Shown here piece by piece: positions 1 through 64,000 of a stretch of DNA of 64,000 nucleotides (position 1 is its first letter; each line of letters opens with the position of its first letter). A model generated the notes under the pieces. The model had not been told where the DNA came from and made no database searches. It was given only the letters and a program-made list of their open reading frames with translations. Both the position numbers and the translations under genes were made by a program. Source of the DNA: Bacteroidota bacterium (GTDB taxonomy: Bacteria > Bacteroidota > Bacteroidia > Flavobacteriales_D > Crocinitomicaceae); NCBI GenBank assembly GCA_030148165.1, contig JASBTZ010000003.1, forward strand, positions 558,001-622,000, given 5' to 3'.

Positions 1-1100
1 TCGAAGAGATCGAAGACATAGATCATTCCGAAACCTCCAAGGAAGAATAGCACAAGAATCACCGTATGTACGAAAGTGTTTTGAATGACATCCGGATTCA
101 TCATGCCGTTCGGTAGTATTGATAATCCGGCATTATTAAACCCAGAAACGCCATGAAAGACAGAATGGAAAAAACGAGTCCCCGTATCTTCGAAAATACC
201 TTGATTTCCAAACCCAATAAACAATAAAACGATCCCTACTATTTCAAAAGCGGTGGCCCATACGACAATTTTTGCGAGCATCGACCGCGCTTTTAATATG
301 GAGTCACGGTTAACAAAATCTTCAATCACTTCGTGGTATTTAATACCCACACCAAACTTTGCTACGACCAACATCAATGCACCAAAGGCAATGGTATTCA
401 ACCCTCCTAATTTGATCAGTACGAGCACAACCATCTGTCCCTTAAATGTCAGTGTTGAAGCGAGATCGACAGTAGTCAACCCGGTTACGCTGACAGAAGA
501 CATCGACAGAAATAAGGAATCCGTGAAACCAAGACCTCCTCTTACATTTGACATTTCAGGAAGCATCAGTAACAGCCCTCCCAATAATGTCATACCGGTA
601 ATGGATATTGTAAATAACCAGCCCGGATGAATCTTCAGCCATGGTCGGTATTTCTTCTGAACAATGAGGTTATTAATGATTATTATGAACACGAACAGCT
701 GTACGAAGATCATCGAGAATGCTCCAAAGTCCTCAAATCCAATCGATATAAACAGTGGTTCAATTACTAAACTACCAAAGAAGTTATAGGATATTCCCTC
801 AATCAGCAGCAGGGTGATTATCAAGGTTTCAAACCAGTTCTTCTTTAGAAATGTGGGGGGATGAAAATCAAAAAACAGTCTGACCAAAAACCTTACTATG
901 TAGAATGCGAAACTAGTTTCCAGCATCGTAAAGCATATATCCTGTGAATCCTGTGAAAGCGGGAAGCCATAGTAAACAACCAGCGTCCCTAGTGCAATTA
1001 GAGATACAACGACATTTAGTAAGGACAAGCCACGAAGAACCTTTGGTTTCGAGTCATAGATCAATAAATTGACTTTTTCCCGTATGTCACGAATACTCAT
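1..1100 (-). CDS. trkH: TrkH/KtrB family potassium uptake protein (C-terminus cut by window edge)
   Basis: Membrane K+ (or Na+/K+) translocating subunit of a Trk/Ktr-type uptake system. Translating the minus strand from the ATG at 1098-1100 gives 366 residues with no stop before base 1. Visible features: several hydrophobic helices in the first 155 residues (about four more than the minimal core, an N-terminal extension), then the first pore loop with the family filter SVTGLTTVD (residues 204-212, TxGL-type), and a second pore loop SGFNNAGLS, which is typical of TrkH. The start overlaps the stop of the upstream kinase gene by four bases (ATGA), so it is translationally coupled to it. The rest of the gene, and probably a TrkA partner, should lie to the left of the window. 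The family is clear; ion specificity is inferred. Confidence 0.9.
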   Translation of the reverse strand, partial: MSIRDIREKVNLLIYDSKPKVLRGLSLLNVVVSLIALGTLVVYYGFPLSQDSQDICFTMLETSFAFYIVRFLVRLFFDFHPPTFLKKNWFETLIITLLLIEGISYNFFGSLVIEPLFISIGFEDFGAFSMIFVQLFVFIIIINNLIVQKKYRPWLKIHPGWLFTISITGMTLLGGLLLMLPEMSNVRGGLGFTDSLFLSMSSVSVTGLTTVDLASTLTFKGQMVVLVLIKLGGLNTIAFGALMLVVAKFGVGIKYHEVIEDFVNRDSILKARSMLAKIVVWATAFEIVGIVLLFIGFGNQGIFEDTGTRFFHSVFHGVSGFNNAGLSILPNGMMNPDVIQNTFVHTVILVLFFLGGFGMIYVFDLF

Positions 1101-2089
1101 TTGTTGTATAGATTGTCGACCTCTTGCATTAACTGTTCAGATTCAACCGGAACAACTCCCGTACGCTCACAAACAAGACCGCCGGCCAGGTTTGCAATCG
1201 TTGCGGTGTCCTTTGGAGACAACCCACAAGCAAGACACAATGTTGCTACTGAAATAACGGTATCACCGGCACCAGAAACATCAGAAATATTTCGAATGTG
1301 AGCCGGTATGTAATTCTTATCTCCTTGCTTGGTTTTAATAAATACGCCGTGCTCTGACAAAGTAACAAAGCTCAGGTCATTGTTCAATCGTTGTTCCATT
1401 TTTTCAATAGCCTGTTCAAACATGTCGTGTTGCGATGAAAAATCAAAGAACATATTGAGTCCCTCCTGTAGTTCTTTTAAATTAGGCTTAAATAGTGTTA
1501 CATTCTTATACTCAAAGAAGTTATCTTTTTTCGGATCAACCGTAATGATCGTGTTGCTCTCATTTGCAATTGATACAATCTCACGAATGACATCTGCAGA
1601 AAGAAGTCCTTTATTATAGTCTTCTATAATAATCGCATCTACCCCTTTGGATACTACAGCTTTTATCCTATCCAGAAAAGCTTTGGCATCAGTATTATTT
1701 ATTTCGGTAACGCGCTCATCATCGACGCGCACTAGTTGTTGCTTATTCCCAATAATTCTTGTCTTCACAGTCGTCTTTACCTCTTTGGAGCGATAAATTG
1801 CCTCTTTTGACAGACCTCTCTTATCCATTAGCGAAATGAAGTCATCTCCGTTTGAATCTTCACCAATTACAGAACTAAGGATTGGTGTACAACCTAGCGC
1901 CAATAAATTAAGTGCCACATTTGCTGCACCGCCAAGGCGTTCGTCAGAGTTGTCAAGATGAATGACAGGGACCGGGGCTTCAGGGCTTATTCGTGACACC
2001 TTGCCACTCAGGTAAGCGTCGATCATTACATCCCCAATAACGAGGATCGTTTTGTGTTTAAAATCTTCGAATAAGGCCTTAACGTCCAT
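1097..2089 (-). CDS. D-glycero-beta-D-manno-heptose-7-phosphate kinase (HldE kinase domain / HldA type)
   Basis: PfkB-family sugar kinase (330 aa). It phosphorylates heptose-7-phosphate at C1 in ADP-heptose synthesis for lipopolysaccharide core. The N-terminal signature GDVMIDAYLSGKVSRISPEA starts at residue 19 and is characteristic of RfaE/HldE domain I. The PfkB catalytic loop DVSGAGDT is at residues 270-277 with Asp276 as the expected base. The nucleotidyltransferase (adenylyltransferase) domain found in bifunctional HldE is absent, so this is a stand-alone kinase and the second enzyme must be encoded elsewhere. It starts one base into the stop of the upstream aminotransferase (TAATG) and its own stop overlaps trkH, so the three genes form one operon. 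Substrate assignment rests on the RfaE-like signature. Confidence 0.88.
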   Translation of the reverse strand: MDVKALFEDFKHKTILVIGDVMIDAYLSGKVSRISPEAPVPVIHLDNSDERLGGAANVALNLLALGCTPILSSVIGEDSNGDDFISLMDKRGLSKEAIYRSKEVKTTVKTRIIGNKQQLVRVDDERVTEINNTDAKAFLDRIKAVVSKGVDAIIIEDYNKGLLSADVIREIVSIANESNTIITVDPKKDNFFEYKNVTLFKPNLKELQEGLNMFFDFSSQHDMFEQAIEKMEQRLNNDLSFVTLSEHGVFIKTKQGDKNYIPAHIRNISDVSGAGDTVISVATLCLACGLSPKDTATIANLAGGLVCERTGVVPVESEQLMQEVDNLYNK

Positions 2090-3300
2090 TATTTTAACTT
2101 TTCAAGAGCCTCTTTTACTCGTTTCATCGCTTCAGTAAGCGTTTCTTCCGATGCAGCGTATGAAATTCGCAAACATTCAGGAGCACCAAAAGCCTCTCCG
2201 GTTACTAGTGCTACGAGTGCTTCGTCCAAAAGATACATCGCAAGATCGTTCGAGTTATTCACCGTGGTATCTCCATAGGACTTACCATAAAAGTAAGAAA
2301 CATCAGGAAAAACGTAGAATGCACCTTCTGGCACATTTGTTTTTAGACCTTCAATCGAGTTCAACACCCCTAAAACCAGCTCTCTTCTACTTTTGAACGC
2401 TGATACCATATCATTTAGTACAGCTGGATCAGCTTTCAATGCCGCCACAGAGGCTTTCTGAGTAATTGAACATGTTCCGGAAGTGAATTGTCCCTGAACT
2501 TTTGAACAAGCTCCTGCAATCTGTTTATTTGCTCCAATATATCCCAAGCGCCAACCGGTCATTGCCCATGCCTTGGAAACACCGTTGACAGTTACTACCT
2601 GATCTTTAATATCAGTGAACTGTGCCAAACTTTCATGTTTTGAAACGAAATTGATATGCTCGTAAATCTCATCACTTATGGCGACAATCTGCGGATGATT
2701 CTTCAACACCTCTGCAATATCTCTCAGTTCTTCTTTGCTGTAGACCGAACCAGTAGGATTACAAGGGGAAGAAAAAATAATCAACTTCGTATTAGGTGTG
2801 ATGGCAGCTTCTAATTGAGCTCCGGTAATCTTAAAATCTGTTTCAATTCCTGCATTTACAATAACCGGGGTTCCTTCTGAAACTTTTACAATTTCAATGT
2901 ATGACACCCAGTATGGTGCAGGAATGATTACCTCATCCCCTTCGTTTACAAGACTTAACACGACATTCGCGATGGATTGTTTAGCTCCGGTAGATACTAC
3001 AATCTCATCAGCACTGTAGTCCAGGTTATTATCTCGTTTGAACTTCTCTGAAATGGCTTCCCGAAGATCTTCATAACCAGGTACGGGTGTATAGGTTGTG
3101 AAGTTATCATCCATGGCCTTTTTCGCAGCATCTTTAATGAATTCAGGCGTATTAAAATCGGGCTCTCCCAGACTCAAGGATATTACATCTTTACCCTGAG
3201 ACCTTAGCTCTCTACTTTTGCGTGACATTGCAATGGTTGCGGATTCCTCCATCGCTTGTAAACGCTTGGACAATTCAATCATGTTCTCTACAATTTGCAT
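2089..3300 (-). CDS. Aspartate aminotransferase-like class I PLP aminotransferase
   Basis: Fold-type I, PLP-dependent aminotransferase of the AspC/AatA (subgroup I-gamma) type, 403 aa; it exchanges amino groups between aspartate (possibly other amino acids) and 2-oxoglutarate in the cytosol. Motifs: SLGEPDFNTPEF near residue 42, SSPCNPTG, SDEIYEH, and the PLP-binding lysine in NGVSKAWAMTGWRLGY (Lys243). The C-terminal substrate arginine sits in ECLRISYA. The track start (Met1) gives an extra MQIVEN; the family normally begins at the next Met (MIELSKRLQ, base 3282), so the true start could be six codons in. It is the first gene of an overlapping operon with the heptose kinase and trkH. Substrate specificity beyond the family is not provable from sequence. 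Confidence 0.88.
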   Translation of the reverse strand: MQIVENMIELSKRLQAMEESATIAMSRKSRELRSQGKDVISLSLGEPDFNTPEFIKDAAKKAMDDNFTTYTPVPGYEDLREAISEKFKRDNNLDYSADEIVVSTGAKQSIANVVLSLVNEGDEVIIPAPYWVSYIEIVKVSEGTPVIVNAGIETDFKITGAQLEAAITPNTKLIIFSSPCNPTGSVYSKEELRDIAEVLKNHPQIVAISDEIYEHINFVSKHESLAQFTDIKDQVVTVNGVSKAWAMTGWRLGYIGANKQIAGACSKVQGQFTSGTCSITQKASVAALKADPAVLNDMVSAFKSRRELVLGVLNSIEGLKTNVPEGAFYVFPDVSYFYGKSYGDTTVNNSNDLAMYLLDEALVALVTGEAFGAPECLRISYAASEETLTEAMKRVKEALEKLK

Positions 3301-3430
3301 GCTTGCAAATCTACAATAAAAGAAGTCAGAAAAAGGGATTAATTTGATGAATGTTTAAACATATTTTGTGGATAAAAAAGATGCTACTTGAGCAGTCCAG
3401 TTGAAATTAGAACTAATTTCGTGGAGAACC

Positions 3431-4249
3431 ATGAGCGACGAGAAATTTATAGACGTCAAACGCATTATTGCAAGTAAAAATCCAAAAGCATTAAAATGGA
3501 TGCCCGGATTCCTTATTCGGTATCTAAAGCGCATACTTCATCAGGAAGAGATTAATGACTTCATTGCTAGGCACAAAGACAAACGCAATATTGAGTTTTG
3601 CGAAGCTGTCATCGATGAGTTCAATATCGATGTCGTGGTTAAAAATCTGGAACACATACCAGAGACTGGAAAAGTAGTACTCGTCATGAACCACCCCTTA
3701 GGTGGTATGGATGCTACGATACTTGTTGCAGCGTTGAAGTCGAGAAGAACAGATTTAAAGTTCATTGTTAACGATATCCTTATGAACCTTGACAATCTGA
3801 AGGATCTGTTTGTAGGGGTGAATAAAGTTGGTAAGAATCAATTATCCCTCCGAGACCAGATCACCACTCTTTTCGAATCAGACAGAGCGATCTGTATCTT
3901 TCCTGCAGGACTTGTCAGTCGACGAACAAAAGGACAGATTAAGGATCTTGTGTGGAAGAAGACGTTCGTTACCTATGCAAAGCGACATGGACAAACTATT
4001 ATTCCGATATATATAGACGGAAGGCTTTCCAATTTCTTTTATCGGCTATCCAATTTTCGCAAGTTTGTTGGTATTAAGGCGAACATTGAAATGTTGTATC
4101 TTTCAAGTGAATTATTCAAACAAAAGAATAAAAAGCTGAAGTTCATAATAGGAAAGCCTATATCGTTAGAGGCATTTGAAGGTAAGAATGATGCCGCGAT
4201 CGCCCAGGAGATTAAAGAAATCGTTTACAAACTTCAAAACGAAGCATAA
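3431..4249 (+). CDS. PlsC-like lysophospholipid/aminolipid O-acyltransferase
   Basis: Membrane-associated acyltransferase, 272 aa from the ATG at 3431; a longer frame opens at a TTG (3401) but adds nothing recognisable. The acyltransferase site is NHPLGGMD (His88 to Asp94, spacing HX5D rather than the classical HX4D), followed by FPAGLVSRR, the usual FPEG-like block III. A Lys/Arg-rich stretch near residues 20-60 fits membrane-surface binding. The next gene, three bases downstream, is an OlsB/GlsB-like N-acyltransferase. In Bacteroides an O-acyltransferase and an N-acyltransferase of these families (GlsA/GlsB) make glycine lipids, and OlsF is a fusion of the two activities. I infer that this gene attaches the second, ester-linked fatty acid of an amino-acid lipid. 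A general role in phosphatidic acid synthesis is the alternative. Confidence 0.75.
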   Translation: MSDEKFIDVKRIIASKNPKALKWMPGFLIRYLKRILHQEEINDFIARHKDKRNIEFCEAVIDEFNIDVVVKNLEHIPETGKVVLVMNHPLGGMDATILVAALKSRRTDLKFIVNDILMNLDNLKDLFVGVNKVGKNQLSLRDQITTLFESDRAICIFPAGLVSRRTKGQIKDLVWKKTFVTYAKRHGQTIIPIYIDGRLSNFFYRLSNFRKFVGIKANIEMLYLSSELFKQKNKKLKFIIGKPISLEAFEGKNDAAIAQEIKEIVYKLQNEA

Positions 4250-4252
4250 ATA

Positions 4253-5170
4253 ATGGAGAAGATCATTGATCCGATAGACAGAGAAATCCTAAAACAAGAG
4301 CTCAATAAGGAGCGGTTTCTGCGGACAACAAGAAAAGGAGATAACGAAATTTACAGCGTGAACATTCATAACGCGCCAAACGTTCTAAAGGAAATAGGTC
4401 GTCTTCGCGAAATAACATTTCGTGCAGCAGGAGGCGGAACCGGGAAGTCAATTGACCTGGATGAGTTCGATACAAGTGAAAAATGCTATGATCAATTAGT
4501 CGTTTGGGATCCGGAAGATGAAGTTATCATTGGTGGTTATCGATACATCCTATGCGCTAAAATCCTAAATGACAACAGTGATGAAATAGCCTTATCAACT
4601 AGTCATTATTTCACGTTTACAGATGCTTTTATTCATCAATACCTTCCTTACACTATTGAATTAGGCAGAAGTTTTGTTCAGCCTGATTATCAGCCGGGCA
4701 TAAACTACCGAAAGGGTTTGTTTGCGCTGGATAACATCTGGGATGGTCTAGGTGCCATAACCCGCAATAATCCGGACACAAAATATTTCTTTGGTAAGGT
4801 AACAATGTACGAATCGTACAATACAGAAGCACGAAATTTTTTACTCCATTTTCTTCATCATTATTTCCCGGACAAGGAGAATTTAATCAAGCCTATTCAC
4901 GTACTCGAACAAGATTATAATTGTGAGGAATACGATTCAATGCTTGAGGATCTTGATTACCCAAGCGGCTATAAGGTACTAAACGCATATGTTCGCGAAC
5001 GCGGAGAATTTATCCCTCCCTTGATCAATATCTATATGAATTTGTCGCCAACCATGAAGACCTTCGGCACAGCTATCAACAAAGAATTCGGCGGCGTGGA
5101 AGAAACTGCAATACTCGTGTCTCTCGAGGACATCTATCAGGAAAAGAAAGATCGTTACATGAATTATTAA
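4253..5170 (+). CDS. GNAT-fold acyl-ACP N-acyltransferase (OlsB/GlsB-like, 'hemolysin' family)
   Basis: This 305-residue protein belongs to the family annotated as ornithine-acyl-ACP N-acyltransferase or 'hemolysin'. Recognisable segments are LREITFRAAGGGTGKSIDLD (about residues 43-62), DQLVVWDPEDEVIIGGYRY (acyl-CoA/ACP beta strand region), ELGRSFVQPDY and the C-terminal LHHYFPD. Known members join a 3-hydroxy fatty acid from acyl-ACP to the amino group of ornithine (OlsB) or glycine (GlsB). It lies three bases behind the O-acyltransferase gene, so the two are almost certainly co-transcribed and act in sequence: N-acylation here, O-acylation by the neighbour. The amino acid used cannot be read from sequence. 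Ends 59 bases before the convergent sigma factor gene. Confidence 0.75.
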   Translation: MEKIIDPIDREILKQELNKERFLRTTRKGDNEIYSVNIHNAPNVLKEIGRLREITFRAAGGGTGKSIDLDEFDTSEKCYDQLVVWDPEDEVIIGGYRYILCAKILNDNSDEIALSTSHYFTFTDAFIHQYLPYTIELGRSFVQPDYQPGINYRKGLFALDNIWDGLGAITRNNPDTKYFFGKVTMYESYNTEARNFLLHFLHHYFPDKENLIKPIHVLEQDYNCEEYDSMLEDLDYPSGYKVLNAYVRERGEFIPPLINIYMNLSPTMKTFGTAINKEFGGVEETAILVSLEDIYQEKKDRYMNY

Positions 5171-5229
5171 AAAAGGGAAGCACTCCTGCCTCCCCTCCAT
5201 GATTAACTAACTACTAACTTTATGATGTA

Positions 5230-5826
5230 TCAAAAGTGGGTTACCACTTGATGCTTTTCAATAAGCTTCCTTAAGTTGATCAAGGCATATCGCATACGCC
5301 CTAATGCTGTATTAATGCTAATATCTTCCTGTTCAGCAATATCCTTAAAAGACATTTCCTTGAAGATTCGCATTTTCAAAATATCGCGCTGTGACTCAGG
5401 TAAGTAATCTACCAAATCTACAATCTGTGACTCCAATTCCTCACGAGTAATCTCATCCTGAACATTTTCATCCTCCAGTTTAAGTGTGTGAAAGATATTG
5501 AAATCATCCCTCGCTGATGATGATTCAGAGATCAGGCGTACTTTGTTAGCTTTGCGGAAGTGATCGATCACTAAATTGTGCGCAATACGCATTGCCCACG
5601 GAAGGAATTTACCTTCTTCGTTGTAATTACCCGCTTTCAAGGTGTTAACAACCTTAATAAATGCATCCTGAAAGATGTCCTGAGCCAATGCAGGATTCTT
5701 TACTTTCATATAAACAGAACGATAGATCTTGTCTTTATGTCGCAAAAGCAACACTTCGAATGCTTTCTCGTTCCCCTCTAAATAAAAATTGATCAACTCG
5801 CGATCATCGAAATTGTTCATAGTCAT
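5230..5826 (-). CDS. ECF-type RNA polymerase sigma-70 factor
   Basis: Extracytoplasmic-function sigma factor, 198 aa. Region 2 is visible in AFEVLLLRHKDKIYRSVY, ALAQDIFQDAFIKV and the -10-recognising WAMRIAHNLVIDHFRK; region 4 in LPESQRDILKMRIFKEMSFK and the helix-turn-helix DIAEQEDISINTALGRMRYA. A charged linker (about residues 98-130) joins them. No anti-sigma gene is adjacent, so it is more like the constitutive or house-keeping SigW-like sigma factors of Flavobacteria than the FecI type, which sits beside a FecR gene. A second ATG two codons in (5820) is an equally good start. A good promoter (TTTG, 20 bases, TACTTTGG) lies about 100 bases upstream. Its regulon is unknown. Confidence 0.88.
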   Translation of the reverse strand: MTMNNFDDRELINFYLEGNEKAFEVLLLRHKDKIYRSVYMKVKNPALAQDIFQDAFIKVVNTLKAGNYNEEGKFLPWAMRIAHNLVIDHFRKANKVRLISESSSARDDFNIFHTLKLEDENVQDEITREELESQIVDLVDYLPESQRDILKMRIFKEMSFKDIAEQEDISINTALGRMRYALINLRKLIEKHQVVTHF

Positions 5827-5923
5827 AACTTACCTTTTATTAGTAGTTCAATTGTTAGATCAAACTTGATTTTAAAGTAATGTTATAACTATAGGCGTCG
5901 CGTTTTTAAATGATTATTAGCTA

Positions 5924-5955
5924 CCAAAGTACAAATATTGATCCGAATTACCAAA
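5924..5955 (-). promoter_or_regulatory. Predicted flavobacterial promoter of the sigma factor gene
   Basis: Reading the minus strand: TTTG (5955-5952), 20-base spacer, TACTTTGG (5931-5924). This matches the flavobacterial promoter pattern TTG, 17-23 bases, TANNTTTG at all but one fixed position of the -7 box. Predicted transcript start near 5917 gives a leader of about 95 bases. Confidence 0.5.
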
Positions 5956-6016
5956 TCCATAATGAACTTTGAACATTTACCTAGACGCCACTCGTTCAAA
6001 AATGGTTGGGTGAAGC

Positions 6017-8863
6017 ATGAAAATTTCTTCAAAAAGATCTTTTTTAAATGCTATTTTTGGTTCCCCAAAGCTGTTGATATCCTTGAAACACAAAGCAATT
6101 GAAATAAAAGGTGCTCGCGTCCATAATCTTAAAAATATTGACGTAAATATTCCGCACAATAAGATCACCGTTATTACCGGGATATCAGGCTCCGGGAAAT
6201 CTTCACTTGCATTTGACACACTTTATGCAGAAGGTCAAAGACGATATATTGAAAGTCTTTCTTCTTACGCGCGACAGTTTCTCGGTAAGCTGGATAAACC
6301 CGAAACGGACTACATTAAAGGAATATCACCCGCAATTGCCATTCAACAAAAGGTAATATCAAACAACCCTCGCTCAACAGTGGGGACAAGCACTGAGATT
6401 TATGACTATTTAAAGGTCTTATTTGCGAAACTGGGTACGACTATTTCTCCCGTATCAGGCAAAGCTGTTAAAAAGCATAGTGTCACGGATGTTCTGGATC
6501 AACTCAATAAATACAAAAAGGGAGCTAAATGTCTTGTCCTTTGCCCACTTGCCGGATTCAAGAAATATGGCAATCAAAGACAACTGGAAATTCTCAAGCA
6601 ACAAGGATACATACGCTTATATCTCAGCGGTGAATTCCTTCTTATTGATGAAATCATCAAAGATTATCCTGAAAATATTCACGAATCATTGTTAGTGATT
6701 GACCGTATTTCGGTCAACTTCGAAGATGAAGATAATAGTTCACGAATAGCTGACTCGGTTTCAATTGCTTTCGCTGAAGGAAGCGGTGAATGCACGATTA
6801 TTAATGTCGAAAACGGAGACGAACAATCGTTTTCAAATCGTTTTGAGTTGGATGGAATTGAATTTCAGGAACCAAATGAACATTTCTTCACGTTTAACAA
6901 CCCTTATGGTGCATGCAAGAAATGTGAAGGATTTGGTCAGGTGATAGGGATTGATCCCAACCTGGTAATCCCCAATAAAGACCTCAGCATATATGAAGGG
7001 GCTGTCGTACCATGGAAGGGGGAAAAGATGATTAAATATCGGGATCGTTTTATCGATCAAAGCAGTGAGCTTAAATTCCCCATACACAGGCCGGTTTCCG
7101 AGCTTTCCAAGGAAGAACTTGATTTATTATGGCACGGGAAAGGTAAGATCAAAGGGATTGATCATTTCTTTCAGTTTCTTGAGAAGAAATCATACAAAAT
7201 TCAGTATCGCGTTATGTTATCCAGGTATCGCGGTCGTACCACTTGTCCGGAATGTCAGGGTACGCGCCTACGCGCGGATGCGAACTATGTAAAAATAGGT
7301 GGCAAATCCATTACAGATGTTGTTCTTATGCCTGTTACTGAAGCCTTTGATTTCTTTGAGAATCTCAAAAAAGAGTTACCCGAGAACCAGGTAACGAAGC
7401 GTATCCTTACTGAGATCATCAATCGCTTAGGGTTTCTCATAGATGTAGGACTTGGTTATTTGACATTGAACCGGCAGTCCAACTCCCTTTCGGGAGGTGA
7501 GTCCCAGCGAATAAACCTGGCAACCTCACTCGGCAGTAGCCTAGTCGGATCCATGTATATTCTTGACGAACCATCGATAGGGCTGCATCCCAGAGACACA
7601 CATCAGCTCATCAAGATTCTTCAATCACTCAGAAACCTTGGGAATACGGTAATTGTAGTCGAACACGAAGAAGAAATGATGCAATCAGCCGACGAAATCC
7701 TGGACATTGGTCCAAAGGCCGGTGTTTATGGCGGAGAAGTTGTCTTTCAGGGAGATCATAGCCAATTATTGAAAGCAAAGGACTCGCTCACCGCAGAGTA
7801 TCTTACCGGTAAATTAGAAATTCCCGTTCCGGAGAAGCGTCGCAAAAGCAAATACAAGATTCGAATAGAAGGCGCGAGACAAAATAATTTGAAAAAGATC
7901 GATGTGGATTTTCCGCTACACAATCTCGTATGTGTAACAGGAGTAAGCGGTTCCGGGAAGTCAACCTTAGTTAGAGACATATTGCTTCCGGCAGTCCGTA
8001 AGGAGCTTGATCTTTATGGAGATCAACAAGGTGATTTCAAATCATTCACAGGTGACATGAAACATGTTCAGGCGATCGAATTTGTTGACCAGAACCCGAT
8101 TGGAAAATCTTCGCGATCGAATCCGGCTACCTATGTCAAAGCCTACGATGATATTCGTGATCTATTTTCAAGACAGCAACTAGCTAAGATGCGCGGATAT
8201 AAGGCAGGCTTCTTTAGTTTCAACGTCGAAGGTGGACGCTGTGAAATGTGTGAAGGTGAAGGGGAGATTACGGTGGGCATGCAATTCATGGCGGATGTAC
8301 ACCTGACTTGTGAAGAATGTGGAGGATCCAGATTTAAGTCAGAAACGCTTGAAGTTTTGTATAGGGAAAAGAATATCGCAGACATCCTAAAGATGGATAT
8401 TCAAACAGCTTACGCTTTCTTTAACGAAACAAATGATCGCGTTGAAAAAAAGATCTGTTCCAAATTAGAACCACTCATTAAAGTGGGATTGGGATACTTA
8501 AAAATGGGGCAGGCTTCAAGTACGTTAAGTGGTGGTGAAGCACAACGCATCAAATTAGCTTCTTTTCTGGCGAAGGGAGGCAGTAATCCCCCTACCCTCT
8601 TTATTTTTGATGAACCGACGACCGGACTACATTTTCACGATGTAAACAAATTGATCATCGCACTTAATGAGTTAATTGCAGAAGGCCATTCCATCATTGT
8701 TATTGAACACAATATGGACGTCATCAAATGCGCGGACCACATCATTGATCTCGGCCCTGAAGGAGGTAATAATGGAGGCGAAATGCTGTTTGCAGGTACT
8801 CCGGAAGATCTCATAAAAGAAAAGCGAAGCTACACGGGTCAGTTTCTAAAAGGCAAACTCTGA
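6017..8863 (+). CDS. uvrA: Excinuclease ABC subunit A
   Basis: DNA damage recognition ATPase of nucleotide excision repair; it forms a dimer that loads UvrB at lesions. The 948-residue protein has two ABC ATPase modules: Walker [10 protein letters not shown] near residue 56 and GVSGSGKST near residue 646, signature LSGGESQR and LSGGEAQR, Walker [12 protein letters not shown] and [11 protein letters not shown]. Zinc modules are visible as [10 protein letters not shown] with CPECQGTRL, and [10 protein letters not shown] with CEECGGSRF. Start: conserved family sequence begins only at residue 24 ([18 protein letters not shown]). The first 22 residues are not family-like and their DNA contains a perfect -7 box (6052-6059), so translation may really start at the TTG at 6083. 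Divergent from the sigma factor gene. Confidence 0.97.
6052..6059 (+). promoter_or_regulatory. TATTTTTG, perfect -7 promoter box inside the annotated uvrA 5' end
   Basis: TATTTTTG fits TANNTTTG exactly. No TTG lies at 17-23 bases upstream, so it is only half of a promoter. If real, transcripts begin near 6066 and the ATG at 6017 cannot be used, leaving the TTG at 6083 as the start codon of uvrA. Confidence 0.3.
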
Positions 8864-8883
8864 GACTTTTACACCATTTTATT

Positions 8884-8916
8884 CGGTATGCATATAATTT
8901 TCGAGAAATTATACCG
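8884..8916 (+). terminator. Bulged hairpin after uvrA, possible terminator
   Basis: CGGTAT (8884-8889) and AATTT (8896-8900) pair with AAATT (8906-8910) and ATACCG (8911-8916), giving an 11-pair stem with a six-base bulge and loop TCGAG. It begins 20 bases after the uvrA stop. There is no strong T run after it (TTTAAATAA), so termination is uncertain. The palindrome TATGCATA occurs inside the left arm and again at 8931-8938. Confidence 0.35.
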
Positions 8917-8941
8917 TTTAAATAATTATGTATGCATAATA

Positions 8942-9060
8942 TTCAATGGGAGGTAGGTTTTGTTTATTTAGTTGAATAACGCTGGTTTTCTTTACGTAAA
9001 TTATAAGAAAACAATCCGGCAAAGCCGGATAGCAAGCAAAGGGCTGGACATCCCATTGAA
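8942..9060 (+). ncRNA. Candidate structured RNA or leader element between uvrA and a T9SS gene
   Basis: Three nested perfect helices can form in this 119-base stretch. An outer stem pairs TTCAATGGGA (8942-8951) with TCCCATTGAA (9051-9060). Inside it, TTTTCTT (8986-8992) pairs with AAGAAAA (9005-9011), and ATCCGGC (9014-9020) pairs with GCCGGAT (9024-9030) around an AAA loop. The element ends 46 bases before the start of the secreted protein gene at 9107. I do not recognise a known riboswitch or the SRP, tmRNA or RNase P cores. A 6S-like RNA or a leader controlling the downstream gene are both possible. Only complementarity supports this call. Confidence 0.35.
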
Positions 9061-9106
9061 GCTAAACCAGAGTAATAACCATCCGTAAGGAACTAAATTC
9101 AAGATC

Positions 9107-10624
9107 ATGAAAACTTCAACACTCCTCTTGACGATTGTACTTGTCACAAGCACAACTCCGACGTTTTCTCAAAACTGGAAAGTAACAGGAAACGGAAACA
9201 CGACCAGCGCCAACAACTTCGTCGGCACTACCGATAATCAAGCTTTGAATTTTAGAACCGATGATGTACAGAGAATGCACATTAGTAATTCCGCAAGTGG
9301 TTTGATTGGAATTGGAAACAATTTCTCAAATCCACAGTCCGTACTTCATATTAATGGAATGCAGAATGAAACAGGTAGTCTTTTTCAAACTACCACGAAC
9401 ATAGGAACTGACAACGTCTGGTCCATGAGTGCAACCAGCAATTTTGCACCTAGATTCATCGTTCAGAATCCTGCTAATACCTATGACGTTGAATTAGCCA
9501 CATATAACAATGGTGAGATCAACTTCTTCACTAATTATTCAGGTACGGGTGAAGCTCGATCCATGAGTATTCAAGGAGGCGGAGGAAATTTAGTTCACGG
9601 TCAAGTGGCTCTCAGCAATAATCTACCGTTGAATTTTGATGCGCAATCTCGCTTGCATCTTCACAAAACTATATTTGACGGTGGTGCTACAGCCGGTAAT
9701 TTCATTCAGTTCACAAATTCGAACACTTACGGAGGAGATATGCCAGGTCAAAATAGCGGATTACAAATCGGTACTCCATCTCAGAGTAACGCAGCATATA
9801 TAAGGCAATGGGAAGATGCTCCTTTACAATTCTTTGCAGGAGCGAACCAATCTGCAGGTGCATTTCCTCTGGTTAGATTACATATCAATGCCAATGTAGG
9901 ACAGGTTGATGAAGGGTTTATCGGTATAAATACGCAGGACCCAACTTCGCGATTGGATATTAATGGTGATCTCCGAATTCGACTCGCAGCGGAAGAAGAG
10001 AATCCTGACTTCCTACTGGTAGGTGTACAACATGCTGGAAACCCTAATGATTTGGATGTCCGACGAATGGCGCTTTCCGGAAATGCTAATAAATATCTAG
10101 CCGGAGATGGAAGCTGGAAAGACTTACCAAAGACTGCCGATGAAGAATTTATACAGGAATTGACTGCAGAGATAGCGAATCAAAGATCCCTTTTGGAAGA
10201 GAAGGATGCTGTAATTAATGACCTTAATGAACGATTGACTGCAATTGAGCAATGTCTGAAAAAACTAAATTTATTCGACGCTGAAGCGGAAAATATTGAA
10301 TCAACCCCGGAAGAGACACAGGAGATACTATCCAGATCAATCGAAGTTACATTGGCTGATAAGGAACAGATTGTACTGGATCAAAATGTACCAAATCCTT
10401 TTGCTGAAAGAACAACCATATCGTATTATCTTCCCGACTATGTATCTGAAGCATCCATTCAGTTCCACGATGGCATGGGACAGTTAATCAGTGAAGTTTT
10501 CATTAATGAAAGTGGTGGTGGAAGCCTTAATGTTTATGGTAGTGACCTCAGCACCGGAACATATACCTATACTCTTATAGCTGATGGGAAACCCGTTTCT
10601 ACTAAAAGAATGGTAAAGCCCTAA
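9107..10624 (+). CDS. Secreted protein with coiled coil and type IX secretion sorting domain
   Basis: Signal peptide at residues 1-21 (hydrophobic LLLTIVLVTSTTPTFSQ, cleaved around Gln21/22). Residues 22-330 are rich in Asn, Gly, Thr and Ser and read like the trimeric, beta-rich 'tail fibre-like' surface proteins of Bacteroidota (phrases such as LGIGTxxP: here FIGINTQDPTSRLDINGDLRI). Residues about 345-385 form a heptad-patterned coiled coil (EEFIQELTAEIANQRSLLEE), which in such proteins supports trimerisation. The last 80 residues are a Por/T9SS type A sorting domain (LDQNVPNPFAERTTISYYLP ... GTYTYTLIADGKPVSTKRMV). The protein is therefore expected to be exported by Sec, moved across the outer membrane by T9SS and anchored or released at the surface. 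No enzymatic motif seen. A candidate RNA structure lies directly upstream. Confidence 0.8.
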   Translation: MKTSTLLLTIVLVTSTTPTFSQNWKVTGNGNTTSANNFVGTTDNQALNFRTDDVQRMHISNSASGLIGIGNNFSNPQSVLHINGMQNETGSLFQTTTNIGTDNVWSMSATSNFAPRFIVQNPANTYDVELATYNNGEINFFTNYSGTGEARSMSIQGGGGNLVHGQVALSNNLPLNFDAQSRLHLHKTIFDGGATAGNFIQFTNSNTYGGDMPGQNSGLQIGTPSQSNAAYIRQWEDAPLQFFAGANQSAGAFPLVRLHINANVGQVDEGFIGINTQDPTSRLDINGDLRIRLAAEEENPDFLLVGVQHAGNPNDLDVRRMALSGNANKYLAGDGSWKDLPKTADEEFIQELTAEIANQRSLLEEKDAVINDLNERLTAIEQCLKKLNLFDAEAENIESTPEETQEILSRSIEVTLADKEQIVLDQNVPNPFAERTTISYYLPDYVSEASIQFHDGMGQLISEVFINESGGGSLNVYGSDLSTGTYTYTLIADGKPVSTKRMVKP

Positions 10625-10636
10625 CGTATAGAGCTA

Positions 10637-12034
10637 CTAAAGTTTTTCCGATTTGGCGATAATTGCTGACACCGTTGCGTCACTAGTTACATTGATCACG
10701 GTGCGACACATATCCAGAATCCGATCCACAGGTAGTACAATGGCTATCCAAAGCGGATTGAGTCCTACTGACTCGAGCACAATCATTAACATGATCAATC
10801 CCGCACTTGGTACGGCAGCCGCTCCGATGGATGCCAGCGTCGCTGTTGCAACAATTCCCAATTGTTGATATAGCGATAGGTCGACATCGTGATATTGCGC
10901 CAGGAATATAACGGCAACCGCCTGATAAAGTGAGGTTCCGTCCATATTGACTGTAGCTCCAATGGGTAAAACAAAATCCGTCACCTTATCCGAAACTTTC
11001 AGGTTATTATTTACGCAATCAATCGTAACGGGGAGCGTTGCTGCACTCGAACTTGTAGAGAATGCGAGGAACTGCGCAGGACTTAATCCCCTGAAGAACT
11101 CCGAATAGGAGATTTTTACGCCAAATAAACGCAGCAAAAGTGGATAGAACAGGAATAGCATAGCCATTAGACCACCAAAAACTACGAGTGAATAGAATCC
11201 TAGTCGAATAAACACATCAATCAGCTCTTCGAAGCTGTCTGCTGCACCAGCCAGAACCCCGGCCATTAAACAGAAAACAAAGAAAGGAGCGGCTTTCATG
11301 ACGATATGAACCATTTGGATAAAGACATCATTCATCCCTTCGAAGAAGTCTTTTATTCGATTCGTGCGTTCCGTCTTAATCAAGGCAAGTGTAATGCCGA
11401 AAAACAAAGAGAAAAAGATGACCTGGAGCATTAGCTTCCCATCTGACAACGAAAGAACCAGGTTCTGAGGAACCATGTCTACTAAAGGTTGAAGCGGGCT
11501 TTGCTTTTTATTAGCATCCACATCCGCTTTCTTTTCCATGGCTTTTTGATATTCATCCTTCTCCAGATCTGCAGCCATACCTGTACGCACCTTATTTATC
11601 AAAGAGCTATCAGCAGTGGCCAATAAATTTTTCCCATCCTTAATTTCCACCTGGTTGTCAAACGCCCATATCTCGTACGATAGCCTTCGTTCATTTCGTG
11701 TATTTGTATCACCTGCCTTTCCAGGAGCCAGAACGTTGACTAGTAATAACCCGACTGTAACCGAGAATACCGTTGTGATCAAGTACATCCCCAGTGTTTT
11801 GAAACCCATTCTTCCCAGGCTCGAAATATCTCCCAATCCTGCAACACCGCTGATGATTGAAAACATGACGAGTGGAACTGCGATGAATTTCAAACAGTTG
11901 ATAAAGATGGTTCCGAAAGGATTTATCCAGTCTAATGTAAACTCATTCAGTCCAAACTTACCGGACATTAATGCCCAGACCACACCTAACAACATTGCGA
12001 TCAGTATCTTCCAGTGGAGTGCTAACTTTGTCAT
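10637..12034 (-). CDS. Dicarboxylate/amino acid:cation symporter (GltP/SdcS, DAACS family)
   Basis: Inner-membrane secondary transporter of glutamate, aspartate or C4-dicarboxylates driven by Na+ or H+; 465 aa. Diagnostic motifs of the two re-entrant loops and TM7-TM8 are clear: FSTSSSAATLPVTIDCV and LPIGATVNMDGTSLYQAVAV, then GIVATATLASIGAAAVPSAG and VDRILDMCRTVINVTSDAT. The Asp in RILDMCRT and the Arg are the usual substrate-binding pair. A hydrophilic, charged insert of about 70 residues (roughly residues 112-182) separates TM3 and TM4, longer than in enterobacterial GltP. Convergent with the preceding T9SS gene (12 bases between stops). The exact substrate cannot be determined. Confidence 0.92.
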   Translation of the reverse strand: MTKLALHWKILIAMLLGVVWALMSGKFGLNEFTLDWINPFGTIFINCLKFIAVPLVMFSIISGVAGLGDISSLGRMGFKTLGMYLITTVFSVTVGLLLVNVLAPGKAGDTNTRNERRLSYEIWAFDNQVEIKDGKNLLATADSSLINKVRTGMAADLEKDEYQKAMEKKADVDANKKQSPLQPLVDMVPQNLVLSLSDGKLMLQVIFFSLFFGITLALIKTERTNRIKDFFEGMNDVFIQMVHIVMKAAPFFVFCLMAGVLAGAADSFEELIDVFIRLGFYSLVVFGGLMAMLFLFYPLLLRLFGVKISYSEFFRGLSPAQFLAFSTSSSAATLPVTIDCVNNNLKVSDKVTDFVLPIGATVNMDGTSLYQAVAVIFLAQYHDVDLSLYQQLGIVATATLASIGAAAVPSAGLIMLMIVLESVGLNPLWIAIVLPVDRILDMCRTVINVTSDATVSAIIAKSEKL

Positions 12035-12130
12035 GCAGCGAAGATAAGAAAAAGCAATTGTGGGCTTATAAAATACTTTAAGTCTAAAATAATATACATG
12101 AATAAGCGTTCAATATAGAAACTAGAAATC

Positions 12131-12424
12131 ATGACTCTCTTCAAGTACAAACGCCTCATCCTTATACTCGCTACGGCGTCTATCCTTCTAATTTTTCCTC
12201 TTATTGCAATGACTTTAAGCAATGAGGTAAACTGGAGTTCATTCGATTTTTTATTAGCTGGAATCCTACTTTTTGGCACAGGACTATCCATAGAGCTAGT
12301 ATTAAGAAAGTTCAGGCAAGCACATCAGCGGGCAGTGATACTCCTTTCAATACTTACCGTTCTTGTATTATTATGGCTTGAGTTAGCCGTTGGAATATTT
12401 GGTTCACCAATTAGCGGTAGTTAA
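12131..12424 (+). CDS. Small integral membrane protein (97 aa)
   Basis: Three predicted transmembrane helices: ILILATASILLIFPLIAMT (about 10-28), FDFLLAGILLFGTGLSIELV (39-58) and AVILLSILTVLVLLWLELAV (68-87), with a basic loop RKFRQAHQR between the second and third. This layout resembles short uncharacterised Bacteroidota membrane proteins. I do not recognise a named family. It is divergent from the symporter gene (96 bases apart) and has its own start ATG at 12131. An overlapping minus-strand frame (12031-12291) is less protein-like and I take it as a shadow. Confidence 0.6.
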   Translation: MTLFKYKRLILILATASILLIFPLIAMTLSNEVNWSSFDFLLAGILLFGTGLSIELVLRKFRQAHQRAVILLSILTVLVLLWLELAVGIFGSPISGS

Positions 12425-12470
12425 GTTTATACAATGTGAATTGCGGTTTGATTCCCGATACAATTTGCAG

Positions 12471-12501
12471 TTGCGTCAGAATATAGTTTTCATTATCTTT
12501 A
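12471..12501 (+). promoter_or_regulatory. Predicted promoter of the T9SS repeat protein gene
   Basis: TTG (12471-12473), 20-base spacer, TATCTTTA (12494-12501): matches TTG-N17-23-TANNTTTG except for the last base. Predicted start near 12508, leaving a leader of about 15 bases before the ATG at 12523. Confidence 0.45.
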
Positions 12502-12522
12502 AGCCAAATTAATCTTACTACA

Positions 12523-13764
12523 ATGAAATTACTAGCTACTACATTATTTACTTTGCTTACATTATTTGGATTTAGTCAGACTTACTCAGCTACGGATAGC
12601 GTAATGGTTGTTGGAATAAACCAAAGTGGATTCAATAATAATTCTCGTGGATTCGAATTTACACCTAACACAGATCTAACATTAACACACATGGGGTTGA
12701 GGATACCTGGCACAACCGGTACTTATACCTGGGTGATTTTTGAAACTGCATCACAGACCATTGTGCATCAACAACCGGTTACAATAGTGCCGACTATAGG
12801 CGTTTGGGAATACGAACCTATCAGCGCACCAGTTACTCTAAATCAGGGAACAAATTACATTTTAATCCTCAATCACCAGGGAACGCAATCAACACCGTAC
12901 TATTACGAAACGAACAATCAGGTGAATTTCAATTTAACTTATGTACAAATGCGTTATTGTAACAGCTGTGGGCCTACAACATTCCCGAGCTCTACTTTGA
13001 ATAACTATCATTACGGAACACCTGACTTCCTGTTTAATACATGTGCAACACCAAATCAAGTCACTTTGAATGAGACGGCTTGTGATTCTTATTTGTCGCC
13101 AAGTGGTAATTACAACTGGACATCCTCAGGAACATACGTAGATACGGTAACGGGACCTGGTTGTGACACGATATATACTATCAATCTCGCAATTAAAAAT
13201 ACGACTATGAGTTCGATAAACGTGACTGATTGTGATAGTATATACACATCGCCAAGTGGAAACTATACTTGGACTTCAGCGGGAACATATTATGATACCA
13301 TATCGAATTCAGCTGGATGCGATTCTATAATGACAATAAACCTAACATTTGCCTCGCCTACATATGGAACTCAAACTGAAAGTGCTATTGACATGTATAC
13401 TTGGCCTCTCAATGGACAAACCTATACCACATCAGGCACTTATGTAGATACCATTCAAAATTCAGCAGGCTGTGACAGTATTGTAACACTAAATTTAACG
13501 GTAGAATACACCGGAATCGAGGAAGGAATACTAAGCAATTTAACTATCTATCCGAACCCTGCAAGTAATCATATTAACGTGAGTGTTCCGGAAGAACTGC
13601 TAGGCACGAATTTCAAGATCTATGATAATAAAGGAAAAGTTGTTTTAAGTGGCAAGCTTGAGCAATCTGAAATCAAGATAGAAATCGATGAATGGGCGAA
13701 CGGAGCCTACATTCTACATGTGAATGGAGCTTTTGAGAAATCATTCCGAATAGTAAAAGAATAA
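12523..13764 (+). CDS. Secreted protein with three Cys-Asp-Ser repeats and T9SS sorting domain
   Basis: Signal peptide (residues 1-18, LLATTLFTLLTLFGFSQ). Residues 20-170 form a beta-rich domain, probably jelly-roll like, with a cysteine pair RYCNSCGP. Residues about 183-327 hold three repeats of about 45 residues built as CDSxxxxSGNYxWTSxGTYxDT...GCDSIxTINL; the first two keep the leading Cys, while in the third it is replaced (SAIDMYTWPLNGQTY). These repeats are common in large adhesin-like proteins of Bacteroidota. The C-terminal 75 residues (LTIYPNPASNHINVSVPEEL ... NGAYILHVNGAFEKSFRIVK) form a type A T9SS sorting domain. The gene stands alone between its own promoter and a strong terminator. 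Function beyond surface exposure is unknown. Confidence 0.8.
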   Translation: MKLLATTLFTLLTLFGFSQTYSATDSVMVVGINQSGFNNNSRGFEFTPNTDLTLTHMGLRIPGTTGTYTWVIFETASQTIVHQQPVTIVPTIGVWEYEPISAPVTLNQGTNYILILNHQGTQSTPYYYETNNQVNFNLTYVQMRYCNSCGPTTFPSSTLNNYHYGTPDFLFNTCATPNQVTLNETACDSYLSPSGNYNWTSSGTYVDTVTGPGCDTIYTINLAIKNTTMSSINVTDCDSIYTSPSGNYTWTSAGTYYDTISNSAGCDSIMTINLTFASPTYGTQTESAIDMYTWPLNGQTYTTSGTYVDTIQNSAGCDSIVTLNLTVEYTGIEEGILSNLTIYPNPASNHINVSVPEELLGTNFKIYDNKGKVVLSGKLEQSEIKIEIDEWANGAYILHVNGAFEKSFRIVKE

Positions 13765-13787
13765 GCGCACTTTATCTGTATAATATT

Positions 13788-13814
13788 AAGGAGCGATCAT
13801 GTCGCTCCTTTTTT
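13788..13814 (+). terminator. Rho-independent terminator
   Basis: Perfect 9-bp stem AAGGAGCGA (13788-13796) / TCGCTCCTT (13802-13810), loop TCATG, followed by a run of T to 13814. It ends the T9SS gene upstream. Confidence 0.85.
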
Positions 13815-13860
13815 ATTTGATAAATTTCAGCTAGATGTTTAAAAGTTCCTTTATCACAAA

Positions 13861-13891
13861 TTTGTATATAAGCGGTATTTTCGTATAATTG
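13861..13891 (+). promoter_or_regulatory. Predicted promoter of rho
   Basis: TTTG (13861-13864), 19-base spacer, TATAATTG (13884-13891), one mismatch from TANNTTTG. The predicted start near 13898 leaves a leader of about 75 bases, long enough for the autoregulation known for rho in other bacteria, though no specific leader structure was recognised. Confidence 0.45.
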
Positions 13892-13974
13892 TATCGCAAA
13901 CGCAATTCGGCGTTTCATATTCCTAGACGTATTTATATACAATAGATCCTTAAGATTAATCATATTTTCAATTA

Positions 13975-15519
13975 ATGGATATCAAAGAACTCGAAGGCAA
14001 AAAGATTGCCGATCTAAGAGAAATTGCAAAAGCTGCAGGTATTGACAATGCAGACGACCTGAAAAAAGACGAAATCATCGAGCAATTAACCGGTAAAAGC
14101 GGTGGCAGTAGCGATGATGATAGTGATAAGAAAAAACGTCCGCGCAAGCGCGTGGTTAAAGAAGATGAGCAGGCGGAAGAGCAAGTTAATCTTTTCAAAG
14201 ATGCTAAAAGTGAAAAACCTAAAGTTGAAGAACCTAAAGTTGAAGAACCTAAAGCTGAGATGGAAGAGAAACCTGTGAAGGAAAAGAAAGAGGATAAGGC
14301 TGATAAGCCATCAAGAGAAAAACGTCCATCAAATGACAATAAAGGATCTCGTCAAGGAAGCAAATCAAGAAACAGCGATAAGGAAGACGGAAAATACAAC
14401 CTTGTAGGTATTGTTGAAGCAGAAGGTGTTATTGAAGTGCTTGCTGATGGATACGGATTCCTGAGATCATCTGATTATAATTATTTGCCTTCTCCTGACG
14501 ATATTTATGTATCACAAAGTCAGGTTAAGCTGTTTGGCTTAAAAACAGGTGATACTGTAGTAGGTACTATACGACCTCCAAGAGAAGGAGAAAAATATTT
14601 CCCATTGGTTAAAGTGGAATCAATTAATGGCCGTGATCCGAGTTATATTCGTGATCGTGTACCATTTCAATACCTCACTCCCCTATTCCCGGATGAGAAA
14701 TTCAATTTAACCGGCCATGAACAGGAGACATTATCAACACGCGTAATGGACTTATTCGCTCCAATCGGTAAAGGACAACGTGGAATGATCGTGGCACAAC
14801 CTAAGACCGGTAAAACGATGTTATTGAAAGACGTAGCGAATGCCATAGCAGCGAATCACCCTGAAACTTATTTAATTGTTCTTCTAATCGATGAGCGACC
14901 TGAAGAGGTAACCGATATGGCACGTTCGGTAAATGCCGAGGTAATTGCTTCGACATTCGATGAGCCAGCAGATCGTCACGTAAAGGTTGCGAACATTGTG
15001 TTGGAGAAAGCAAAACGAATGGTTGAATGCGGTCACGATGTATGTATCCTTTTGGATTCAATTACACGACTTGCACGAGCATATAATACCGTGTCCCCTG
15101 CTTCAGGAAAGGTACTTTCCGGTGGTGTGGATGCAAACGCACTTCACAAGCCTAAGCGATTCTTTGGTTCGGCACGTAAGATCGAAAACGGAGGTTCACT
15201 TTCTATCCTGGCAACAGCATTGACTGAAACGGGATCGAAAATGGACGAGGTGATCTTTGAGGAATTCAAAGGAACAGGTAACATGGAACTTCAGTTGGAT
15301 CGTAAGATCTCGAATCGACGTATCTATCCTGCAATCGATATTACTTCTTCCGGTACTCGTCGTGAAGACCTGCTATTGGACAAAGATGTATTACAACGTG
15401 TATGGTTGTTGCGTAAATTCATTGCAGATATGAACCCGGTAGAAGCCATGGAATTCATGAAGGAAAGAATGGAGACAACGCTTTCCAATGAGGAGTTCTT
15501 ATTGACCATGAACGGCTAA
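13975..15519 (+). CDS. rho: Transcription termination factor Rho
   Basis: Hexameric RNA-dependent ATPase/helicase that terminates transcription. The 514-residue protein starts with a Rho_N (SAP-like) domain ([17 protein letters not shown], residues 5-45). A long, highly charged insert follows (about 46-140, rich in Lys, Glu, Asp and Arg, with tandem KVEEP units), as is usual in Bacteroidota. The RNA-binding cold-shock domain contains [20 protein letters not shown]. The ATPase core has Walker [10 protein letters not shown], the RPEEVTDM block, Walker [16 protein letters not shown], and the Q/R-loop region [19 protein letters not shown]. It is followed after one base by a DUF4199 gene, suggesting co-transcription. 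Confidence 0.97.
14218..14262 (+). repeat. 15-bp in-frame tandem repeat in the rho insert
   Basis: CCTAAAGTTGAAGAA occurs twice head to tail (14218-14232, 14233-14247), followed by a diverged third copy CCTAAAGCTGAGATG (14248-14262). It encodes repeated PKVEE units in the disordered linker of Rho. The repeat unit keeps frame, so copy number can change without breaking the gene. Confidence 0.8.
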
Positions 15520-15520
15520 T

Positions 15521-16084
15521 ATGAAGATTACTGTTCGAACAGGTTTAGTCTTTGCACTTGTTTGGATCCTATTCAAAATGATCCTCTTATGGACAGGCGC
15601 ATTTCGATACAACATCGTCCCACCTGTTCTATTCAATATGCTTTGCTTATTGCTCGCTATTTCTGTGGGGCTCTATCTGCACAAGCGCAAAGAAGGAACG
15701 CTGGGTAATGCCCTAAACGATATCAAGAACGGATTGAGTGCCGGGATGCCGTATGCTATAATTGTAAGTGTCTTTATCTATTTTTATTACGACAAGATCG
15801 ATCCCGAATTCAACGGACATCAGATAGCTGAAGCACATCAGGGTATTAAAGAGATGCTGGATGATCCGGATAATCTGACACAGCTGCGCGAAGAGAATGC
15901 TGAATTTGAAGTGAAAACCAAAGAGGAGATCTTTGAGTCACTCAAACAAGGACCGGAAAACTTCTACAACGCAGGATCTACAATGACTCTTTCCTTGTTA
16001 GCTATGCTCATTCTTGGGACACTCAACAGTATCTTTATTACGATCATTTATCGTAAGGTCGTGTTCAGGGATTTACCGAGGTAA
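15521..16084 (+). CDS. DUF4199 family membrane protein
   Basis: 187-residue membrane protein of a family found mainly in Bacteroidota. Predicted helices: VFALVWILFKMILLW (10-25), LFNMLCLLLAISVGLYL (37-53), AGMPYAIIVSVFIYFYY (75-91) and TLSLLAMLILGTLNSIFITI (154-173). A soluble acidic segment (about 92-150) lies between helices three and four. No catalytic motif. It begins one base after the rho stop codon, so it is probably transcribed with rho. Function unknown. Confidence 0.75.
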   Translation: MKITVRTGLVFALVWILFKMILLWTGAFRYNIVPPVLFNMLCLLLAISVGLYLHKRKEGTLGNALNDIKNGLSAGMPYAIIVSVFIYFYYDKIDPEFNGHQIAEAHQGIKEMLDDPDNLTQLREENAEFEVKTKEEIFESLKQGPENFYNAGSTMTLSLLAMLILGTLNSIFITIIYRKVVFRDLPR

Positions 16085-16108
16085 TTAACATCATTAAGAC
16101 TTTTTATA

Positions 16109-16453
16109 ATGTTAAAAATCAACAATGCCCGGGTTAATGTGATGATCTCCGACATGGAGCAATCCATTGATTTCTACGTGAATATCTTAGGTTTAGACCT
16201 GACAAACCGATATGGTGATCACTACGCAGAATTGAATGCCTGTGACTTTGTAATTGCCCTTCATCCAACCAATGAAAAGATTCAATTCGGCACGAATATG
16301 TCTATTGGACTGGGTGTTCAGGATTTTGATGAATCCATATCCAAATTGCAAGAATTAGGAGTTGAATTCACCTTCGAACAAGGCGGTTATATTCGATTAG
16401 CTCATTTTAAGGATCCGGATGGTAACCAGCTGTTTCTGGCTGAAAACCAATAA
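16109..16453 (+). CDS. VOC (glyoxalase/bleomycin-resistance/dioxygenase) family protein
   Basis: Single vicinal-oxygen-chelate module pair of 114 aa: NARVNVMISDMEQSIDFYVNIL at the N-terminus, and HFKDPDGNQLFLAE near the C-terminus, the classical end of VOC proteins. Most members are metal-dependent and dimeric; the likely ligand positions here are His near HYAELNACDFVIALH and the Glu of the FLAE segment. The substrate cannot be predicted; glyoxalase, dioxygenase and drug-binding members share this layout. It follows the DUF4199 gene by 24 bases and precedes a DUF3817 gene by 8 bases, a probable small operon downstream of rho. Confidence 0.8.
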   Translation: MLKINNARVNVMISDMEQSIDFYVNILGLDLTNRYGDHYAELNACDFVIALHPTNEKIQFGTNMSIGLGVQDFDESISKLQELGVEFTFEQGGYIRLAHFKDPDGNQLFLAENQ

Positions 16454-16461
16454 GCTTGTTG

Positions 16462-16761
16462 ATGAAAAAAGCCGCATTGTCTTATTTGCGATTGTTTGCG
16501 ATCCTGGAAGGTATTTCCTATTTAGCTTTTGGAGTTACAATGCCTTTAAAATACATGGCTGAAATGCACGCTCCCAATTATATTGTTGGAATGATACACG
16601 GACTTCTGTTTGTCGCATACTGCGTACTCGTTTTAGTGGTTGCGCGTAAATTGAAATGGAAATTCAGCACAACATTCTACGCTGGGATAGCCTCTCTCCT
16701 GCCATTCGGAACTTTTGTAGCGGATGCGAAGATCTTTAAAAAAGAGCTGGATGACCTATAG
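16462..16761 (+). CDS. DUF3817 family membrane protein
   Basis: 99-residue integral membrane protein, starting from the ATG at 16462 (a TTG two codons earlier also opens the frame). Features: YLRLFAILEGISYLAFGVTMPLK, typical of the family start with a Glu-Gly in the first helix; a His-containing second helix VGMIHGLLFVAYCVLVLVV; and a third segment AGIASLLPFGTFVADAKIFK, the family's C-terminal PFG..FxxD pattern. Members occur alone or fused to transporters, and the function is not established. Probably co-transcribed with the VOC gene eight bases upstream. Confidence 0.75.
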   Translation: MKKAALSYLRLFAILEGISYLAFGVTMPLKYMAEMHAPNYIVGMIHGLLFVAYCVLVLVVARKLKWKFSTTFYAGIASLLPFGTFVADAKIFKKELDDL

Positions 16762-16834
16762 GCTTATCTAGAATCATTACAAATTAGTTCACTTTTTCGT
16801 TGTTTGATTAGTCTTTATTCTATTTCTTTGCACT

Positions 16835-18088
16835 GTGAAAAGAGGAAAAGTAGAATTGATGGCGCCTGCAGGAGGATTTGATTCCCTGCAAGCAGCATTG
16901 GATAACGGTGCGGATTCCGTTTATTTTGGTGTTGACCAACTCAACATGCGAGCTCGTGCAACGATGAACTTTACGCTTGGTGATCTGGAAGAGATCGCTG
17001 AACGATGCGGTGAACGGGGTGTTAAGTCATATCTGACACTCAACGCTATCATTTACAACCATGATCTTTCCCTTATTAAAACGGTTGTTGACCGAGTTAA
17101 GGAAGCAGGCATTACAGCAATTATAGCTTCTGATCAAGCCGTTATTGGTTATGCAAAATCACAAGATGTGGATGTACATATTTCCACTCAGCTTAACGTA
17201 ACTAATATCGAAACAGTCAAGTTCTACAGTCTTTTTGCCAACGTTATGGTTCTTTCGCGTGAGTTGAGTCTGAGACAAGTTCAGGAAATCTGTGAAGGAG
17301 TTGTACGGGAAGATGTACGTGGTCCAAATGGAGAGTTGGTAAAGATCGAAGTATTTGGTCATGGAGCTCTTTGCATGGCCGTTTCGGGTAAATGTTACCT
17401 CAGTCTTCACACGACTAACTCATCTGCCAACAGAGGAGCTTGTGTACAGAACTGTCGTCGAAAATACAAAGTAATCGATCTGGAAGATGGTCATGAGCTT
17501 GAGTTGGATAATGAGTACATCATGTCGCCGAAAGATCTTTGCACGATTGATTTCCTCGATCAATTGGTGGATACGGGTATTTCAGTACTTAAAATTGAAG
17601 GACGCGGTCGCGCGCCTGAATACGTTGCGACGGTAATCAAATGCTATCGAGAAGCACTGGATGCAGTTGCAGAAGGAACTTATACCGAGGAAAAGGTTGC
17701 AGATTGGATGTCTCGTTTGGAAAAAGTATACAACCGTGGTTTCTGGGGAGGTTACTTCCTTGGACAGGAATTAGGCGAATGGACAGATGCCAGCGGATCC
17801 AAAGCAACAGTTAAGAAAGTCTTCCTAGGAAAAGGAATGCATTACTATTCAAAAGCTAAAATTGGTCAATTCAAGATCGAAGCACAACAATTACGCAAAG
17901 GTGATAATATCCTTATTACCGGACCTACAACAGGTGTTATAGAAACAACTGTAGAATCCATGCGTGTTGACGACGAAGAGGCAGACATAGCAGCTCGAGG
18001 ATCAGAAGTGACATTCTTCGTAGATAAGGTGATTCGTGCTTCAGACAAGCTATATAAGGTCGTTCCCGCTGAAGAGGTTCAGGATTAG
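16835..18088 (+). CDS. U32 peptidase family protein (TrhP/YegQ-like tRNA uridine hydroxylation factor)
   Basis: 417 aa. The N-terminal half is the U32 domain: ELMAPAGGFDSLQAALDNGA (residues 6-25), then the U32 signature around EVFGHGALCMAVSGKCYLS with conserved cysteines in GACVQNCRRKY (about residues 170-205). The C-terminal beta-barrel follows (about 330-417). Members with this layout (E. coli YegQ/TrhP, B. subtilis YrrN/YrrO) act in prephenate-dependent 5-hydroxylation of tRNA uridine 34, and others are collagenase-like peptidases; I favour the tRNA role. The start is a GTG at 16835: the first ATG would remove the beta strand (KRGKVEL) that precedes the conserved MAPAGG. Confidence 0.85.
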   Translation: MKRGKVELMAPAGGFDSLQAALDNGADSVYFGVDQLNMRARATMNFTLGDLEEIAERCGERGVKSYLTLNAIIYNHDLSLIKTVVDRVKEAGITAIIASDQAVIGYAKSQDVDVHISTQLNVTNIETVKFYSLFANVMVLSRELSLRQVQEICEGVVREDVRGPNGELVKIEVFGHGALCMAVSGKCYLSLHTTNSSANRGACVQNCRRKYKVIDLEDGHELELDNEYIMSPKDLCTIDFLDQLVDTGISVLKIEGRGRAPEYVATVIKCYREALDAVAEGTYTEEKVADWMSRLEKVYNRGFWGGYFLGQELGEWTDASGSKATVKKVFLGKGMHYYSKAKIGQFKIEAQQLRKGDNILITGPTTGVIETTVESMRVDDEEADIAARGSEVTFFVDKVIRASDKLYKVVPAEEVQD

Positions 18089-18163
18089 CAATTGCTTTAA
18101 CCGTTGCTTTTTTATAATCCTCATTTTAGTGTTATCTTGGGCTGAAACCTAAAATAACATAAC

Positions 18164-19321
18164 ATGAAAACATCTTTACTTAAAATTGGACTTCTCGGAA
18201 TCGTTCTGATTAGCCTGAATTCTTTTGCTCAACAGGTTATGAACGGAAGTTTTGAAACCTGGGGTGCGTCAAACACATACACATTAAATGATCCTCAGAA
18301 TTGGGGAACGCTGAATTTTGACGCAGTTGGCTTACCTCAAACATCATATGAGTCAACAGCGAGTCCATTCCACGGTACAAAAAATGTCAAAATGGAAACT
18401 ATGACTGGTCACGGTGCTCTTGGAATTGACGATACAATTGGAGGAGCGATATTCTATAATGGAGATCCTTTTGTTTCACTTGCAAGTCCATATGCAGGTA
18501 GACCACGCTCAATCGCGTATAATTATAAAAGCAATATAGTTAATTCAGATACTGCATGGATATTCCTAGCACTAACCAAATGGAATGGTTCCGCACAGGT
18601 TACGGTAGGAGAAGCTTTATCTTATATAACATCTACTACCACGAGCTGGACATCTGAGAATCTTCAAATAAATTACTATTCAGGTCAAATGCCGGATTCG
18701 ATACTCTTTGTTGCACAATCTAGTGCAGGATCATGGCCATTTTACCTTAGCACCTATCCGGCACAGCCGGGAACTTCGCTGGAAATGGATGCAGTAACTA
18801 TCTGTGATTCCATCATTGCCAGCTTCACGGAAACCGTGAATGGAGGAACTGCAGACTTTACTGAAACTACATCTGCGACAGGAATGGAGTCACTACTTTG
18901 GGACTTTGGAGATGGAAATACTTCAACGTCATCTTCTCCTTCACACACCTATGCTACCAATGGAAGCTATCCAGTGAGCTTAACAGTTACCGATAGCTGT
19001 GGAAACGATACGACTATTACAAATAACGTCACTATCAGCACAATTGGTCTCGCTAGCCTATTCAAGGCGAACAGCACGGTCTCAATCTATCCTAACCCGA
19101 CTTCGGGACTCGTAAATATTGATTTTGCAATAAACGATGTTCAAGAGATCAGTGTTGTAATTAGCGATATTACAGGACGTGAGATCACTACTTTATTTCA
19201 TGGAGAGACTGCATCAGAACAACTTTCTTTTGATACAAACAATTTGAATTCAGGCTCTTATTATATCCAAATAAGATCTGCCGAAGGTGGAGTTATTATG
19301 AAGAAGCTGATCATTCAGTAA
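18164..19321 (+). CDS. Secreted PKD-domain protein with T9SS sorting domain
   Basis: Signal peptide (residues 1-22, ending NSFAQ). Residues about 25-215 form a beta-sandwich domain (NGSFETWG ... YTLNDPQNWG ... SYESTASPFHGTKNVKME), the PCMD/carbohydrate-binding-like layout seen in surface proteins of Bacteroidota. A PKD domain follows (about 225-290; WDFGDGNTSTSSSPSHTYATNG is its core, with the WDFGDG signature). The C-terminal 75 residues (VSIYPNPTSGLVNIDF ... GSYYIQIRSAEGGVIMKKLIIQ) form a type A T9SS sorting domain. The gene is monocistronic with its own terminator. Likely a surface or secreted binding protein; the ligand is unknown. Confidence 0.82.
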   Translation: MKTSLLKIGLLGIVLISLNSFAQQVMNGSFETWGASNTYTLNDPQNWGTLNFDAVGLPQTSYESTASPFHGTKNVKMETMTGHGALGIDDTIGGAIFYNGDPFVSLASPYAGRPRSIAYNYKSNIVNSDTAWIFLALTKWNGSAQVTVGEALSYITSTTTSWTSENLQINYYSGQMPDSILFVAQSSAGSWPFYLSTYPAQPGTSLEMDAVTICDSIIASFTETVNGGTADFTETTSATGMESLLWDFGDGNTSTSSSPSHTYATNGSYPVSLTVTDSCGNDTTITNNVTISTIGLASLFKANSTVSIYPNPTSGLVNIDFAINDVQEISVVISDITGREITTLFHGETASEQLSFDTNNLNSGSYYIQIRSAEGGVIMKKLIIQ

Positions 19322-19338
19322 CTTTTTAAATCGGATTG

Positions 19339-19364
19339 AAAGGGAGCGCACGCTCCCTTTTTTT
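19339..19364 (+). terminator. Rho-independent terminator
   Basis: Stem AAAGGGAGCG (19339-19348) / CGCTCCCTTT (19351-19360) with a two-base CA spacer (loop widened to four in practice), then T to 19364. It ends the PKD T9SS gene. Confidence 0.85.
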
Positions 19365-19396
19365 ATGCGGATTATATTCATTCACATGCAAAGCTG

Positions 19397-19404
19397 TATT
19401 TTTG
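19397..19404 (+). promoter_or_regulatory. -7 promoter box of the ferredoxin gene
   Basis: TATTTTTG, a perfect TANNTTTG box, ends six bases before the ATG at 19411. No matching -33 TTG is visible. If used, the transcript would be leaderless or nearly so, and it argues against translation from the TTG at 19336. Confidence 0.35.
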
Positions 19405-19410
19405 TGGCAT

Positions 19411-19638
19411 ATGGTGATCATTACACATCAGAGAGAGAAATGTATTGGCTGCAACTATTGTGTTGAGTTAGCCTATCAGCGATGGCGTATGTCTAAGAAA
19501 GACGGTAAAGCTACCCTCCTCGGTGGTGAGAATAAAAAGGGTTTCCATACGGTTCGTGTAGATGATGAAGAGTATGAGTCGAATAAGAAGGCCGGAGAAG
19601 CTTGTCCGGTGAACATCATCAAGGTCAAAAAGATCTAA
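19411..19638 (+). CDS. Mono-cluster [4Fe-4S] ferredoxin
   Basis: Small cytosolic electron carrier, 75 aa from the ATG at 19411 (a longer frame opens upstream inside the terminator and is not plausible). Ligands: CIGCNYC (Cys11, Cys14, Cys17) and the distal Cys in EACPVNII near the C-terminus, the arrangement of Pyrococcus/Desulfovibrio-type single-cluster ferredoxins. In those proteins a second Cys pair forms a disulphide (CxxxCP after the cluster, and one mid-protein); here the first is replaced (VELAYQRW), so the disulphide is absent. All four cluster ligands are Cys. Convergent with mpl, the two coding regions overlapping by four bases. The redox partner is unknown. Confidence 0.8.
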   Translation: MVIITHQREKCIGCNYCVELAYQRWRMSKKDGKATLLGGENKKGFHTVRVDDEEYESNKKAGEACPVNIIKVKKI

Positions 19639-20990
19639 TTTGTTAGCTCTTTGCCGAGTTCATCGTAATCGATTCCATCGAAATTTCCGGAAGACATCAT
19701 TAACAGAACGGCATTATCCCAATCCTGAGACCGTATAAAATCAAGTACCTCAGCCGTCTCGTTCAATACAGTTATTCCTCCCCCAAAGCCATTATAAACC
19801 AGCTCTTTGCTAATCGGTTCCAGTTTCTTATGGGCTACTACTTCCGGACTAAAATAAACAACAGCCTCATCGGCGTCTTTCATGGCATTCTCATATTGAG
19901 GTAGAAACTCCTTCTTCAAAGAAGAAAACGTATGCAGTTCCATGCAGGCTACGAGTTTGCGATCAGGATATTGTTCTTTTACTGCGGCTGTAGTCGCCTT
20001 TAATTTGGATGGCGAATGCGCAAAATCTTTGTACATAACAAAGCCCTCAGATTCAACGACTTTCTGTAGCCTCTTCCCTGCTCCTGTGAAACCTTTCATT
20101 GCTTTAAAGAAGCTCGCAGGTTCAATCCCTATTGCCTGCGCAATTCGCATGGCCCCCATAAGGTTCTGTAAATTATGTGCTCCAAATATTTGCAGGGGAT
20201 ACGAACTTCCATCGAAGGTGAGCTCGGTGCCATTCGGGGTTGTAGTATAAGAGGGTGTTTGATAAGGAACGGTTTGAATCTTATCCGCATATTTTTCTCC
20301 AAGCGCTTTTACCTCAGGATCTTCTTCATTGTAGACCAATGTTCCATCCGGCTCGATTAGATCACAGAAAATATCGAACTGCTCGACATAGCCTTCGAAG
20401 GTTGGAAAGACATTGATGTGATCCCAGGCAATTCCACTGATGATCGCGACATTCGGTCTGTACAGGTGAAATTTTGGACGTCTGTCAATAGGCGAGCTAA
20501 GATATTCATCCCCTTCCAGGATCATGATATCAGCGTCATCCGTGATCTTTACCATACAATCGTAGCCCTCTAACTGCGCTCCGACCATGTAATCGACATT
20601 GAGGCCAATTTGATTGATAGCATGCAGTAGCATAGAAGTTATGGTTGTTTTCCCATGAGAACCACCTATAACCACTCTCGTCTTATTCTTTGATTGCTCA
20701 TAGAGGTATTCCGGATAAGAGAAGATCGGCAGACCAAGTTCTTTCGCGCGTAACAGTTCTGGATTATCTTCACGAGCGTGCATTCCGAGTATCACTGCGT
20801 CTAAGTCATCGGTAATCCTGCCAGCAGACCAGCCAATATCTGATGGCAATATTCCCTCTCTATCCAAACGCGAACGGGAAGGCTCAAAGATCTCATCGTC
20901 CGAACCTGTAACTTCCATCCCTTTGCGACTTAAAGCGATCGCAAGGTTATGCATGGCGCTGCCACCAATGGCTATAAAGTGAACTTTCAT
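19635..20990 (-). CDS. mpl: UDP-N-acetylmuramate:L-Ala-gamma-D-Glu-meso-DAP ligase (Mpl-like)
   Basis: Mur-ligase family enzyme, 451 aa, that reattaches recycled tripeptide to UDP-MurNAc in peptidoglycan recycling. N-terminal Rossmann domain MKVHFIAIGGSAMHNLAIAL with the GSDDEIFEPSRSRL block; ATP loop GGSHGKTTITSMLLHA (about residues 106-121); central LEGDEYLSSPIDRRPKFHLY, which distinguishes Mpl from MurC; and C-terminal domain containing KDFAHSPSKLKATTAAV with the DHxHxP-equivalent Ala-His-Ser-Pro. The start overlaps by one base the stop of the upstream membrane protein gene. Known members prefer tripeptide but accept tetra- and pentapeptide. Confidence 0.9.
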   Translation of the reverse strand: MKVHFIAIGGSAMHNLAIALSRKGMEVTGSDDEIFEPSRSRLDREGILPSDIGWSAGRITDDLDAVILGMHAREDNPELLRAKELGLPIFSYPEYLYEQSKNKTRVVIGGSHGKTTITSMLLHAINQIGLNVDYMVGAQLEGYDCMVKITDDADIMILEGDEYLSSPIDRRPKFHLYRPNVAIISGIAWDHINVFPTFEGYVEQFDIFCDLIEPDGTLVYNEEDPEVKALGEKYADKIQTVPYQTPSYTTTPNGTELTFDGSSYPLQIFGAHNLQNLMGAMRIAQAIGIEPASFFKAMKGFTGAGKRLQKVVESEGFVMYKDFAHSPSKLKATTAAVKEQYPDRKLVACMELHTFSSLKKEFLPQYENAMKDADEAVVYFSPEVVAHKKLEPISKELVYNGFGGGITVLNETAEVLDFIRSQDWDNAVLLMMSSGNFDGIDYDELGKELTN

Positions 20991-21346
20991 TATTTACGCT
21001 TCATTAGTACCCTCACCTCAAATATATTAGGTACCACTAAAAATACCACTCCAATGTCTGCAATGAGGTTATAAGTCTCAACCGTATTTTCATCAATGAA
21101 AAAATTTGGGATCATAATTGCCGCCAATCCTCCATAATAGATCCAGTCCCACCAATTCTGCTGTTTTGTAATATATCGCCTTGCGATCTGAATCAAAATA
21201 TATCCGAGTGCCAGTAACATGACATATACCGGTATGTTTTTCATTGAATCGTAATCTGAATGGGTCCAGAAATAATAAATGATCACTCCGCTTACTCCCA
21301 ATGAAAGTAGCACGAGCGTTGTTAAGATCGCTTTTGATTGTTTCAT
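20990..21346 (-). CDS. Small membrane protein (118 aa), function unknown
   Basis: Four predicted transmembrane segments: ILTTLVLLSLGVSGVIIYYFW (6-27), IPVYVMLLALGYILIQIA (39-56), WDWIYYGGLAAIMIPNFFI (67-85) and YNLIADIGVVFLVVPNIFEV (92-111). Aromatic and basic residues flank the helices (KQQNWW). I do not recognise the family. Its stop overlaps the mpl start by one base, so it is co-translated with mpl and may be connected with envelope functions, which is inference only. Starts at the ATG 21344-21346, 78 bases after apbE. Confidence 0.6.
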   Translation of the reverse strand: MKQSKAILTTLVLLSLGVSGVIIYYFWTHSDYDSMKNIPVYVMLLALGYILIQIARRYITKQQNWWDWIYYGGLAAIMIPNFFIDENTVETYNLIADIGVVFLVVPNIFEVRVLMKRK

Positions 21347-21424
21347 GAAAGCAATTTAGAAAGAATCCGATCATGACTGACAATGCGCAGATCGATTTAC
21401 TCACAGTCGATTGCTGATAATGCG

Positions 21425-22477
21425 TTATTCTGCCTCTAAGTCCCGGAAAAGTTGATTCGATGCATATTCCATCTCCCCTTTGTCATTCGAATAGATTAAA
21501 TAGACACCCAGATCAAGATTATTGTTCTCCAGAAATTGCAGCGTTTTGTCAACACCGAACACCATGAAGGCGGTCGCATAAGCATCTGCATCCATACAGT
21601 TGTCAGCTATAACTGTTGCACTAAGAAGTGAGTGCTGCACGGGAAAACCGGTCTTGGGATTTAGGGTATGTGCGTAGCGAATACCGTCTTTCTCATAGAA
21701 CTTGCGATAATTTCCACTGGTAGCCACCGCCTTATTAGAAACTGACACAATGTTATCTATATTTCGATCCAGGTTTTCGTTAGCCGGCGAATCGATGCCA
21801 ATACGCCAATCGGAATTTTCCGCATTCTTTCCGGACACATAAACCTCTCCGCCAATTTCAATGTAGTAATCCTGATACCCCTTACTCTTCAGAAAATCAC
21901 TGACAACGTCAACAGCTAAACCCTGAGCGATCGCGTTGAAATCAAGTTTGAAATGAGCTGTAAACTTCTTAACAATGATTGTATCTCCGTTAAACCAGAT
22001 ACGATGATGTCGATTTTGTTCGAAGGAAATGTATTGCATTAAGGAATCAACCTGGTCCTTTTCCAAGGGTGTTTCCAGATCATTCATAAACCCCCAGCCT
22101 TCAACCAGTGGATAAACAGAAGGATCGAATGCTCCGCCTGTTAAGGTATATATCTCGAGGGCGCGATCGTAACATCGTTTGAAGTACCCTGTGGTATCAA
22201 TTATACTGATAGAATCCTGAGCTGCATTAATGCGACTAATAACACTCGTATCGATGTACGTGGATAATACCTGATCGAATCTAGCAAACAAGGCATTTAG
22301 ATCACGGTTAGTTACCGGATCGGCTGTGTTAATTAAAGTAACCTGGTATGTTGTACCCTGTGTGTACCCCTGAAGGATTTCTTTGGGACGGTTAACGCTT
22401 GTACAAGCGCTAAGAATGAATATGGAATTAATAATGGCGCTCCAGTGAAGGATCCTGCGTTTCTTTGTTCCAAACAT
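21425..22477 (-). CDS. apbE: FAD:protein FMN transferase (ApbE), lipoprotein
   Basis: Periplasmic or outer-leaflet flavinylating enzyme that moves FMN from FAD to a Thr/Ser of target proteins such as NqrB/NqrC, RnfG and FMN-binding domain proteins. From the ATG at 22477 the protein is 350 aa with a lipoprotein signal ending in the lipobox LSAC (Cys25). Conserved blocks: GTTYQVTL, the DPSVYPLVEGWGF segment, LDFNAIAQGLAVD, the YYIEIGGEVYVSG stretch, the ATSGNYRKF block with AHTLNPKTGFP, and DAYATAFMVFG with the Mg2+-binding Asp. The longer frame starting at 22546 lacks a signal peptide and lies wholly inside the neighbour. The start overlaps the 3' end of the giant repeat gene by 50 bases. The flavoprotein target is not in this window. 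Confidence 0.9.
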   Translation of the reverse strand: MFGTKKRRILHWSAIINSIFILSACTSVNRPKEILQGYTQGTTYQVTLINTADPVTNRDLNALFARFDQVLSTYIDTSVISRINAAQDSISIIDTTGYFKRCYDRALEIYTLTGGAFDPSVYPLVEGWGFMNDLETPLEKDQVDSLMQYISFEQNRHHRIWFNGDTIIVKKFTAHFKLDFNAIAQGLAVDVVSDFLKSKGYQDYYIEIGGEVYVSGKNAENSDWRIGIDSPANENLDRNIDNIVSVSNKAVATSGNYRKFYEKDGIRYAHTLNPKTGFPVQHSLLSATVIADNCMDADAYATAFMVFGVDKTLQFLENNNLDLGVYLIYSNDKGEMEYASNQLFRDLEAE

Positions 22478-25400
22478 GCTGAAGACTTGATTGTCCGTTC
22501 TTAGTATATGTAATTCCGTGAAGCGTCTGCGTTCGAATGTATACATCCGCGTGCCCTTCTCTCACAACTATTCTTCGCGTGATGAATGCCACAACGATTC
22601 CGTTCTGATCTTTGCGGGTAAAGTTTTCCTGACTCACACCTTCAGGATATTCTGATCCAAGTTCATTTGGTACTCGAGACTGTGGTCCCGGAGTTGCGTC
22701 CACATCACCTATCTGCTCTGCGGTTTCATAGTGCTTTTCCTTTTCACCGATATTTCGATCTGCATTGTTTGCATCGATGGTACGTGTCATGTCCTTCAGG
22801 TTCTCCGCATTTTCCTCGTTCTTATCCTTCTCTTCTATTGTATTGGACTCAACATCTGTATACACATGATCAATCCTTTTCTTCACATTGAGACGTTCCT
22901 CTTCATCGGATTTATTATCTGCTTCGTAATCTACACGCGCTTTTTTATCCATCATTTCAACGTATTCGATCTTCTTTGCTAAAGCTTCGTCTGCTTTTTC
23001 ATTGATCTCACCGTTGGTTTTTACCTCTTCATTGATTGCCCCTTTATTAGTCACATACTTCTCGTGCTCATCCTTACTGTACTCGTATTCCGCATCAGCC
23101 AACGCCTTGTTATTTGCCTTGATTATCTCTGTACTTTCTTTACGATTCTCATCGCGACCTTCTGAATCATCTCTGATCATTAGCTTAATATCCGCAAGTT
23201 CCTGATCTGTTTTCTGTAAATGGGCTTCTTTATCGTCTATTATCTCTCTATCAGTATTGTTCACACGTTCTTTCACGTCCACCAGAGCCGTATTGTTTTT
23301 ACCTGCTATTCTAGCGTCTTCTGCTGACTTCTCTTCGACGTTCAGTTCAATCTGACGTAGTTGATCTTTGTTTTGCAATAAAGTTTCGTGCTTAGACTTT
23401 CCGCGTTCATTGTTCATCTCAGATATTTCCTTCTCTTTAGCAATCAGAATCTGATTCGCCTCTTCTCGCTCCTCAACGTCGTCCTTCGTGTTTTCGCTTA
23501 CTTCGCGGTGAACATCTTTTATTTTCTGATCGGAAGTAACGTTCAGATTGTGGTCACTCTTAACGCGATCACTGGTCTCTATAGCTTGCTCCGTATTGTA
23601 TGCAGTCATGATCTCCGTGTTTTCAGCATACACATTGATGTCTTCTCCGTACTCAAGCGCAACTTCTTTATTAACCACGTCTAGCATAACCTGATCTGAA
23701 ATATTCTCATTGCGCTCATAGTTAATATCATTTCTGAAATCTTCCTGTAGTTCTGATTCCGCTTTTCTAAGGGCCTCAGCGATTGCTTGTTGATTCAGAT
23801 CTGCCTCACCAGCATCACGTGAAATCTTCATGTGCTCTTTATAGATCTCATTCGAAGTATTATAATGATCAGCTGTTTTCTCTCTGGTCATTTCTGTTTC
23901 AGCATCATGTATGTTACCGTACTGTGTACGTAACTGATTCCCTTTCAATAGTTTCAGGTCGGCCTCTGACTTAGCCAAAATAAACTCACCATCCATTACG
24001 GTATTATCGAATGGATCTCCTAAGTCTTCCAAATCCGCAGAGTTCATCACAACCGGGTTTAGGATCGCATCTATTTCATCCAATTTCTTTTGTGGATATG
24101 GATCTGTAGGCATGATATTAAGTGCGCGCTTGTAGTAATCAGATGCCTTTTTCCAATCCTTTAAATTAAAGTTCTTATCGGCTGCCGCAATGATTTTGTT
24201 ATATTGCTCACGAGCTTCATCTATACCCTGATCTTTAGCTCGGCGAACACATTCTTCGATGCGCTGCTGAGCATATGTGCTTAACGGATCTACTGAAAGT
24301 GCCTGCTGATAAGCCTGCTTTGCTTCCATATATTTCTTTTCATTGAATAGGTTGTCGGCTTTTTTAATCAAAGCATTAAACGCATTTTTCTTACCTATTT
24401 CTTCCGCTTCTTTATTGGCTAGATCATCTAAAATCTGCTGAATCTCCTTTATCTTATTCTCAGCAGCCAGGTCACCCGGTTTAGCTGAAAGTGCATTTTG
24501 GAATTCACTCAAAGCTTGCTCATAGCTTTCCTTGCTCTGATAGTCATTTCCTTTAGCCATGTACTCAGCGTACAATTGATTCATCAGTTCCGCATTCTTT
24601 TCAGCAGCGATTCGATCTTTAATTTCGGCGATCTTATCCTTCGGCAGTTGTTCTTCCGGTTTTTTAGCACTAGCACCTTCATAAGCAGTTATAGCCTCCT
24701 TATAATTCTTAGTAGCCGCCAGGTCATCACCCTTTTTCAATAGCTCCTTGTATGCCTCATCAATTTGTCGCATACGAGTTATCTCTTCAATTAATTGATC
24801 AGGTCTTGGATCATCAGGTTTCAAGGTCTTAGCTCTTTTCGCTAACTCAGTCGCTCGATCGAAGTCTCCTTCGTTCATTTTGTTCTCTGCAACGGTTAAA
24901 ATTTTCTCATATTCCTTGTTTGCTTCACCTTTTTGCTGTTCACAACGCTTCGCTTCATTTGCTTTATCCACCGGAGCTTGCTCTGTTGGCTTCAAGGCCA
25001 GCGCCTGATTAAAGATATCAATAGCCTCAAGACACTTGTCCGACTCCATTAACTGGTCTCCCTGCGCCATCAATTCATTATACTGCTTATCAATCTCAGC
25101 TTGTTCAGCTTGCTCATTGGCTATCAGCCTTTCTACTTCCGCAATCTTGTCTTTTGGCAACTGCTCTGTAGGTTTAATGTTTCCAGCCTTTTTATATGCT
25201 TCGATTGCTCCCTTGTAGTCATTATTAGACTTCAATTCATCTCCTTCAGCGATGGCATTGTTGTAATCTTTTTCTTGTTGCTGCTGATCTGCATTAGCTT
25301 GGATTATACCTTTAAGCTCTGCTATTTTATCTTTTGGAAGTTGCTCGCTCGGTTTCAAATCAGAAGCTTCCTGATATTTATCAACCGCTCCATTTAAGTC

Positions 25401-27974
25401 ATTCCTATTTTCTAAGCTCTGTGCCTCTGCCATGAGCTTACTATAGTTTTCCTCTAATTTTTCTGCATCGGCCAATTCCTGAAGCTTCGCATTGATCTCA
25501 TTAATCTTATCCTTGACCTCCTGATCGTCTATTAAGCTTAATGCTTCAGTCAGTTTTACTTTAGCCTGATCATATTTTTCGTTGTCCGCCAGCTCATATC
25601 CCTCTGCCTTAAGCTTATCAAACTCTTCTTGCTTTTGCTGTGCTGATTTCAACGCTGCTAGCTTCTCATTGACTGCAGCTAATCCATCTGTGGCCTTTTT
25701 ATTTCCTGGATCCAGGGCCAAGACTTCATTGTACTTATCTTTGGCGTCGTTGTACTTTTCGCTATCAAACAAAGACTGACCGTCTTTTAACAAAGCTTCG
25801 ATCTGAGCAAGTTTTTCAGCATTTGCTTCCGCTTCAGCAATCTTTTCGTTAATCAATTCAATGCGATCTTTCGCATAGGTGCTTCCCGAATCATAAGTCA
25901 ATGCTTCGTTGTATTTATCTTTTGAAGACTTCCAATCCTCTTTATCAAAGAGCGCATCCGCAGCTGCAATTGCCTCCTCAAATTTCGCTTTCTGATCTGC
26001 TGCTTCCTGTTCTTTAGCTAGAATAGTCTTGATTTCTGCAATTCTTTCCTGTGGATGTGAATCTCCCCCATCCATAACATCATTGGATTGAAGCTTAATT
26101 GCCTCTTCGTATTTAACCAATGATTCATTCCATTTCGAAGCATCAAATAGGTTGTCTGCCTCTTTAACTGCCGCTTCGTATTTCGCTTGTCGGTCAGCTT
26201 CAGCATCCCGTTCTGCTATTAACCCGTTGATTTCTTTAATCTTATCTTTAGGAAGCTGCTGCGTATCATCAATATCCAGGGCAGCTTCAAATTTCGACTT
26301 CGATTCCTCAAGTTGTCCTCCGATCAAAAGTGCATTCCCTTCTTCGATCAACTTATCATACTCTTCTTTCATCGCGGCCGCCTTCTCTGCCTTTTCTTTA
26401 GCAGTCTTAGCATCCAGTAGCTTTTGATTCACTTCAGGATCGCGGTTGAGCGCCAACGCCGCTTCATATTTTTCAATAGCCAAAGGAAAATCTGTGTCCG
26501 TCATTGCCTGATCTCCGGCAGCAACAAGCTCATTGAATTCTTTTAACTCCTCAGCTTTTGCATCCTGTTCTGCCTTCTTCTGTTGCGCCAGCGCTAATTG
26601 CGCCTTCGCTTCCTGATGTTCAGCGTCTAGTGTTAATACCTCTTCGAATTTAGCGATTGCATTCGCGTAATCTTCGGATTCCATGTCGCTCTTACCTGCG
26701 CTCATTAATTCCTCAATTTTTTCCTGCAACTCAGCAGCCGCTTTGGCTTCTGCAATTTTCTGATTACATATCTCAATACGACCTTTGACAAAGGTTGAAG
26801 AACTCTCGTAAGTCAGTGCTTCTTCATAATTAGCCTTTGCATCCTCGTAATTCTCCAAATTGAATAGGGAATCTGCTGTTGCCACCAGCTGCTGATATTT
26901 CTTCTTTTTAGCTTCCTGTTCTTGCTGTGCTTCCAGCATTTTGTCAATCTCAGCTAGTTTCTTTTTAGGGTACTCTTCACTAGGTTTCAGCTTTGATGCC
27001 TCTGTATATTTATCGCGAGCGGCTTTCAGGCTTTTTTGTTTGAAGAACATATCTGCGTTCTTAATCACAGCATTGTATTTCTCATTATTAGCCTCTTCTA
27101 TCTTTTTCGCCGCAATTTGTTCTTTTAATGCTGCGATCTGATCTTTGGGATACTGTTCATTCTTTTTCGTCAGTGCTTCTTCATATTTAGAAACAGCTCC
27201 TTCGAGATTACCATTATCTCGCATATTATCTGCAGCTGCGATCAGGTTTTGATACTCTGTCTCCAGCTGTTGATTCTTCAACTCCTGTTCCTTCTGAGCC
27301 TGGATCAAGGCATCTAACTCCACAATCTTTGCAGCAGGATATGGTTCCTTGGGTTTATAAGTAAGGGCTTCTTCAAATTTCTCCAGGGCCTTTTCGTATT
27401 CTTCCTTCTCGAATGCGGCATCACCGTCCTGAATCGCTTTCTGATACAGCATCTCCTGCTCTGCCGCTTCTTTCTCGGCCTCAAGTAGAAGCTCCTGTAT
27501 CTTATTCTTTGTTTTTTGACTTGCTGAGCGATCAAAATCCAGGACAAAATTCTTTGAGTCCCAAAAAAAGCTTGCTACCGGTTCATTCTCCAGAAAGGAG
27601 AAGTCGACATTTTCTCTTTCAGCAAAAAGATCAATATCCAAAGGAGGTATTGGAACCTCATTTCCAGCCGGAAGATCTTCAACATAGACATTCTTCAGGT
27701 CGAAGATGATTTTTTTACTGACCATACCCGGTTTTGAGTAAATGAGCTCGTACTTACCCGTTTTTGGACCGCTTGCGCTAATGGCGTATTTACCGTTGGA
27801 AGAAGATTGCGTTGTAGCGATTACATTACCGTTGTGTACGATCTTTATTGTTACCCCACCTTCGTTGGTACCCATATCCTGATTGGACAATCTACCTTTT
27901 ATATTGTAATTCAAGTCCTGTGACCACGCAGTCATGGCCATAAGGAACATAAGAACCTGAATTATATACTTCAT
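22428..27974 (-). CDS. Giant secreted protein: 19 TPR-like repeats plus long charged coiled coil (1848 aa)
   Basis: Signal peptide (residues 1-19, ending AWSQ). Residues 20-110 form a carboxypeptidase-regulatory-like beta domain (NYNIKGRLSN ... GKYAISASG ... GKYELIYSKPG), as in SusC N-termini. From residue 176 to about 1330 I count 19 imperfect units of about 60 residues, each of the form YxxLIxxADxLFxxxxYxxA followed by xxKYxEALxLxPxxxYPKDK and a long Glu/Ala/Lys helix. They are TPR-like helical hairpins joined by longer helices. Residues about 1330-1790 are almost only Asp, Glu, Lys, Asn and Arg-rich helix with no TPR pattern, probably coiled coil. A compact C-terminal domain (about 70 residues, GSEYPEGVSQENFTRKDQNG) ends the protein; it has no T9SS sorting domain. 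The gene overlaps apbE. Function unknown; a rod-like periplasmic or outer-membrane scaffold is my inference. Confidence 0.8.
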   Translation of the reverse strand: MKYIIQVLMFLMAMTAWSQDLNYNIKGRLSNQDMGTNEGGVTIKIVHNGNVIATTQSSSNGKYAISASGPKTGKYELIYSKPGMVSKKIIFDLKNVYVEDLPAGNEVPIPPLDIDLFAERENVDFSFLENEPVASFFWDSKNFVLDFDRSASQKTKNKIQELLLEAEKEAAEQEMLYQKAIQDGDAAFEKEEYEKALEKFEEALTYKPKEPYPAAKIVELDALIQAQKEQELKNQQLETEYQNLIAAADNMRDNGNLEGAVSKYEEALTKKNEQYPKDQIAALKEQIAAKKIEEANNEKYNAVIKNADMFFKQKSLKAARDKYTEASKLKPSEEYPKKKLAEIDKMLEAQQEQEAKKKKYQQLVATADSLFNLENYEDAKANYEEALTYESSSTFVKGRIEICNQKIAEAKAAAELQEKIEELMSAGKSDMESEDYANAIAKFEEVLTLDAEHQEAKAQLALAQQKKAEQDAKAEELKEFNELVAAGDQAMTDTDFPLAIEKYEAALALNRDPEVNQKLLDAKTAKEKAEKAAAMKEEYDKLIEEGNALLIGGQLEESKSKFEAALDIDDTQQLPKDKIKEINGLIAERDAEADRQAKYEAAVKEADNLFDASKWNESLVKYEEAIKLQSNDVMDGGDSHPQERIAEIKTILAKEQEAADQKAKFEEAIAAADALFDKEDWKSSKDKYNEALTYDSGSTYAKDRIELINEKIAEAEANAEKLAQIEALLKDGQSLFDSEKYNDAKDKYNEVLALDPGNKKATDGLAAVNEKLAALKSAQQKQEEFDKLKAEGYELADNEKYDQAKVKLTEALSLIDDQEVKDKINEINAKLQELADAEKLEENYSKLMAEAQSLENRNDLNGAVDKYQEASDLKPSEQLPKDKIAELKGIIQANADQQQQEKDYNNAIAEGDELKSNNDYKGAIEAYKKAGNIKPTEQLPKDKIAEVERLIANEQAEQAEIDKQYNELMAQGDQLMESDKCLEAIDIFNQALALKPTEQAPVDKANEAKRCEQQKGEANKEYEKILTVAENKMNEGDFDRATELAKRAKTLKPDDPRPDQLIEEITRMRQIDEAYKELLKKGDDLAATKNYKEAITAYEGASAKKPEEQLPKDKIAEIKDRIAAEKNAELMNQLYAEYMAKGNDYQSKESYEQALSEFQNALSAKPGDLAAENKIKEIQQILDDLANKEAEEIGKKNAFNALIKKADNLFNEKKYMEAKQAYQQALSVDPLSTYAQQRIEECVRRAKDQGIDEAREQYNKIIAAADKNFNLKDWKKASDYYKRALNIMPTDPYPQKKLDEIDAILNPVVMNSADLEDLGDPFDNTVMDGEFILAKSEADLKLLKGNQLRTQYGNIHDAETEMTREKTADHYNTSNEIYKEHMKISRDAGEADLNQQAIAEALRKAESELQEDFRNDINYERNENISDQVMLDVVNKEVALEYGEDINVYAENTEIMTAYNTEQAIETSDRVKSDHNLNVTSDQKIKDVHREVSENTKDDVEEREEANQILIAKEKEISEMNNERGKSKHETLLQNKDQLRQIELNVEEKSAEDARIAGKNNTALVDVKERVNNTDREIIDDKEAHLQKTDQELADIKLMIRDDSEGRDENRKESTEIIKANNKALADAEYEYSKDEHEKYVTNKGAINEEVKTNGEINEKADEALAKKIEYVEMMDKKARVDYEADNKSDEEERLNVKKRIDHVYTDVESNTIEEKDKNEENAENLKDMTRTIDANNADRNIGEKEKHYETAEQIGDVDATPGPQSRVPNELGSEYPEGVSQENFTRKDQNGIVVAFITRRIVVREGHADVYIRTQTLHGITYTKNGQSSLQHVWNKETQDPSLERHY

Positions 27975-28163
27975 ATTTAGTTATTAAACGTTATACTGTA
28001 CAACGAGTTACAATAATGGTTTAAAATAAAGTTGGATTAATTACAAATATGCCAAAAATAGTTCGGATTACCCCATCCAAAAACCGTGCATTTGTTTGTA
28101 GTAGCACGTTTAAGCTATAACAAAGATTAAAATTCAGAAGGGTAATTACAAATAAGACGGCAC

Positions 28164-29300
28164 TTATTTCACCGTTTTCTTTTCATAGTGAATATCTCTG
28201 GACTTTAAATACTCAAGAATATAATTGAAACAAACTTCGTGTCGACCAACGAGTTCAGGCGGGAAAACACCACGCTCTTCAAACAGCCCATCCAAAAACA
28301 TGTTTGCCGCTGCGGTCGCTGTGTAGCCTGTTGTTCTAGCCATAGATGACGTTCGTGTTTCAGCACAATATTCGTCATGAAGGTTATATTCGATGCGGAC
28401 CGGATCTCCATTCGAATCAACCCCGGCAACAGTGATACGCATGACTGTTAGCTCTTCTTCTTCATCTCCTAACTTCCATTCATCAAACAATATTTTACAC
28501 GTGAAATCCAACGGCTTGATCATTTTATCATCCAATTCTATCATTTTTTCACTGAAAAAACCACTTTCCTTCAAAACCTTCACGTATTCCACATGACCGG
28601 GATATCTTAAGGTTTTCTCCTTCATATTCGGTATATGTGGCATTGTATGAATAATGGACCGTAAACCGTCAGAGTTAAATGATTCAAGGGTGCCAACACC
28701 ATCAAATTCGACATATTCACAGTCAGTTAGTGGCTCCCGAATGATCAGCTCGCCATTTTCAACGTATCGCGCCGGTCTCGTATATTCCTCAATCACATCC
28801 ACCGGTGAAAACGGAGCTTTATAACAGAAAGGCCATTTCTTTGCTTTAGGCAATCCACCTACCAGACATTCAAAGAAATCCAGTTTATACTTCTCATTGT
28901 AATATCCCAAAATGATGTTGTCCATTCCCGGCGCTACTCCACAATCGACAATAGCGGTAACGTCTTTCTCTGTCGCGAGATCATGTAAGTCCAATGAATT
29001 TTCCGGGAAAAAAGAAATATCAACTACGTGTTTACCGGTTTCAATGATTGTTTTTAACGTGCTATACCCTAGAAATCCAGGGACTGCACATATGACAAGA
29101 TCAAAAGGACGAATGCACTCTTGAAGTTTTTGCTTATCGCAAACATCCAGCACTATCGTTGTTAAATCGGGATTTCCCTGTTTAATTTTTTGCAAAACGG
29201 TGTCGCTTCTATCGCTTACGGTAACCTGATGTTTTTTTGCCATATCGATAGCCATTGCGCTACCTACCATTCCTGCACCTAATACAATTATATTAGCCAT
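28164..29300 (-). CDS. Saccharopine dehydrogenase (glutamate-forming, LYS9-like half)
   Basis: 378-aa oxidoreductase. N-terminal Rossmann motif IIVLGAGMVGSAMAIDMA (residues 4-21), then AVPGFLGYSTLKTIIETGKH and DCGVAPGMDNIILGYY, followed by the saccharopine dehydrogenase C-terminal dimerisation/substrate domain (residues about 125-350; GGLPKAKKWPFCYKAPFSP). This is the SDH half of the bifunctional AASS enzyme of animals, which oxidises saccharopine to glutamate and 2-aminoadipate semialdehyde. The lysine-ketoglutarate reductase half is encoded at 32043-33263, so the window holds both steps of the saccharopine pathway in separate transcripts. Transcribed away from gcvT across a 236-base gap that contains a large palindrome. 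Carboxyspermidine (carboxynorspermidine) dehydrogenase is a less likely alternative. Confidence 0.82.
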   Translation of the reverse strand: MANIIVLGAGMVGSAMAIDMAKKHQVTVSDRSDTVLQKIKQGNPDLTTIVLDVCDKQKLQECIRPFDLVICAVPGFLGYSTLKTIIETGKHVVDISFFPENSLDLHDLATEKDVTAIVDCGVAPGMDNIILGYYNEKYKLDFFECLVGGLPKAKKWPFCYKAPFSPVDVIEEYTRPARYVENGELIIREPLTDCEYVEFDGVGTLESFNSDGLRSIIHTMPHIPNMKEKTLRYPGHVEYVKVLKESGFFSEKMIELDDKMIKPLDFTCKILFDEWKLGDEEEELTVMRITVAGVDSNGDPVRIEYNLHDEYCAETRTSSMARTTGYTATAAANMFLDGLFEERGVFPPELVGRHEVCFNYILEYLKSRDIHYEKKTVK

Positions 29301-29432
29301 TATACTTTTTTTAGTTGTTAAGAAATATTGAAAGTGACCAGTGAGGAAATTACAAGCCCGGGATCGTTACCCAAGGCATCTGCTTTATCTGATATATAGC
29401 GTTACTGATCATTGATACAATACTACCAAATT

Positions 29433-29469
29433 AATTTGAAATCAATGATATCATTCAGTAATTCAAATT
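29433..29469. promoter_or_regulatory. Nested palindrome between saccharopine dehydrogenase and gcvT genes
   Basis: AATTTGAA (29433-29440) and TTCAAATT (29462-29469) form an outer inverted repeat around the perfect 12-base palindrome AATGATATCATT (29444-29455). It lies in the 236-base gap between two divergent genes for amino-acid degradation, 68 bases before the gcvT ATG. This is a likely operator for a dimeric regulator; no identity can be given. Confidence 0.4.
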
Positions 29470-29536
29470 AAAATAATTCCCATGATCTTTAATTTCGGCA
29501 TTAGTGTTATTTTTATCAGCCTTAATTAGTTGAAAT

Positions 29537-30622
29537 ATGAAGAAAACAGCACTATACAATAAACATGTAGAATTGGGAGCTAAACTGGTTCCATTTGCAG
29601 GCTATGACATGCCGGTTCAATACGAAGGGGTGAATGCCGAACACGAAACTGTTAGAAATGGAGTTGGAGTCTTCGACGTTTCACACATGGGTGAGTTTTA
29701 CATCAAAGGTGAAGGAGCGCTAGATCTCATACAGAAGATCAGTTCTAATGATGCCTCTACCCTAACAGATGGAAGAGCACAGTATAGCTGTATGCCTAAT
29801 GGTAAAGGAGGAATTGTTGACGACCTTATCATCTACAGACGCGGAGAAAACAATTATTTGTTAGTGGTGAATGCCTCTAACATTGAAAAAGATTGGAACT
29901 GGATCTCGTCTCATAATGACTTTGGCGCAGAAATGACTAACATGTCTGATGAATACTCGCTTTTAGCTATTCAAGGACCAAAAGCGGTTGAAGCCATGCA
30001 GTCATTAACCCCGGTAGATCTTAGTGAAATCAAATTTTATCATTTCGAAGAAGGAGAGTTTGCAGGACTGGATAACATCATTATTTCTGCTACAGGCTAC
30101 ACCGGTAGTGGTGGATTTGAGATATACTGTAAGAATGCAGATGCTGAAACCGTCTGGGGTAAAGTATTTGAAGCAGGTGCAGCTTATGGAATCAAAGCTA
30201 TTGGGTTAGCGGCAAGAGATACCTTGCGATTGGAAATGGGCTACTGTCTTTATGGCAACGATATTGATGATACAACATCTCCACTGGAAGCAGGTTTAGG
30301 GTGGATTACTAAATTGGGGAAAGATGCTGATTTCGTTGACAAGGATTTCCTTATTAAACAAAAAGAAGAAGGTGTCTCCAGAAAACTTATCGCATTTGAA
30401 TTGATCGATCGAGGAATTCCTCGTCACGATTACCCGATCACAGATGCAAAAGGCAACAACATAGGAAAAGTCACTTCCGGAACGATGTCACCTTCCATGA
30501 AAAAGGCAATAGGTTTGGGCTATGTAACTGTTGATCATGCTGCTATTGATTCGGAAATCTACATTGAGATCAGAAACAAACAGGTAAAAGCCCAGGTGGT
30601 TAAGTTGCCTTTTTACAAGTAA
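29537..30622 (+). CDS. gcvT: Aminomethyltransferase, glycine cleavage system T protein
   Basis: 361 aa. It takes the aminomethyl group from the H-protein lipoamide, releases ammonia and forms 5,10-methylene-tetrahydrofolate. N-terminal [20 protein letters not shown] and [24 protein letters not shown] with the conserved Asp of the catalytic site, the folate-binding GxxTRLExGxxLYGxD-like [17 protein letters not shown], and the C-terminal barrel [19 protein letters not shown]. Length matches the family. The other gcv genes (P and H) are not in the window. Stands alone, divergent from the saccharopine dehydrogenase gene. Its glycine-to-C1 role makes metabolic sense next to lysine catabolism, but no operon joins them. 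Confidence 0.95.
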
Positions 30623-30687
30623 TTATCATACATTAACAGGGGACTTGAAGCCTGTGTGAGCTAATTAATTTTCACCTATTTTGGTGA

Positions 30688-32046
30688 TCATGATTTTACC
30701 AGCACTTTTTCATTCTTAGGAACGATAAACAGTAAGATCAATCCTAAAATAAAGAAGATGGCTACTGCAATTATGGAGAATCGAATTGATCCTAATAGTA
30801 CCTCCAAGGATGCAAATGAGATCATACCCACGACGATACCCACCTTTTCCGTTGCATCGTAGAAGGAGAAATAACTGGCGTGATCATGTGTTTCAGGTAA
30901 AAACTTCGAATATGTTGATCTGGCAAGTGCCTGAACACCTCCCATTACTAAACCAACTGAGGCTGCCAGAAAGTAAAACTCGAACGGAGTCCTCACCAAA
31001 TAACCAGCGCCACAAATCAACACCCATATACTAACTGATATCCCGAGCGTTTTTATGTTTCCAATTTTGCCTGATAACCTGGACATCACAAAGGCTCCCA
31101 CTGCACCTAATATCTGAATCAATAAAATGGCAATTATCAAACCGGAGTCTCCACCTCCTTCTCCCCAGTCGATTTCCTTCTTGGCAAATGTTACCGCCAT
31201 CAACATCACGGTCTGCACACCGGTATTAAAGAAAAAGAAGGCTATGAGGTAACGTTTTAGTCTATAAGTTTGCCTAAACTCCTTAAACACTATTTTTAGC
31301 TCTTTAAATCCTTTCCATAGAACTCCACTTTCCTTTTTCTTATCGTAGACGTTATTTGGTAAGACTCTATAGGTAATCTGACTAAACCCAATCCACCACA
31401 AGCCGACTAACACGAAACACCACGGTGTGTTTGAACCATTTTCACCTGTAAACATAATGATGACAAGACAAATCACTAATAGTAACATGCTTCCGAAGTA
31501 GCCCATTGAGAAACCTCTAGCTGAGATTCTATCATGATCTTTTGGTTCAGCTATCTCAGGTAAATAGGCATTATAGAATACCAAACTATTCCAAAATCCA
31601 ATACTTGCAAGGAAAATAGACAACATACCTATTTCCAGGGGTACCCTATTAAACCAATAGAGCGTTAAGCAGGATATTGCTCCCAGATAACAGAAGAACT
31701 GCATAAAACGTTTCTTATTACCCGAAAAATCCGCGACTCCGGAAAGCATTGGGGATAATATGGAAACAAACAGGAAAGATGCAGCTAATACATATGCCAG
31801 CAGTGCTGAATTTGGAAGTTCGATTCCAAAGAAGTCAACCATCACATTTCCAATATCCGCATTGGCAGGAAGGTTAGAATACTCCTCCTCTGTCATTTTC
31901 AAAGTGTTCAGAGCATAGTTTTTCCGGGTAATATTGTCGTAAAAAATTGGAAAAACAGCGGATGAAATGACGAGATTATAAACTGAATTGGCCCAGTCGT
32001 AAAAAACCCAGCCTCGTATCAGTTTTTTATCTCCCTTTACAATCAT
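30688..32046 (-). CDS. UMF1-family (Atg22-like) major facilitator transporter
   Basis: 12-helix inner-membrane transporter, 452 aa. The N-terminus GWVFYDWANSVYNLVISSAVFPIFY is characteristic of the UMF1/Atg22 group, whose yeast member exports amino acids from the vacuole. Other MFS features: a loop GNKKRFMQFF after TM3, a charged central loop (PNNVYDKKKESGVL), and C-terminal half GGVQALARSTYSKFLPE, typical of this family. The start overlaps the end of the lysine-ketoglutarate reductase gene by four bases, so the two are translationally coupled. I infer transport of lysine, saccharopine or a product of the operon, but the sequence shows no substrate determinant. Confidence 0.85.
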   Translation of the reverse strand: MIVKGDKKLIRGWVFYDWANSVYNLVISSAVFPIFYDNITRKNYALNTLKMTEEEYSNLPANADIGNVMVDFFGIELPNSALLAYVLAASFLFVSILSPMLSGVADFSGNKKRFMQFFCYLGAISCLTLYWFNRVPLEIGMLSIFLASIGFWNSLVFYNAYLPEIAEPKDHDRISARGFSMGYFGSMLLLVICLVIIMFTGENGSNTPWCFVLVGLWWIGFSQITYRVLPNNVYDKKKESGVLWKGFKELKIVFKEFRQTYRLKRYLIAFFFFNTGVQTVMLMAVTFAKKEIDWGEGGGDSGLIIAILLIQILGAVGAFVMSRLSGKIGNIKTLGISVSIWVLICGAGYLVRTPFEFYFLAASVGLVMGGVQALARSTYSKFLPETHDHASYFSFYDATEKVGIVVGMISFASLEVLLGSIRFSIIAVAIFFILGLILLFIVPKNEKVLVKS

Positions 32047-33263
32047 TCGGTTCCGGCCAAATATCCTTCCAGATATGTAAAATGCTCCGTTAATTTACCT
32101 GAGAAATCAGTTTCTGTTCCTTTCGCAATGATCTCGTCAATATCTTCTCTGATCAAGTGAGGAATAACTTCCTTAATGAGTTCATTTCCAAAATCTTCTG
32201 ATGCATCCAACGGAAGTTCACATGGCAAATTATCGACTGCCATCACAGCAATAGATCCTTCCTGTAAATAATCACACTCCTCCCCTGTCTTCGGATCGTA
32301 ACCGTATATTGGATCTCCTATTTTACTTGGCCTTATCGTAGAAGCAATTGGACCTGCTATATCACATGAAATATCTGCCACAACGGACAATCGATTGTTT
32401 TCATTCAACAAATCTTCCTGCGTCAATATGTTGTCCGATTTACTGTTCCAAAAATGACAGGCAATATACATGTCCGAATGCCTTGTGTAATTCCTAAATG
32501 TGCATTTATATAATTCCGGTGCTCTGTAGAATTCTTGCTTATCAAATGCTCCACCATCCTTTCTTGCGAAATAATCATTCACTTCTAATTGGGTAAACAC
32601 CGGTGAATCGAAGGTAGTACTTAGATATTCTTCAGGTGAAACTTCGGTTATTGGTAATAGATCCAATATCTCCCTTGCCCCATGTCCTACTCGACCATAT
32701 CCGGTTAGGACTATTTTCGTATTTGCCGGAAGGTCAACTTTTGCAAGTTCGGATTCCATTTCTTTTCTATCACGACACTGATTTGCCGGTTTCAATTCAT
32801 ACAAACCTTTCTTCAAGCCAAGTGCTCTAAATCCATTGTAACAACCTACAATTCCGGCGTATCGACCAAACCCGATAATTCTACGTCCATTTTTATTTCG
32901 CAATGCTTCGTAATCAATCAGTCGGATACGTTTTTCTATAATAGCCCTAAGTAAATCACGATTATAGGGTTGTTTTTTGATGGTGTGTGAAAAGAACATA
33001 AAGGTTTTCCCCGGAATCAGATCTTCAACATTTACTTCTTTTACTCCTAAAATGATGTCGCAATCTTCTAAACTCTCTCGAACTTCTATTCCTGCGTCAA
33101 TGTATTGTTGGTCTGGATAGGCGCGAACATTACTTGTCTGAGCTACTATTTCCAGGTTAGGGTATAGTTTTTTCAGCTTTACACATTGTTGCGGCGTCAA
33201 CGGAACCCTCTTATCTGGCGGCACCTTGCCTTCTCTGATCAATCCAATTACAATCTTATCCAT
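32043..33263 (-). CDS. Lysine-ketoglutarate reductase (saccharopine-forming, LYS1/AASS-N type)
   Basis: 406 aa, alanine dehydrogenase/PNT N-terminal-like fold. Start KIVIGLIREGKVPPDKRVPL, as in saccharopine/alanine dehydrogenases, with the Arg and Lys of REGKVPPDKR in the usual substrate-binding place. The second domain shows ALRNKNGRRIIGFGRYAGIV and VLTGYGRVGHGAREILDLLP (a Rossmann loop GxGxxG variant GYGRVG), then VADISCDIAGPIASTIR. In eukaryotic AASS this half condenses lysine and 2-oxoglutarate using NAD(P)H. The partner SDH gene is at 28164-29300. It overlaps the HTH-KdsC-like gene by eight bases and the transporter by four, so it is embedded in a six-gene operon. Confidence 0.85.
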   Translation of the reverse strand: MDKIVIGLIREGKVPPDKRVPLTPQQCVKLKKLYPNLEIVAQTSNVRAYPDQQYIDAGIEVRESLEDCDIILGVKEVNVEDLIPGKTFMFFSHTIKKQPYNRDLLRAIIEKRIRLIDYEALRNKNGRRIIGFGRYAGIVGCYNGFRALGLKKGLYELKPANQCRDRKEMESELAKVDLPANTKIVLTGYGRVGHGAREILDLLPITEVSPEEYLSTTFDSPVFTQLEVNDYFARKDGGAFDKQEFYRAPELYKCTFRNYTRHSDMYIACHFWNSKSDNILTQEDLLNENNRLSVVADISCDIAGPIASTIRPSKIGDPIYGYDPKTGEECDYLQEGSIAVMAVDNLPCELPLDASEDFGNELIKEVIPHLIREDIDEIIAKGTETDFSGKLTEHFTYLEGYLAGTE

Positions 33264-33939
33264 TCTCTAGTGGTTCATCCAGTAGGTAATTATCAATAAA
33301 TTCACGAACACATCCTTCCCCACCTTTTGTTTCAAGAATCACGTCAACATGCCTCTTGATTACCGATACTGCATCTTTTGGACATGCTGCAAACCCAACC
33401 TCCTTCATGAGCTCAAGATCGTTCACATCATCCCCTAAGATTGCCACGTTCATAAAATTAATATTAAGCTTGGAACAAATTGCTTCCAGGCGAGCTTTTT
33501 TAGGTTCACGATTTACGGTACAGTTCTGAATACCCAGCACCTCAGCCCTGGCCTTCACAGCTTCTCCTCTAAACCCGGAGGAAATGATCGCCACCTGAAA
33601 GTCATTCTTCGTCAAATGAATGATGGCCATTCCATCCTTAGTATTGAACTTTTTTGTTTGTTCACCGCTTTCGGAAAAATACATTCCGCCATCGGTCATC
33701 ACACCATCAACATCAAGCACCAACAATTTGATATTCGATAGTTTTTCTTTAAGTCTATTTTCCAGGAAGACAGGTTTGAATAATAATGCCTGAAGATCAA
33801 TACCATACTCTTCGCTGACAGCTTCAAGATCAATGACACTCAGCTCCGTAACATTGTCGACATTCAGATCCGCCAGAAATTCGGTAAAACTAATACCGTG
33901 TTTATCACAAAGTCCCCTTATATTTTGTTCAAGTATCAA
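33256..33939 (-). CDS. KdsC-like HAD phosphatase with N-terminal XRE-like helix-turn-helix
   Basis: 227 aa. Residues about 70-222 are a C0-type HAD phosphatase of the KdsC/YrbI group: LLVLDVDGVMTDGGMYFS (nucleophile and acid/base Asp in DVDGVMTDG), AIISSGFRGEAVKARAEVLG, and VAILGDDVNDLELMKEVGFA. Classical members dephosphorylate 3-deoxy-octulosonate-8-phosphate and are about 170-190 aa. The extra N-terminal 55 residues (NIRGLCDKHGISFTEF, ELSVIDLEAVSEEYGIDLQA) look like a lambda-repressor/XRE helix-turn-helix, an unusual fusion. The gene has no ATG: the frame starts with TTG at 33939, three bases before the DAHP synthase stop. It also overlaps the next gene. The substrate could be Kdo-8-P or a different 3-deoxy-ulosonate phosphate; no kdsA or kdsB is present here. 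Confidence 0.72.
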   Translation of the reverse strand: MILEQNIRGLCDKHGISFTEFLADLNVDNVTELSVIDLEAVSEEYGIDLQALLFKPVFLENRLKEKLSNIKLLVLDVDGVMTDGGMYFSESGEQTKKFNTKDGMAIIHLTKNDFQVAIISSGFRGEAVKARAEVLGIQNCTVNREPKKARLEAICSKLNINFMNVAILGDDVNDLELMKEVGFAACPKDAVSVIKRHVDVILETKGGEGCVREFIDNYLLDEPLENG

Positions 33940-33941
33940 TA

Positions 33942-34940
33942 CTAAACTATCTTATAACCAACCGATTGAGCAACCGGTGTAATATCATTCAATAAGTTTC
34001 TAAAACCATTATGATCCAACTGTTGAGATGCATCTGATTTTGCAAGCGAAGGATTGGGGTGAGCCTCTATTAACAAGCCATCAATACCCATCGCAACGCA
34101 AGCTCTTGAAAGCGCGGGAACGCCATAAGCATACCCCATTGCGTGGCTTGGATCGAGAATGATCGGCAAATTAACATGCTCTTGCAACCAGGCAACGCCA
34201 CACAGGTCTAATGTGAATCTTGTTGCGGTTTCAAATGTACGCAGTCCTCTTTCACAAAGCAATACATTTGGGTTTCCTCCTGACAATACAAATTCAGCGG
34301 CCTGTACGAACTCTTTCAAGGTCGTTCCAAATCCGCGCTTAATCAATACCGGTTTTTGAGTCTTTGCACACGCTCTCAGAATTCCCTGATCATACATCGC
34401 CTTCGCACCGATCTGAATAACATCTGAATGTTCAATTACATCGTGGACATGGGTTGCATCACGAACTTCTGTTATAATGTTAAGCCCGTATTCTTCTCTC
34501 ATTTTTGCAAGAAGTTGTAAGCCTTCTAATCCGAGACCCTGAAATGAGTATGGACTGGTTCTAGGCTTGTAGCATCCTCCTCGAAGAGTTCCTAATCCAA
34601 GCTCCTTCAATAATTCTGCGGAACTTCTAATCTGCTCTTCCGATTCCACTGAACACGGGCCACCAATTAAAATGGTATTTTTAGTGTTCCCTCCAATCGT
34701 TGTGTTTCCAATAGAAACTTCTCTCTTATCCGAAATGTATTTGTTCGATGCAAGTTGAATATCGTTTTCAAAGACCCACGAGTCGGCTACTTCATTGATT
34801 ACATCATCAGGAATAGACTTTAAAGCATATCCCGTGATTAAGACATGCTGCCCATCCTTTTTAAAGATAATTGCTTTTAATTGCTTTGCTATTTCCGCGG
34901 CTCGATTAGAATCGATTGATTGCTTCAAATGAATGATCAT
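33942..34940 (-). CDS. 3-deoxy-7-phosphoheptulonate (DAHP) synthase, type I-beta
   Basis: 332-aa class I-beta synthase condensing PEP with erythrose-4-phosphate in the first step of the shikimate pathway. N-terminal ferredoxin-like regulatory domain (residues 1-75) as in Thermotoga maritima DAHPS, then the TIM barrel: LIGGPCSVESEEQIRSSA, GGCYKPRTSPYSFQGLGLEG (metal-binding Cys and PEP-binding KPRTSPYSFQG), IGAKAMYDQGILRACAKTQK, VLLCERGLRTFETATRFTLD, and ILDPSHAMGY. A KdsA role is rejected because the KdsA-specific FKASFDKANRSS block is missing. No chorismate mutase domain is attached, unlike many Bacteroidota. It sits between the epimerase-CBS gene (four-base overlap) and the HTH-phosphatase gene. 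Confidence 0.9.
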   Translation of the reverse strand: MIIHLKQSIDSNRAAEIAKQLKAIIFKKDGQHVLITGYALKSIPDDVINEVADSWVFENDIQLASNKYISDKREVSIGNTTIGGNTKNTILIGGPCSVESEEQIRSSAELLKELGLGTLRGGCYKPRTSPYSFQGLGLEGLQLLAKMREEYGLNIITEVRDATHVHDVIEHSDVIQIGAKAMYDQGILRACAKTQKPVLIKRGFGTTLKEFVQAAEFVLSGGNPNVLLCERGLRTFETATRFTLDLCGVAWLQEHVNLPIILDPSHAMGYAYGVPALSRACVAMGIDGLLIEAHPNPSLAKSDASQQLDHNGFRNLLNDITPVAQSVGYKIV

Positions 34941-35941
34941 AGCTCTCCTTTGATTAGGTTTACAAATGTAACAATTCCACTTGCAAAACCTTCATTGTTT
35001 AACACCGGGAGATACATAATTGGAAAATTACTTTGCTTGATCAGCTGAAGCATTTCCAATACTGTAGCATCTTCTTGTATGGTTACAGGCGATTTGTTGA
35101 TCAGCTCTACTCCCCTCAAAGCATTCAAATCATCCAGGTGACGTAATAATCCCTTTCGAACATCCGCATTGGAAACCAATCCCAGAAATTTCCCATCATC
35201 GTCAAGAATCAATGTAAAACCAAGTTTACCATAATCGATGCTACTTAGTATCTCTGCAAGTGAAAGTTCATCCATCCTAACAGTAGGGCTTTCATTCAAA
35301 GGAATCATAAAATCCTTCACATGAAAGTGTGATTCCACCTCTCGTTGAGTTAAGTTCATTAATGCATTACCAATACTTGCAGCATTGAAAAGATACGAGC
35401 CGGAAACGGCACTGGTAACTCCCATATTTCTTAATATGAAAGAAACTTCTGCGTTCACCCCACCATCCACATGAACGGACTTGCCTGGAAACTTTTTACG
35501 GAATTCCCTGATCTTGGCAAAGTTGACCGTATCAAATTTACCTCCACTTTGACCTGGAATCGTTGCCATGATCAATATAAAATCGAAGTCGTTAAACTCG
35601 TCAAATGCGTCAACTGATGTTGGTGTAATTACCGCTATACCCTTTTTTCCGGTCACTTCCATGGGTATCTGAAGTTCTTCTTTCAGATCTTCATATTGAA
35701 AGGTGACATATTCGACAGGGTTATCGATCAACTCCTGATAATATTTGGATGGACTTTCTGTAATAATGTGAAGATCTATTGGTAGATCGCACATTTCACG
35801 AATCCTTTTAATGTCCTCAAACACAGAAAGGTCGTCGTTGCAATCTACGTGAAGCAGATCCACCTGGTGCTCCATCAAATCTTCAATAACCTCCTTCAAA
35901 GGTCGGTTCTTATCACTATATATGGATGCTGAAATCTTCAT
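34937..35941 (-). CDS. Ribulose-phosphate 3-epimerase fused to a C-terminal CBS-domain pair
   Basis: 334 aa. Residues 1-210 are a TIM-barrel like pentose-5-phosphate 3-epimerase: ISASIYSDKNRPLKEVIEDL, HVDCNDD and DLHIITESP (metal ligands His, Asp and His kept), FILIMATIPGQSGGKFDTVN (normally MTVNPGFGGQKF), and HVDGGVNAE with the fourth ligand Asp. Usual lengths are about 220, so the remainder is extra: residues about 215-334 are two CBS modules (DFMIPLNESPTVRMDELSLA ... VSNADVRKGLLRHLDDLN and TIQEDATVLEMLQLIKQSNF), which commonly sense adenine nucleotides. Compare KdsD, an isomerase plus CBS pair that feeds Kdo synthesis. Overlaps DAHP synthase by four bases. Confidence 0.8.
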   Translation of the reverse strand: MKISASIYSDKNRPLKEVIEDLMEHQVDLLHVDCNDDLSVFEDIKRIREMCDLPIDLHIITESPSKYYQELIDNPVEYVTFQYEDLKEELQIPMEVTGKKGIAVITPTSVDAFDEFNDFDFILIMATIPGQSGGKFDTVNFAKIREFRKKFPGKSVHVDGGVNAEVSFILRNMGVTSAVSGSYLFNAASIGNALMNLTQREVESHFHVKDFMIPLNESPTVRMDELSLAEILSSIDYGKLGFTLILDDDGKFLGLVSNADVRKGLLRHLDDLNALRGVELINKSPVTIQEDATVLEMLQLIKQSNFPIMYLPVLNNEGFASGIVTFVNLIKGEL

Positions 35942-36324
35942 TCATTAATGTTAACAATCGGTTCGAACTGGTCGTTGCAGATAATGATTTCAAAATATGT
36001 TTTATCGTCACCGAGTTTTTCACGGAGGTCCACTTGTAATTTTGAAAGAGTTATCTTTTCCTCTAGTGAAACAGTTTTCGTCTTACTGTCTTTGGCAATA
36101 AGCAACAACTGATAGTTTCCATCACTTGATAACAGCTGAATATCCTGTTCCTTTCCTGTTAGCAGATCATGGTCTTTCCAATAGTTAGCAATTTTAGCAG
36201 CCATTTCATGATCCTTAGGGTCAGGAAAATAGACGCTAAATTTATCACCACCATCCACGTGATTTCCATAACCTGATGTACAGGATAGCAGCCCAAGCGA
36301 TATAAAGATCAACGACTTTCTCAA
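35938..36324 (-). CDS. Small predicted lipoprotein, function unknown (128 aa)
   Basis: The N-terminus MRKSLIFISLGLLSCTSG contains a lipoprotein signal peptide with lipobox LLSC (Cys15). The mature part is about 110 residues, mixed alpha/beta (KFSVYFPDPKDHEMAAKIANY, KITLSKLQVDLREKL), with no named domain recognised. The frame has no ATG at the beginning: it opens at a TTG (36322-36324), with a stop four codons further upstream, so a TTG start is the only good choice. The stop overlaps the epimerase-CBS start (ATGA), making it the first gene of the six-gene operon that ends with the UMF1 transporter. Confidence 0.6.
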   Translation of the reverse strand: MRKSLIFISLGLLSCTSGYGNHVDGGDKFSVYFPDPKDHEMAAKIANYWKDHDLLTGKEQDIQLLSSDGNYQLLLIAKDSKTKTVSLEEKITLSKLQVDLREKLGDDKTYFEIIICNDQFEPIVNINE

Positions 36325-36443
36325 AGTAATTTCCCGCTAAGTTAACTAAAACTAGGCGCGTATTGACCTTGAATTTGACGCAGTTTTCAACGATTGATTG
36401 TCATATTCGATTACTGCGTTCATAATTCTTTATATTCGTTCAC

Positions 36444-37679
36444 ATGAAGTACAAAGAGATGGAATTACGAGATCAGCTATTTACCGGAGCGTCAAAACGT
36501 GAAAGCCTATACGATTTGAGGGTTCCTAATGACTGGAACAGCAAACTGATCATCTTCATACATGGCTTCAACGGATTCAAAGACTGGGGATGCTGGAACC
36601 TCGTTGAAAAGTTCTTTGTAGATCAGCATTATGGATTCCTGAAGTATAATGTTAGTCACAACGGTTGTTCAACTGAAAGTCCGGAGGATTTTGTTGATCT
36701 GGAAGCGTATGGACACAACACCTACATGAAGGAAATCAATGATCTGGAAAGCATCCTTTCAATCGTAAAAGGCCAGTTTGAAGTCTTGCCGGAAATTTAT
36801 CTCATCGGACATTCTCGCGGTGGAGGAATTGCTCTACTTCAATCTCATCAGGATGACATACTGAAAATCTGTTCCTGGGCCGGTATTTCGAACATTGAGC
36901 GACGCTTTCCCAAAGGATCAGATCTGGATCAGTGGCAGCAAGATGGCGTTCGTTACTATCATAATGGCCGGACAGGTCAGAAAATGCCGTTATACTTTGA
37001 TGTTTTTGAAGATTTCACCGCTAACAGAAAGCGATTGAACATCGAATACCACTGTCGTACCTCGAACAAGCCAACGCTTGTTGTACACGGTGATCAAGAC
37101 AAGGCGGTTTCCATATCTGAGGGTGAGGAAATTGCTTCCTGGCTCAATACGGAGCTTAAAATTATTCGGAATACTGAACATACCTTTGGGTCTTCTCACC
37201 CTTGGGATTCAGATCAATTACCACAGGATCTCAAGTTGGTGTGTCAGCTGACACTGGCATTTTTTGATGAACCGATTAACTTCTCCTTACTCGAGAAAGA
37301 AAGTTTGATTGCTGATCTAATTAAGTTGGCTAAATCAGACAGTACTGTGAGAGATGTTGAATTCGATTTTTTACATACACTTGCCAGGCAAATCGGGATC
37401 ACGACAGATGATTTCGAATCTTTATTCAACAAGTATATAAGTTATAACCCTCCCACCCTGGAAGTCGACCGCATCGTCCAATTTCAGCGATTGATTCTCC
37501 TGATGAATGTAGATCAGGAATCAGATGAAAAAGAGATTGCCATGGTGAGAAATATGGGGATACGAATGGGGCTCAATCCTCAGGCGACCAACGAAGTCCT
37601 CAATGTAATGAACGATTATCCGGAGAAGGTAATACCACCAAAGCGATTAATTGAGATCTTTAAAACCTTTCACAATTAG
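36444..37679 (+). CDS. Alpha/beta hydrolase fused to a C-terminal TerB-like domain
   Basis: 411 aa. Residues about 1-270 are an alpha/beta hydrolase: IFIHGFNGFKDWGCWNLVEK (oxyanion loop HGF), nucleophile elbow GHSRGGGIAL (Ser near residue 128), acid VVHGDQDKAVS and base His in NTEHTFGSSHPW. Residues about 285-411 resemble the TerB/tellurite-resistance helical domain: LIADLIKLAKSDSTVRDVEF, FLHTLARQIGITTDDFESLF, and a matching second half. In most Bacteroidota such TerB-like proteins are separate genes, so the fusion stands out. No tellurium-resistance cluster is nearby. Convergent with the DCC protein gene, overlapping it by four bases. Substrate unknown. Confidence 0.78.
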   Translation: MKYKEMELRDQLFTGASKRESLYDLRVPNDWNSKLIIFIHGFNGFKDWGCWNLVEKFFVDQHYGFLKYNVSHNGCSTESPEDFVDLEAYGHNTYMKEINDLESILSIVKGQFEVLPEIYLIGHSRGGGIALLQSHQDDILKICSWAGISNIERRFPKGSDLDQWQQDGVRYYHNGRTGQKMPLYFDVFEDFTANRKRLNIEYHCRTSNKPTLVVHGDQDKAVSISEGEEIASWLNTELKIIRNTEHTFGSSHPWDSDQLPQDLKLVCQLTLAFFDEPINFSLLEKESLIADLIKLAKSDSTVRDVEFDFLHTLARQIGITTDDFESLFNKYISYNPPTLEVDRIVQFQRLILLMNVDQESDEKEIAMVRNMGIRMGLNPQATNEVLNVMNDYPEKVIPPKRLIEIFKTFHN

Positions 37680-38074
37680 AGAAATCGAGTCTTTTCCTCT
37701 TCAGATGGCTTATAGCAAAAGTTTGAATAGATACGATGACGGCGTTTCGCAATTCCGTTATAAAGCCAATCCCTGATTGGCCGAGGAATGATGATCAGTA
37801 ATCTCAAAAGGTTGCCGGGAAACTTCATATAGCGTCCAATCTTCATCGCTGCTGTTGACCGTTCGTACAGTAAGCCGTTCTCGGTATAATAAAACGTTTC
37901 CAGGTTTGGAGTTTTCCACCCCCTTTCTTTAAATAAAGTAATGGTAAAGGCGGATTGAAGCGATGCGAATTTCAATACGTGATCCTTCTCGTGACGTAGA
38001 ATATAAGCGACAGATCGGTTGCAAAAGCCACAATCTCCATCATAGAAAACGATTTGATCTATCTCCTTATCCAC
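37676..38074 (-). CDS. DCC-family (DUF393) thiol-disulphide oxidoreductase-like protein
   Basis: 132 aa, signature VFYDGDCGFCNRSVAYILRH at residues 9-28, the DxDCxxC (DCC) motif of DUF393. Followed by KFASLQSAFT and a Tyr-rich segment YTENGLLYERSTAAMKIGRY, typical of the family, and a C-terminal PRPIRDWLYNGIAKRRHRI. Members are widespread in Bacteroidota and thought to be thioredoxin-fold oxidoreductases, but the role is not known. The stop overlaps the end of the hydrolase-TerB gene (convergent). Divergent from the 3-hydroxybutyryl-CoA dehydrogenase gene 67 bases away. Confidence 0.85.
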   Translation of the reverse strand: MDKEIDQIVFYDGDCGFCNRSVAYILRHEKDHVLKFASLQSAFTITLFKERGWKTPNLETFYYTENGLLYERSTAAMKIGRYMKFPGNLLRLLIIIPRPIRDWLYNGIAKRRHRIYSNFCYKPSEEEKTRFL

Positions 38075-38086
38075 CTTCCAAAGTTA

Positions 38087-38120
38087 TTGATTCATAAACT
38101 TATTTGGAATATTATCTTTG
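38087..38120 (+). promoter_or_regulatory. Predicted promoter of the 3-hydroxyacyl-CoA dehydrogenase gene
   Basis: TTG (38087-38089), 23-base spacer, TATCTTTG (38113-38120), the latter a perfect TANNTTTG box. The predicted start near 38127 is 15 bases before the ATG at 38142 and excludes the upstream in-frame start at 38118. Confidence 0.5.
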
Positions 38121-38141
38121 TGTATTACAAAAAATGAAATC

Positions 38142-39032
38142 ATGAAAAAGGTAGCAGTTATTGGAGCAGGAACAATGGGAAATGGTATTGCGCATACATT
38201 TGCACAATTCGGATTTGAAGTAGCACTGGTAGATGTATCACAGGATTCTCTGGATAAGGGGATAGCTACGATCACGAAGAATTTAGATCGAATGGTAGCC
38301 AAAGAGAAGATCAGCGAGAACGACAAGAACAGTACGCTTGGAAATATCACGACCCATACCGAATTGATTGAAGGTGTTGAAAACGCTGAACTGGTTGTTG
38401 AAGCGGCAACTGAAAATATCGATTTGAAATTAAAAATATTTCAGGATCTGTGTAAAATGACCCCGGACAACGCGATCCTTGCCACTAACACATCTTCTAT
38501 ATCTATTACAAAAATTGCCGCATCTACTAATCGTCCTGATAAAGTAATCGGAATGCATTTTATGAATCCGGTACCAGTCATGAAATTGGTTGAGATTATA
38601 CGGGGATACGATACGTCAGACGATGTTACGAAGATTATCATGGACACTTCTAAAAAGCTTGGAAAAGTTCCCGTAGAAGTGAATGATTATCCCGGATTCG
38701 TTGCAAATAGAATACTAATGCCAATGATCAATGAAGCGATTATCACGCTTAACGAAGGTGTTGCTGGTGTTCAAGAAATTGACACCGTTATGAAACTCGG
38801 GATGGCCCATCCAATGGGACCACTTCAGCTGGCCGATTTCATCGGTCTGGATGTTTGTCTGGCAATCATGGAAGTTCTCCATGATGGACTTGGTAATGAT
38901 AAGTATGCGCCTTGTCCGCTGTTAGTCAACATGGTTGCAGGTGGAAGGAAGGGCGTAAAATCAGGAGAAGGATTTTACTCATGGACTCACGGTACGAAGG
39001 ATCTAATCGTAGCTGATAACTTTAAAAAGTAG
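38142..39032 (+). CDS. 3-hydroxybutyryl-CoA dehydrogenase
   Basis: 297 aa from the ATG at 38142 (the eight upstream codons carry a promoter box and are not translated). NAD(P)-dependent oxidation of 3-hydroxyacyl-CoA in fatty-acid or aromatic degradation and butanoate metabolism. Motifs: VAVIGAGTMGNGIAHTFAQF (Rossmann loop), ATNTSSISITKIAA, the catalytic His in GMHFMNPVPVMKLVEI, the substrate-domain NRILMPMINEA and GMAHPMGPLQLADFIGLDV. Length and layout match Hbd/PaaH. It is followed after two bases by an SRPBCC/GyrI gene, probably co-transcribed. Confidence 0.92.
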   Translation: MKKVAVIGAGTMGNGIAHTFAQFGFEVALVDVSQDSLDKGIATITKNLDRMVAKEKISENDKNSTLGNITTHTELIEGVENAELVVEAATENIDLKLKIFQDLCKMTPDNAILATNTSSISITKIAASTNRPDKVIGMHFMNPVPVMKLVEIIRGYDTSDDVTKIIMDTSKKLGKVPVEVNDYPGFVANRILMPMINEAIITLNEGVAGVQEIDTVMKLGMAHPMGPLQLADFIGLDVCLAIMEVLHDGLGNDKYAPCPLLVNMVAGGRKGVKSGEGFYSWTHGTKDLIVADNFKK

Positions 39033-39034
39033 AG

Positions 39035-39958
39035 ATGCCAACCGCTCACGTCAGTCGTTCAATTGAAATCCACGCACCTGTCGACAGAGTATTTGAGGCT
39101 GTCAATGATTTTAACAAATGGGTTAAGTGGTCACCATGGTTAATCATGGAGCCCGAAGTTGACAATTCTGTTAGCGAAGCAGGGAAATATAATGAATGGG
39201 AAGGACGTAGGTCTGGAAAAGGCAATATGCGCATCCTTGGAGAGGAACAAAACAAGAGTATCGACATAAAACTTCAATTCTTAAAACCCTTTAAATCGAG
39301 GTCTAAAATCCGATTCGAATTTGAATCAACGGGCGAATCTTCGAAAGCCACATGGATCATGGACAACAAAATGCCTTTCTTTTTCTTCTTCATGAAGAAA
39401 ATGATGGAGGTTTATATCGGCATGGATTTCGAAAGGGGTCTCCGGATGTTGAAGGAATATTGCGAAGACGGCAAAGCGCATTCACGCATAGAGTTCACCG
39501 GTGAGGAAAAACAGGAAGCAATACACTATGTTGCAATTGAAACGGAGTGCACGAAAGAGACCATGGCCAAAAAGATGCAAGAGGACTTCCCGAAACTATT
39601 TGGTTACATCGGTGAGAACGAACTGGAGATGACCGGTGTTTTCTTCACACAGTACCTGAAATGGAACATGAAGCGAAATCGAATTGTTTACCGAACCGGG
39701 GCAGGTGTAAAATCACTACCGGATAAGGTTTCCGAAACCATCATTAAAGGAACTATTCCAGCATGTAAGGTTTACACTTTGGAACATTTTGGACCTTATC
39801 ACCATTTAGGAAATGCATGGAGCACCTTATACACGATGCAACGCACAAAGGATTTCAAGATCAATAAAGCGATCTATCCATTTGAAACGTATCACAACAA
39901 ACCGGGTGAAGTTCCCAATTATGAACTACACACCAAGATTCATTTTCCGATAAAATAA
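39035..39958 (+). CDS. SRPBCC domain fused to GyrI-like effector-binding domain
   Basis: 307 aa. The N-terminal 150 residues form an SRPBCC (START-like) hydrophobic ligand-binding domain: SIEIHAPVDRVFEAVNDFNK, WSPWLIMEPEVDN, and a basic/aromatic MPFFFFFMKKMMEVYIGM helix. The C-terminal half (about 170-307) resembles a GyrI/AraC effector-binding barrel: GTIPACKVYTLEHFGPYHHL and the closing YELHTKIHFPIK, as in GyrI-like small-molecule-binding domains. This two-domain form without a DNA-binding domain is found in Bacteroidota. It follows the 3-hydroxyacyl-CoA dehydrogenase by two bases and ends one base before the convergent menB gene. Ligand unknown. Confidence 0.8.
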   Translation: MPTAHVSRSIEIHAPVDRVFEAVNDFNKWVKWSPWLIMEPEVDNSVSEAGKYNEWEGRRSGKGNMRILGEEQNKSIDIKLQFLKPFKSRSKIRFEFESTGESSKATWIMDNKMPFFFFFMKKMMEVYIGMDFERGLRMLKEYCEDGKAHSRIEFTGEEKQEAIHYVAIETECTKETMAKKMQEDFPKLFGYIGENELEMTGVFFTQYLKWNMKRNRIVYRTGAGVKSLPDKVSETIIKGTIPACKVYTLEHFGPYHHLGNAWSTLYTMQRTKDFKINKAIYPFETYHNKPGEVPNYELHTKIHFPIK

Positions 39959-40801
39959 TTAAGGAAACTTTGGGAACTTGGAGAAGTCGCGTTTTCTTTT
40001 CTCGAGAAATGCATTTCGGCCTTCTTCAGCTTCGTCTGTCATATACGCTAAACGTGTTGCCTCGCCAGCGTAGACTTGTTGGCCAACCAAACCATCATCG
40101 ATCAGGTTAAACCCAAACTTGAGCATTTTAATGGCTGTTGGACTCTTCGTCATAATCTCCTGTGCCCAATCATAAGCCGTTTGTTCCAATTCATCATGGG
40201 GAACCACAGCATTGACCATTCCCATATCGTAAGCCTCCTGTGCAGAGTAATCTCTTCCCAGGAAAAATATTTCACGTGCTCTTTTCTGACCAACTTGTCT
40301 CGCCAGGTAAGCGGAACCAAATCCTCCATCAAAACTAGCGACGTCTGCATCTGTCTGTTTGAAAATCGCATGTTCTTTACTTGCAATGGTCATGTCACAT
40401 ACTACATGTAGACTATGTCCTCCACCTACAGCCCATCCGGGAACAACAGCAATTACCACTTTATTCATAAATCGGATCTGCCGCTGAACATCCAAAATAT
40501 TGAACTTAACAACGCCATCTTCTCCCTGATATCCTCTTTTCGCACGAACGCGTTGATCTCCTCCTGAACAGAAGGCCCAACCTCCGTCTTTAGGTGATGG
40601 ACCTTCTCCGGTAATTAACACCACTCCTATTTCCTGCGACTCATGCGAAATGATCAAAGCTTCAAGCAATTCATCTACGGTTTTTGGAGTAAAGGCATTT
40701 CTGCATTCGGGACGATTAAATGCAATACGAGCAACACCGTCTGCTTGCTTAAAGGTTATTTCTTCGTATTCTTTTACGGTCTTCCAGTTGATATCAGCCA
40801 T
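39959..40801 (-). CDS. menB: 1,4-dihydroxy-2-naphthoyl-CoA synthase
   Basis: Crotonase-fold enzyme (280 aa from the ATG at 40801) forming the naphthoquinone ring from o-succinylbenzoyl-CoA in menaquinone synthesis, the respiratory quinone of this phylum. MenB-specific features: FNRPECRNAFTPKTVDEL, CSGGDQRVRAKRGYQGEDGV (the flexible loop and oxyanion Gly), VPGWAVGGGHSLHVVCDMTI, and the C-terminal SFDGGFGSAYLARQVGQKRA with the Tyr of the active site and KRKRDFSKFPKFP tail. The upstream frame (to 40819) only adds MKQRII. It is last in a leftward operon after an AAC(3)-like gene but has its own -7 box. Other men genes are not in the window. Confidence 0.95.
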   Translation of the reverse strand: MADINWKTVKEYEEITFKQADGVARIAFNRPECRNAFTPKTVDELLEALIISHESQEIGVVLITGEGPSPKDGGWAFCSGGDQRVRAKRGYQGEDGVVKFNILDVQRQIRFMNKVVIAVVPGWAVGGGHSLHVVCDMTIASKEHAIFKQTDADVASFDGGFGSAYLARQVGQKRAREIFFLGRDYSAQEAYDMGMVNAVVPHDELEQTAYDWAQEIMTKSPTAIKMLKFGFNLIDDGLVGQQVYAGEATRLAYMTDEAEEGRNAFLEKRKRDFSKFPKFP

Positions 40802-40816
40802 AATGATCCTTTGCTT

Positions 40817-40824
40817 CAAATTTA
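40817..40824 (-). promoter_or_regulatory. -7 promoter box upstream of menB
   Basis: Minus strand TAAATTTG, an exact match to TANNTTTG, lies 16 bases before the ATG at 40801 in the 26-base gap between the AAC(3)-like gene and menB. No matching -33 TTG was found, so it is a half-site; it would allow menB to be expressed separately from the operon. Confidence 0.3.
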
Positions 40825-40827
40825 AGA

Positions 40828-41721
40828 TTATTCTCCTTGAGGCGTATACATGGTTACCCCATTTTCGTGATATTCCTTAAGCATTAACTCAAACATGGCC
40901 TTGGCATCTGTCATCAGGGATTCTGCCTCACCAATTCTGACACGCTTCATAACTCCTCGCTCAATAAACAAGGGAATGAGTCCGTCGCAATTGCGCTTTG
41001 CAGATTGTGGTGGATTGTGAACCTTCGTTTTCATCGATTTTCTTTGGCCATCAGGAAAGACTAACTCTACTTCAAATTCCTCCGGATAATAAACGGGAAA
41101 CTTAAAATTGGCAACAGCATCTTCAAGCGTGTGAAGACTAGTCCCTGCATTGTCAAGTGTCACACCCAGATATAAAATCTTGCCGCCTCGTTCAGCTACT
41201 CGATAAAAAGGACTATTCTGATTGTAGGGTGTGAGCTGACCAAAATGACCTTCTGTGAAATACTTCGCGTCCGGGCCGATACAAGAAACAGGTTCGGTAG
41301 GATGGCCACTTCTAACGGCTTCAGGTAGTTTCCTGAAGTATTCTGTTATTGCGCCTAGTGCCGACGGTGTTTCGGCAACATTAAATTCTTTAATTCTCTT
41401 AATATAATCCAACTGGAGTCCGGGATTTGGAGAAGTAGGCATGAGTAAGTTTCCTGTGGGTCCAACTACTTCCAGCAGCGCATCAACCACCGTCTTCGGA
41501 CCACCATCAACAAAACCAATTTGAGAAAGACTTGAATGAACCAATAAAGTATCACCAGCAGCTATTCCTGCCCCCTGTAAGTCTTCGATTAGCTTGTCTT
41601 TCGTGTATACCCTGCCCTCTTCTTTGGCACGTTGAAGCTCTTTTTCTCGCTGTAGTTTCTTTCGGCTACGAAATTTCTGAAGGATAAAATCGGGAGCGAT
41701 CTTTCTGATAAAAGCGCGCAT
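40828..41721 (-). CDS. AAC(3)-family (YokD-like) N-acetyltransferase
   Basis: 297 aa of the aminoglycoside 3-N-acetyltransferase superfamily, which acetylates amino groups from acetyl-CoA. Segments: LLVHSSLSQIGFVDGGPKTV, LLMPTSPNPG, ALGAITEYFRKLPEAVRSGH (equivalent of the RSxHP block) and SLHTLEDAVANFKFPVYYPE with the HxxE catalytic region. An N-terminal basic segment (residues 1-35: RKIAPDFILQKFRSRKKLQRE) precedes the enzyme fold. In Bacteroidota most such chromosomal homologues are not drug resistance genes but act in surface carbohydrate or unknown amino-sugar modification, so resistance must not be assumed. It is three bases after a TonB-like gene in a four-gene operon. Confidence 0.82.
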   Translation of the reverse strand: MRAFIRKIAPDFILQKFRSRKKLQREKELQRAKEEGRVYTKDKLIEDLQGAGIAAGDTLLVHSSLSQIGFVDGGPKTVVDALLEVVGPTGNLLMPTSPNPGLQLDYIKRIKEFNVAETPSALGAITEYFRKLPEAVRSGHPTEPVSCIGPDAKYFTEGHFGQLTPYNQNSPFYRVAERGGKILYLGVTLDNAGTSLHTLEDAVANFKFPVYYPEEFEVELVFPDGQRKSMKTKVHNPPQSAKRNCDGLIPLFIERGVMKRVRIGEAESLMTDAKAMFELMLKEYHENGVTMYTPQGE

Positions 41722-41724
41722 AAA

Positions 41725-42489
41725 CTATTGTGATTGAAAGGTGTAAAAAATCCTGCCTGATTGTGAACCAGGTGCCGATCCTGAATAATTGAAACGGGAC
41801 ATTTTCGCGTATTTCAATGCTTGTTCCAACATACAGCTATTGCCATTACTCATTCCTGAATTGACAGATGCAGAAACTACATTTCCATTCTGGTTTACTC
41901 TGATATCTACAACCACAACACCTGAGGCACCATAACCACACGTATATCCCGGATTTCTAACGTACCAGTCGTTATTTTGGTGTGGTTTTCTTCCAGACAG
42001 CTCCCATTCAACCATTGTTCGACCTGCGTAGACATTCTCACTGGAATTGTTTTCGGCTGCATTCTGGTCCTTACCTTGTTGATCAGCTTCTTTTCGAGCT
42101 TCCATCATTTGTCTGATTTTCTCTCTTTCTTCTGCACCACCGGCTTCTTCGTACATTTCTTTTTCGAGATCATACACCGATTGCTCTACGTCAGCCGCTG
42201 ACATATTCTGCATGTAATCCTCGTAGGAAGTCTCTCTCGAATTATTTCTGTCCTTGGTCAGGTTCTTGATATCCTCCAGACTGAAGTTTTCCGGAGTTTG
42301 AATGTTGTCTGTGGTCAATTGAATCTCTTCATTCGTCAATTCAATATATGATCCATCATGAAAGGGTTCAAAGGGATAGTAGCGCTCATAAGAGTCCATT
42401 TTCAGGTACATGAAAATGAGGACATAGGAGGACAGTGCAGCCAGAATGCCGAACTTGTATTTGTCTATCGCGTCTAAAATCCTATTCAT
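41725..42489 (-). CDS. TonB-like energy-transducer protein with C-terminal TonB domain
   Basis: 254 aa. N-terminal cytoplasmic segment and single TM helix (FGILAALSSYVLIFMYL, residues 13-29), a long periplasmic acidic/charged region (about 40-160), then a TonB-like C-terminal domain (about 165-254: YGASGVVVVDIRVNQNGNVV, SMLEQALKYAK... type fold: SGMSNGNSCMLEQALKYAKM and a terminal FYTFQSQ). TonB proteins transmit proton-motive force to outer-membrane receptors; many Bacteroidota have several. The long linker is rich in Glu/Lys rather than Pro, unlike classical TonB. It overlaps the WG-repeat gene by eight bases. Confidence 0.72.
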   Translation of the reverse strand: MNRILDAIDKYKFGILAALSSYVLIFMYLKMDSYERYYPFEPFHDGSYIELTNEEIQLTTDNIQTPENFSLEDIKNLTKDRNNSRETSYEDYMQNMSAADVEQSVYDLEKEMYEEAGGAEEREKIRQMMEARKEADQQGKDQNAAENNSSENVYAGRTMVEWELSGRKPHQNNDWYVRNPGYTCGYGASGVVVVDIRVNQNGNVVSASVNSGMSNGNSCMLEQALKYAKMSRFNYSGSAPGSQSGRIFYTFQSQ

Positions 42490-44599
42490 TGCCCCTATCT
42501 TCCTTCTTTATCCAATCATTTTCAATCAATGAGAAATACGATAATTCGCCGTCCTCTATTAAAAATAAGTAATCCTCCTTATAAAGTCCAATTTGATCAT
42601 ATTCAACGGGAATCAACAGTTTCCCTTTATTATATACACCTTCAAGTCCGTTTTGTTTCACCAATATAAGCTCTTCATTCAGCATGCTAACCTCATCGAA
42701 AGCGAATGGCAGAACGATTTCGCCTGTGTAGTTCAACACGCCTAAGGTGTCATCTTTCATTGCCAGCACCAGGTCCTCACCTAAAAGAACCATGGATTGA
42801 TAAGCGATTGAGATCATTGTTTTTCCACTACGTGAGAAAAGTCCCCAATCTTCATCCTTCTGGGCAGGAAAAACGTTTGTCCCCAAGCCTATATTGTCAA
42901 ATCGGAATTTAGTAACGACCTTATTTGTGTTGTCAATTCTTCCATATTTACCATCACGTACAACAATTGCGATTGAATCGTGAAACTCTCCTTTCAATAA
43001 ATAATTAGGGTATACTTCGAATTGATCATCGATCATTACTTTACCTTGTACATCCAGATAAACAACTTTATCATCTATTCGGGCAATCACCAAACCACTA
43101 CTCAACGTGCCAATATCATCGTACAAAGCTTCAACAAAGGCATGACCATTGTGATCCATCAAACCATACTTACCATTCTGCTCATATACATACGTATCGT
43201 CGTCCAGTTTTCTGATCGATGAAAAATTAGCAGGCACCTCAAATACACCCGTGGTATCAATCATACCCTGTTTTCCATCCATTTCGATCTTTGCCAGTCC
43301 TTCACTAAAATCGTATGCATCGTCGAAAATATGATCAACTTTTAGCTTACCCTTTGTATCGTAATAACCATACTTTTCTCCCAGGACAGCATAAACCATT
43401 CCTTCAGAATAATTTCCAATATCCTCATAAACACAATCCAGTATCAAACGTCCATTGCGATCGATGACACCCATTTTTTCGTTTTTCTCTACCAAAGCCA
43501 GACCATCAATAAAGTCATAAATAGCATCGTACTTAAAATCTACCAGAACATCATTTGATTTATTGATGACACCGTATTTTTCATCTCTAACCACCAATGA
43601 TAGTCCTTCATTAAAGAAGCTCACACTTTCGTATAATGCCGGTATCACAGTCTCTCCAGCTGAATTAATGAAACCGTAAAGTTCATTATCGCTAATAGGT
43701 AAGAGAATTGAATCAGCAAACATGAGTTCCCGTTGAACTAGTTCGTTAACCGGCGTGTGTCCGTACTGCTCCAGAAATTGCGCTACTGATTGTTTCGAAT
43801 AATCGGAAATATAAAGCTGAAACATCTCTTCCCAGGCCTTGTCTAAATTTCTGTTCGGAACATAGTTGTTGATGAAGTTCTCGAAACTCTCAATGGTATT
43901 CGGTTCTGTTACCATTTCGAAGATTTTATCTTCCGCCTGAGGTTTCAACGGACTATTAGGATGTTTCTGAACGAAGTCCACGAATGATTCCAGACTACTG
44001 TCTCCCGTTTGTTCAATGAACTGTGTATCATAAAAGTTTTCCATCGCCATTTCAACAAATAAGCTGTTCGGATAGGTTTCTGCAAAAGACTTGTATGCTC
44101 CTGAAGTATTTTCTTCTATCGCATCAAAGAAGGCAAGTGAATCCCGGGTGTAGATCGCCGCATCTTTCTGTGTTGCCCAGGGATGATCGTTAATAAAAGC
44201 TGTATAGCTCGCTATTTCTGCTTCTTCTTTTACACCTCTGAAAATCCCTGTACTTATTGCCTGCCGCGTAGCGATTAAACTGTCCTGCGTAAAACCATAG
44301 GGAGCAAACTTCTCTTTCTTCTTCTCTTTTGTCAGGTCCCAAGATTCTATAGAACGAAGAATGTAGACAAGAGCAGAGTCATAATTATGAAAGGGATTAT
44401 CCGTTCGATAGTAAATCAATGACAGTCCCTGTGCAGCGGCAGATTCATTGTATTTAAGTGCTTTCGCAAAAAGTTTTTTGGCTTTGAAGTAATCGTATGA
44501 ATTCAGTGCTTTATATGCTCTATCGATCTTTGATGCATATAATGGAGCATTTCCGAAGGAAACAAACATCGCCAAAAGTACTGCCCATTTGAGATTCAT
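42482..44599 (-). CDS. WG-repeat secreted protein (705 aa)
   Basis: Signal peptide at residues 1-22 from the ATG at 44599 (MNLKWAVLLAMFVSFGNAPL). Residues about 25-300 are mostly helical with TPR-like pairs (RAYKALNSYDYFKAKKLFAK, then repeated FVEMAMENFYDTQF, NYVPNRNLDKAWEEMF). From about 300 to 690 I count some 12 WG/KWG repeats (pfam WG_beta_rep), e.g. KYGVINKSNDVLVDFKYD, KMGVIDRNGRLILDCVY, DWGLFSRSGKTMISIAYQ, TLGVLNYTGEIVLPFAF. These form beta strands with a YGxxxxxG pattern, common in Bacteroidota secreted proteins whose function is mostly unknown. First gene of an overlapping operon with TonB-like, AAC(3)-like and menB genes. Confidence 0.82.
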   Translation of the reverse strand: MNLKWAVLLAMFVSFGNAPLYASKIDRAYKALNSYDYFKAKKLFAKALKYNESAAAQGLSLIYYRTDNPFHNYDSALVYILRSIESWDLTKEKKKEKFAPYGFTQDSLIATRQAISTGIFRGVKEEAEIASYTAFINDHPWATQKDAAIYTRDSLAFFDAIEENTSGAYKSFAETYPNSLFVEMAMENFYDTQFIEQTGDSSLESFVDFVQKHPNSPLKPQAEDKIFEMVTEPNTIESFENFINNYVPNRNLDKAWEEMFQLYISDYSKQSVAQFLEQYGHTPVNELVQRELMFADSILLPISDNELYGFINSAGETVIPALYESVSFFNEGLSLVVRDEKYGVINKSNDVLVDFKYDAIYDFIDGLALVEKNEKMGVIDRNGRLILDCVYEDIGNYSEGMVYAVLGEKYGYYDTKGKLKVDHIFDDAYDFSEGLAKIEMDGKQGMIDTTGVFEVPANFSSIRKLDDDTYVYEQNGKYGLMDHNGHAFVEALYDDIGTLSSGLVIARIDDKVVYLDVQGKVMIDDQFEVYPNYLLKGEFHDSIAIVVRDGKYGRIDNTNKVVTKFRFDNIGLGTNVFPAQKDEDWGLFSRSGKTMISIAYQSMVLLGEDLVLAMKDDTLGVLNYTGEIVLPFAFDEVSMLNEELILVKQNGLEGVYNKGKLLIPVEYDQIGLYKEDYLFLIEDGELSYFSLIENDWIKKEDRGNE

Positions 44600-44651
44600 G
44601 TTGCTAATATAGGTAATCAAGTCTATTTAAAAACGGCAAAGATCAGACCAT

Positions 44652-44684
44652 AAAAAAACCTTCCCGAAAAGGAAGGTTCTTTTA
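44652..44684 (-). terminator. Rho-independent terminator after rpmE2
   Basis: Perfect stem 44657-44664 / 44671-44678 (AACCTTCC/GGAAGGTT), loop CGAAAA. On the minus strand it is followed by a run of seven T (44658-44652), ending the L31 transcript. Confidence 0.8.
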
Positions 44685-44698
44685 ACATATAATATGAA

Positions 44699-44956
44699 TT
44701 AGCTCTTCTTTCTTTTACCGTATCGGCTGTTGAACTTGTCAATTCTTCCGGCAGTATCCACAAATTGGATTACACCAGTAAAGAACGGATGAGAAGTATG
44801 CGAAATATCCAGTTTAACAAGCGGATACTCATTTCCATCTTCCCACTTTACAGTTTCTTTAGAAGGCGCACAAGATGGGCACAAGAAACTATAGTCATTC
44901 GTCATATCTTTAAATACAACTAATCTGTAATCTTCTGGATGTATTTCTTTTCTCAT
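44699..44956 (-). CDS. rpmE2: 50S ribosomal protein L31, type B
   Basis: 85 aa from the ATG at 44956: MRKEIHPEDYRLVVFKDMTN, then SHPFFTGVIQFVDTAGRIDK and FNSRYGKRKKS. The length, the missing CxxC of the second half (HTSHPFF in place of CSNCHPF) and the YPLVKLDIS segment identify the zinc-independent B form usual in Bacteroidota. A CPSC pair (about residues 26-29) is present in the insertion where type A lacks it; two Cys alone cannot make the usual four-ligand zinc site. The five-codon upstream extension (44971) is untranslated by my reading, since a promoter fits a start near 44986. Monocistronic, with promoter and terminator both visible. Confidence 0.95.
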   Translation of the reverse strand: MRKEIHPEDYRLVVFKDMTNDYSFLCPSCAPSKETVKWEDGNEYPLVKLDISHTSHPFFTGVIQFVDTAGRIDKFNSRYGKRKKS

Positions 44957-44992
44957 AACAATCGTATTCAATATTACCTAAACAGGGATGCA

Positions 44993-45025
44993 AAGATAAA
45001 CAATCTTTTCTTTTATAAAAGCAAA
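44993..45025 (-). promoter_or_regulatory. Predicted promoter of rpmE2
   Basis: Minus strand TTTG (45025-45022), 21-base spacer, TATCTTTG (45000-44993): a perfect match to the flavobacterial TTG/TANNTTTG pattern. Predicted transcript start near 44986, 30 bases before the ATG at 44956. Confidence 0.65.
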
Positions 45026-45060
45026 TATCCGCAACAAAATATTATTCACCTAATTTACGT

Positions 45061-45068
45061 TACTTTTG
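45061..45068 (+). promoter_or_regulatory. -7 promoter box of the beta-helix lipoprotein gene
   Basis: TACTTTTG exactly fits TANNTTTG and ends 13 bases before the ATG at 45082, so the leader would be about 7 bases. No TTG is present 17-23 bases upstream. Confidence 0.35.
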
Positions 45069-45081
45069 GAGACTCGAATTT

Positions 45082-46512
45082 ATGAAATCGCTTTTACGGG
45101 TATATTTACCCATCTACATATTGACTTTAGCGCTGGTGACACCCTTATCATCTTGTAAAAAAGAGAACTTCTTAGCAAAGGGCAATCTTGAGTTCAGCGC
45201 GGACACAATTGTATTTGACACCGTTTTTACAACGGTCGGTTCAACAACAAAGAATTTCAAGCTATACAATAATGATCCCAGAACGATCAATATCGAGCAG
45301 ATCGAATTAATGGGAGGAGCGACTTCTCCATTTAGAATTAATGTAGACGGCGTTTCCGGTGATTATCACGCTGATATTAATGTAGAGGGGAATGATAGTT
45401 TATTTATTTTCGTTGAAGTAACCCTGGATCCGAATAACGGAACGTTGCCGATGGTTATTGAGGACAGCATTCGATTTAGAACCAATGGAACGGATCAGTA
45501 TGTACAACTCGCCGTTTGGGGGCAGGATGCCTACTTTCACTATACATCCTTCTCACAGGAGATATACGATTTCAATGAAGGAACCTGGCCGAACGATAAG
45601 CCGCATGTGATTTATGGAGCTGCAATTATTGATTCCGCGAAGACACTAAACATTCAGCCAAACACACATATCTACCTTCACAAAGGTGCAATGTTGTTCA
45701 ATTACAAAGGGACCTTGAATATCAACGGAGCGCTAGGTGCCGAAGTAACTTTTCAGGGGGACAGGTTAGAATCACTATACGATGATGTTGCGGGTCAATA
45801 CTACGGAATATACATGCATGAGGCCCGAGAAAGTTATATCAACTATGCTATTATTAAGAACGGTACAGCCGGTATTCACATGGATAGTGACAATGCAGCA
45901 AACGTAGGATACACACTAACCGTTGAAAATACGATTGTCACTAATTGTGCCAGCTATGGTGTCTGGATCTATTCAGGCGCAAGAGTGCAAGCTGAGAACT
46001 GTATTATCTCGAAGAATGGGGTTCACAGTTTATTGGTGCTTGAAGGAGGCGACTTCAATTTTAATCATTGTCACCTGGTTGGTTATGGTAGTGGTGACGG
46101 GACTTCGGCTGCCGTAGGAATCAGCAATTGGTTCACGCGTCCTGATCCGGCGAACAATAACGTACTGACAACCTTTATTGGAGATATCGATGAAGGCACC
46201 ATCACCAACAGTATCATTTATGGTAATCTGGATTATGAATTAGCGATTGACACCATCTCGGAAGTGGGCGTAACATTAAATTTCAGTTTCGACAGCAATT
46301 TGATTCGAAGCGAAGATATCTTTACACAACCTTTCTACGTTAACAACATCTGGAACAGTGAACCTTATTTTGTTGATGTATTCAATGGTGACTTCCACTG
46401 GTACAGTACTTCACCTATGAATAATGCCGGTTTCCCGACGACCACATTTTTTGATATCGAAGGAAAGAGTCGAACAACCGGACCAGACTTAGGAGCTTAC
46501 GAATTCTTGTAA
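45082..46512 (+). CDS. Lipoprotein with right-handed beta-helix (parallel beta-helix) region
   Basis: 476 aa. Lipoprotein signal peptide with LSSC (Cys25). Residues about 35-150 are a beta-sandwich domain (DTIVFDTVFTTVGSTTKNFK, IEQIELMGGATSPFRINVDG). Residues about 190-420 contain the parallel beta-helix pattern, repeated short Asn/Gly-rich coils (YINYAIIKNGTAGIHMDSDN, IVTNCASYGVWIYSGARVQA, CIISKNGVHSLLVLEGGDFN), as in polysaccharide-binding or pectate-lyase-like folds; no pectate lyase catalytic Asp set was confirmed. The C-terminus ends with FDIEGKSRTTGPDLGAYEFL, a block common in such choice-of-anchor Bacteroidota surface proteins. Convergent with glnN. Likely on the outer membrane surface; substrate not known. 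Confidence 0.75.
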   Translation: MKSLLRVYLPIYILTLALVTPLSSCKKENFLAKGNLEFSADTIVFDTVFTTVGSTTKNFKLYNNDPRTINIEQIELMGGATSPFRINVDGVSGDYHADINVEGNDSLFIFVEVTLDPNNGTLPMVIEDSIRFRTNGTDQYVQLAVWGQDAYFHYTSFSQEIYDFNEGTWPNDKPHVIYGAAIIDSAKTLNIQPNTHIYLHKGAMLFNYKGTLNINGALGAEVTFQGDRLESLYDDVAGQYYGIYMHEARESYINYAIIKNGTAGIHMDSDNAANVGYTLTVENTIVTNCASYGVWIYSGARVQAENCIISKNGVHSLLVLEGGDFNFNHCHLVGYGSGDGTSAAVGISNWFTRPDPANNNVLTTFIGDIDEGTITNSIIYGNLDYELAIDTISEVGVTLNFSFDSNLIRSEDIFTQPFYVNNIWNSEPYFVDVFNGDFHWYSTSPMNNAGFPTTTFFDIEGKSRTTGPDLGAYEFL

Positions 46513-46514
46513 AG

Positions 46515-46539
46515 AAAAAGGCTGTCATTTCTGACAGCC
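46515..46539 (-). terminator. Terminator hairpin between the lipoprotein gene and glnN
   Basis: Stem GGCTGTCA (46520-46527) / TGACAGCC (46532-46539) with loop TTTC. On the minus strand the hairpin is followed by TTTTT (46519-46515), so it best terminates glnN transcripts; on the plus strand only CTTAAAA follows. Confidence 0.65.
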
Positions 46540-46562
46540 CTTAAAATCATCTCTTTATTATA

Positions 46563-48749
46563 TTATCTCGTGAATAACATTTCACGGAACTTAGGTAGTC
46601 GCCACTCTTCGTCATCGACAAGCAACTCCAGTTTATCTGAATTGTAACGAATGGCATCGAAATGAACTTTAACCATGTCACAATAGGCGATCGCCCTTTT
46701 CTCAATGTCAGCAATGTTGTTTGCCTTCTTTCTGGCTACTCGCATTTCATCCGCAAGATCCTTCATTTTATTGATATGTTCTGATACACGTTCAATTACA
46801 TCAATCTGAGCCTTCGCTGCTACCTTTCCATTTTTTGGTCCTAGCACATCGATCAATCCTTTCACGTTTTCCATCAATTTATTCTGATAGTTAACAGCGG
46901 CAGGTAGTATGAAATTTTGAACCATTTCACCGATAACGCGAGCTTCGATCTGAATCTTCATAATATAGTTTTCAAATTCGATCTCTTGTCTTGCAGCAAG
47001 TTCACGTGGTGAAAGCACATTCATTTCATCAAAGAGCTTAACGAAATCCTTGTTGCCCCACACTGCAAGTGCACGAGGCGTATCTTTTAAATTAGAAAGT
47101 CCTCTTTTCTTCGCTTCTTTCACCCACTCTTCACCGTAACCATTTCCTTCAAAACGAATTTTCTTGGATTCTTTAATCAACTTTTGAAGTTCTTTCAGAA
47201 TTGCTTCATCTTTTCCATCTCCCTTCTTGATTCTTGCATCAACTTCCTTTTTAAATGTCTTCAGCTGCTTCGCCATTATGGTATTCAACACAATCATTGC
47301 TGAAGCACAGTTGGCAGAAGATCCTACCGCTCTGAACTCAAACTTATTACCAGTAAAGGCAAAAGGAGATGTCCTGTTACGATCGGTATTATCCAGCAGT
47401 ATTTGTGGAATTTTACCGATGTTCAGTTTGAGCTCCGTTTTATCTTCCGGTGTCATTTTACCGGCCTTCACATTCTTTTCGATCTTATCTAACAATGAGG
47501 TCAGTTGTGACCCGATGAAAGCAGAAATAATTGCCGGTGGTGCTTCATTTGCTCCTAAACGATGATCATTGCCTGCTCCTGCAATAGCAGCTCTTAAAAG
47601 ATCTGAGTTATCATGAATAGCTTTAATCGTATTCACAAAGAACGTTAGGAATTGAAGATTGCTCTTCGGGTTCTTGCCCGGTGCAAGTAAGTTCACTCCT
47701 GTATTGGTACTCAGTGACCAGTTATTGTGTTTTCCTGAACCGTTAACTCCTGCAAATGGTTTCTCGTGAAGAAGCACTCTGAAGTCGTGCTTTCTGGCAA
47801 TTTTCTCCAGAAGGTCCATCAATAACAAGTTGTGATCATTTGCCAGATTACATTCTTCAAAGATTGGGGCACATTCAAACTGATTCGGAGCCACCTCATT
47901 GTGACGAGTTGTCACCGGAATACCCAGTCGGATAGCTTCCGTTTCAAAATCCCTCATGAATGCAGAAACGCGTTCAGGAATCGAGCCGAAGTAATGATCA
48001 TCCAATTGCTGCCCTTTGGCAGATATATGACCAAATAGAGCTCTCCCTGTCATCATCAGGTCGGGACGTGCATTATACAACGCTTTATCTACCAAGAAAT
48101 ATTCTTGTTCCCAACCCAAAGTAGCTGAGACCTTATTGACGTTCTTGTCAAAATAATTACAAACGGCAACGGCAGCAGAATCTACTTCGTGAAGTGCTCT
48201 TAGAAGTGGCATTTTATAATCAAGCGCCTCTCCTGTATATGAAATAAAAATAGTCGGAATACAAAGCGTCTTACCAATGACAAAAGCAGGTGAAGATGGA
48301 TCCCAAGCGGTGTAGCCTCGAGCTTCGAATGTGTTTCTAATTCCACCATGCGGGAATGAAGAGGCATCCGGTTCCTGCTGAACAAGCAGATCTCCGTCAA
48401 ATCGCTCAATTGCCTTTCCTGGACCAACCGGCTTAAAGAATGCATCGTGTTTTTCAGCTGTTGCACCTGTTAGTGGTTGAAACCAGTGCGTGTAATGCGT
48501 TGCTCCTTTCGAGATTGCCCAATCTTTCATGGAGGACGCTACCTGATCAGCCATCGTACGATCCAAACGTGTTCCGTCGTGTATCGCTTTCTTCATGGAT
48601 TTGTATGCCTCACTCGGTAAATACTCTCGCATTACCTCCATGTGAAATACATTTTCACCGAAAATTTCCGAAATTTTACCGTCAAAACTGATCGGTTTTG
48701 GCGTTCTGTGAAGAACATCGTAGTACGCCTGCATTCTTTGATTAGCCAT
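46563..48749 (-). CDS. glnN: Glutamine synthetase type III
   Basis: Large (728 aa from the ATG at 48749) GSIII that makes glutamine from glutamate, ammonia and ATP. It is the main ammonia-assimilating form in Bacteroidota and some cyanobacteria. Signature regions: IFGENVFHMEVMREYL, the GSIII N-terminal domain; ATLGWEQEYFLVDKALY (active-site Glu); NHWSL-type KPFAGVNGSGKHNNWSLSTN with ATP/glutamate-binding residues; EFRAVGSSANCASAMIVL and GYGEEWVKEAKKRGL. The frame extends seven codons upstream to 48770, but the family begins at MANQRMQ. Two C/G-rich inverted repeats and a perfect -7 box lie upstream, consistent with nitrogen control. Confidence 0.95.
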   Translation of the reverse strand: MANQRMQAYYDVLHRTPKPISFDGKISEIFGENVFHMEVMREYLPSEAYKSMKKAIHDGTRLDRTMADQVASSMKDWAISKGATHYTHWFQPLTGATAEKHDAFFKPVGPGKAIERFDGDLLVQQEPDASSFPHGGIRNTFEARGYTAWDPSSPAFVIGKTLCIPTIFISYTGEALDYKMPLLRALHEVDSAAVAVCNYFDKNVNKVSATLGWEQEYFLVDKALYNARPDLMMTGRALFGHISAKGQQLDDHYFGSIPERVSAFMRDFETEAIRLGIPVTTRHNEVAPNQFECAPIFEECNLANDHNLLLMDLLEKIARKHDFRVLLHEKPFAGVNGSGKHNNWSLSTNTGVNLLAPGKNPKSNLQFLTFFVNTIKAIHDNSDLLRAAIAGAGNDHRLGANEAPPAIISAFIGSQLTSLLDKIEKNVKAGKMTPEDKTELKLNIGKIPQILLDNTDRNRTSPFAFTGNKFEFRAVGSSANCASAMIVLNTIMAKQLKTFKKEVDARIKKGDGKDEAILKELQKLIKESKKIRFEGNGYGEEWVKEAKKRGLSNLKDTPRALAVWGNKDFVKLFDEMNVLSPRELAARQEIEFENYIMKIQIEARVIGEMVQNFILPAAVNYQNKLMENVKGLIDVLGPKNGKVAAKAQIDVIERVSEHINKMKDLADEMRVARKKANNIADIEKRAIAYCDMVKVHFDAIRYNSDKLELLVDDEEWRLPKFREMLFTR

Positions 48750-48771
48750 TGGAAGTATTTTAATTTTCATA

Positions 48772-48779
48772 CAAAACTA
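48772..48779 (-). promoter_or_regulatory. -7 promoter box of glnN
   Basis: Minus strand TAGTTTTG, exact TANNTTTG, 22 bases before the ATG at 48749. No clear -33 box, which fits a promoter that depends on an activator bound to the inverted repeats further upstream. Confidence 0.35.
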
Positions 48780-48826
48780 GCGGATTTTTCATCCCAACAC
48801 ATTAAAAATGATATAATTTTATTAAC

Positions 48827-48848
48827 ACCCCCTAATTTTTTAGGGGGT
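48827..48848. promoter_or_regulatory. Inverted repeat 1 upstream of glnN, candidate operator
   Basis: ACCCCCT (48827-48833) and AGGGGGT (48842-48848) form a perfect 7-bp inverted repeat with an 8-base A/T loop. Bordered by ATTAAC on one side. It lies about 48 bases upstream of the -7 box, an activator-like position. It is also close to the end of the M16 gene and could be a terminator for it, but there is no downstream T run on the minus strand. Confidence 0.45.
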
Positions 48849-48880
48849 ACACCGAAATAATTGACATTTTTCTTTAGTAT

Positions 48881-48899
48881 CCCCTCATTTTTATAGGGG
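48881..48899. promoter_or_regulatory. Inverted repeat 2 upstream of glnN, candidate operator
   Basis: CCCCT (48881-48885) and AGGGG (48895-48899) with a 9-base A/T spacer. It repeats the architecture of repeat 1 (CCCCT-A/T-AGGGG), centred about 52 bases away, or five helical turns, and both are flanked by TTAATAAC-like sequence. The two together resemble a tandem operator. Confidence 0.4.
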
Positions 48900-48909
48900 T
48901 TATTAACAA

Positions 48910-50142
48910 TCATAAAGAATAAATGAGTTGAGAAATGCTGCTTTCCTTAAACACGTTCCTCGCAAGCTCCAAAAGTTGATCCTCCTCAATCGAATCTATT
49001 TGACTATTGATTTCGTTCAGACCATCTATCTTGTCATAGATGAGTAAACTCTTTGCGAGGCTAAACATCAAATCGAGGTTGCTATCCAGCGATAATGCAA
49101 TATGCCCTTTCAACTGTTCCTTCGCTTGTTCGAGTTCCTTCGAAGAGATGCCGTTCTTCCTCAGATCATCCAATTCAGAATAGATCAAATCCGTCATGGC
49201 AGTTGTGTATTTCTCATCCGTTCCGGCATAAATACTCCAAAAGCCACAATCAGAAAAAGAACTGTAATTTGCTTCTATGTTATACGCGTAGCCGTATTTC
49301 TCTCTTACCGAGAGTGCTAAACGCGAATTCAGTGCCGGTCCACCGAGGTAATTCGTCATCAAGGTCATTTCCCGACGAGATTCATCATTATAGGAAGGAG
49401 CGAAACCACCTATAATCGTATGCGTTTGGTAAACCCCACCTTTCTTCTTAACGCTGAATTGAACATCCGTACTTGGTTTAACTAGTTCCATTTTCCGACC
49501 TGAACTGCGTATATCTTTGAAGTCGGTTTCCAATTGATCAACGAGTTCATTTTTATCAAAATTACCTACGACTGCGATCACCATGTTTTCAGCAATAAAT
49601 AATCGATCGCGATATGCTACCAACAATTCTTGTTGAAATGATTCGATAGACTCCTTTGTGCCAAGAATATTATTTCCCAGCGGATGATCCTTAAAAAGAT
49701 AATCATCAAATTCGTCATAAATCCGTTCTGAAGGAGAATCCAAATAGGAAATAATCTCATCCCTGATTACAGCTTTTTCTTTTTCTATTTCTTCTGAAGG
49801 AAAGGTGGCGTTTTTCGTAATGTCCCCTAATAATTCACTGGCAATTCCAAAATGAATCCGTCTGAAGGAAGCGTGCAAGCAAAGTTCTTCCTTATTGGTA
49901 TAGGCATTAAGTTCTCCTCCTACACAATCCAGATCCGTAAAGATATCCAGTGCTTTGCGTTTGCGGGTACCTTTGAAAAGACTATGCTCAACAAAATGTG
50001 CAAGACCGATCTCATTGTCCTTTTCAAAGCGTGAACCAGCTAACACCATGACGCCCATATGCGCAACCAGGGAGAGCTTCTTTTCAAATACGACACGTAT
50101 TCCATTTGATAAGCGGAATATTTCGGGATAAAGGTCAGACAT
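48910..50142 (-). CDS. M16-family zinc metalloprotease (pitrilysin-like, cytoplasmic)
   Basis: 410 aa without a signal peptide. Zinc-binding inverted HxxEH motif at His49-Glu52-His53 (LAHFVEHSLFKG), followed by GGELNAYTNKEELCLHAS, where the family supplies the distal ligand Glu. The second half contains the typical VVGNFDKNELVDQL beta strand and the C-terminal, non-catalytic M16 domain (LGGPALNSRLALSVREKYGY, with the R/Y pair that closes the chamber). Similar to the mitochondrial processing peptidase beta-like proteins of bacteria. Last gene of an operon with DUF4494 and pdxH (two bases separate it from pdxH). Likely digests short peptides. Confidence 0.88.
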   Translation of the reverse strand: MSDLYPEIFRLSNGIRVVFEKKLSLVAHMGVMVLAGSRFEKDNEIGLAHFVEHSLFKGTRKRKALDIFTDLDCVGGELNAYTNKEELCLHASFRRIHFGIASELLGDITKNATFPSEEIEKEKAVIRDEIISYLDSPSERIYDEFDDYLFKDHPLGNNILGTKESIESFQQELLVAYRDRLFIAENMVIAVVGNFDKNELVDQLETDFKDIRSSGRKMELVKPSTDVQFSVKKKGGVYQTHTIIGGFAPSYNDESRREMTLMTNYLGGPALNSRLALSVREKYGYAYNIEANYSSFSDCGFWSIYAGTDEKYTTAMTDLIYSELDDLRKNGISSKELEQAKEQLKGHIALSLDSNLDLMFSLAKSLLIYDKIDGLNEINSQIDSIEEDQLLELARNVFKESSISQLIYSL

Positions 50143-50144
50143 GA

Positions 50145-50789
50145 TTAGGGATTAAGACGCTTGATCTTCCAGGCGTTATCAACACGTTCAAACACCACAC
50201 GATCATGTAATCGGGAAGGTCTTCCCTGCCAGAATTCAAAGTATGTTGGTTCCACCTGATAGCCTCCCCAGTGATCTGGTCTTGGAATCTCTTCATCAAA
50301 TTGATTGTTGAGATCCATAAACTTCTTTTCCAAATCAGTTCTATGAACTAATTCATCACTTTGATCAGAAGCCCAGGCACCTAAGCGGTTACCTCTCGGT
50401 CTAAGATTGAAATAGGCGTCGCTGACTTCGGGAGCCACCTTGGTACACTTCCCTTGAATTCTAACTTGTCTCGATGAATTTGGCCAGAAAAACAACATAG
50501 ACACCTTGTCGTTCGTTGCTATATCCTTTCCTTTCTTAGAATTATAATTCGTATAAAAAACAAACTGTTTCTCGATGATGTCTTTCAAATAAACGATTCT
50601 TGAACTGGGCTGATGATCACTGTCTACCGTCGAAAGAACGAATGCATTCGGTTCGTTCTCTTCATTCTCGACCGATTCCGTCATCCATAACTCGAACAAT
50701 TCATACGGATTGTCACCGTCAAACCCTTCGAGGTGACCGTGCTCAAACTCGTGCCTATTCTTTTTAAAGTTCTCAAGAATCTTTTTCAT
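50145..50789 (-). CDS. pdxH: Pyridoxamine 5'-phosphate oxidase
   Basis: FMN-dependent oxidation of pyridoxine- or pyridoxamine-5-phosphate to pyridoxal-5-phosphate, the last step of vitamin B6 salvage. 214 aa, close to the family norm. Motifs: DNPYELFELWMTESVENEEN, AFVLSTVDSDHQPSSRIVYL (Arg for PLP/FMN), FYTNYNSKKGKDIATNDKVS, FFWPNSSRQVRIQGKCTKV, RPRGNRLGAWASDQSDEL, and EFWQGRPSRLHDRVVF. The start Met aligns with the family. It lies 11 bases after the DUF4494 gene, within a leftward operon. It is unlinked to pdxJ in this window. Confidence 0.95.
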   Translation of the reverse strand: MKKILENFKKNRHEFEHGHLEGFDGDNPYELFELWMTESVENEENEPNAFVLSTVDSDHQPSSRIVYLKDIIEKQFVFYTNYNSKKGKDIATNDKVSMLFFWPNSSRQVRIQGKCTKVAPEVSDAYFNLRPRGNRLGAWASDQSDELVHRTDLEKKFMDLNNQFDEEIPRPDHWGGYQVEPTYFEFWQGRPSRLHDRVVFERVDNAWKIKRLNP

Positions 50790-50800
50790 AGGCTCATTAA

Positions 50801-51382
50801 TTATTCGCCATCGTAATCATCTACCACCTCACTATCATCTTCCTCATCATCAGCGTCTGATCCCGAAGCTGTAAAAACAACTCCTTTCCCAGATGCTTCC
50901 TCCTCTACACTTTCTTCAACAGCAATTGGCTTTCTGGATATTTCCTTATCCAATTCTTCAGTAAATGGAAATATGTCAATAATCGGCGACACCATGATTG
51001 AAGGGATTTCAAAATCAACCATCAAGGTCGAGAGGCTTTCCTGAATTCGCTCGTAAGCTTGTTTGACAGAATGAGCTGATACCAGAAAATTCTGCGTGAC
51101 TTTCTTTGCCTTCTCGGTGTCTGCGTCAAAATTATCGTATTTAACTTTACACTTATACCAGGTATCAGCATCTTCAAACGCAAAAATGTCATGAACCTCT
51201 GTCCGTGCAATACCAACAACCATAAATTCACCTTTGATCAGTGAGCCTAATTCTTCATACACTCTAGCTTCTGCATCAGAAAAGGTCATGGCAGCAATCA
51301 AATATGGTTCAGAAACCCTCTTGAAAGCTCCATTATCAACAGACTTTGTGTATTTAACTTTTACCGTAAACCAGTTCGTCAT
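50801..51382 (-). CDS. DUF4494 family protein
   Basis: 193 aa from the ATG at 51382: MTNWFTVKVKYTKSVDNGA, then FKRVSEPYLIAAMTFSDAEA, DTWYKCKVKYDNFDADTEKA and the family's FLVSAHSVKQAYERIQESL. A C-terminal tail of about 40 residues is highly acidic and probably disordered (ASGSDADDEEDDSEVVDDYD). DUF4494 is a Bacteroidota family of unknown function; one hypothesis from structure-based similarity is nucleic-acid or protein binding. The alternative start at 51403 is excluded because its codon lies inside a perfect -7 box. First gene of the operon with pdxH and the M16 protease. Confidence 0.8.
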   Translation of the reverse strand: MTNWFTVKVKYTKSVDNGAFKRVSEPYLIAAMTFSDAEARVYEELGSLIKGEFMVVGIARTEVHDIFAFEDADTWYKCKVKYDNFDADTEKAKKVTQNFLVSAHSVKQAYERIQESLSTLMVDFEIPSIMVSPIIDIFPFTEELDKEISRKPIAVEESVEEEASGKGVVFTASGSDADDEEDDSEVVDDYDGE

Positions 51383-51402
51383 TCTCTTTAATTTTTCATA
51401 CA

Positions 51403-51410
51403 AAGATAGA
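51403..51410 (-). promoter_or_regulatory. -7 promoter box of the DUF4494-pdxH-M16 operon
   Basis: Minus strand TATCTTTG matches TANNTTTG exactly, 20 bases before the ATG at 51382. No suitable TTG at -33 was found. Confidence 0.4.
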
Positions 51411-51516
51411 CAGAGAATTCATTCGAGCCGGGATTGTTGATAAGTTCTCCGGGGTTTTTGGAAATGTCACCGGTTGAACCCTATTGAATTTATAATTTTA
51501 CGTGTAAAGCAATTGA

Positions 51517-52647
51517 ATGGCGGAAGATTTTAAATGGGAAGTAAGTTCGCTGGCCGGTGCCCGACTCGAAGTATTTCGAATGTTGGGGAAGCATTATTCG
51601 GTGGAAGAACCATTTAAGAAAAAATGGAAAAAGAGCAAACGCGTCGCTATTATTATGAATGGGTTAGCCTTTTTTGATCGCATTCGTTTCTATTTTCTTC
51701 AGCGACGCATCAAAAAGATTGAGGATCCTATTTTCGTGATTGGTCACTGGCGTAGTGGAACAACCTTGTTGCATAATGTTTTGTGCGATATTACGGATGC
51801 ATCCTATTGCACCACTTATCAGAATGCCTTTCCCAATAATCTGTTTGCGTTCTATCATATTATTCGACCTGCTGTTCAACACTATATGCCCGATCGCCGA
51901 CCGGCCGATCAGGTCGAACTGCATACACTATTGCCACAGGAAGAAGAATTCGCCATTGGAAATGAAATTCCGTATTGCTTCTATTATTGGATGTTCTTCC
52001 CGAAGAATATCCTCGAACTTTCAGACCAATTTTTAACAGCTAAAAAGGCCACGGCCAGAGAAAAAGAAAGGTGGAAAAAGAATTATGTACGTTTTATCAA
52101 GCGTTGCTTGCTAAGAACCAAGGGGAAACGATTTGTCTCTAAAAACCCTCCTAACACGGCGCGGATAGAAATGCTACTTGAATTATTTCCAAATGCGAAA
52201 TTCATCTTTCTGCACAGAAACCCGTACGATACAGCAAGTAGTAGCTTTCGATTCTTTAAAGGTGTGTTGCCTGCTCAACAGCATCAACGAGTTGATTCGG
52301 TGAAACTGGAACAGGACCTGGTTGAGATCTATAAACAACTTCATCAATCCTATATCGATCATAGAAATTTAATCCCGGTTAATAATCTCGTCGAGATAAG
52401 CTTTGATGAATTCGTCAGTAAACCACTTCAGGAATGTGAAAAAATACTGGAAAAATTTGGAATCGAAGCTGAAGTTACGGAAGATATTCGGTCGAAATAT
52501 CACCAGGATGATCACGAAATTAAAGCCTACCACCACTCAGATGAGTTGATAAATCTGGTCAATGATCATTTAAGCGATTATATAGCTGAATACAATTATG
52601 AGCGACAAACGCCCGTTAATTCAGATGAAAGCCGAATTAATAATTAA
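51517..52647 (+). CDS. Sulfotransferase family protein
   Basis: 376 aa. The 5'-phosphosulfate binding loop is IFVIGHWRSGTTLLHNVL (about residues 74-91), and the 3'-phosphate motif is FLHRNPYDTASSSFRFFKG (about 233-251). A conserved middle block KRFVSKNPPNTARIEMLLEL fits the PAPS-sulfotransferase fold. It transfers a sulfate group from PAPS to an unknown acceptor, possibly a sulfolipid such as the sulfonolipids or sulfated glycans of gliding Bacteroidota. The gene is followed by an overlapping frame that starts inside it; the next gene (DUF2141) really starts after the stop. No sulfate activation gene is nearby. Confidence 0.85.
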   Translation: MAEDFKWEVSSLAGARLEVFRMLGKHYSVEEPFKKKWKKSKRVAIIMNGLAFFDRIRFYFLQRRIKKIEDPIFVIGHWRSGTTLLHNVLCDITDASYCTTYQNAFPNNLFAFYHIIRPAVQHYMPDRRPADQVELHTLLPQEEEFAIGNEIPYCFYYWMFFPKNILELSDQFLTAKKATAREKERWKKNYVRFIKRCLLRTKGKRFVSKNPPNTARIEMLLELFPNAKFIFLHRNPYDTASSSFRFFKGVLPAQQHQRVDSVKLEQDLVEIYKQLHQSYIDHRNLIPVNNLVEISFDEFVSKPLQECEKILEKFGIEAEVTEDIRSKYHQDDHEIKAYHHSDELINLVNDHLSDYIAEYNYERQTPVNSDESRINN

Positions 52648-52681
52648 ATCAAAATTATTATATTTAATTGCGAACATCAAA

Positions 52682-53134
52682 ATGATGAAAAAGATGCCTT
52701 TTAAACTGATCATGCGAAGCATGCTGTTAATCGGTGCAGCATTTATCTTTCACGGGTTTGCCCTTCATTCCCGTTCCAAACTGACTGTTAAAGTCACCAA
52801 CATTGATAACACGAATGGAGTTATCGAGATAGGCCTTTATAATGACAAGGAAGCTTTTCCTACCCCGAATAAACAATATAAGAAGGTTCGGAAAAAGATC
52901 TTCTCCAATAAGTTGGTTTATACCTTTGATGATCTTCCCCATGGCAAATACGCTATTGCTATTTATCACGACGAGAATAAAGACAATAAATGCAATCGTA
53001 ACCTATTCGGAGTGCCAACGGAAGCCTATGCTTTTTCCAGGAATTTCAGACCGTGGTTAAGTGCTCCGGATTTTAATGATTGTTCAGTTGGAGTCTATAA
53101 GGACAAAACAATAACCATTAAAATGGTTTACTGA
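52682..53134 (+). CDS. DUF2141 family secreted protein
   Basis: 150 aa from the ATG at 52682; an earlier start at 52598 would overlap the sulfotransferase coding end. Signal peptide with a hydrophobic core (LIMRSMLLIGAAFIFHGFAL). The mature domain shows the DUF2141 pattern: GVIEIGLYNDKEAFP, YTFDDLPHGKYAIAIYHDEN, and the Asp/Asn-rich DKDNKCNRNLFGVPTEAYAF with the closing KTITIKMVY. It is a transthyretin-like beta sandwich of unknown ligand, widespread in Bacteroidota and Proteobacteria. The 3' end abuts the end of the convergent beta-propeller-like gene without a gap. Confidence 0.82.
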   Translation: MMKKMPFKLIMRSMLLIGAAFIFHGFALHSRSKLTVKVTNIDNTNGVIEIGLYNDKEAFPTPNKQYKKVRKKIFSNKLVYTFDDLPHGKYAIAIYHDENKDNKCNRNLFGVPTEAYAFSRNFRPWLSAPDFNDCSVGVYKDKTITIKMVY

Positions 53135-54214
53135 TCATAGTGTATACTTCTTCCCTTCATGGAACAGGATGAATGAGGTATTGAATAGAGAAACCAAAAG
53201 AGAATTACCGTGTATATTAAATTGAGCGTCACGCTGATTGGTGATCTCATGAATTTTGCCTTCGTAGAAGAAATTTACCCCACCCATTAGATTCCTGAAT
53301 GCAATAACGCTGTTCTTAATGGCAAATTCTTCCGGTTTGTAGCGAACAAGCTCTACCTTCTCTCCTTCATAGACCGTATAAAAAGCGTTGTTCTCGCCCC
53401 AAACAACTACATTGTCTTTTACCTCCCAATAACTCGGTCCAAATGATGTCAATACCTTTGTTTTTCCATTTGAATAATACACCAGATTGTTGTTTCGATC
53501 CTCATACACGATAAAGCCGTTACCGCCCCGATACTTATTGACATGAAACATTTCGAGATCAAGGAATCGTCCGTCCTCGAAGATTGCAAAGGTGCCATTA
53601 ATCGGATCGTTAAAAGCCAGGATATCTATATCTCCGTAAAAGACTATCGGATTGTGCCACACATCTAAATCGTATATCTTTCCTCTCCAGAATACCTTAT
53701 AGAAGTTGCCGTTATCCTTAAATGCTATAATGTTCTCACCTACGAATTCAGGCATCCACAATCCGGTTGATGAGGTTATCAAGGTATATATCTCTTTGTT
53801 ATAATAAACATTTACCGTATTAAAGCGAGTGTCCTGAAAAACAATCAGACTATCCTTAATGATATATTCGTCTGCATTGTATGTTAAAGTTTGTAATTCC
53901 CCATCGTCCCACATGTTTAATGTGGTGCCTATTTTCCAAACCAATAGATTATCTGAAACTTCATACTCGGCCTGTAGATTCGCTATATCACGGGGTGCCG
54001 AACCATCGAATACACGAAGATTGCTTCTATTATCTACATAACCGACCACATTGTCACCGTATTTATAATCCTTGATTCGTTGAAACTCAATCTGTCGAAA
54101 GTATCCATTTTGAAAACTCCTGAAATAACCGTTGAAATCAACCAAGGGTATGACATCCTGTGCCATAGAAACGGTAGTAAAGAGAAGAAACGAAATGATT
54201 AGTGTTTTCAACAT
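53135..54214 (-). CDS. Secreted protein with nine beta-propeller-like repeats, function unknown
   Basis: 359 aa, signal peptide 1-19 (LKTLIISFLLFTTVSMA). The rest is built of about nine repeats of roughly 39 residues with the form VxxFxDxxxxxxVFYxGxxxxL, e.g. LIVFQDTRFNTVNVYYNKE, IIAFKDNGNFYKVFWRGKI, FIVYEDRNNNLVYYSNGKT, VVVWGENNAFYTVYEGEKV, LLVSLFNTSFILFHEGKK. Each has a two-stranded beta hairpin and a Gly turn. I cannot name the family. The layout suggests a beta-propeller or tandem-hairpin domain. There is no lipobox, catalytic motif or T9SS domain. Convergent with the DUF2141 gene and divergent from the M16 pair, with a 134-base gap. Confidence 0.65.
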   Translation of the reverse strand: MLKTLIISFLLFTTVSMAQDVIPLVDFNGYFRSFQNGYFRQIEFQRIKDYKYGDNVVGYVDNRSNLRVFDGSAPRDIANLQAEYEVSDNLLVWKIGTTLNMWDDGELQTLTYNADEYIIKDSLIVFQDTRFNTVNVYYNKEIYTLITSSTGLWMPEFVGENIIAFKDNGNFYKVFWRGKIYDLDVWHNPIVFYGDIDILAFNDPINGTFAIFEDGRFLDLEMFHVNKYRGGNGFIVYEDRNNNLVYYSNGKTKVLTSFGPSYWEVKDNVVVWGENNAFYTVYEGEKVELVRYKPEEFAIKNSVIAFRNLMGGVNFFYEGKIHEITNQRDAQFNIHGNSLLVSLFNTSFILFHEGKKYTL

Positions 54215-54348
54215 GGGTCAAAAGTAAGCAAAATTCAAGCCATGACTTGAATCAGCCGTTTGTAATTCGGTTCGCCCGAATATCCTTTTGAACGTCAGTC
54301 AATTCGAATTATTACTTTCTTTGTAATTCAAATTAAATTAAAATCAGG

Positions 54349-55827
54349 ATGAAACAAGTTTTTCTTTTGTTGGTTTCTTTCGGCCTAGGACTGAGTGCCC
54401 TGGCTCAAAGAGAAATCGAATATGTGGAGTATGACCTCGACAACGGAATACATGTGATCTTACATGAAGAGCATTCTACGCCTATTGTTGCCGTTACCGT
54501 GCTGTACCACGTGGGATCAAAAAACGAAAAAGCCGACCGTACAGGTTTTGCGCATTTCTTCGAACATCTTTTATTCGAAGGAACCGCTAATATCGAACGA
54601 GGTGAGTATAGTGAATTAGTCGAAAAAAATGGTGGAACACTTAACGCTAATACTTCTCAGGATAGAACATTTTACTACGAAATCCTTCCATCAAACCAAT
54701 TGGAATTAGGTCTTTGGTTGGAAAGTGAGCGAATGCTACACGCTAAAGTAGACAGTGTTGGTATTGAAACACAGCGAAGTGTTGTAAAAGAAGAGAAACG
54801 TCAGCGGGTTGATAACCAGCCCTATGCATCATTCTTCACTGAGATGTTCAAAAGAATGTTCAAGGAGCATCCATATAACTGGGTCCCAATTGGAAGCATG
54901 GAACATCTTGATGCTGCTCAGGAAGCTGATTACGTAGATTTCTACCGAACGTTTTACGTACCGGCTAACGCGACCTTATCAATTGCAGGGGACATCGATA
55001 TTGATGAAACAAAAAAATTGATCAAAAAATACTTTGCGAGTATTCCAAAAGGACAAGCGATCAACATGTTCAGAGATTTTGAACTAATGAGTGAAGATGC
55101 GTTCAAATCAAAATACGGCGTTGCTAAATCCGACTTTGACGGGAACAACTTCATGAATCCTAAATCATCAGCATCAAAAGCAGCAGTTAAGAAGCAAGCG
55201 AATACGGCGATTGAGATTCCTCGACCTGAGAAGTCAAAAGATCAATTGGACGGTGTAGTAAAGGATGTCATTTACGACAACATTACTTTACCCGGTATTT
55301 TCATGGGGTATAGATTCCCTGAACAAACACATGCCGACATGTATGCACTTCAGATGATGAACGATGTATTAAGCGGAAGTGCTTCATCGAGAATCAATAA
55401 ATCGCTTGTGGAGAAAAAAGAAATGGCAACGTTTGCTTTCTCTTTCTCTTATGGATTAGAAGATGCCGGAATGGGAATATTTGCGGCGATCGCTGCTAAA
55501 GACAAAGATTTGGACAGTATTCAGATGGAATTTGACAAACAAATTGATCTGATCAAAAGCGAATTGATTTCACAGGATGAATTTGAAAAGATCAGAAATC
55601 AATATGAAAACCAGTTCATTTCATCAAACTCCACAGTTGCGGGAATTGCAGAAAACTTAGCAGACAACCACGTATACAATGGTGGCGCGGAGAAAATCAA
55701 TACCGAATTGGAAAATTACATGAAGGTTACTCGTGAAGACATCCAAAGGGTAGCAAAGAAATACCTTACACAAGACAAACGAATCATTCTTCACTACCTA
55801 CCAAAAGAGGAAGAAGAACAAAAATAA
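54349..55827 (+). CDS. Secreted M16-family zinc metalloprotease (catalytic subunit)
   Basis: 492 aa with a signal peptide (residues 1-19, ending ALAQ). The zinc site is intact: His69-Phe-Phe-Glu72-His73 in AHFFEHLLFEGT, with the distal Glu region NGGTLNANTSQDRTFYYEIL. Second half contains AGDIDIDETKKLIKKYFASI and the C-terminal M16 domain with the ANLADNHVYNGGAEKINTE region. The next gene, seven bases downstream, is a second M16 protein with its zinc motif destroyed. The pair resembles bacterial heterodimeric M16 proteases in which one subunit cleaves and the other binds substrate. Periplasmic peptide degradation is the most likely role. Confidence 0.9.
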   Translation: MKQVFLLLVSFGLGLSALAQREIEYVEYDLDNGIHVILHEEHSTPIVAVTVLYHVGSKNEKADRTGFAHFFEHLLFEGTANIERGEYSELVEKNGGTLNANTSQDRTFYYEILPSNQLELGLWLESERMLHAKVDSVGIETQRSVVKEEKRQRVDNQPYASFFTEMFKRMFKEHPYNWVPIGSMEHLDAAQEADYVDFYRTFYVPANATLSIAGDIDIDETKKLIKKYFASIPKGQAINMFRDFELMSEDAFKSKYGVAKSDFDGNNFMNPKSSASKAAVKKQANTAIEIPRPEKSKDQLDGVVKDVIYDNITLPGIFMGYRFPEQTHADMYALQMMNDVLSGSASSRINKSLVEKKEMATFAFSFSYGLEDAGMGIFAAIAAKDKDLDSIQMEFDKQIDLIKSELISQDEFEKIRNQYENQFISSNSTVAGIAENLADNHVYNGGAEKINTELENYMKVTREDIQRVAKKYLTQDKRIILHYLPKEEEEQK

Positions 55828-55834
55828 GAGCACA

Positions 55835-57919
55835 ATGAGAAATTTTATAGTAACATTAACATTGCTTGTCCCAACATTATTGTTGGCACAAATAGATCGT
55901 TCGGTTCGACCAGAAGCTGGTCCGGCTCCGAAGATCAATATAGAGGATTCAGAAGTGTTCGAAACGGATAACGGTATAACTGTTATTCTCTCAGAGAACC
56001 ATAAACTTCCAAAAGTGAGTTTTAGTCTTGTTATGGGATCAGCTCCTATGACTGAAGGTGAACGTGCCGGATTGTCAGATGTGGCTGGATCACTTATTAC
56101 TTCGGGTACGACGAACAGAACAAAAGATGAATTGGATAATGAGGTTGATTACATCGGGGCTCGTTTAAGCGCTGACAACAATTCAATGTACCTTTCTTGT
56201 TTGACAAAGCATATGGATAAAGGACTTGAGTTAATGTCTGACGTGCTAATGAATGCTAACTTCCCCAAAGATGAAGTTGATAGAATCATCACACAAAATG
56301 AATCTGCATTAGCTTCTGCAAAGTCAGATGCAGGTACCATGTCCCGTAATGTCGTTGCAAAAGTGAATTTCCCGGAAGGTCACCCATATGGAGAAGTAAT
56401 GACGGAGGAATCACTTAAAAACATCAATAGAGACGCAATCGTATCCTATTACAAAAAGACATTCACTCCAAAAGGGAGTTACCTGGTCGTTGTAGGAGAC
56501 ATTGATCGCGCTAAGACAGAAGAGATCATTGAGAAGTACTTTGCTTCATGGACGGGTTCTAACCCTTATAAAGCAGAATTAGGTAATCGCAATCAGAATA
56601 GCGGAAACCGCGTGATCTTTGTTAATAAGCAAGGTGCTGTTCAATCGGTTATTGCTATTTCCTTCCCTATGGATGTTGCACCGGGCGATGAAGATTACCT
56701 TAAACTTCAGGTACTTAACGGTTTACTAGGAGGCGGTGTTTTTGGAAACAGATTGATGCAGAATCTACGTGAGGATAAAGCCTACACATATGGATGTCGT
56801 TCCAGAATGAGCATAGATGAATACGGTAGTTATTTTACGGCCGGAGGTAACTTCAGAAATGAAGTGACGGATAGTGCCATCACGGAAATACTCTATGAAA
56901 TAGATCGAATTGGAAAAGATCTCGTAGAAGATGATGAGATTAAAATGACAAAAGCTTATATGGCAGGGGCATTTGCACGATCTCTTGAAAGTCCTTCAAC
57001 CGTCGCAAGGTTTGCTTTGAACATCATCAAGAACGATTTACCAAAAGATTATTATCAGACTTATCTGCAAAAGCTTGAGGCTGTTACGAAGCAAGATCTT
57101 TTAGACGTGGCTAAAAAATATCTGACAGCAGGAAAATGCAACATCGTAGTTGTTGGTAATGAAGAGGTTGTTGACAGACTTCTACCTTTTGATGGCGATG
57201 GTAAAATTGAAAAGCTTGATGCATTTGGAAATGAAGTGATCGAGCGAATTCCTGCGGATATATCGGCTGATGAGTTAATCAATAGCTATATAAAGACGAT
57301 AGCTGAAGGTGCCGAAGGGAAAAAGCTGGATAAAAAGCTTAAGAAGATTAAATCAATGAAAGAAGTAGTTGAATACCAGCTTGCTCAAGCTCCATTCCCG
57401 ATGAAAGCTACGCAGGTATGGACCAACGACGGATTCGAAGGTAGAAAGATGGAAGGAAATGGCATGACCTTCCAGAAAAGCTACTTTGATGGAGAAAAAG
57501 GCGCTAACTGGAACATGCAGGGGGGCTCTACTCCACTTACGGATGAAGAAGTAGAAGCTAAGAAAAAATCGAGCGGATTGATTTCTGAAATGAATTATAA
57601 AGCAAACGGGATGGCTTACGAAATCCTTGGAATGGAAGAAGTTGACGGCAAATTGGCTTATGTTCTTAAAGTTAACGATGGTAAGGATGATTCGTTTGAT
57701 TACTACGATAAAGAAACATTTTACAAGGTTAAATCAGTGGTTATTACTACATCTGAAGAAGAAACGAGAGAAACGGTCATTAACTATGGAGATTTTAAAT
57801 CCGTTGATGGATTCATATTTCCACATAAACTGGACGTAGTCATCGGACCAATGGCCTTGAACGGTAAAGTTGTATCAAGAGAATTCAACGTCAAGGTCGA
57901 TACAGACAGTTATAAATAG
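55835..57919 (+). CDS. M16-family protein without zinc ligands, with C-terminal extra domain (non-catalytic partner)
   Basis: 694 aa with a signal peptide (residues 1-19, LLAQ). Aligning by the M16 fold, the HFFEH of the neighbour becomes DVAGS (residues 82-86 in AGLSDVAGSLITSGT): all three zinc/catalytic residues are replaced by Asp, Gly and Ser. The fold is otherwise kept: VVVGDIDRAKTEEIIEKYFA, LGGGVFGNRLMQNLREDKAY with the R/Y closing pair. A further domain of about 200 residues follows (490-694: KIKSMKEVVEYQLAQAPFPM, IVDG-like strands and the terminal MALNGKVVSREFNVKV), similar to outer-membrane lipoprotein-sorting type barrels in such Bacteroidota proteins. Operon partner of the catalytic subunit. 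Confidence 0.85.
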   Translation: MRNFIVTLTLLVPTLLLAQIDRSVRPEAGPAPKINIEDSEVFETDNGITVILSENHKLPKVSFSLVMGSAPMTEGERAGLSDVAGSLITSGTTNRTKDELDNEVDYIGARLSADNNSMYLSCLTKHMDKGLELMSDVLMNANFPKDEVDRIITQNESALASAKSDAGTMSRNVVAKVNFPEGHPYGEVMTEESLKNINRDAIVSYYKKTFTPKGSYLVVVGDIDRAKTEEIIEKYFASWTGSNPYKAELGNRNQNSGNRVIFVNKQGAVQSVIAISFPMDVAPGDEDYLKLQVLNGLLGGGVFGNRLMQNLREDKAYTYGCRSRMSIDEYGSYFTAGGNFRNEVTDSAITEILYEIDRIGKDLVEDDEIKMTKAYMAGAFARSLESPSTVARFALNIIKNDLPKDYYQTYLQKLEAVTKQDLLDVAKKYLTAGKCNIVVVGNEEVVDRLLPFDGDGKIEKLDAFGNEVIERIPADISADELINSYIKTIAEGAEGKKLDKKLKKIKSMKEVVEYQLAQAPFPMKATQVWTNDGFEGRKMEGNGMTFQKSYFDGEKGANWNMQGGSTPLTDEEVEAKKKSSGLISEMNYKANGMAYEILGMEEVDGKLAYVLKVNDGKDDSFDYYDKETFYKVKSVVITTSEEETRETVINYGDFKSVDGFIFPHKLDVVIGPMALNGKVVSREFNVKVDTDSYK

Positions 57920-57932
57920 GAAATATTCATTT

Positions 57933-57966
57933 AAAGCCTTCTCGATAGTTCGAGAAGGCTTTTTTT
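57933..57966 (+). terminator. Rho-independent terminator after the M16 pair
   Basis: Perfect 12-bp stem AAAGCCTTCTCG (57933-57944) / CGAGAAGGCTTT (57951-57962), loop ATAGTT, then T to 57966. Confidence 0.9.
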
Positions 57967-58005
57967 CGTAACTTTACCTATATACTATACGTATTAGGAA
58001 TTGCG

Positions 58006-58851
58006 ATGAAGCAAATATTTTCCATTTTATTAGGCGCTTTTATAACGCTAACCTCGTTTGCGGGGGTTGAAATTCGTTCTTTTTACTTTGATCCGGATTC
58101 AAAAGAAATAACGGCTGAAGCACGTGAAATCGTGGAAGAATTTCATGAGTTATACGAACGCTATTATATCCAGGTTATTGAGATGAACGGCTATAGCCAA
58201 TCTGCAGATACCCCTAAGGAAAATGAGAAAATAGCTCAGCACTATATTGAAGTAATTCGTCAAGAGTTATCCGTAGATGAATCTCAAATGACAATCAACA
58301 ATTACAGCAATAATCAGATCAAATTAAATTTCACGCCAGGATCCTGGAATAGAGTGGACATTTACTTCTATCAAGGTGAAGAAAAAGTAATAATTCCGGA
58401 CGTATTGATCACAGAAACTGCTGACACCGATACTTCGCTTAAGGATATAGACTTAAAACGCAAGGCCGTTCCGGTAATTAATGAGATTGCACAAAACGAT
58501 CCAATTGTAATGCCGATTCGATTTGAAGGTGGTAGCACAAAGATCGATGAAGAAGAAACCGGCGATTATCTGGATTACTTGTACAACACCATGGTCAAGC
58601 ATCCTGAATTATATGCCCATATAAGAGGTCATGTATGCTGCAAAAAGCGATGGCTGAGAAGTCGACGTAGAGCAAAAGCCGTTTATAAATACCTTGTTGA
58701 TAAAGGGATTGATAAGAAGCGCATCAGCTTCATGGGATATAGCAACGCCAGACCCAGGGTTTACCCTGAGATTACTGCGGCCGATAGAAATGCCAATCGC
58801 CGCGTGGACGTTGTATTCACTGACTATAAAGCCAGAAAACACAGATTATGA
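58006..58851 (+). CDS. OmpA-like outer-membrane protein with tandem OmpA-type domains and GHVCC motif
   Basis: 281 aa, signal peptide 1-19 (LLGAFITLTSFAG). Residues about 22-125 look like a degenerate OmpA/MotB domain (SFYFDPDSKEITAEAREIVE, VIEMNGYSQSADTPKENEK). Residues about 165-275 are a second, clearer one: IRFEGGSTKIDEEETGDYLD, HIRGHVCCKKRWLRSRRRAK, GIDKKRISFMGYSNARPRVY and the closing NRRVDVVF. In classical OmpA domains the segment is GHTDxxG with the peptidoglycan-binding Asp; here it is GHVCC (208-212). The next gene carries the same GHVCC motif in the same place and starts within this stop codon (ATGA), so the two are probably made together. Confidence 0.75.
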   Translation: MKQIFSILLGAFITLTSFAGVEIRSFYFDPDSKEITAEAREIVEEFHELYERYYIQVIEMNGYSQSADTPKENEKIAQHYIEVIRQELSVDESQMTINNYSNNQIKLNFTPGSWNRVDIYFYQGEEKVIIPDVLITETADTDTSLKDIDLKRKAVPVINEIAQNDPIVMPIRFEGGSTKIDEEETGDYLDYLYNTMVKHPELYAHIRGHVCCKKRWLRSRRRAKAVYKYLVDKGIDKKRISFMGYSNARPRVYPEITAADRNANRRVDVVFTDYKARKHRL

Positions 58852-59279
58852 TCCGATGTCTGATCATCGTGACTTGTTTTGTACTTCAGCAAAACATTTA
58901 CGCTGCTGATTTTGACTACGCTCAACCGAAAGATTCTATCGGTTACATCTATGAACACTCTTTAAGATACGAAGGAAGTGATTTCACAGTTGATCTGAAC
59001 TATCAGTATATCCTTGAAGGATTAGCTGAATTAATCATTGGAGATACATCATTACATTTACAGGTGCGTGGTCACGTTTGCTGCGGACCCAGTTACAAAT
59101 TGAGTAAAAAACGAGCTAAGTGGGTGTATAAGTATTTACGTGATCTTGGAGTTCCCAAAGAACGCATGTGCTTTAAGGGAATGAGCGATACAGCACCACT
59201 TGTTTTCCCGGAAAAAACGGAGGAAGATGAAGCTAAAAACAGACGTGTGGATTTTGTTGTTTTTAAATATGAGTACTAA
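58848..59279 (+). CDS. Short OmpA-like periplasmic protein with GHVCC motif
   Basis: 143 aa, signal peptide 1-20 (CLIIVTCFVLQQNIYAA). One OmpA-like domain: DLNYQYILEGLAELIIG, LQVRGHVCCGPSYKLSKKRA (GHVCC at 75-79), YLRDLGVPKERMCFKGMSDT, and terminal NRRVDFVVF. The GHVCC pair replaces the usual GHTD, as in the upstream protein. An extra Cys in ERMCFKG could pair with one of them. It is read from the last base of the upstream gene and overlaps the CDF transporter start by one base, so three genes form one operon. A role in metal handling beside the CDF exporter is an inference from cysteines and context only. Confidence 0.72.
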   Translation: MIRCLIIVTCFVLQQNIYAADFDYAQPKDSIGYIYEHSLRYEGSDFTVDLNYQYILEGLAELIIGDTSLHLQVRGHVCCGPSYKLSKKRAKWVYKYLRDLGVPKERMCFKGMSDTAPLVFPEKTEEDEAKNRRVDFVVFKYEY

Positions 59280-60139
59280 TGGGTGATAACCATGGACATA
59301 GCCCTATTGAGACACGCAATATCAAAATAGCTTTCTTCTTAAATTTCTTCTTTACCATTATTGAAATCGTTGGAGGCTTCTTTACGAATAGTGTTGCAAT
59401 TCTCTCAGATGCAGCACATGACCTGGGGGATACCGTATCATTAGGTGCATCCTGGTACTTTCAGAGTCTAGCAAAACAAAGTGGAGATGATAAATACACG
59501 TATGGTTACCGTAGATATTCAATACTAGGGGCATTCATTACCCTTTTTATTCTCTTTACTGGATGCGTATTTATTCTGTGGGAGGCTATCCCGAGATTAA
59601 TTGAACCACAAGAAGTTAATGCTCAGGGAATGATCATTTTATCGATCATTGGAATAGCGGTTAACACGATTGCCATGTTACAGCTTAAAAAAGGTCGTTC
59701 AATCAATGAACGTGTTGTTTCCCTTCACCTGTTAGAGGATGTTCTTGGATGGGTAGCTGTGCTGATCGGATCTATACTGATGTATTTCTATGATATCCCA
59801 ATTCTTGACCCAATCCTTTCCATAGGTATAGCCACGTACATATTGTTTAATATTTTCAAGAACGTTCGTCTAATTTTGGATGTATTACTTCAAAGAACTC
59901 CCAGAAATGTAAATCTGGAAGCAATCCAGTCAAAGCTATTAGAACATGAAGCCGTTCAGAAAGTTGATCATTTACATGTCTGGTCAATGGACGGTGAGTA
60001 TCACATCATGACGGTGGAGCTGTACTTCAAACCGGGTACTACGGTGGAGGTCATGGAGTTCTGGACCGATCATTTACACAAAGACCTAAAAGGAGTCAAT
60101 ATAGAACATGCCACATTTGAGTGTAAAGTTTCAAGATAA
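59279..60139 (+). CDS. Cation diffusion facilitator (CDF) family divalent metal exporter
   Basis: 286 aa inner-membrane antiporter for Zn2+, Co2+, Cd2+ or Fe2+ (CzcD/ZitB type). N-terminal His-containing MGDNHGHSP, TM1-2 with VAILSDAAHDLGDTVSLGAS (the D and HD metal-site residues), TM5 with LHLLEDVLGWVAVLIGSI (H and D of the second site), and a C-terminal cytoplasmic metal-binding domain (residues about 205-286: HEAVQKVDHLHVWSMDGEYH, NIEHATFEC). The length and two-site pattern match CDF. It overlaps the OmpA-like gene by one base. No regulator is adjacent; the metal is not determinable. Confidence 0.93.
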   Translation: MGDNHGHSPIETRNIKIAFFLNFFFTIIEIVGGFFTNSVAILSDAAHDLGDTVSLGASWYFQSLAKQSGDDKYTYGYRRYSILGAFITLFILFTGCVFILWEAIPRLIEPQEVNAQGMIILSIIGIAVNTIAMLQLKKGRSINERVVSLHLLEDVLGWVAVLIGSILMYFYDIPILDPILSIGIATYILFNIFKNVRLILDVLLQRTPRNVNLEAIQSKLLEHEAVQKVDHLHVWSMDGEYHIMTVELYFKPGTTVEVMEFWTDHLHKDLKGVNIEHATFECKVSR

Positions 60140-60153
60140 TTGTTAAATTAGTT

Positions 60154-60194
60154 CTGACCAATTACTAATTTAAGTACTGACCATTTACTATTTC
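60154..60194 (+). repeat. Imperfect direct repeat, candidate regulator site
   Basis: Two 18-base copies, CTGACCAATTACTAATTT (60154-60171) and CTGACCATTTACTATTTC (60177-60194), 15 of 18 identical, offset 23 bases. They lie directly before the 136-residue gene in a 56-base gap. Two direct copies about two helical turns apart resemble sites for a tandem-binding response regulator. Confidence 0.4.
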
Positions 60195-60195
60195 A

Positions 60196-60606
60196 TTGAG
60201 CAACTCGATCACTATAGTGCGTTCCGTTGATAAGGATTTTGTTACTGTTAGCCTACGGTCTGACGGTATTGTCCATGTTGATTTTAAGAATGACACCTTA
60301 ATCACAGTAGAGCTTCAGTATAAACTGGAAGAAATTTATCATTCACTGGTATCTGACGATCATGCATTTGTATTCACGGGAGGTGAATTTGTTACTATTA
60401 CAGCAGATGCCCGAAAGAACGCGATAGCTATGGAGGACAGGGTTCCGGTTAGGTCAAGCGCTGTTGTAGTAAAGAATCTGGCACAACGAATAATAGCAGA
60501 TTACTACTATCGTTTTAATCGTCCGAAAAGACCATATAGAGTATTCAAGACCTTTGAGCAGGCAATCGAATGGTCACTAGAACTAAACAATAAACTTAGC
60601 GCATAA
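60196..60606 (+). CDS. Hypothetical STAS/SpoIIAA-like protein (136 aa)
   Basis: Soluble alpha/beta protein without signal peptide or helix long enough for a membrane. The layout FVTVSLRSDGIVHVDFKNDT, LQYKLEEIYHSLVSDDHAFV, FTGGEFVTITADARKNAIAM and a C-terminal helix FKTFEQAIEWSLEL is like the STAS/SpoIIAA-type proteins (beta strand, helix, beta strand, long helix) that Bacteroidota encode beside other genes. No phosphorylatable Ser/Thr of the anti-sigma antagonist type is obvious. The frame opens with TTG at 60196; a GTG seven codons later is an alternative. It is separated from the CDF gene by 56 bases and ends in a palindromic terminator. Function unknown. Confidence 0.6.
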   Translation: MSNSITIVRSVDKDFVTVSLRSDGIVHVDFKNDTLITVELQYKLEEIYHSLVSDDHAFVFTGGEFVTITADARKNAIAMEDRVPVRSSAVVVKNLAQRIIADYYYRFNRPKRPYRVFKTFEQAIEWSLELNNKLSA

Positions 60607-60634
60607 AAAAGGGACAATTTAAATTGTCCCTTTT
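60607..60634. terminator. Bidirectional terminator (28-bp palindrome)
   Basis: AAAAGGGACAATTT (60607-60620) / AAATTGTCCCTTTT (60621-60634) is a complete palindrome with A and T runs at its ends. It separates two convergent genes (60196-60606 and 60656-63532) and can terminate both. Confidence 0.85.
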
Positions 60635-60655
60635 CAGTAGTATTATTATTGAGTC

Positions 60656-63532
60656 CTATTTATCAAGGATCACTAGCTTCTGCATTTGTGAATGATCTCC
60701 CTGTGTAAATACAACATTGTAAGTACCCATTTCAAGATCGAACAACCTTAGTGTTGAAGGCATCCCAGTCGTAAGCGTCGTGTAGTTGTATTCTTTTACA
60801 ACCATACCGAGTTCATTCTGTACCTGAACGTTTAGCGCTCCACCTCTCGAATCACCGTTGAATGTAAATGTAGCAAACTCATTCGTTGGATTCGGATAAA
60901 GGTTCGTAACGAATTCTTCTGCAACACGATTTACGTTAACTGCTATCACTTCAGAGTAAGTAAACTCACCATCAACATCAGTCTGCTTCAAACGATAATA
61001 AGTAACCGGGAAGTATGGATTCTCATCCCGCATTGAGTAGTAGCTGGCTTTCGTGGTATTTCCAACTGCGTCTTCAATTCCAACTAACTCCCAATCAAAG
61101 CCATTAACACTTCTCTCAATTGTAAAGAAGTCATTGTTTAGCTCCTGATTCGTGATCCATGAAATCGAGTTGTAATCACCCTGGTTGATTCCTTTGAAAG
61201 AAACCAAAGTTACAGGAAGAAGTACCGGAGTACAGTCCAATGATCCTGTTCCCCCAATTGTAAGATCAATTTCAGGTTGCGGGTTACCATTCATATAAAT
61301 GTTAAGGATCATCGCATAAGTTTCTCCTACCTGTACATCTAATGCATCAACCCATCCGTCACCTTCTGCTCCTTCAAATTGTTCAGGATCTCCAAGTGCA
61401 TCATTCAGACCTACCGGGTTACCAGTATTTCCTACTGCCGCAAATGAACATCTGATTGGTGCTTCTCCGGTGTTCATCGGACACGGAGGAATACTATCCG
61501 TAGAAGGCCCCCAAACAGCGAAGTCATAATCCTGACCATTCGGTCCATCAAAAGTAAACTCTATTGTTCCGGCCGCATCAATACTAAAGTAGAACCACTT
61601 CGAGGCTACCTCTCCGGCGGCACCGAAACAACCGGAAGTTCCGACTGCAAGATCTTCTACGTTGTTACCGTCATTTGTCGTTGGGTAAAGACCATCCTGA
61701 CAAATCCACTGACCACATTCTCCTGAACAGTTCGTTGGTGAACATTGGTAAGAGTTAGTCGCTTGAGTCGATGTACAACTTACAGTAGCTAACCATCCAA
61801 GGTCATCAATAATATTATCCGACTGGAACTGCAATGTTAAACAACCGTCAGCTGTTCCTGAAGTAATGATACAAGGGATGGTAGTTCCTGTGTACTGATC
61901 GATAATCTGAGACGAATCATAATCTCCATCTAAAACAGTAAGTAAGTCATAACCGTTCTCAACATCAAAGAAATTTGGTCCGCTACAAAAATCGATTGTA
62001 ACGTATTGTCCCGGCGTATCCGGACAAAGAACGTACTGAGCAAAAGTATTCTGTTCGTAATTTCCTGTCCCGCCCGGATCCATAAATGTCATTGGCGTAC
62101 CACAGGTAACTGAAGTAGGTCCAGCCGTAATATCGCCAGTTGCTACACTTGGCGACCACGCGCAAAGTTGAAAATCACTTTCATATTCAAAATAATTCCA
62201 GTACCTGATATAAACAGTTTCTCCAGGAGTACCTGTATAAGTGAGTTCGGCAGGAGAACTTGCAGAAAGAGATGTTGAATAATCACATCCGTTGTGTAAC
62301 AAATTGCTACAATCCGGTCCTGAATATAGCGCTAAGCCAGGGTACATGTTGGAACCACCCGCAGCATCTGTCGCGTTAATGGTAAGAACTCCATTAGCTG
62401 GAACCGTTGCCACAAACCAAACATCGTTATCCAGATAGCTTCCGCATCCTGGTTCTGCCATCCCAGTCGACGCGGTAGAACCAACATTACTGTAAGTTGA
62501 ATAAGAACATGATCCACTCGATACAGAAATTGGTGTTGCGCCACAAGGGTCATCATTACAAACTAATGGGTAACATAATGTTACTACATCTACAATATCA
62601 GGACATCCCGGAGAAGTGAATCTCCATTCTATCGTTGCACAAGATCCAGGTGCAATACCTGAAATCGCTGAGTTCGGATCATTCGGATCAGTAATCGTCG
62701 CTGAACCCGCTATCACAGTCCAGGTACCTGTCCATCCTACATCAGGAGTATTACCTGCCAGGTTTGTAATGGTACAAGAATTTTGATCCGGACCAGCATC
62801 AGGCTGAGTAACGGTTGAAGTATATGTTATAACAACAGCTCCTGAAGCACCTGCACCACCTGGAGGGTTTGAGGAACCGGACTTTTCACCGCCTCCGCCA
62901 CCGCCTCCGCCGTAGCTATTTCCAACCGTACCAGCAATTCCTGAAGGTCCTCCTTGTCCACCAGCGCCACCGTTAGGTCCACCAGCGCTACCGCCAAAAC
63001 CTCCAATCATAACACCACCGGAAAAACCATTTCCACCCGTTTGATTGGTAGCCCATCCTGAAGCAGTACCTCCGGCACCACCGCCACCGCCATTATTATC
63101 TCCTAAACCTCCACTACCACCGTTAGCGAAGAGTATTCCTCCGTCCCAGTTTGATTGTTGTCCTGCCCCACCATTGAATCCTGGTGCTCCAGGTGAACCA
63201 CCGGAACCAACAAAATAATTGTAAGTAGTTCCGGGAACCACGACCCAGGTCCATTCTGCGTATCCTCCGGCACCGCCTCCACCGCCAGTCTGACCGCCGG
63301 TATTGGAACCACCACCACCTCCACCGCCGCCATATACGGCAACAGTTATAGAAGTCACTCCACATGGAACGGTCCATGAACCTCCACCTGGTGTGTCGTA
63401 TACTTCTGTAGTCTGGCTAAATGAAAAGAACGCAATCAAAATAAATGAAAGCGAAGCAGAAAAATGTTTCAACGTATTATCCATCATCTTTAGTCTGAAC
63501 GATAATGCGCTGTTGTGAGTAGTATTTTTCAT
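60656..63532 (-). CDS. Large secreted glycine-rich T9SS protein with CUB-like domain (958 aa)
   Basis: From 63532 the protein has 958 residues; internal ATGs at 63487 or 63484 would place the signal peptide (KHFSASLSFILIAFFSFSQ) at the very start. Residues about 48-240 are a glycine-rich domain (runs such as GGGGGGGGSNTGGQTGGGGG) that reads as a beta-helix or polyglycine scaffold. Residues about 245-330 hold an Ig-like/PKD-like segment (AGPDQNSCTITNLAGNTPDV). Further: a domain with DNDVWFVATVPANGVLTINA (330-470), a CUB-like domain (about 480-590, SVTCGTPMTFMDPGGTGNYE ... VSCTS), a domain with YDFAVWGPSTDSIPPCP (630-770), then a fibronectin-like stretch (SFKGINQGDYNSISWITNQE) and a T9SS type A sorting domain (last 80 residues, TNLYPNPTNEFATFTFNGDS). 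Confidence 0.8.
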   Translation of the reverse strand: MKNTTHNSALSFRLKMMDNTLKHFSASLSFILIAFFSFSQTTEVYDTPGGGSWTVPCGVTSITVAVYGGGGGGGGSNTGGQTGGGGGAGGYAEWTWVVVPGTTYNYFVGSGGSPGAPGFNGGAGQQSNWDGGILFANGGSGGLGDNNGGGGGAGGTASGWATNQTGGNGFSGGVMIGGFGGSAGGPNGGAGGQGGPSGIAGTVGNSYGGGGGGGGEKSGSSNPPGGAGASGAVVITYTSTVTQPDAGPDQNSCTITNLAGNTPDVGWTGTWTVIAGSATITDPNDPNSAISGIAPGSCATIEWRFTSPGCPDIVDVVTLCYPLVCNDDPCGATPISVSSGSCSYSTYSNVGSTASTGMAEPGCGSYLDNDVWFVATVPANGVLTINATDAAGGSNMYPGLALYSGPDCSNLLHNGCDYSTSLSASSPAELTYTGTPGETVYIRYWNYFEYESDFQLCAWSPSVATGDITAGPTSVTCGTPMTFMDPGGTGNYEQNTFAQYVLCPDTPGQYVTIDFCSGPNFFDVENGYDLLTVLDGDYDSSQIIDQYTGTTIPCIITSGTADGCLTLQFQSDNIIDDLGWLATVSCTSTQATNSYQCSPTNCSGECGQWICQDGLYPTTNDGNNVEDLAVGTSGCFGAAGEVASKWFYFSIDAAGTIEFTFDGPNGQDYDFAVWGPSTDSIPPCPMNTGEAPIRCSFAAVGNTGNPVGLNDALGDPEQFEGAEGDGWVDALDVQVGETYAMILNIYMNGNPQPEIDLTIGGTGSLDCTPVLLPVTLVSFKGINQGDYNSISWITNQELNNDFFTIERSVNGFDWELVGIEDAVGNTTKASYYSMRDENPYFPVTYYRLKQTDVDGEFTYSEVIAVNVNRVAEEFVTNLYPNPTNEFATFTFNGDSRGGALNVQVQNELGMVVKEYNYTTLTTGMPSTLRLFDLEMGTYNVVFTQGDHSQMQKLVILDK

Positions 63533-63632
63533 ATCAATTTTTTGTAGTATAGTCGGTTACATATAATGTAATCCACCGTAAAAGTAGATCAAAAGTTACT
63601 CTATATATAATGGGATTGAACCTTTTTTTAGT

Positions 63633-63751
63633 CGATGTTGTAAATCCAAAACTAGAATTTACTTTAAGAAAGTTTAACTAAATGGTTTTAGTAAAGTTAA
63701 TTTTTGAACATCTGGTAAATTGTTAAACTCAATTCAAAATTTACAACATCG
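63633..63751. repeat. Perfect 13-base inverted repeat spanning 119 bases
   Basis: CGATGTTGTAAAT (63633-63645) is the exact reverse complement of ATTTACAACATCG (63739-63751). The 93 bases between are AT-rich and contain smaller self-complementary bits (ACTTT/AAAGT, TTTACT/AGTAAA). The element lies about 100 bases upstream of the large T9SS gene. It may be a long hairpin RNA, a pair of operators for a looping regulator, or the ends of a small repeat element. Confidence 0.5.
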
Positions 63752-63948
63752 TAAGAGCCTTGTATTTATTTGATATTGTGATTTTTAGGGCAATGAAGAG
63801 CAGAAGTAATTACAATTTACAGGTGATTTGTTCTTTAATTACAACTCTTGGATTCTCAAAGGCAAGTTAGAAATTGTTCAATGTTGATAATTTTCTGTTA
63901 AAAATTTGTAATGTTTAGGATTAACTCTTTAATTTAGCAACGACTGAA

Positions 63949-63983
63949 AAAGCCTTCCGTTATATATATGAATGGAGGGCTTT
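63949..63983. terminator. Terminator-like hairpin near the right edge
   Basis: AAAGCCTTCC (63949-63958) pairs with GGAGGGCTTT (63974-63983) through ten positions including one G-T pair, loop of 15 AT-rich bases. A/T at the stem base suggests a bidirectional terminator, perhaps for a gene that enters from the right or for an RNA encoded between 63700 and 63948. Confidence 0.45.
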
Positions 63984-64000
63984 ATGCTGCTTAAAACAAA

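Follow-up and report, generated by a model that had tools for sequence, protein, structure and literature searches.

PorE (PG1058) of the type IX secretion system (T9SS) is the nearest described protein that we found to combine TPR units with a carboxypeptidase-regulatory-like domain (CRD). The available part of its description presents an exported multi-domain protein with the order TPR, beta-propeller, CRD and OmpA_C-like domain (PMC5053529), and the accessible portion of a second source gives PorE as a lipoprotein (PMC7192894). Sorting domains of the T9SS are short, lie at the extreme C-terminus and are carried by signal-peptide proteins of Bacteroidota. Two types of such tails, A and B, are distinguished in the accessible part of the source (PMC9143113). 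For single domains, the nearest described folds are the transthyretin-like domains of SusC-type transporters (NTE) and carboxypeptidase D, which are attached to a beta-barrel or a peptidase, and the TPR domains of FKBP52 and FKBP51, which have a long final helix.

Our analysis concerns a 64,000-nucleotide stretch of DNA from a member of the Crocinitomicaceae (the window; all positions are counted from its first nucleotide). An ORF on its minus strand at 22428..27974 has an ATG start and encodes 1848 aa, the position and length given by the first-pass annotation, and stops are abundant on the plus strand across the same interval. The anatomy given there was also confirmed: a signal peptide, a transthyretin-like beta domain, 19 TPR-type units, a charged stretch of 455 residues and a compact C-terminal domain follow one another in that order. 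This protein, here called the rod protein, has TPR units and a CRD in common with PorE, but it consists of a CRD, 19 TPR units, a charged stretch and an unnamed domain; it has no lipobox in residues 1-40, and no OmpA or propeller model matches it at E ≤ 1.

The new point, as judged from sequence, is the conserved, unnamed C-terminal domain. About half of the Bacteroidia genomes sampled encode exported proteins, most of them rich in TPR units, that terminate in this domain, and it matched no Pfam or NCBIfam model in our searches; this represents a gap in the understanding of the envelope of the group. If the domain is a docking or sorting tail, it would provide a sequence handle for finding every rod with the same partner, and the question of how Bacteroidia build structures longer than the periplasm would become testable.

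Anatomy of the rod protein

Structures were predicted for two segments, residues 1-430 (built from an alignment of 33 sequences; mean pLDDT 92) and residues 1208-1848 (mean pLDDT 70, the confident parts being the last TPR units and the C-terminal domain). The signal peptide (residues 1-19; 27918..27974, minus strand) was read by eye as signal-peptidase-I type with Gln at +1, and residues 2-15 are helical in the model. It is followed by the beta domain (residues 21-97; 27684..27914, minus strand), which spans residues 21-92 in the model. The Pfam family CarboxypepD_reg (PF13620) gives the window protein an E-value of 1.4e-4 and 22.6 bits, under the curated cut-off of 32.3 bits. The architecture is kept among the 28 aligned proteins, window included, with CarboxypepD_reg matched in 23 (E ≤ 0.01) and TPR_2 in 21. 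Re-examined Foldseek matches superpose SleC (9h68) on residues 18-152 of the model (Z 9.6, 3.0 Å, 103 aligned), and both the SusC NTE domain (9hfj; Z 8.7, 2.6 Å, 79 aligned) and the TTL domain of carboxypeptidase D (5aq0; Z 8.6, 2.4 Å, 80 aligned) on the beta domain. By its predicted fold the N-terminal domain is a member of the CarboxypepD_reg/transthyretin-like group, with a sub-cut-off profile score in the window. The fold common to residues 21-123 or so and the SusC-type and carboxypeptidase D domains is, in the rod protein, at the head of a soluble rod rather than on a beta-barrel or a peptidase. A conserved linker, recognized from the alignment consensus and the model strands, covers residues 98-148 (27531..27683, minus strand) and includes a short beta hairpin at 134-147.

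The TPR array (residues 177-1308; 24051..27446, minus strand) was delimited by a unit profile, shuffles, TPR_2 and model helices, and the 19 imperfect units of about 60 residues originally counted by inspection were all recovered. With a profile iterated on the rod protein, successive units start 53-66 residues apart (mode 60), and the unit E-values are all below 1e-16, but these are flattered because the profile was derived from those very units. Fifty residue shuffles of the repeat stretch gave 0-2 matches each at E < 0.05, the autocorrelation peaks at lag 60 (z = 14.7 versus shuffles), and TPR_2 scores 131 bits against a cut-off of 27. No tandem repeat array was reported at the DNA level.

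The units are predicted as helical hairpins, the form in which they were first envisaged, and in the structure of residues 1-430 these hairpins are linked by helices of about 40 residues. Long helices of 36-43 residues (149-189, 211-253, 274-312, 335-372 and 394-429, the last truncated by the end of the model) alternate with short ones of 12-14 residues (193-206, 257-270, 316-329 and 376-387). At the other end of the array, the last TPR units (residues 1208-1307) have block mean pLDDT values of 76-92. The nearest fold is the TPR domain with a long final helix of FKBP52 and FKBP51, of which one hairpin and the long helix superpose (FKBP52, 1p5q: Z 11.1, 2.2 Å, 75 aligned); for helical repeats a Z below about 13 may reflect a common arrangement, and the TPR_2 sequence match is the firmer evidence. 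In contrast to FKBP-type TPR domains, the rod units are about 60 residues each and include the unit-linking helix of about 40 residues. When the whole array was aligned with consensus TPR superhelices, the rmsd was about 30 Å or more, so the rod array is not a compact superhelix. By the TPR_2 match, the 19 units and the fold, the rod protein is a TPR repeat protein.

Some other models scored along the array and were set aside. The best stretch for the type IV pilus protein Amuc_1098 (NCBIfam NF042912; 66.9 bits against a curated cut-off of 750) lies inside the TPR array, as expected of TPR look-alike scoring. The Pfam matches to Glyoxalase (3/28 relatives) and tyr_de_CO2_C (2/28) are summed weak pieces along the array, with no single stretch passing alone in the rescanned proteins of L099, L101 and L106; six further rescanned relatives gave TPR, CarboxypepD_reg-type and SdrD_B-like families only.

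Where the records carry titles, related loci are assigned to Flavobacteriales, Crocinitomicaceae, Cryomorphaceae, Vicingaceae, Bacteroidales and other Bacteroidota; five pattern matches on viral contigs, from a single-sequence query, included no relative. Literature on the rod protein was not found among the matches listed. The number of units varies between relatives: 16-25, with a median spacing of 60, in eight loci of the window's genus and in L076, L078 and L080 (19 in the window), and only 4, 14 and 1 recognizable units in L075, L079 and L081 of the same family, while L077 is interrupted by its contig end. Because unit number drifts in this way, the reach of the rod seems tunable.

The charged stretch (residues 1311-1765, 455 aa; 22680..24044, minus strand) was recognized by composition, model and a weak periodicity. 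Its description as a nearly pure Asp/Glu/Lys/Asn helix region was right as to charge but overstated as to purity, as these four residues make up about 45% of residues 1330-1760. The stretch also has a weak 54-residue repeat of its own, which the first-pass annotation does not mention (z 5.8 at lag 54 and 5.0 at lag 108). The stretch is probably helical, being modelled at low confidence (block pLDDT 44-82) as a near-continuous helix in two segments, 1326-1443 and 1449-1756. If straight, these approximately 426 modelled helical residues would extend for about 64 nm (0.15 nm per residue). The width of the periplasm is usually given as about 20-30 nm, and with the TPR array added to such a helix, a straight periplasmic span is unlikely. 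Of the earlier proposal of a long rod that could span the periplasm, the long rod is upheld by the predicted helices, whereas the straight span is improbable on length; the molecule would need to run parallel to the envelope, double back or protrude.

The C-terminal domain and its carriers

The protein ends in a compact domain (residues 1769-1845; 22440..22670, minus strand), delimited by a 39-sequence alignment and by the model, in which it forms a beta meander and a short helix. Strands are predicted at 1779-1788, 1794-1805, 1808-1817, 1821-1825 and, briefly, 1828-1830, with the helix at 1832-1839, and block pLDDT is 77-90 from residue 1768 onward. The window protein fits the pattern of the family, in which LAxxYPEGVTEE...RRIVV...Y...YFKNG...W..ET, over about 70 residues, closes an exported protein. 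Among 39 members none of the Pfam or NCBIfam matches had an E-value below 0.001, and solved structures gave nothing better than E 0.54 by sequence; a well studied cell-surface enzyme, the finding that the first-pass annotation had named as contrary to its reading, did not appear by sequence in any of the three. The structure-search rows for the 641-residue model (1208-1848) cover the TPR part and are silent on the fold of the domain, and the tail motif had no match in a literature search.

Three weak matches to the domain were read as chance: Pfam LigD_Prim-Pol (4/39 members, best E 0.003), PT-HINT (3/39, best E 0.066) and an NCBIfam tartrate dehydrogenase model (2/39, best E 0.0011).

Homologues of the domain, which the first-pass annotation had recommended looking for, are plentiful. 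Queried with one sequence, 52 of 60 relatives and 72 of 295 genomes of the class had the domain; with the 39-sequence profile the count rose to 147 of the 295 sampled class (Bacteroidia) genomes, with up to eight copies each, and 121 of the 253 good-quality ones. It is present in 28 of 33 other genomes of the window's genus, with no match in genus genome G020 (99% complete). The distribution is uneven, as none of the eight sampled genomes of one family (f65) is in the match list. A phylum-wide draw of unspecified class make-up gave 3 of 247 genomes, all three in the window's order. On these sequence matches, the domain is common to many proteins of Bacteroidia and is not private to the rod protein. 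One small genome of 2.7 Mb (G179; L107 and L161-L164) has eight matches, including a pair on neighbouring genes (L107:8258-9580 and 9581-10870).

We collected 119 ORFs that carry the domain (E < 1e-5, more than 45 residues; the loci were partly hand-picked for spread of family and length). In all 119 the domain is extreme C-terminal, with 0-20 residues beyond it. Eighty-six carriers are closed at both ends, with lengths between 122 aa (probably a fragment) and 3124 aa; a few of the sampled loci share a genome, and 83 of the 86 are distinct in their last 80 residues.

A hydrophobic N-terminal segment was present in 75 of the 86 closed carriers, versus 201 of the 420 remaining closed ORFs, 120 aa or longer, of loci L068-L107. 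Several of the 11 carriers without it have a first start codon far upstream of the likely real start, and the one in L164 is a fragment. An SPase-I-like site followed by Gln was seen in 62 of the 72 distinct closed carriers with the segment, versus 69 of 201 control ORFs. By regular expression a lipobox was found in 6/72 carriers versus 32/201 controls, a difference that is not significant (p 0.16); by eye, all six (L154 among them) have the Cys within the hydrophobic stretch and an Ala/Ser-Gln site later.

The carriers are of few kinds. Among the 83 distinct closed carriers, TPR-like units number at least five in 56, two to four in 13, one in 3 and none in 11, so that 69 have at least two. 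The 14 with fewer than two units comprise seven coil-like proteins (L104, L162, L168, L169, L170, L178 and L180, in which D, E, K, R, N, Q and A together account for 65% or more of the residues), one MORN protein and six unassigned ones (L081, L161, L164, L167, L174 and one ORF of L171; one is a probable fragment). The MORN-repeat protein (L179:3881-6865) ends in the domain, as does a charged/polar-rich protein of 3124 aa with no recognizable TPR units (L168:2021-11395). In the 26 carriers shorter than 1150 aa, Pfam found CarboxypepD_reg (13), TPR families, MORN (1) and single matches to Cornifin, DUF1416 and DUF6795. For the same carriers the NCBIfam matches at E ≤ 0.001 were mainly TPR- or coil-type look-alikes such as BcsC and TolA; repeat-rich adhesin models and an OmpA-like model were each matched once. 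Neither collection gave an enzyme family at E ≤ 0.001.

Docking and sorting as possible roles for the domain

The reading that we prefer, and to which we would give an even chance, is that the rod protein is an exported, non-lipidated envelope scaffold rod docked by its C-terminal domain. The protein would stay with the envelope, either in the periplasm or against the outer membrane on its inner face. Its TPR stalk would bear binding surfaces and set the reach, and the C-terminal domain would serve for docking, attaching every such rod to a partner conserved in the envelope. Docking would account both for the always-terminal position of the domain and for its reuse on TPR, coil-like and MORN proteins. 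The same placement on signal-peptide proteins is, however, also typical of a secretion tail, which counts against a scaffold, and the strict terminal position leaves room for a sorting role. The low model confidence of the charged stretch, the lower unit counts in L075, L079 and L081 and the missing match in G020 also weigh against the scaffold.

It is accordingly conceivable, if rather less probable, that the domain is an undescribed sorting or anchoring signal with which the rod crosses the outer membrane, by the T9SS or another route, and becomes a surface stalk. The extreme C-terminal position in every carrier ORF, the excess of SPase-I-like sites followed by Gln, the up to eight carriers per genome and a total rod length that the models place far above the width of the periplasm all fit such a signal. 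The known sorting domains are likewise short, C-terminal and found on exported proteins. The first-pass annotation saw no sorting domain, and this stands for the known models, in that no T9SS sorting model was among the matches listed for the rod protein or for members of the C-terminal domain; the correction needed is that the last 70 or so residues are a conserved, always-terminal domain. As a positive control, NCBIfam found TIGR04183 in the window at 18164-19321, and the window protein at 12523-13764 has a type A tail by motif only; two such proteins suggest that the type A system is used in this genome. In profile-profile comparison with nine type A tails the domain reached a probability of 0.4%, as against 99.7% and 99.9% for split-half controls. 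The lack of a TIGR04183 match and this low probability exclude the domain as a T9SS type A tail, to which it has no sequence or profile likeness. No type B model was listed for the rod protein or the domain, in scans run without a positive control and with two type B tails collected for comparison.

Known T9SS tails carry a wide range of cargo. The range of carriers found here is narrow, which is more in keeping with a domain for assembly or docking than with a sorting tag of general use and weighs against the sorting signal, as does a PorP-like gene cluster (identified by eye in L084) that occurs in just 3 of the 41 loci and is not adjacent to the rod gene. A more specific proposal, which we hold to be less probable still, is that the domain represents a third, so far undescribed class of sorting or anchoring tail in Bacteroidia, mainly for very long helical rods (TPR and coil-like, in one case MORN), which would build a surface or periplasmic brush of a height set by the number of repeats.

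SprA, the T9SS translocon, was found in 286 of the 295 class genomes, including 145 of the 147 that have the domain. Of the nine genomes in which SprA is missing, seven have no match to the domain either, and the other two are G118 and G241 (56% complete); this pattern is in line with export by the T9SS. As SprA is nearly universal, co-occurrence is powerless to separate the scaffold and sorting readings. The same near-universality, and the TPR units and CRD common to the rod protein and PorE in the accessible description of PG1058 (PMC5053529), could be taken to mean that the rod protein is a T9SS accessory scaffold like PorE, bridging outer-membrane parts and the wall. We consider this improbable: the domain order differs, the OmpA and propeller models and the lipobox are missing from the rod protein as noted above, and 141 of the 286 SprA-positive genomes have no match to the C-terminal domain, which is therefore not a core part of the T9SS.

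Neighbours of the rod gene

The gene apbE (FAD:protein FMN transferase; 21425..22477, minus strand; Pfam ApbE, 255 bits) follows the rod gene. The overlap of 50 bases reported at first pass is real if the ATG at 22477, which precedes a signal of lipoprotein type, is taken as the start of apbE; for the first-start ORF the overlap is 119 bases. With first-start ORFs, apbE overlaps the rod gene on the same strand in all eight genus loci and in L076 and L078; in L077 and L080 the two genes do not overlap, and apbE begins 3 and 69 bases downstream, respectively. The overlaps in relatives favour the joint expression that had been suggested, within a limit: apbE is near the rod gene in 12 of the 41 loci, all in the window's family.

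This arrangement might indicate a partnership with ApbE, in which the rod protein would be flavinylated or would belong to an extracytosolic electron path. The acceptor in ApbE-flavinylated proteins is a motif of the [ST]GA[ST] type. None occurs in the 1848 aa of the rod protein, and the rod is spread far more widely than its proximity to apbE, so that we regard a working partnership as very improbable. We found no functional tie of the rod protein to ApbE, and a literature search on ApbE gave no match. For the preferred scaffold, apbE and mpl would be operon neighbours rather than working partners.

In the eight genus loci the order on one strand is rod gene, apbE, a protein of 118-143 aa and mpl. 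The mpl/murC-like ligase of the window (19635..20990, minus strand) scores 231 bits with NCBIfam murC and 163 bits with mpl, both sub-cut-off. The gene mpl, the other neighbour that the first-pass annotation had proposed looking for in relatives, follows the rod gene on the same strand, at a distance of no more than about 2.3 kb, in 11 of the 41 loci; L081, L096 and L105 are the three that do not belong to the genus. Between apbE and mpl, and next after apbE in the eight genus loci, the window has a probable membrane protein of 118 aa (20990..21346, minus strand), which shows a faint likeness to the Lnb transmembrane domain (20.3 bits, where the cut-off is 25.2).

Beyond the window's family, none of the downstream neighbours recurs widely among the 41 loci, and no partner for the proposed scaffold was found there. 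The most widespread neighbour is a divergently transcribed upstream gene that resembles, by eye, an FAD-dependent amino-acid oxidase; it is present in 22 of the 41 loci, in eight families, and in 15 of the 33 loci outside the genus. The window's genome has a weak partial match to this gene elsewhere only, and at the corresponding place (28164-29300) the window has a saccharopine-dehydrogenase-like gene.
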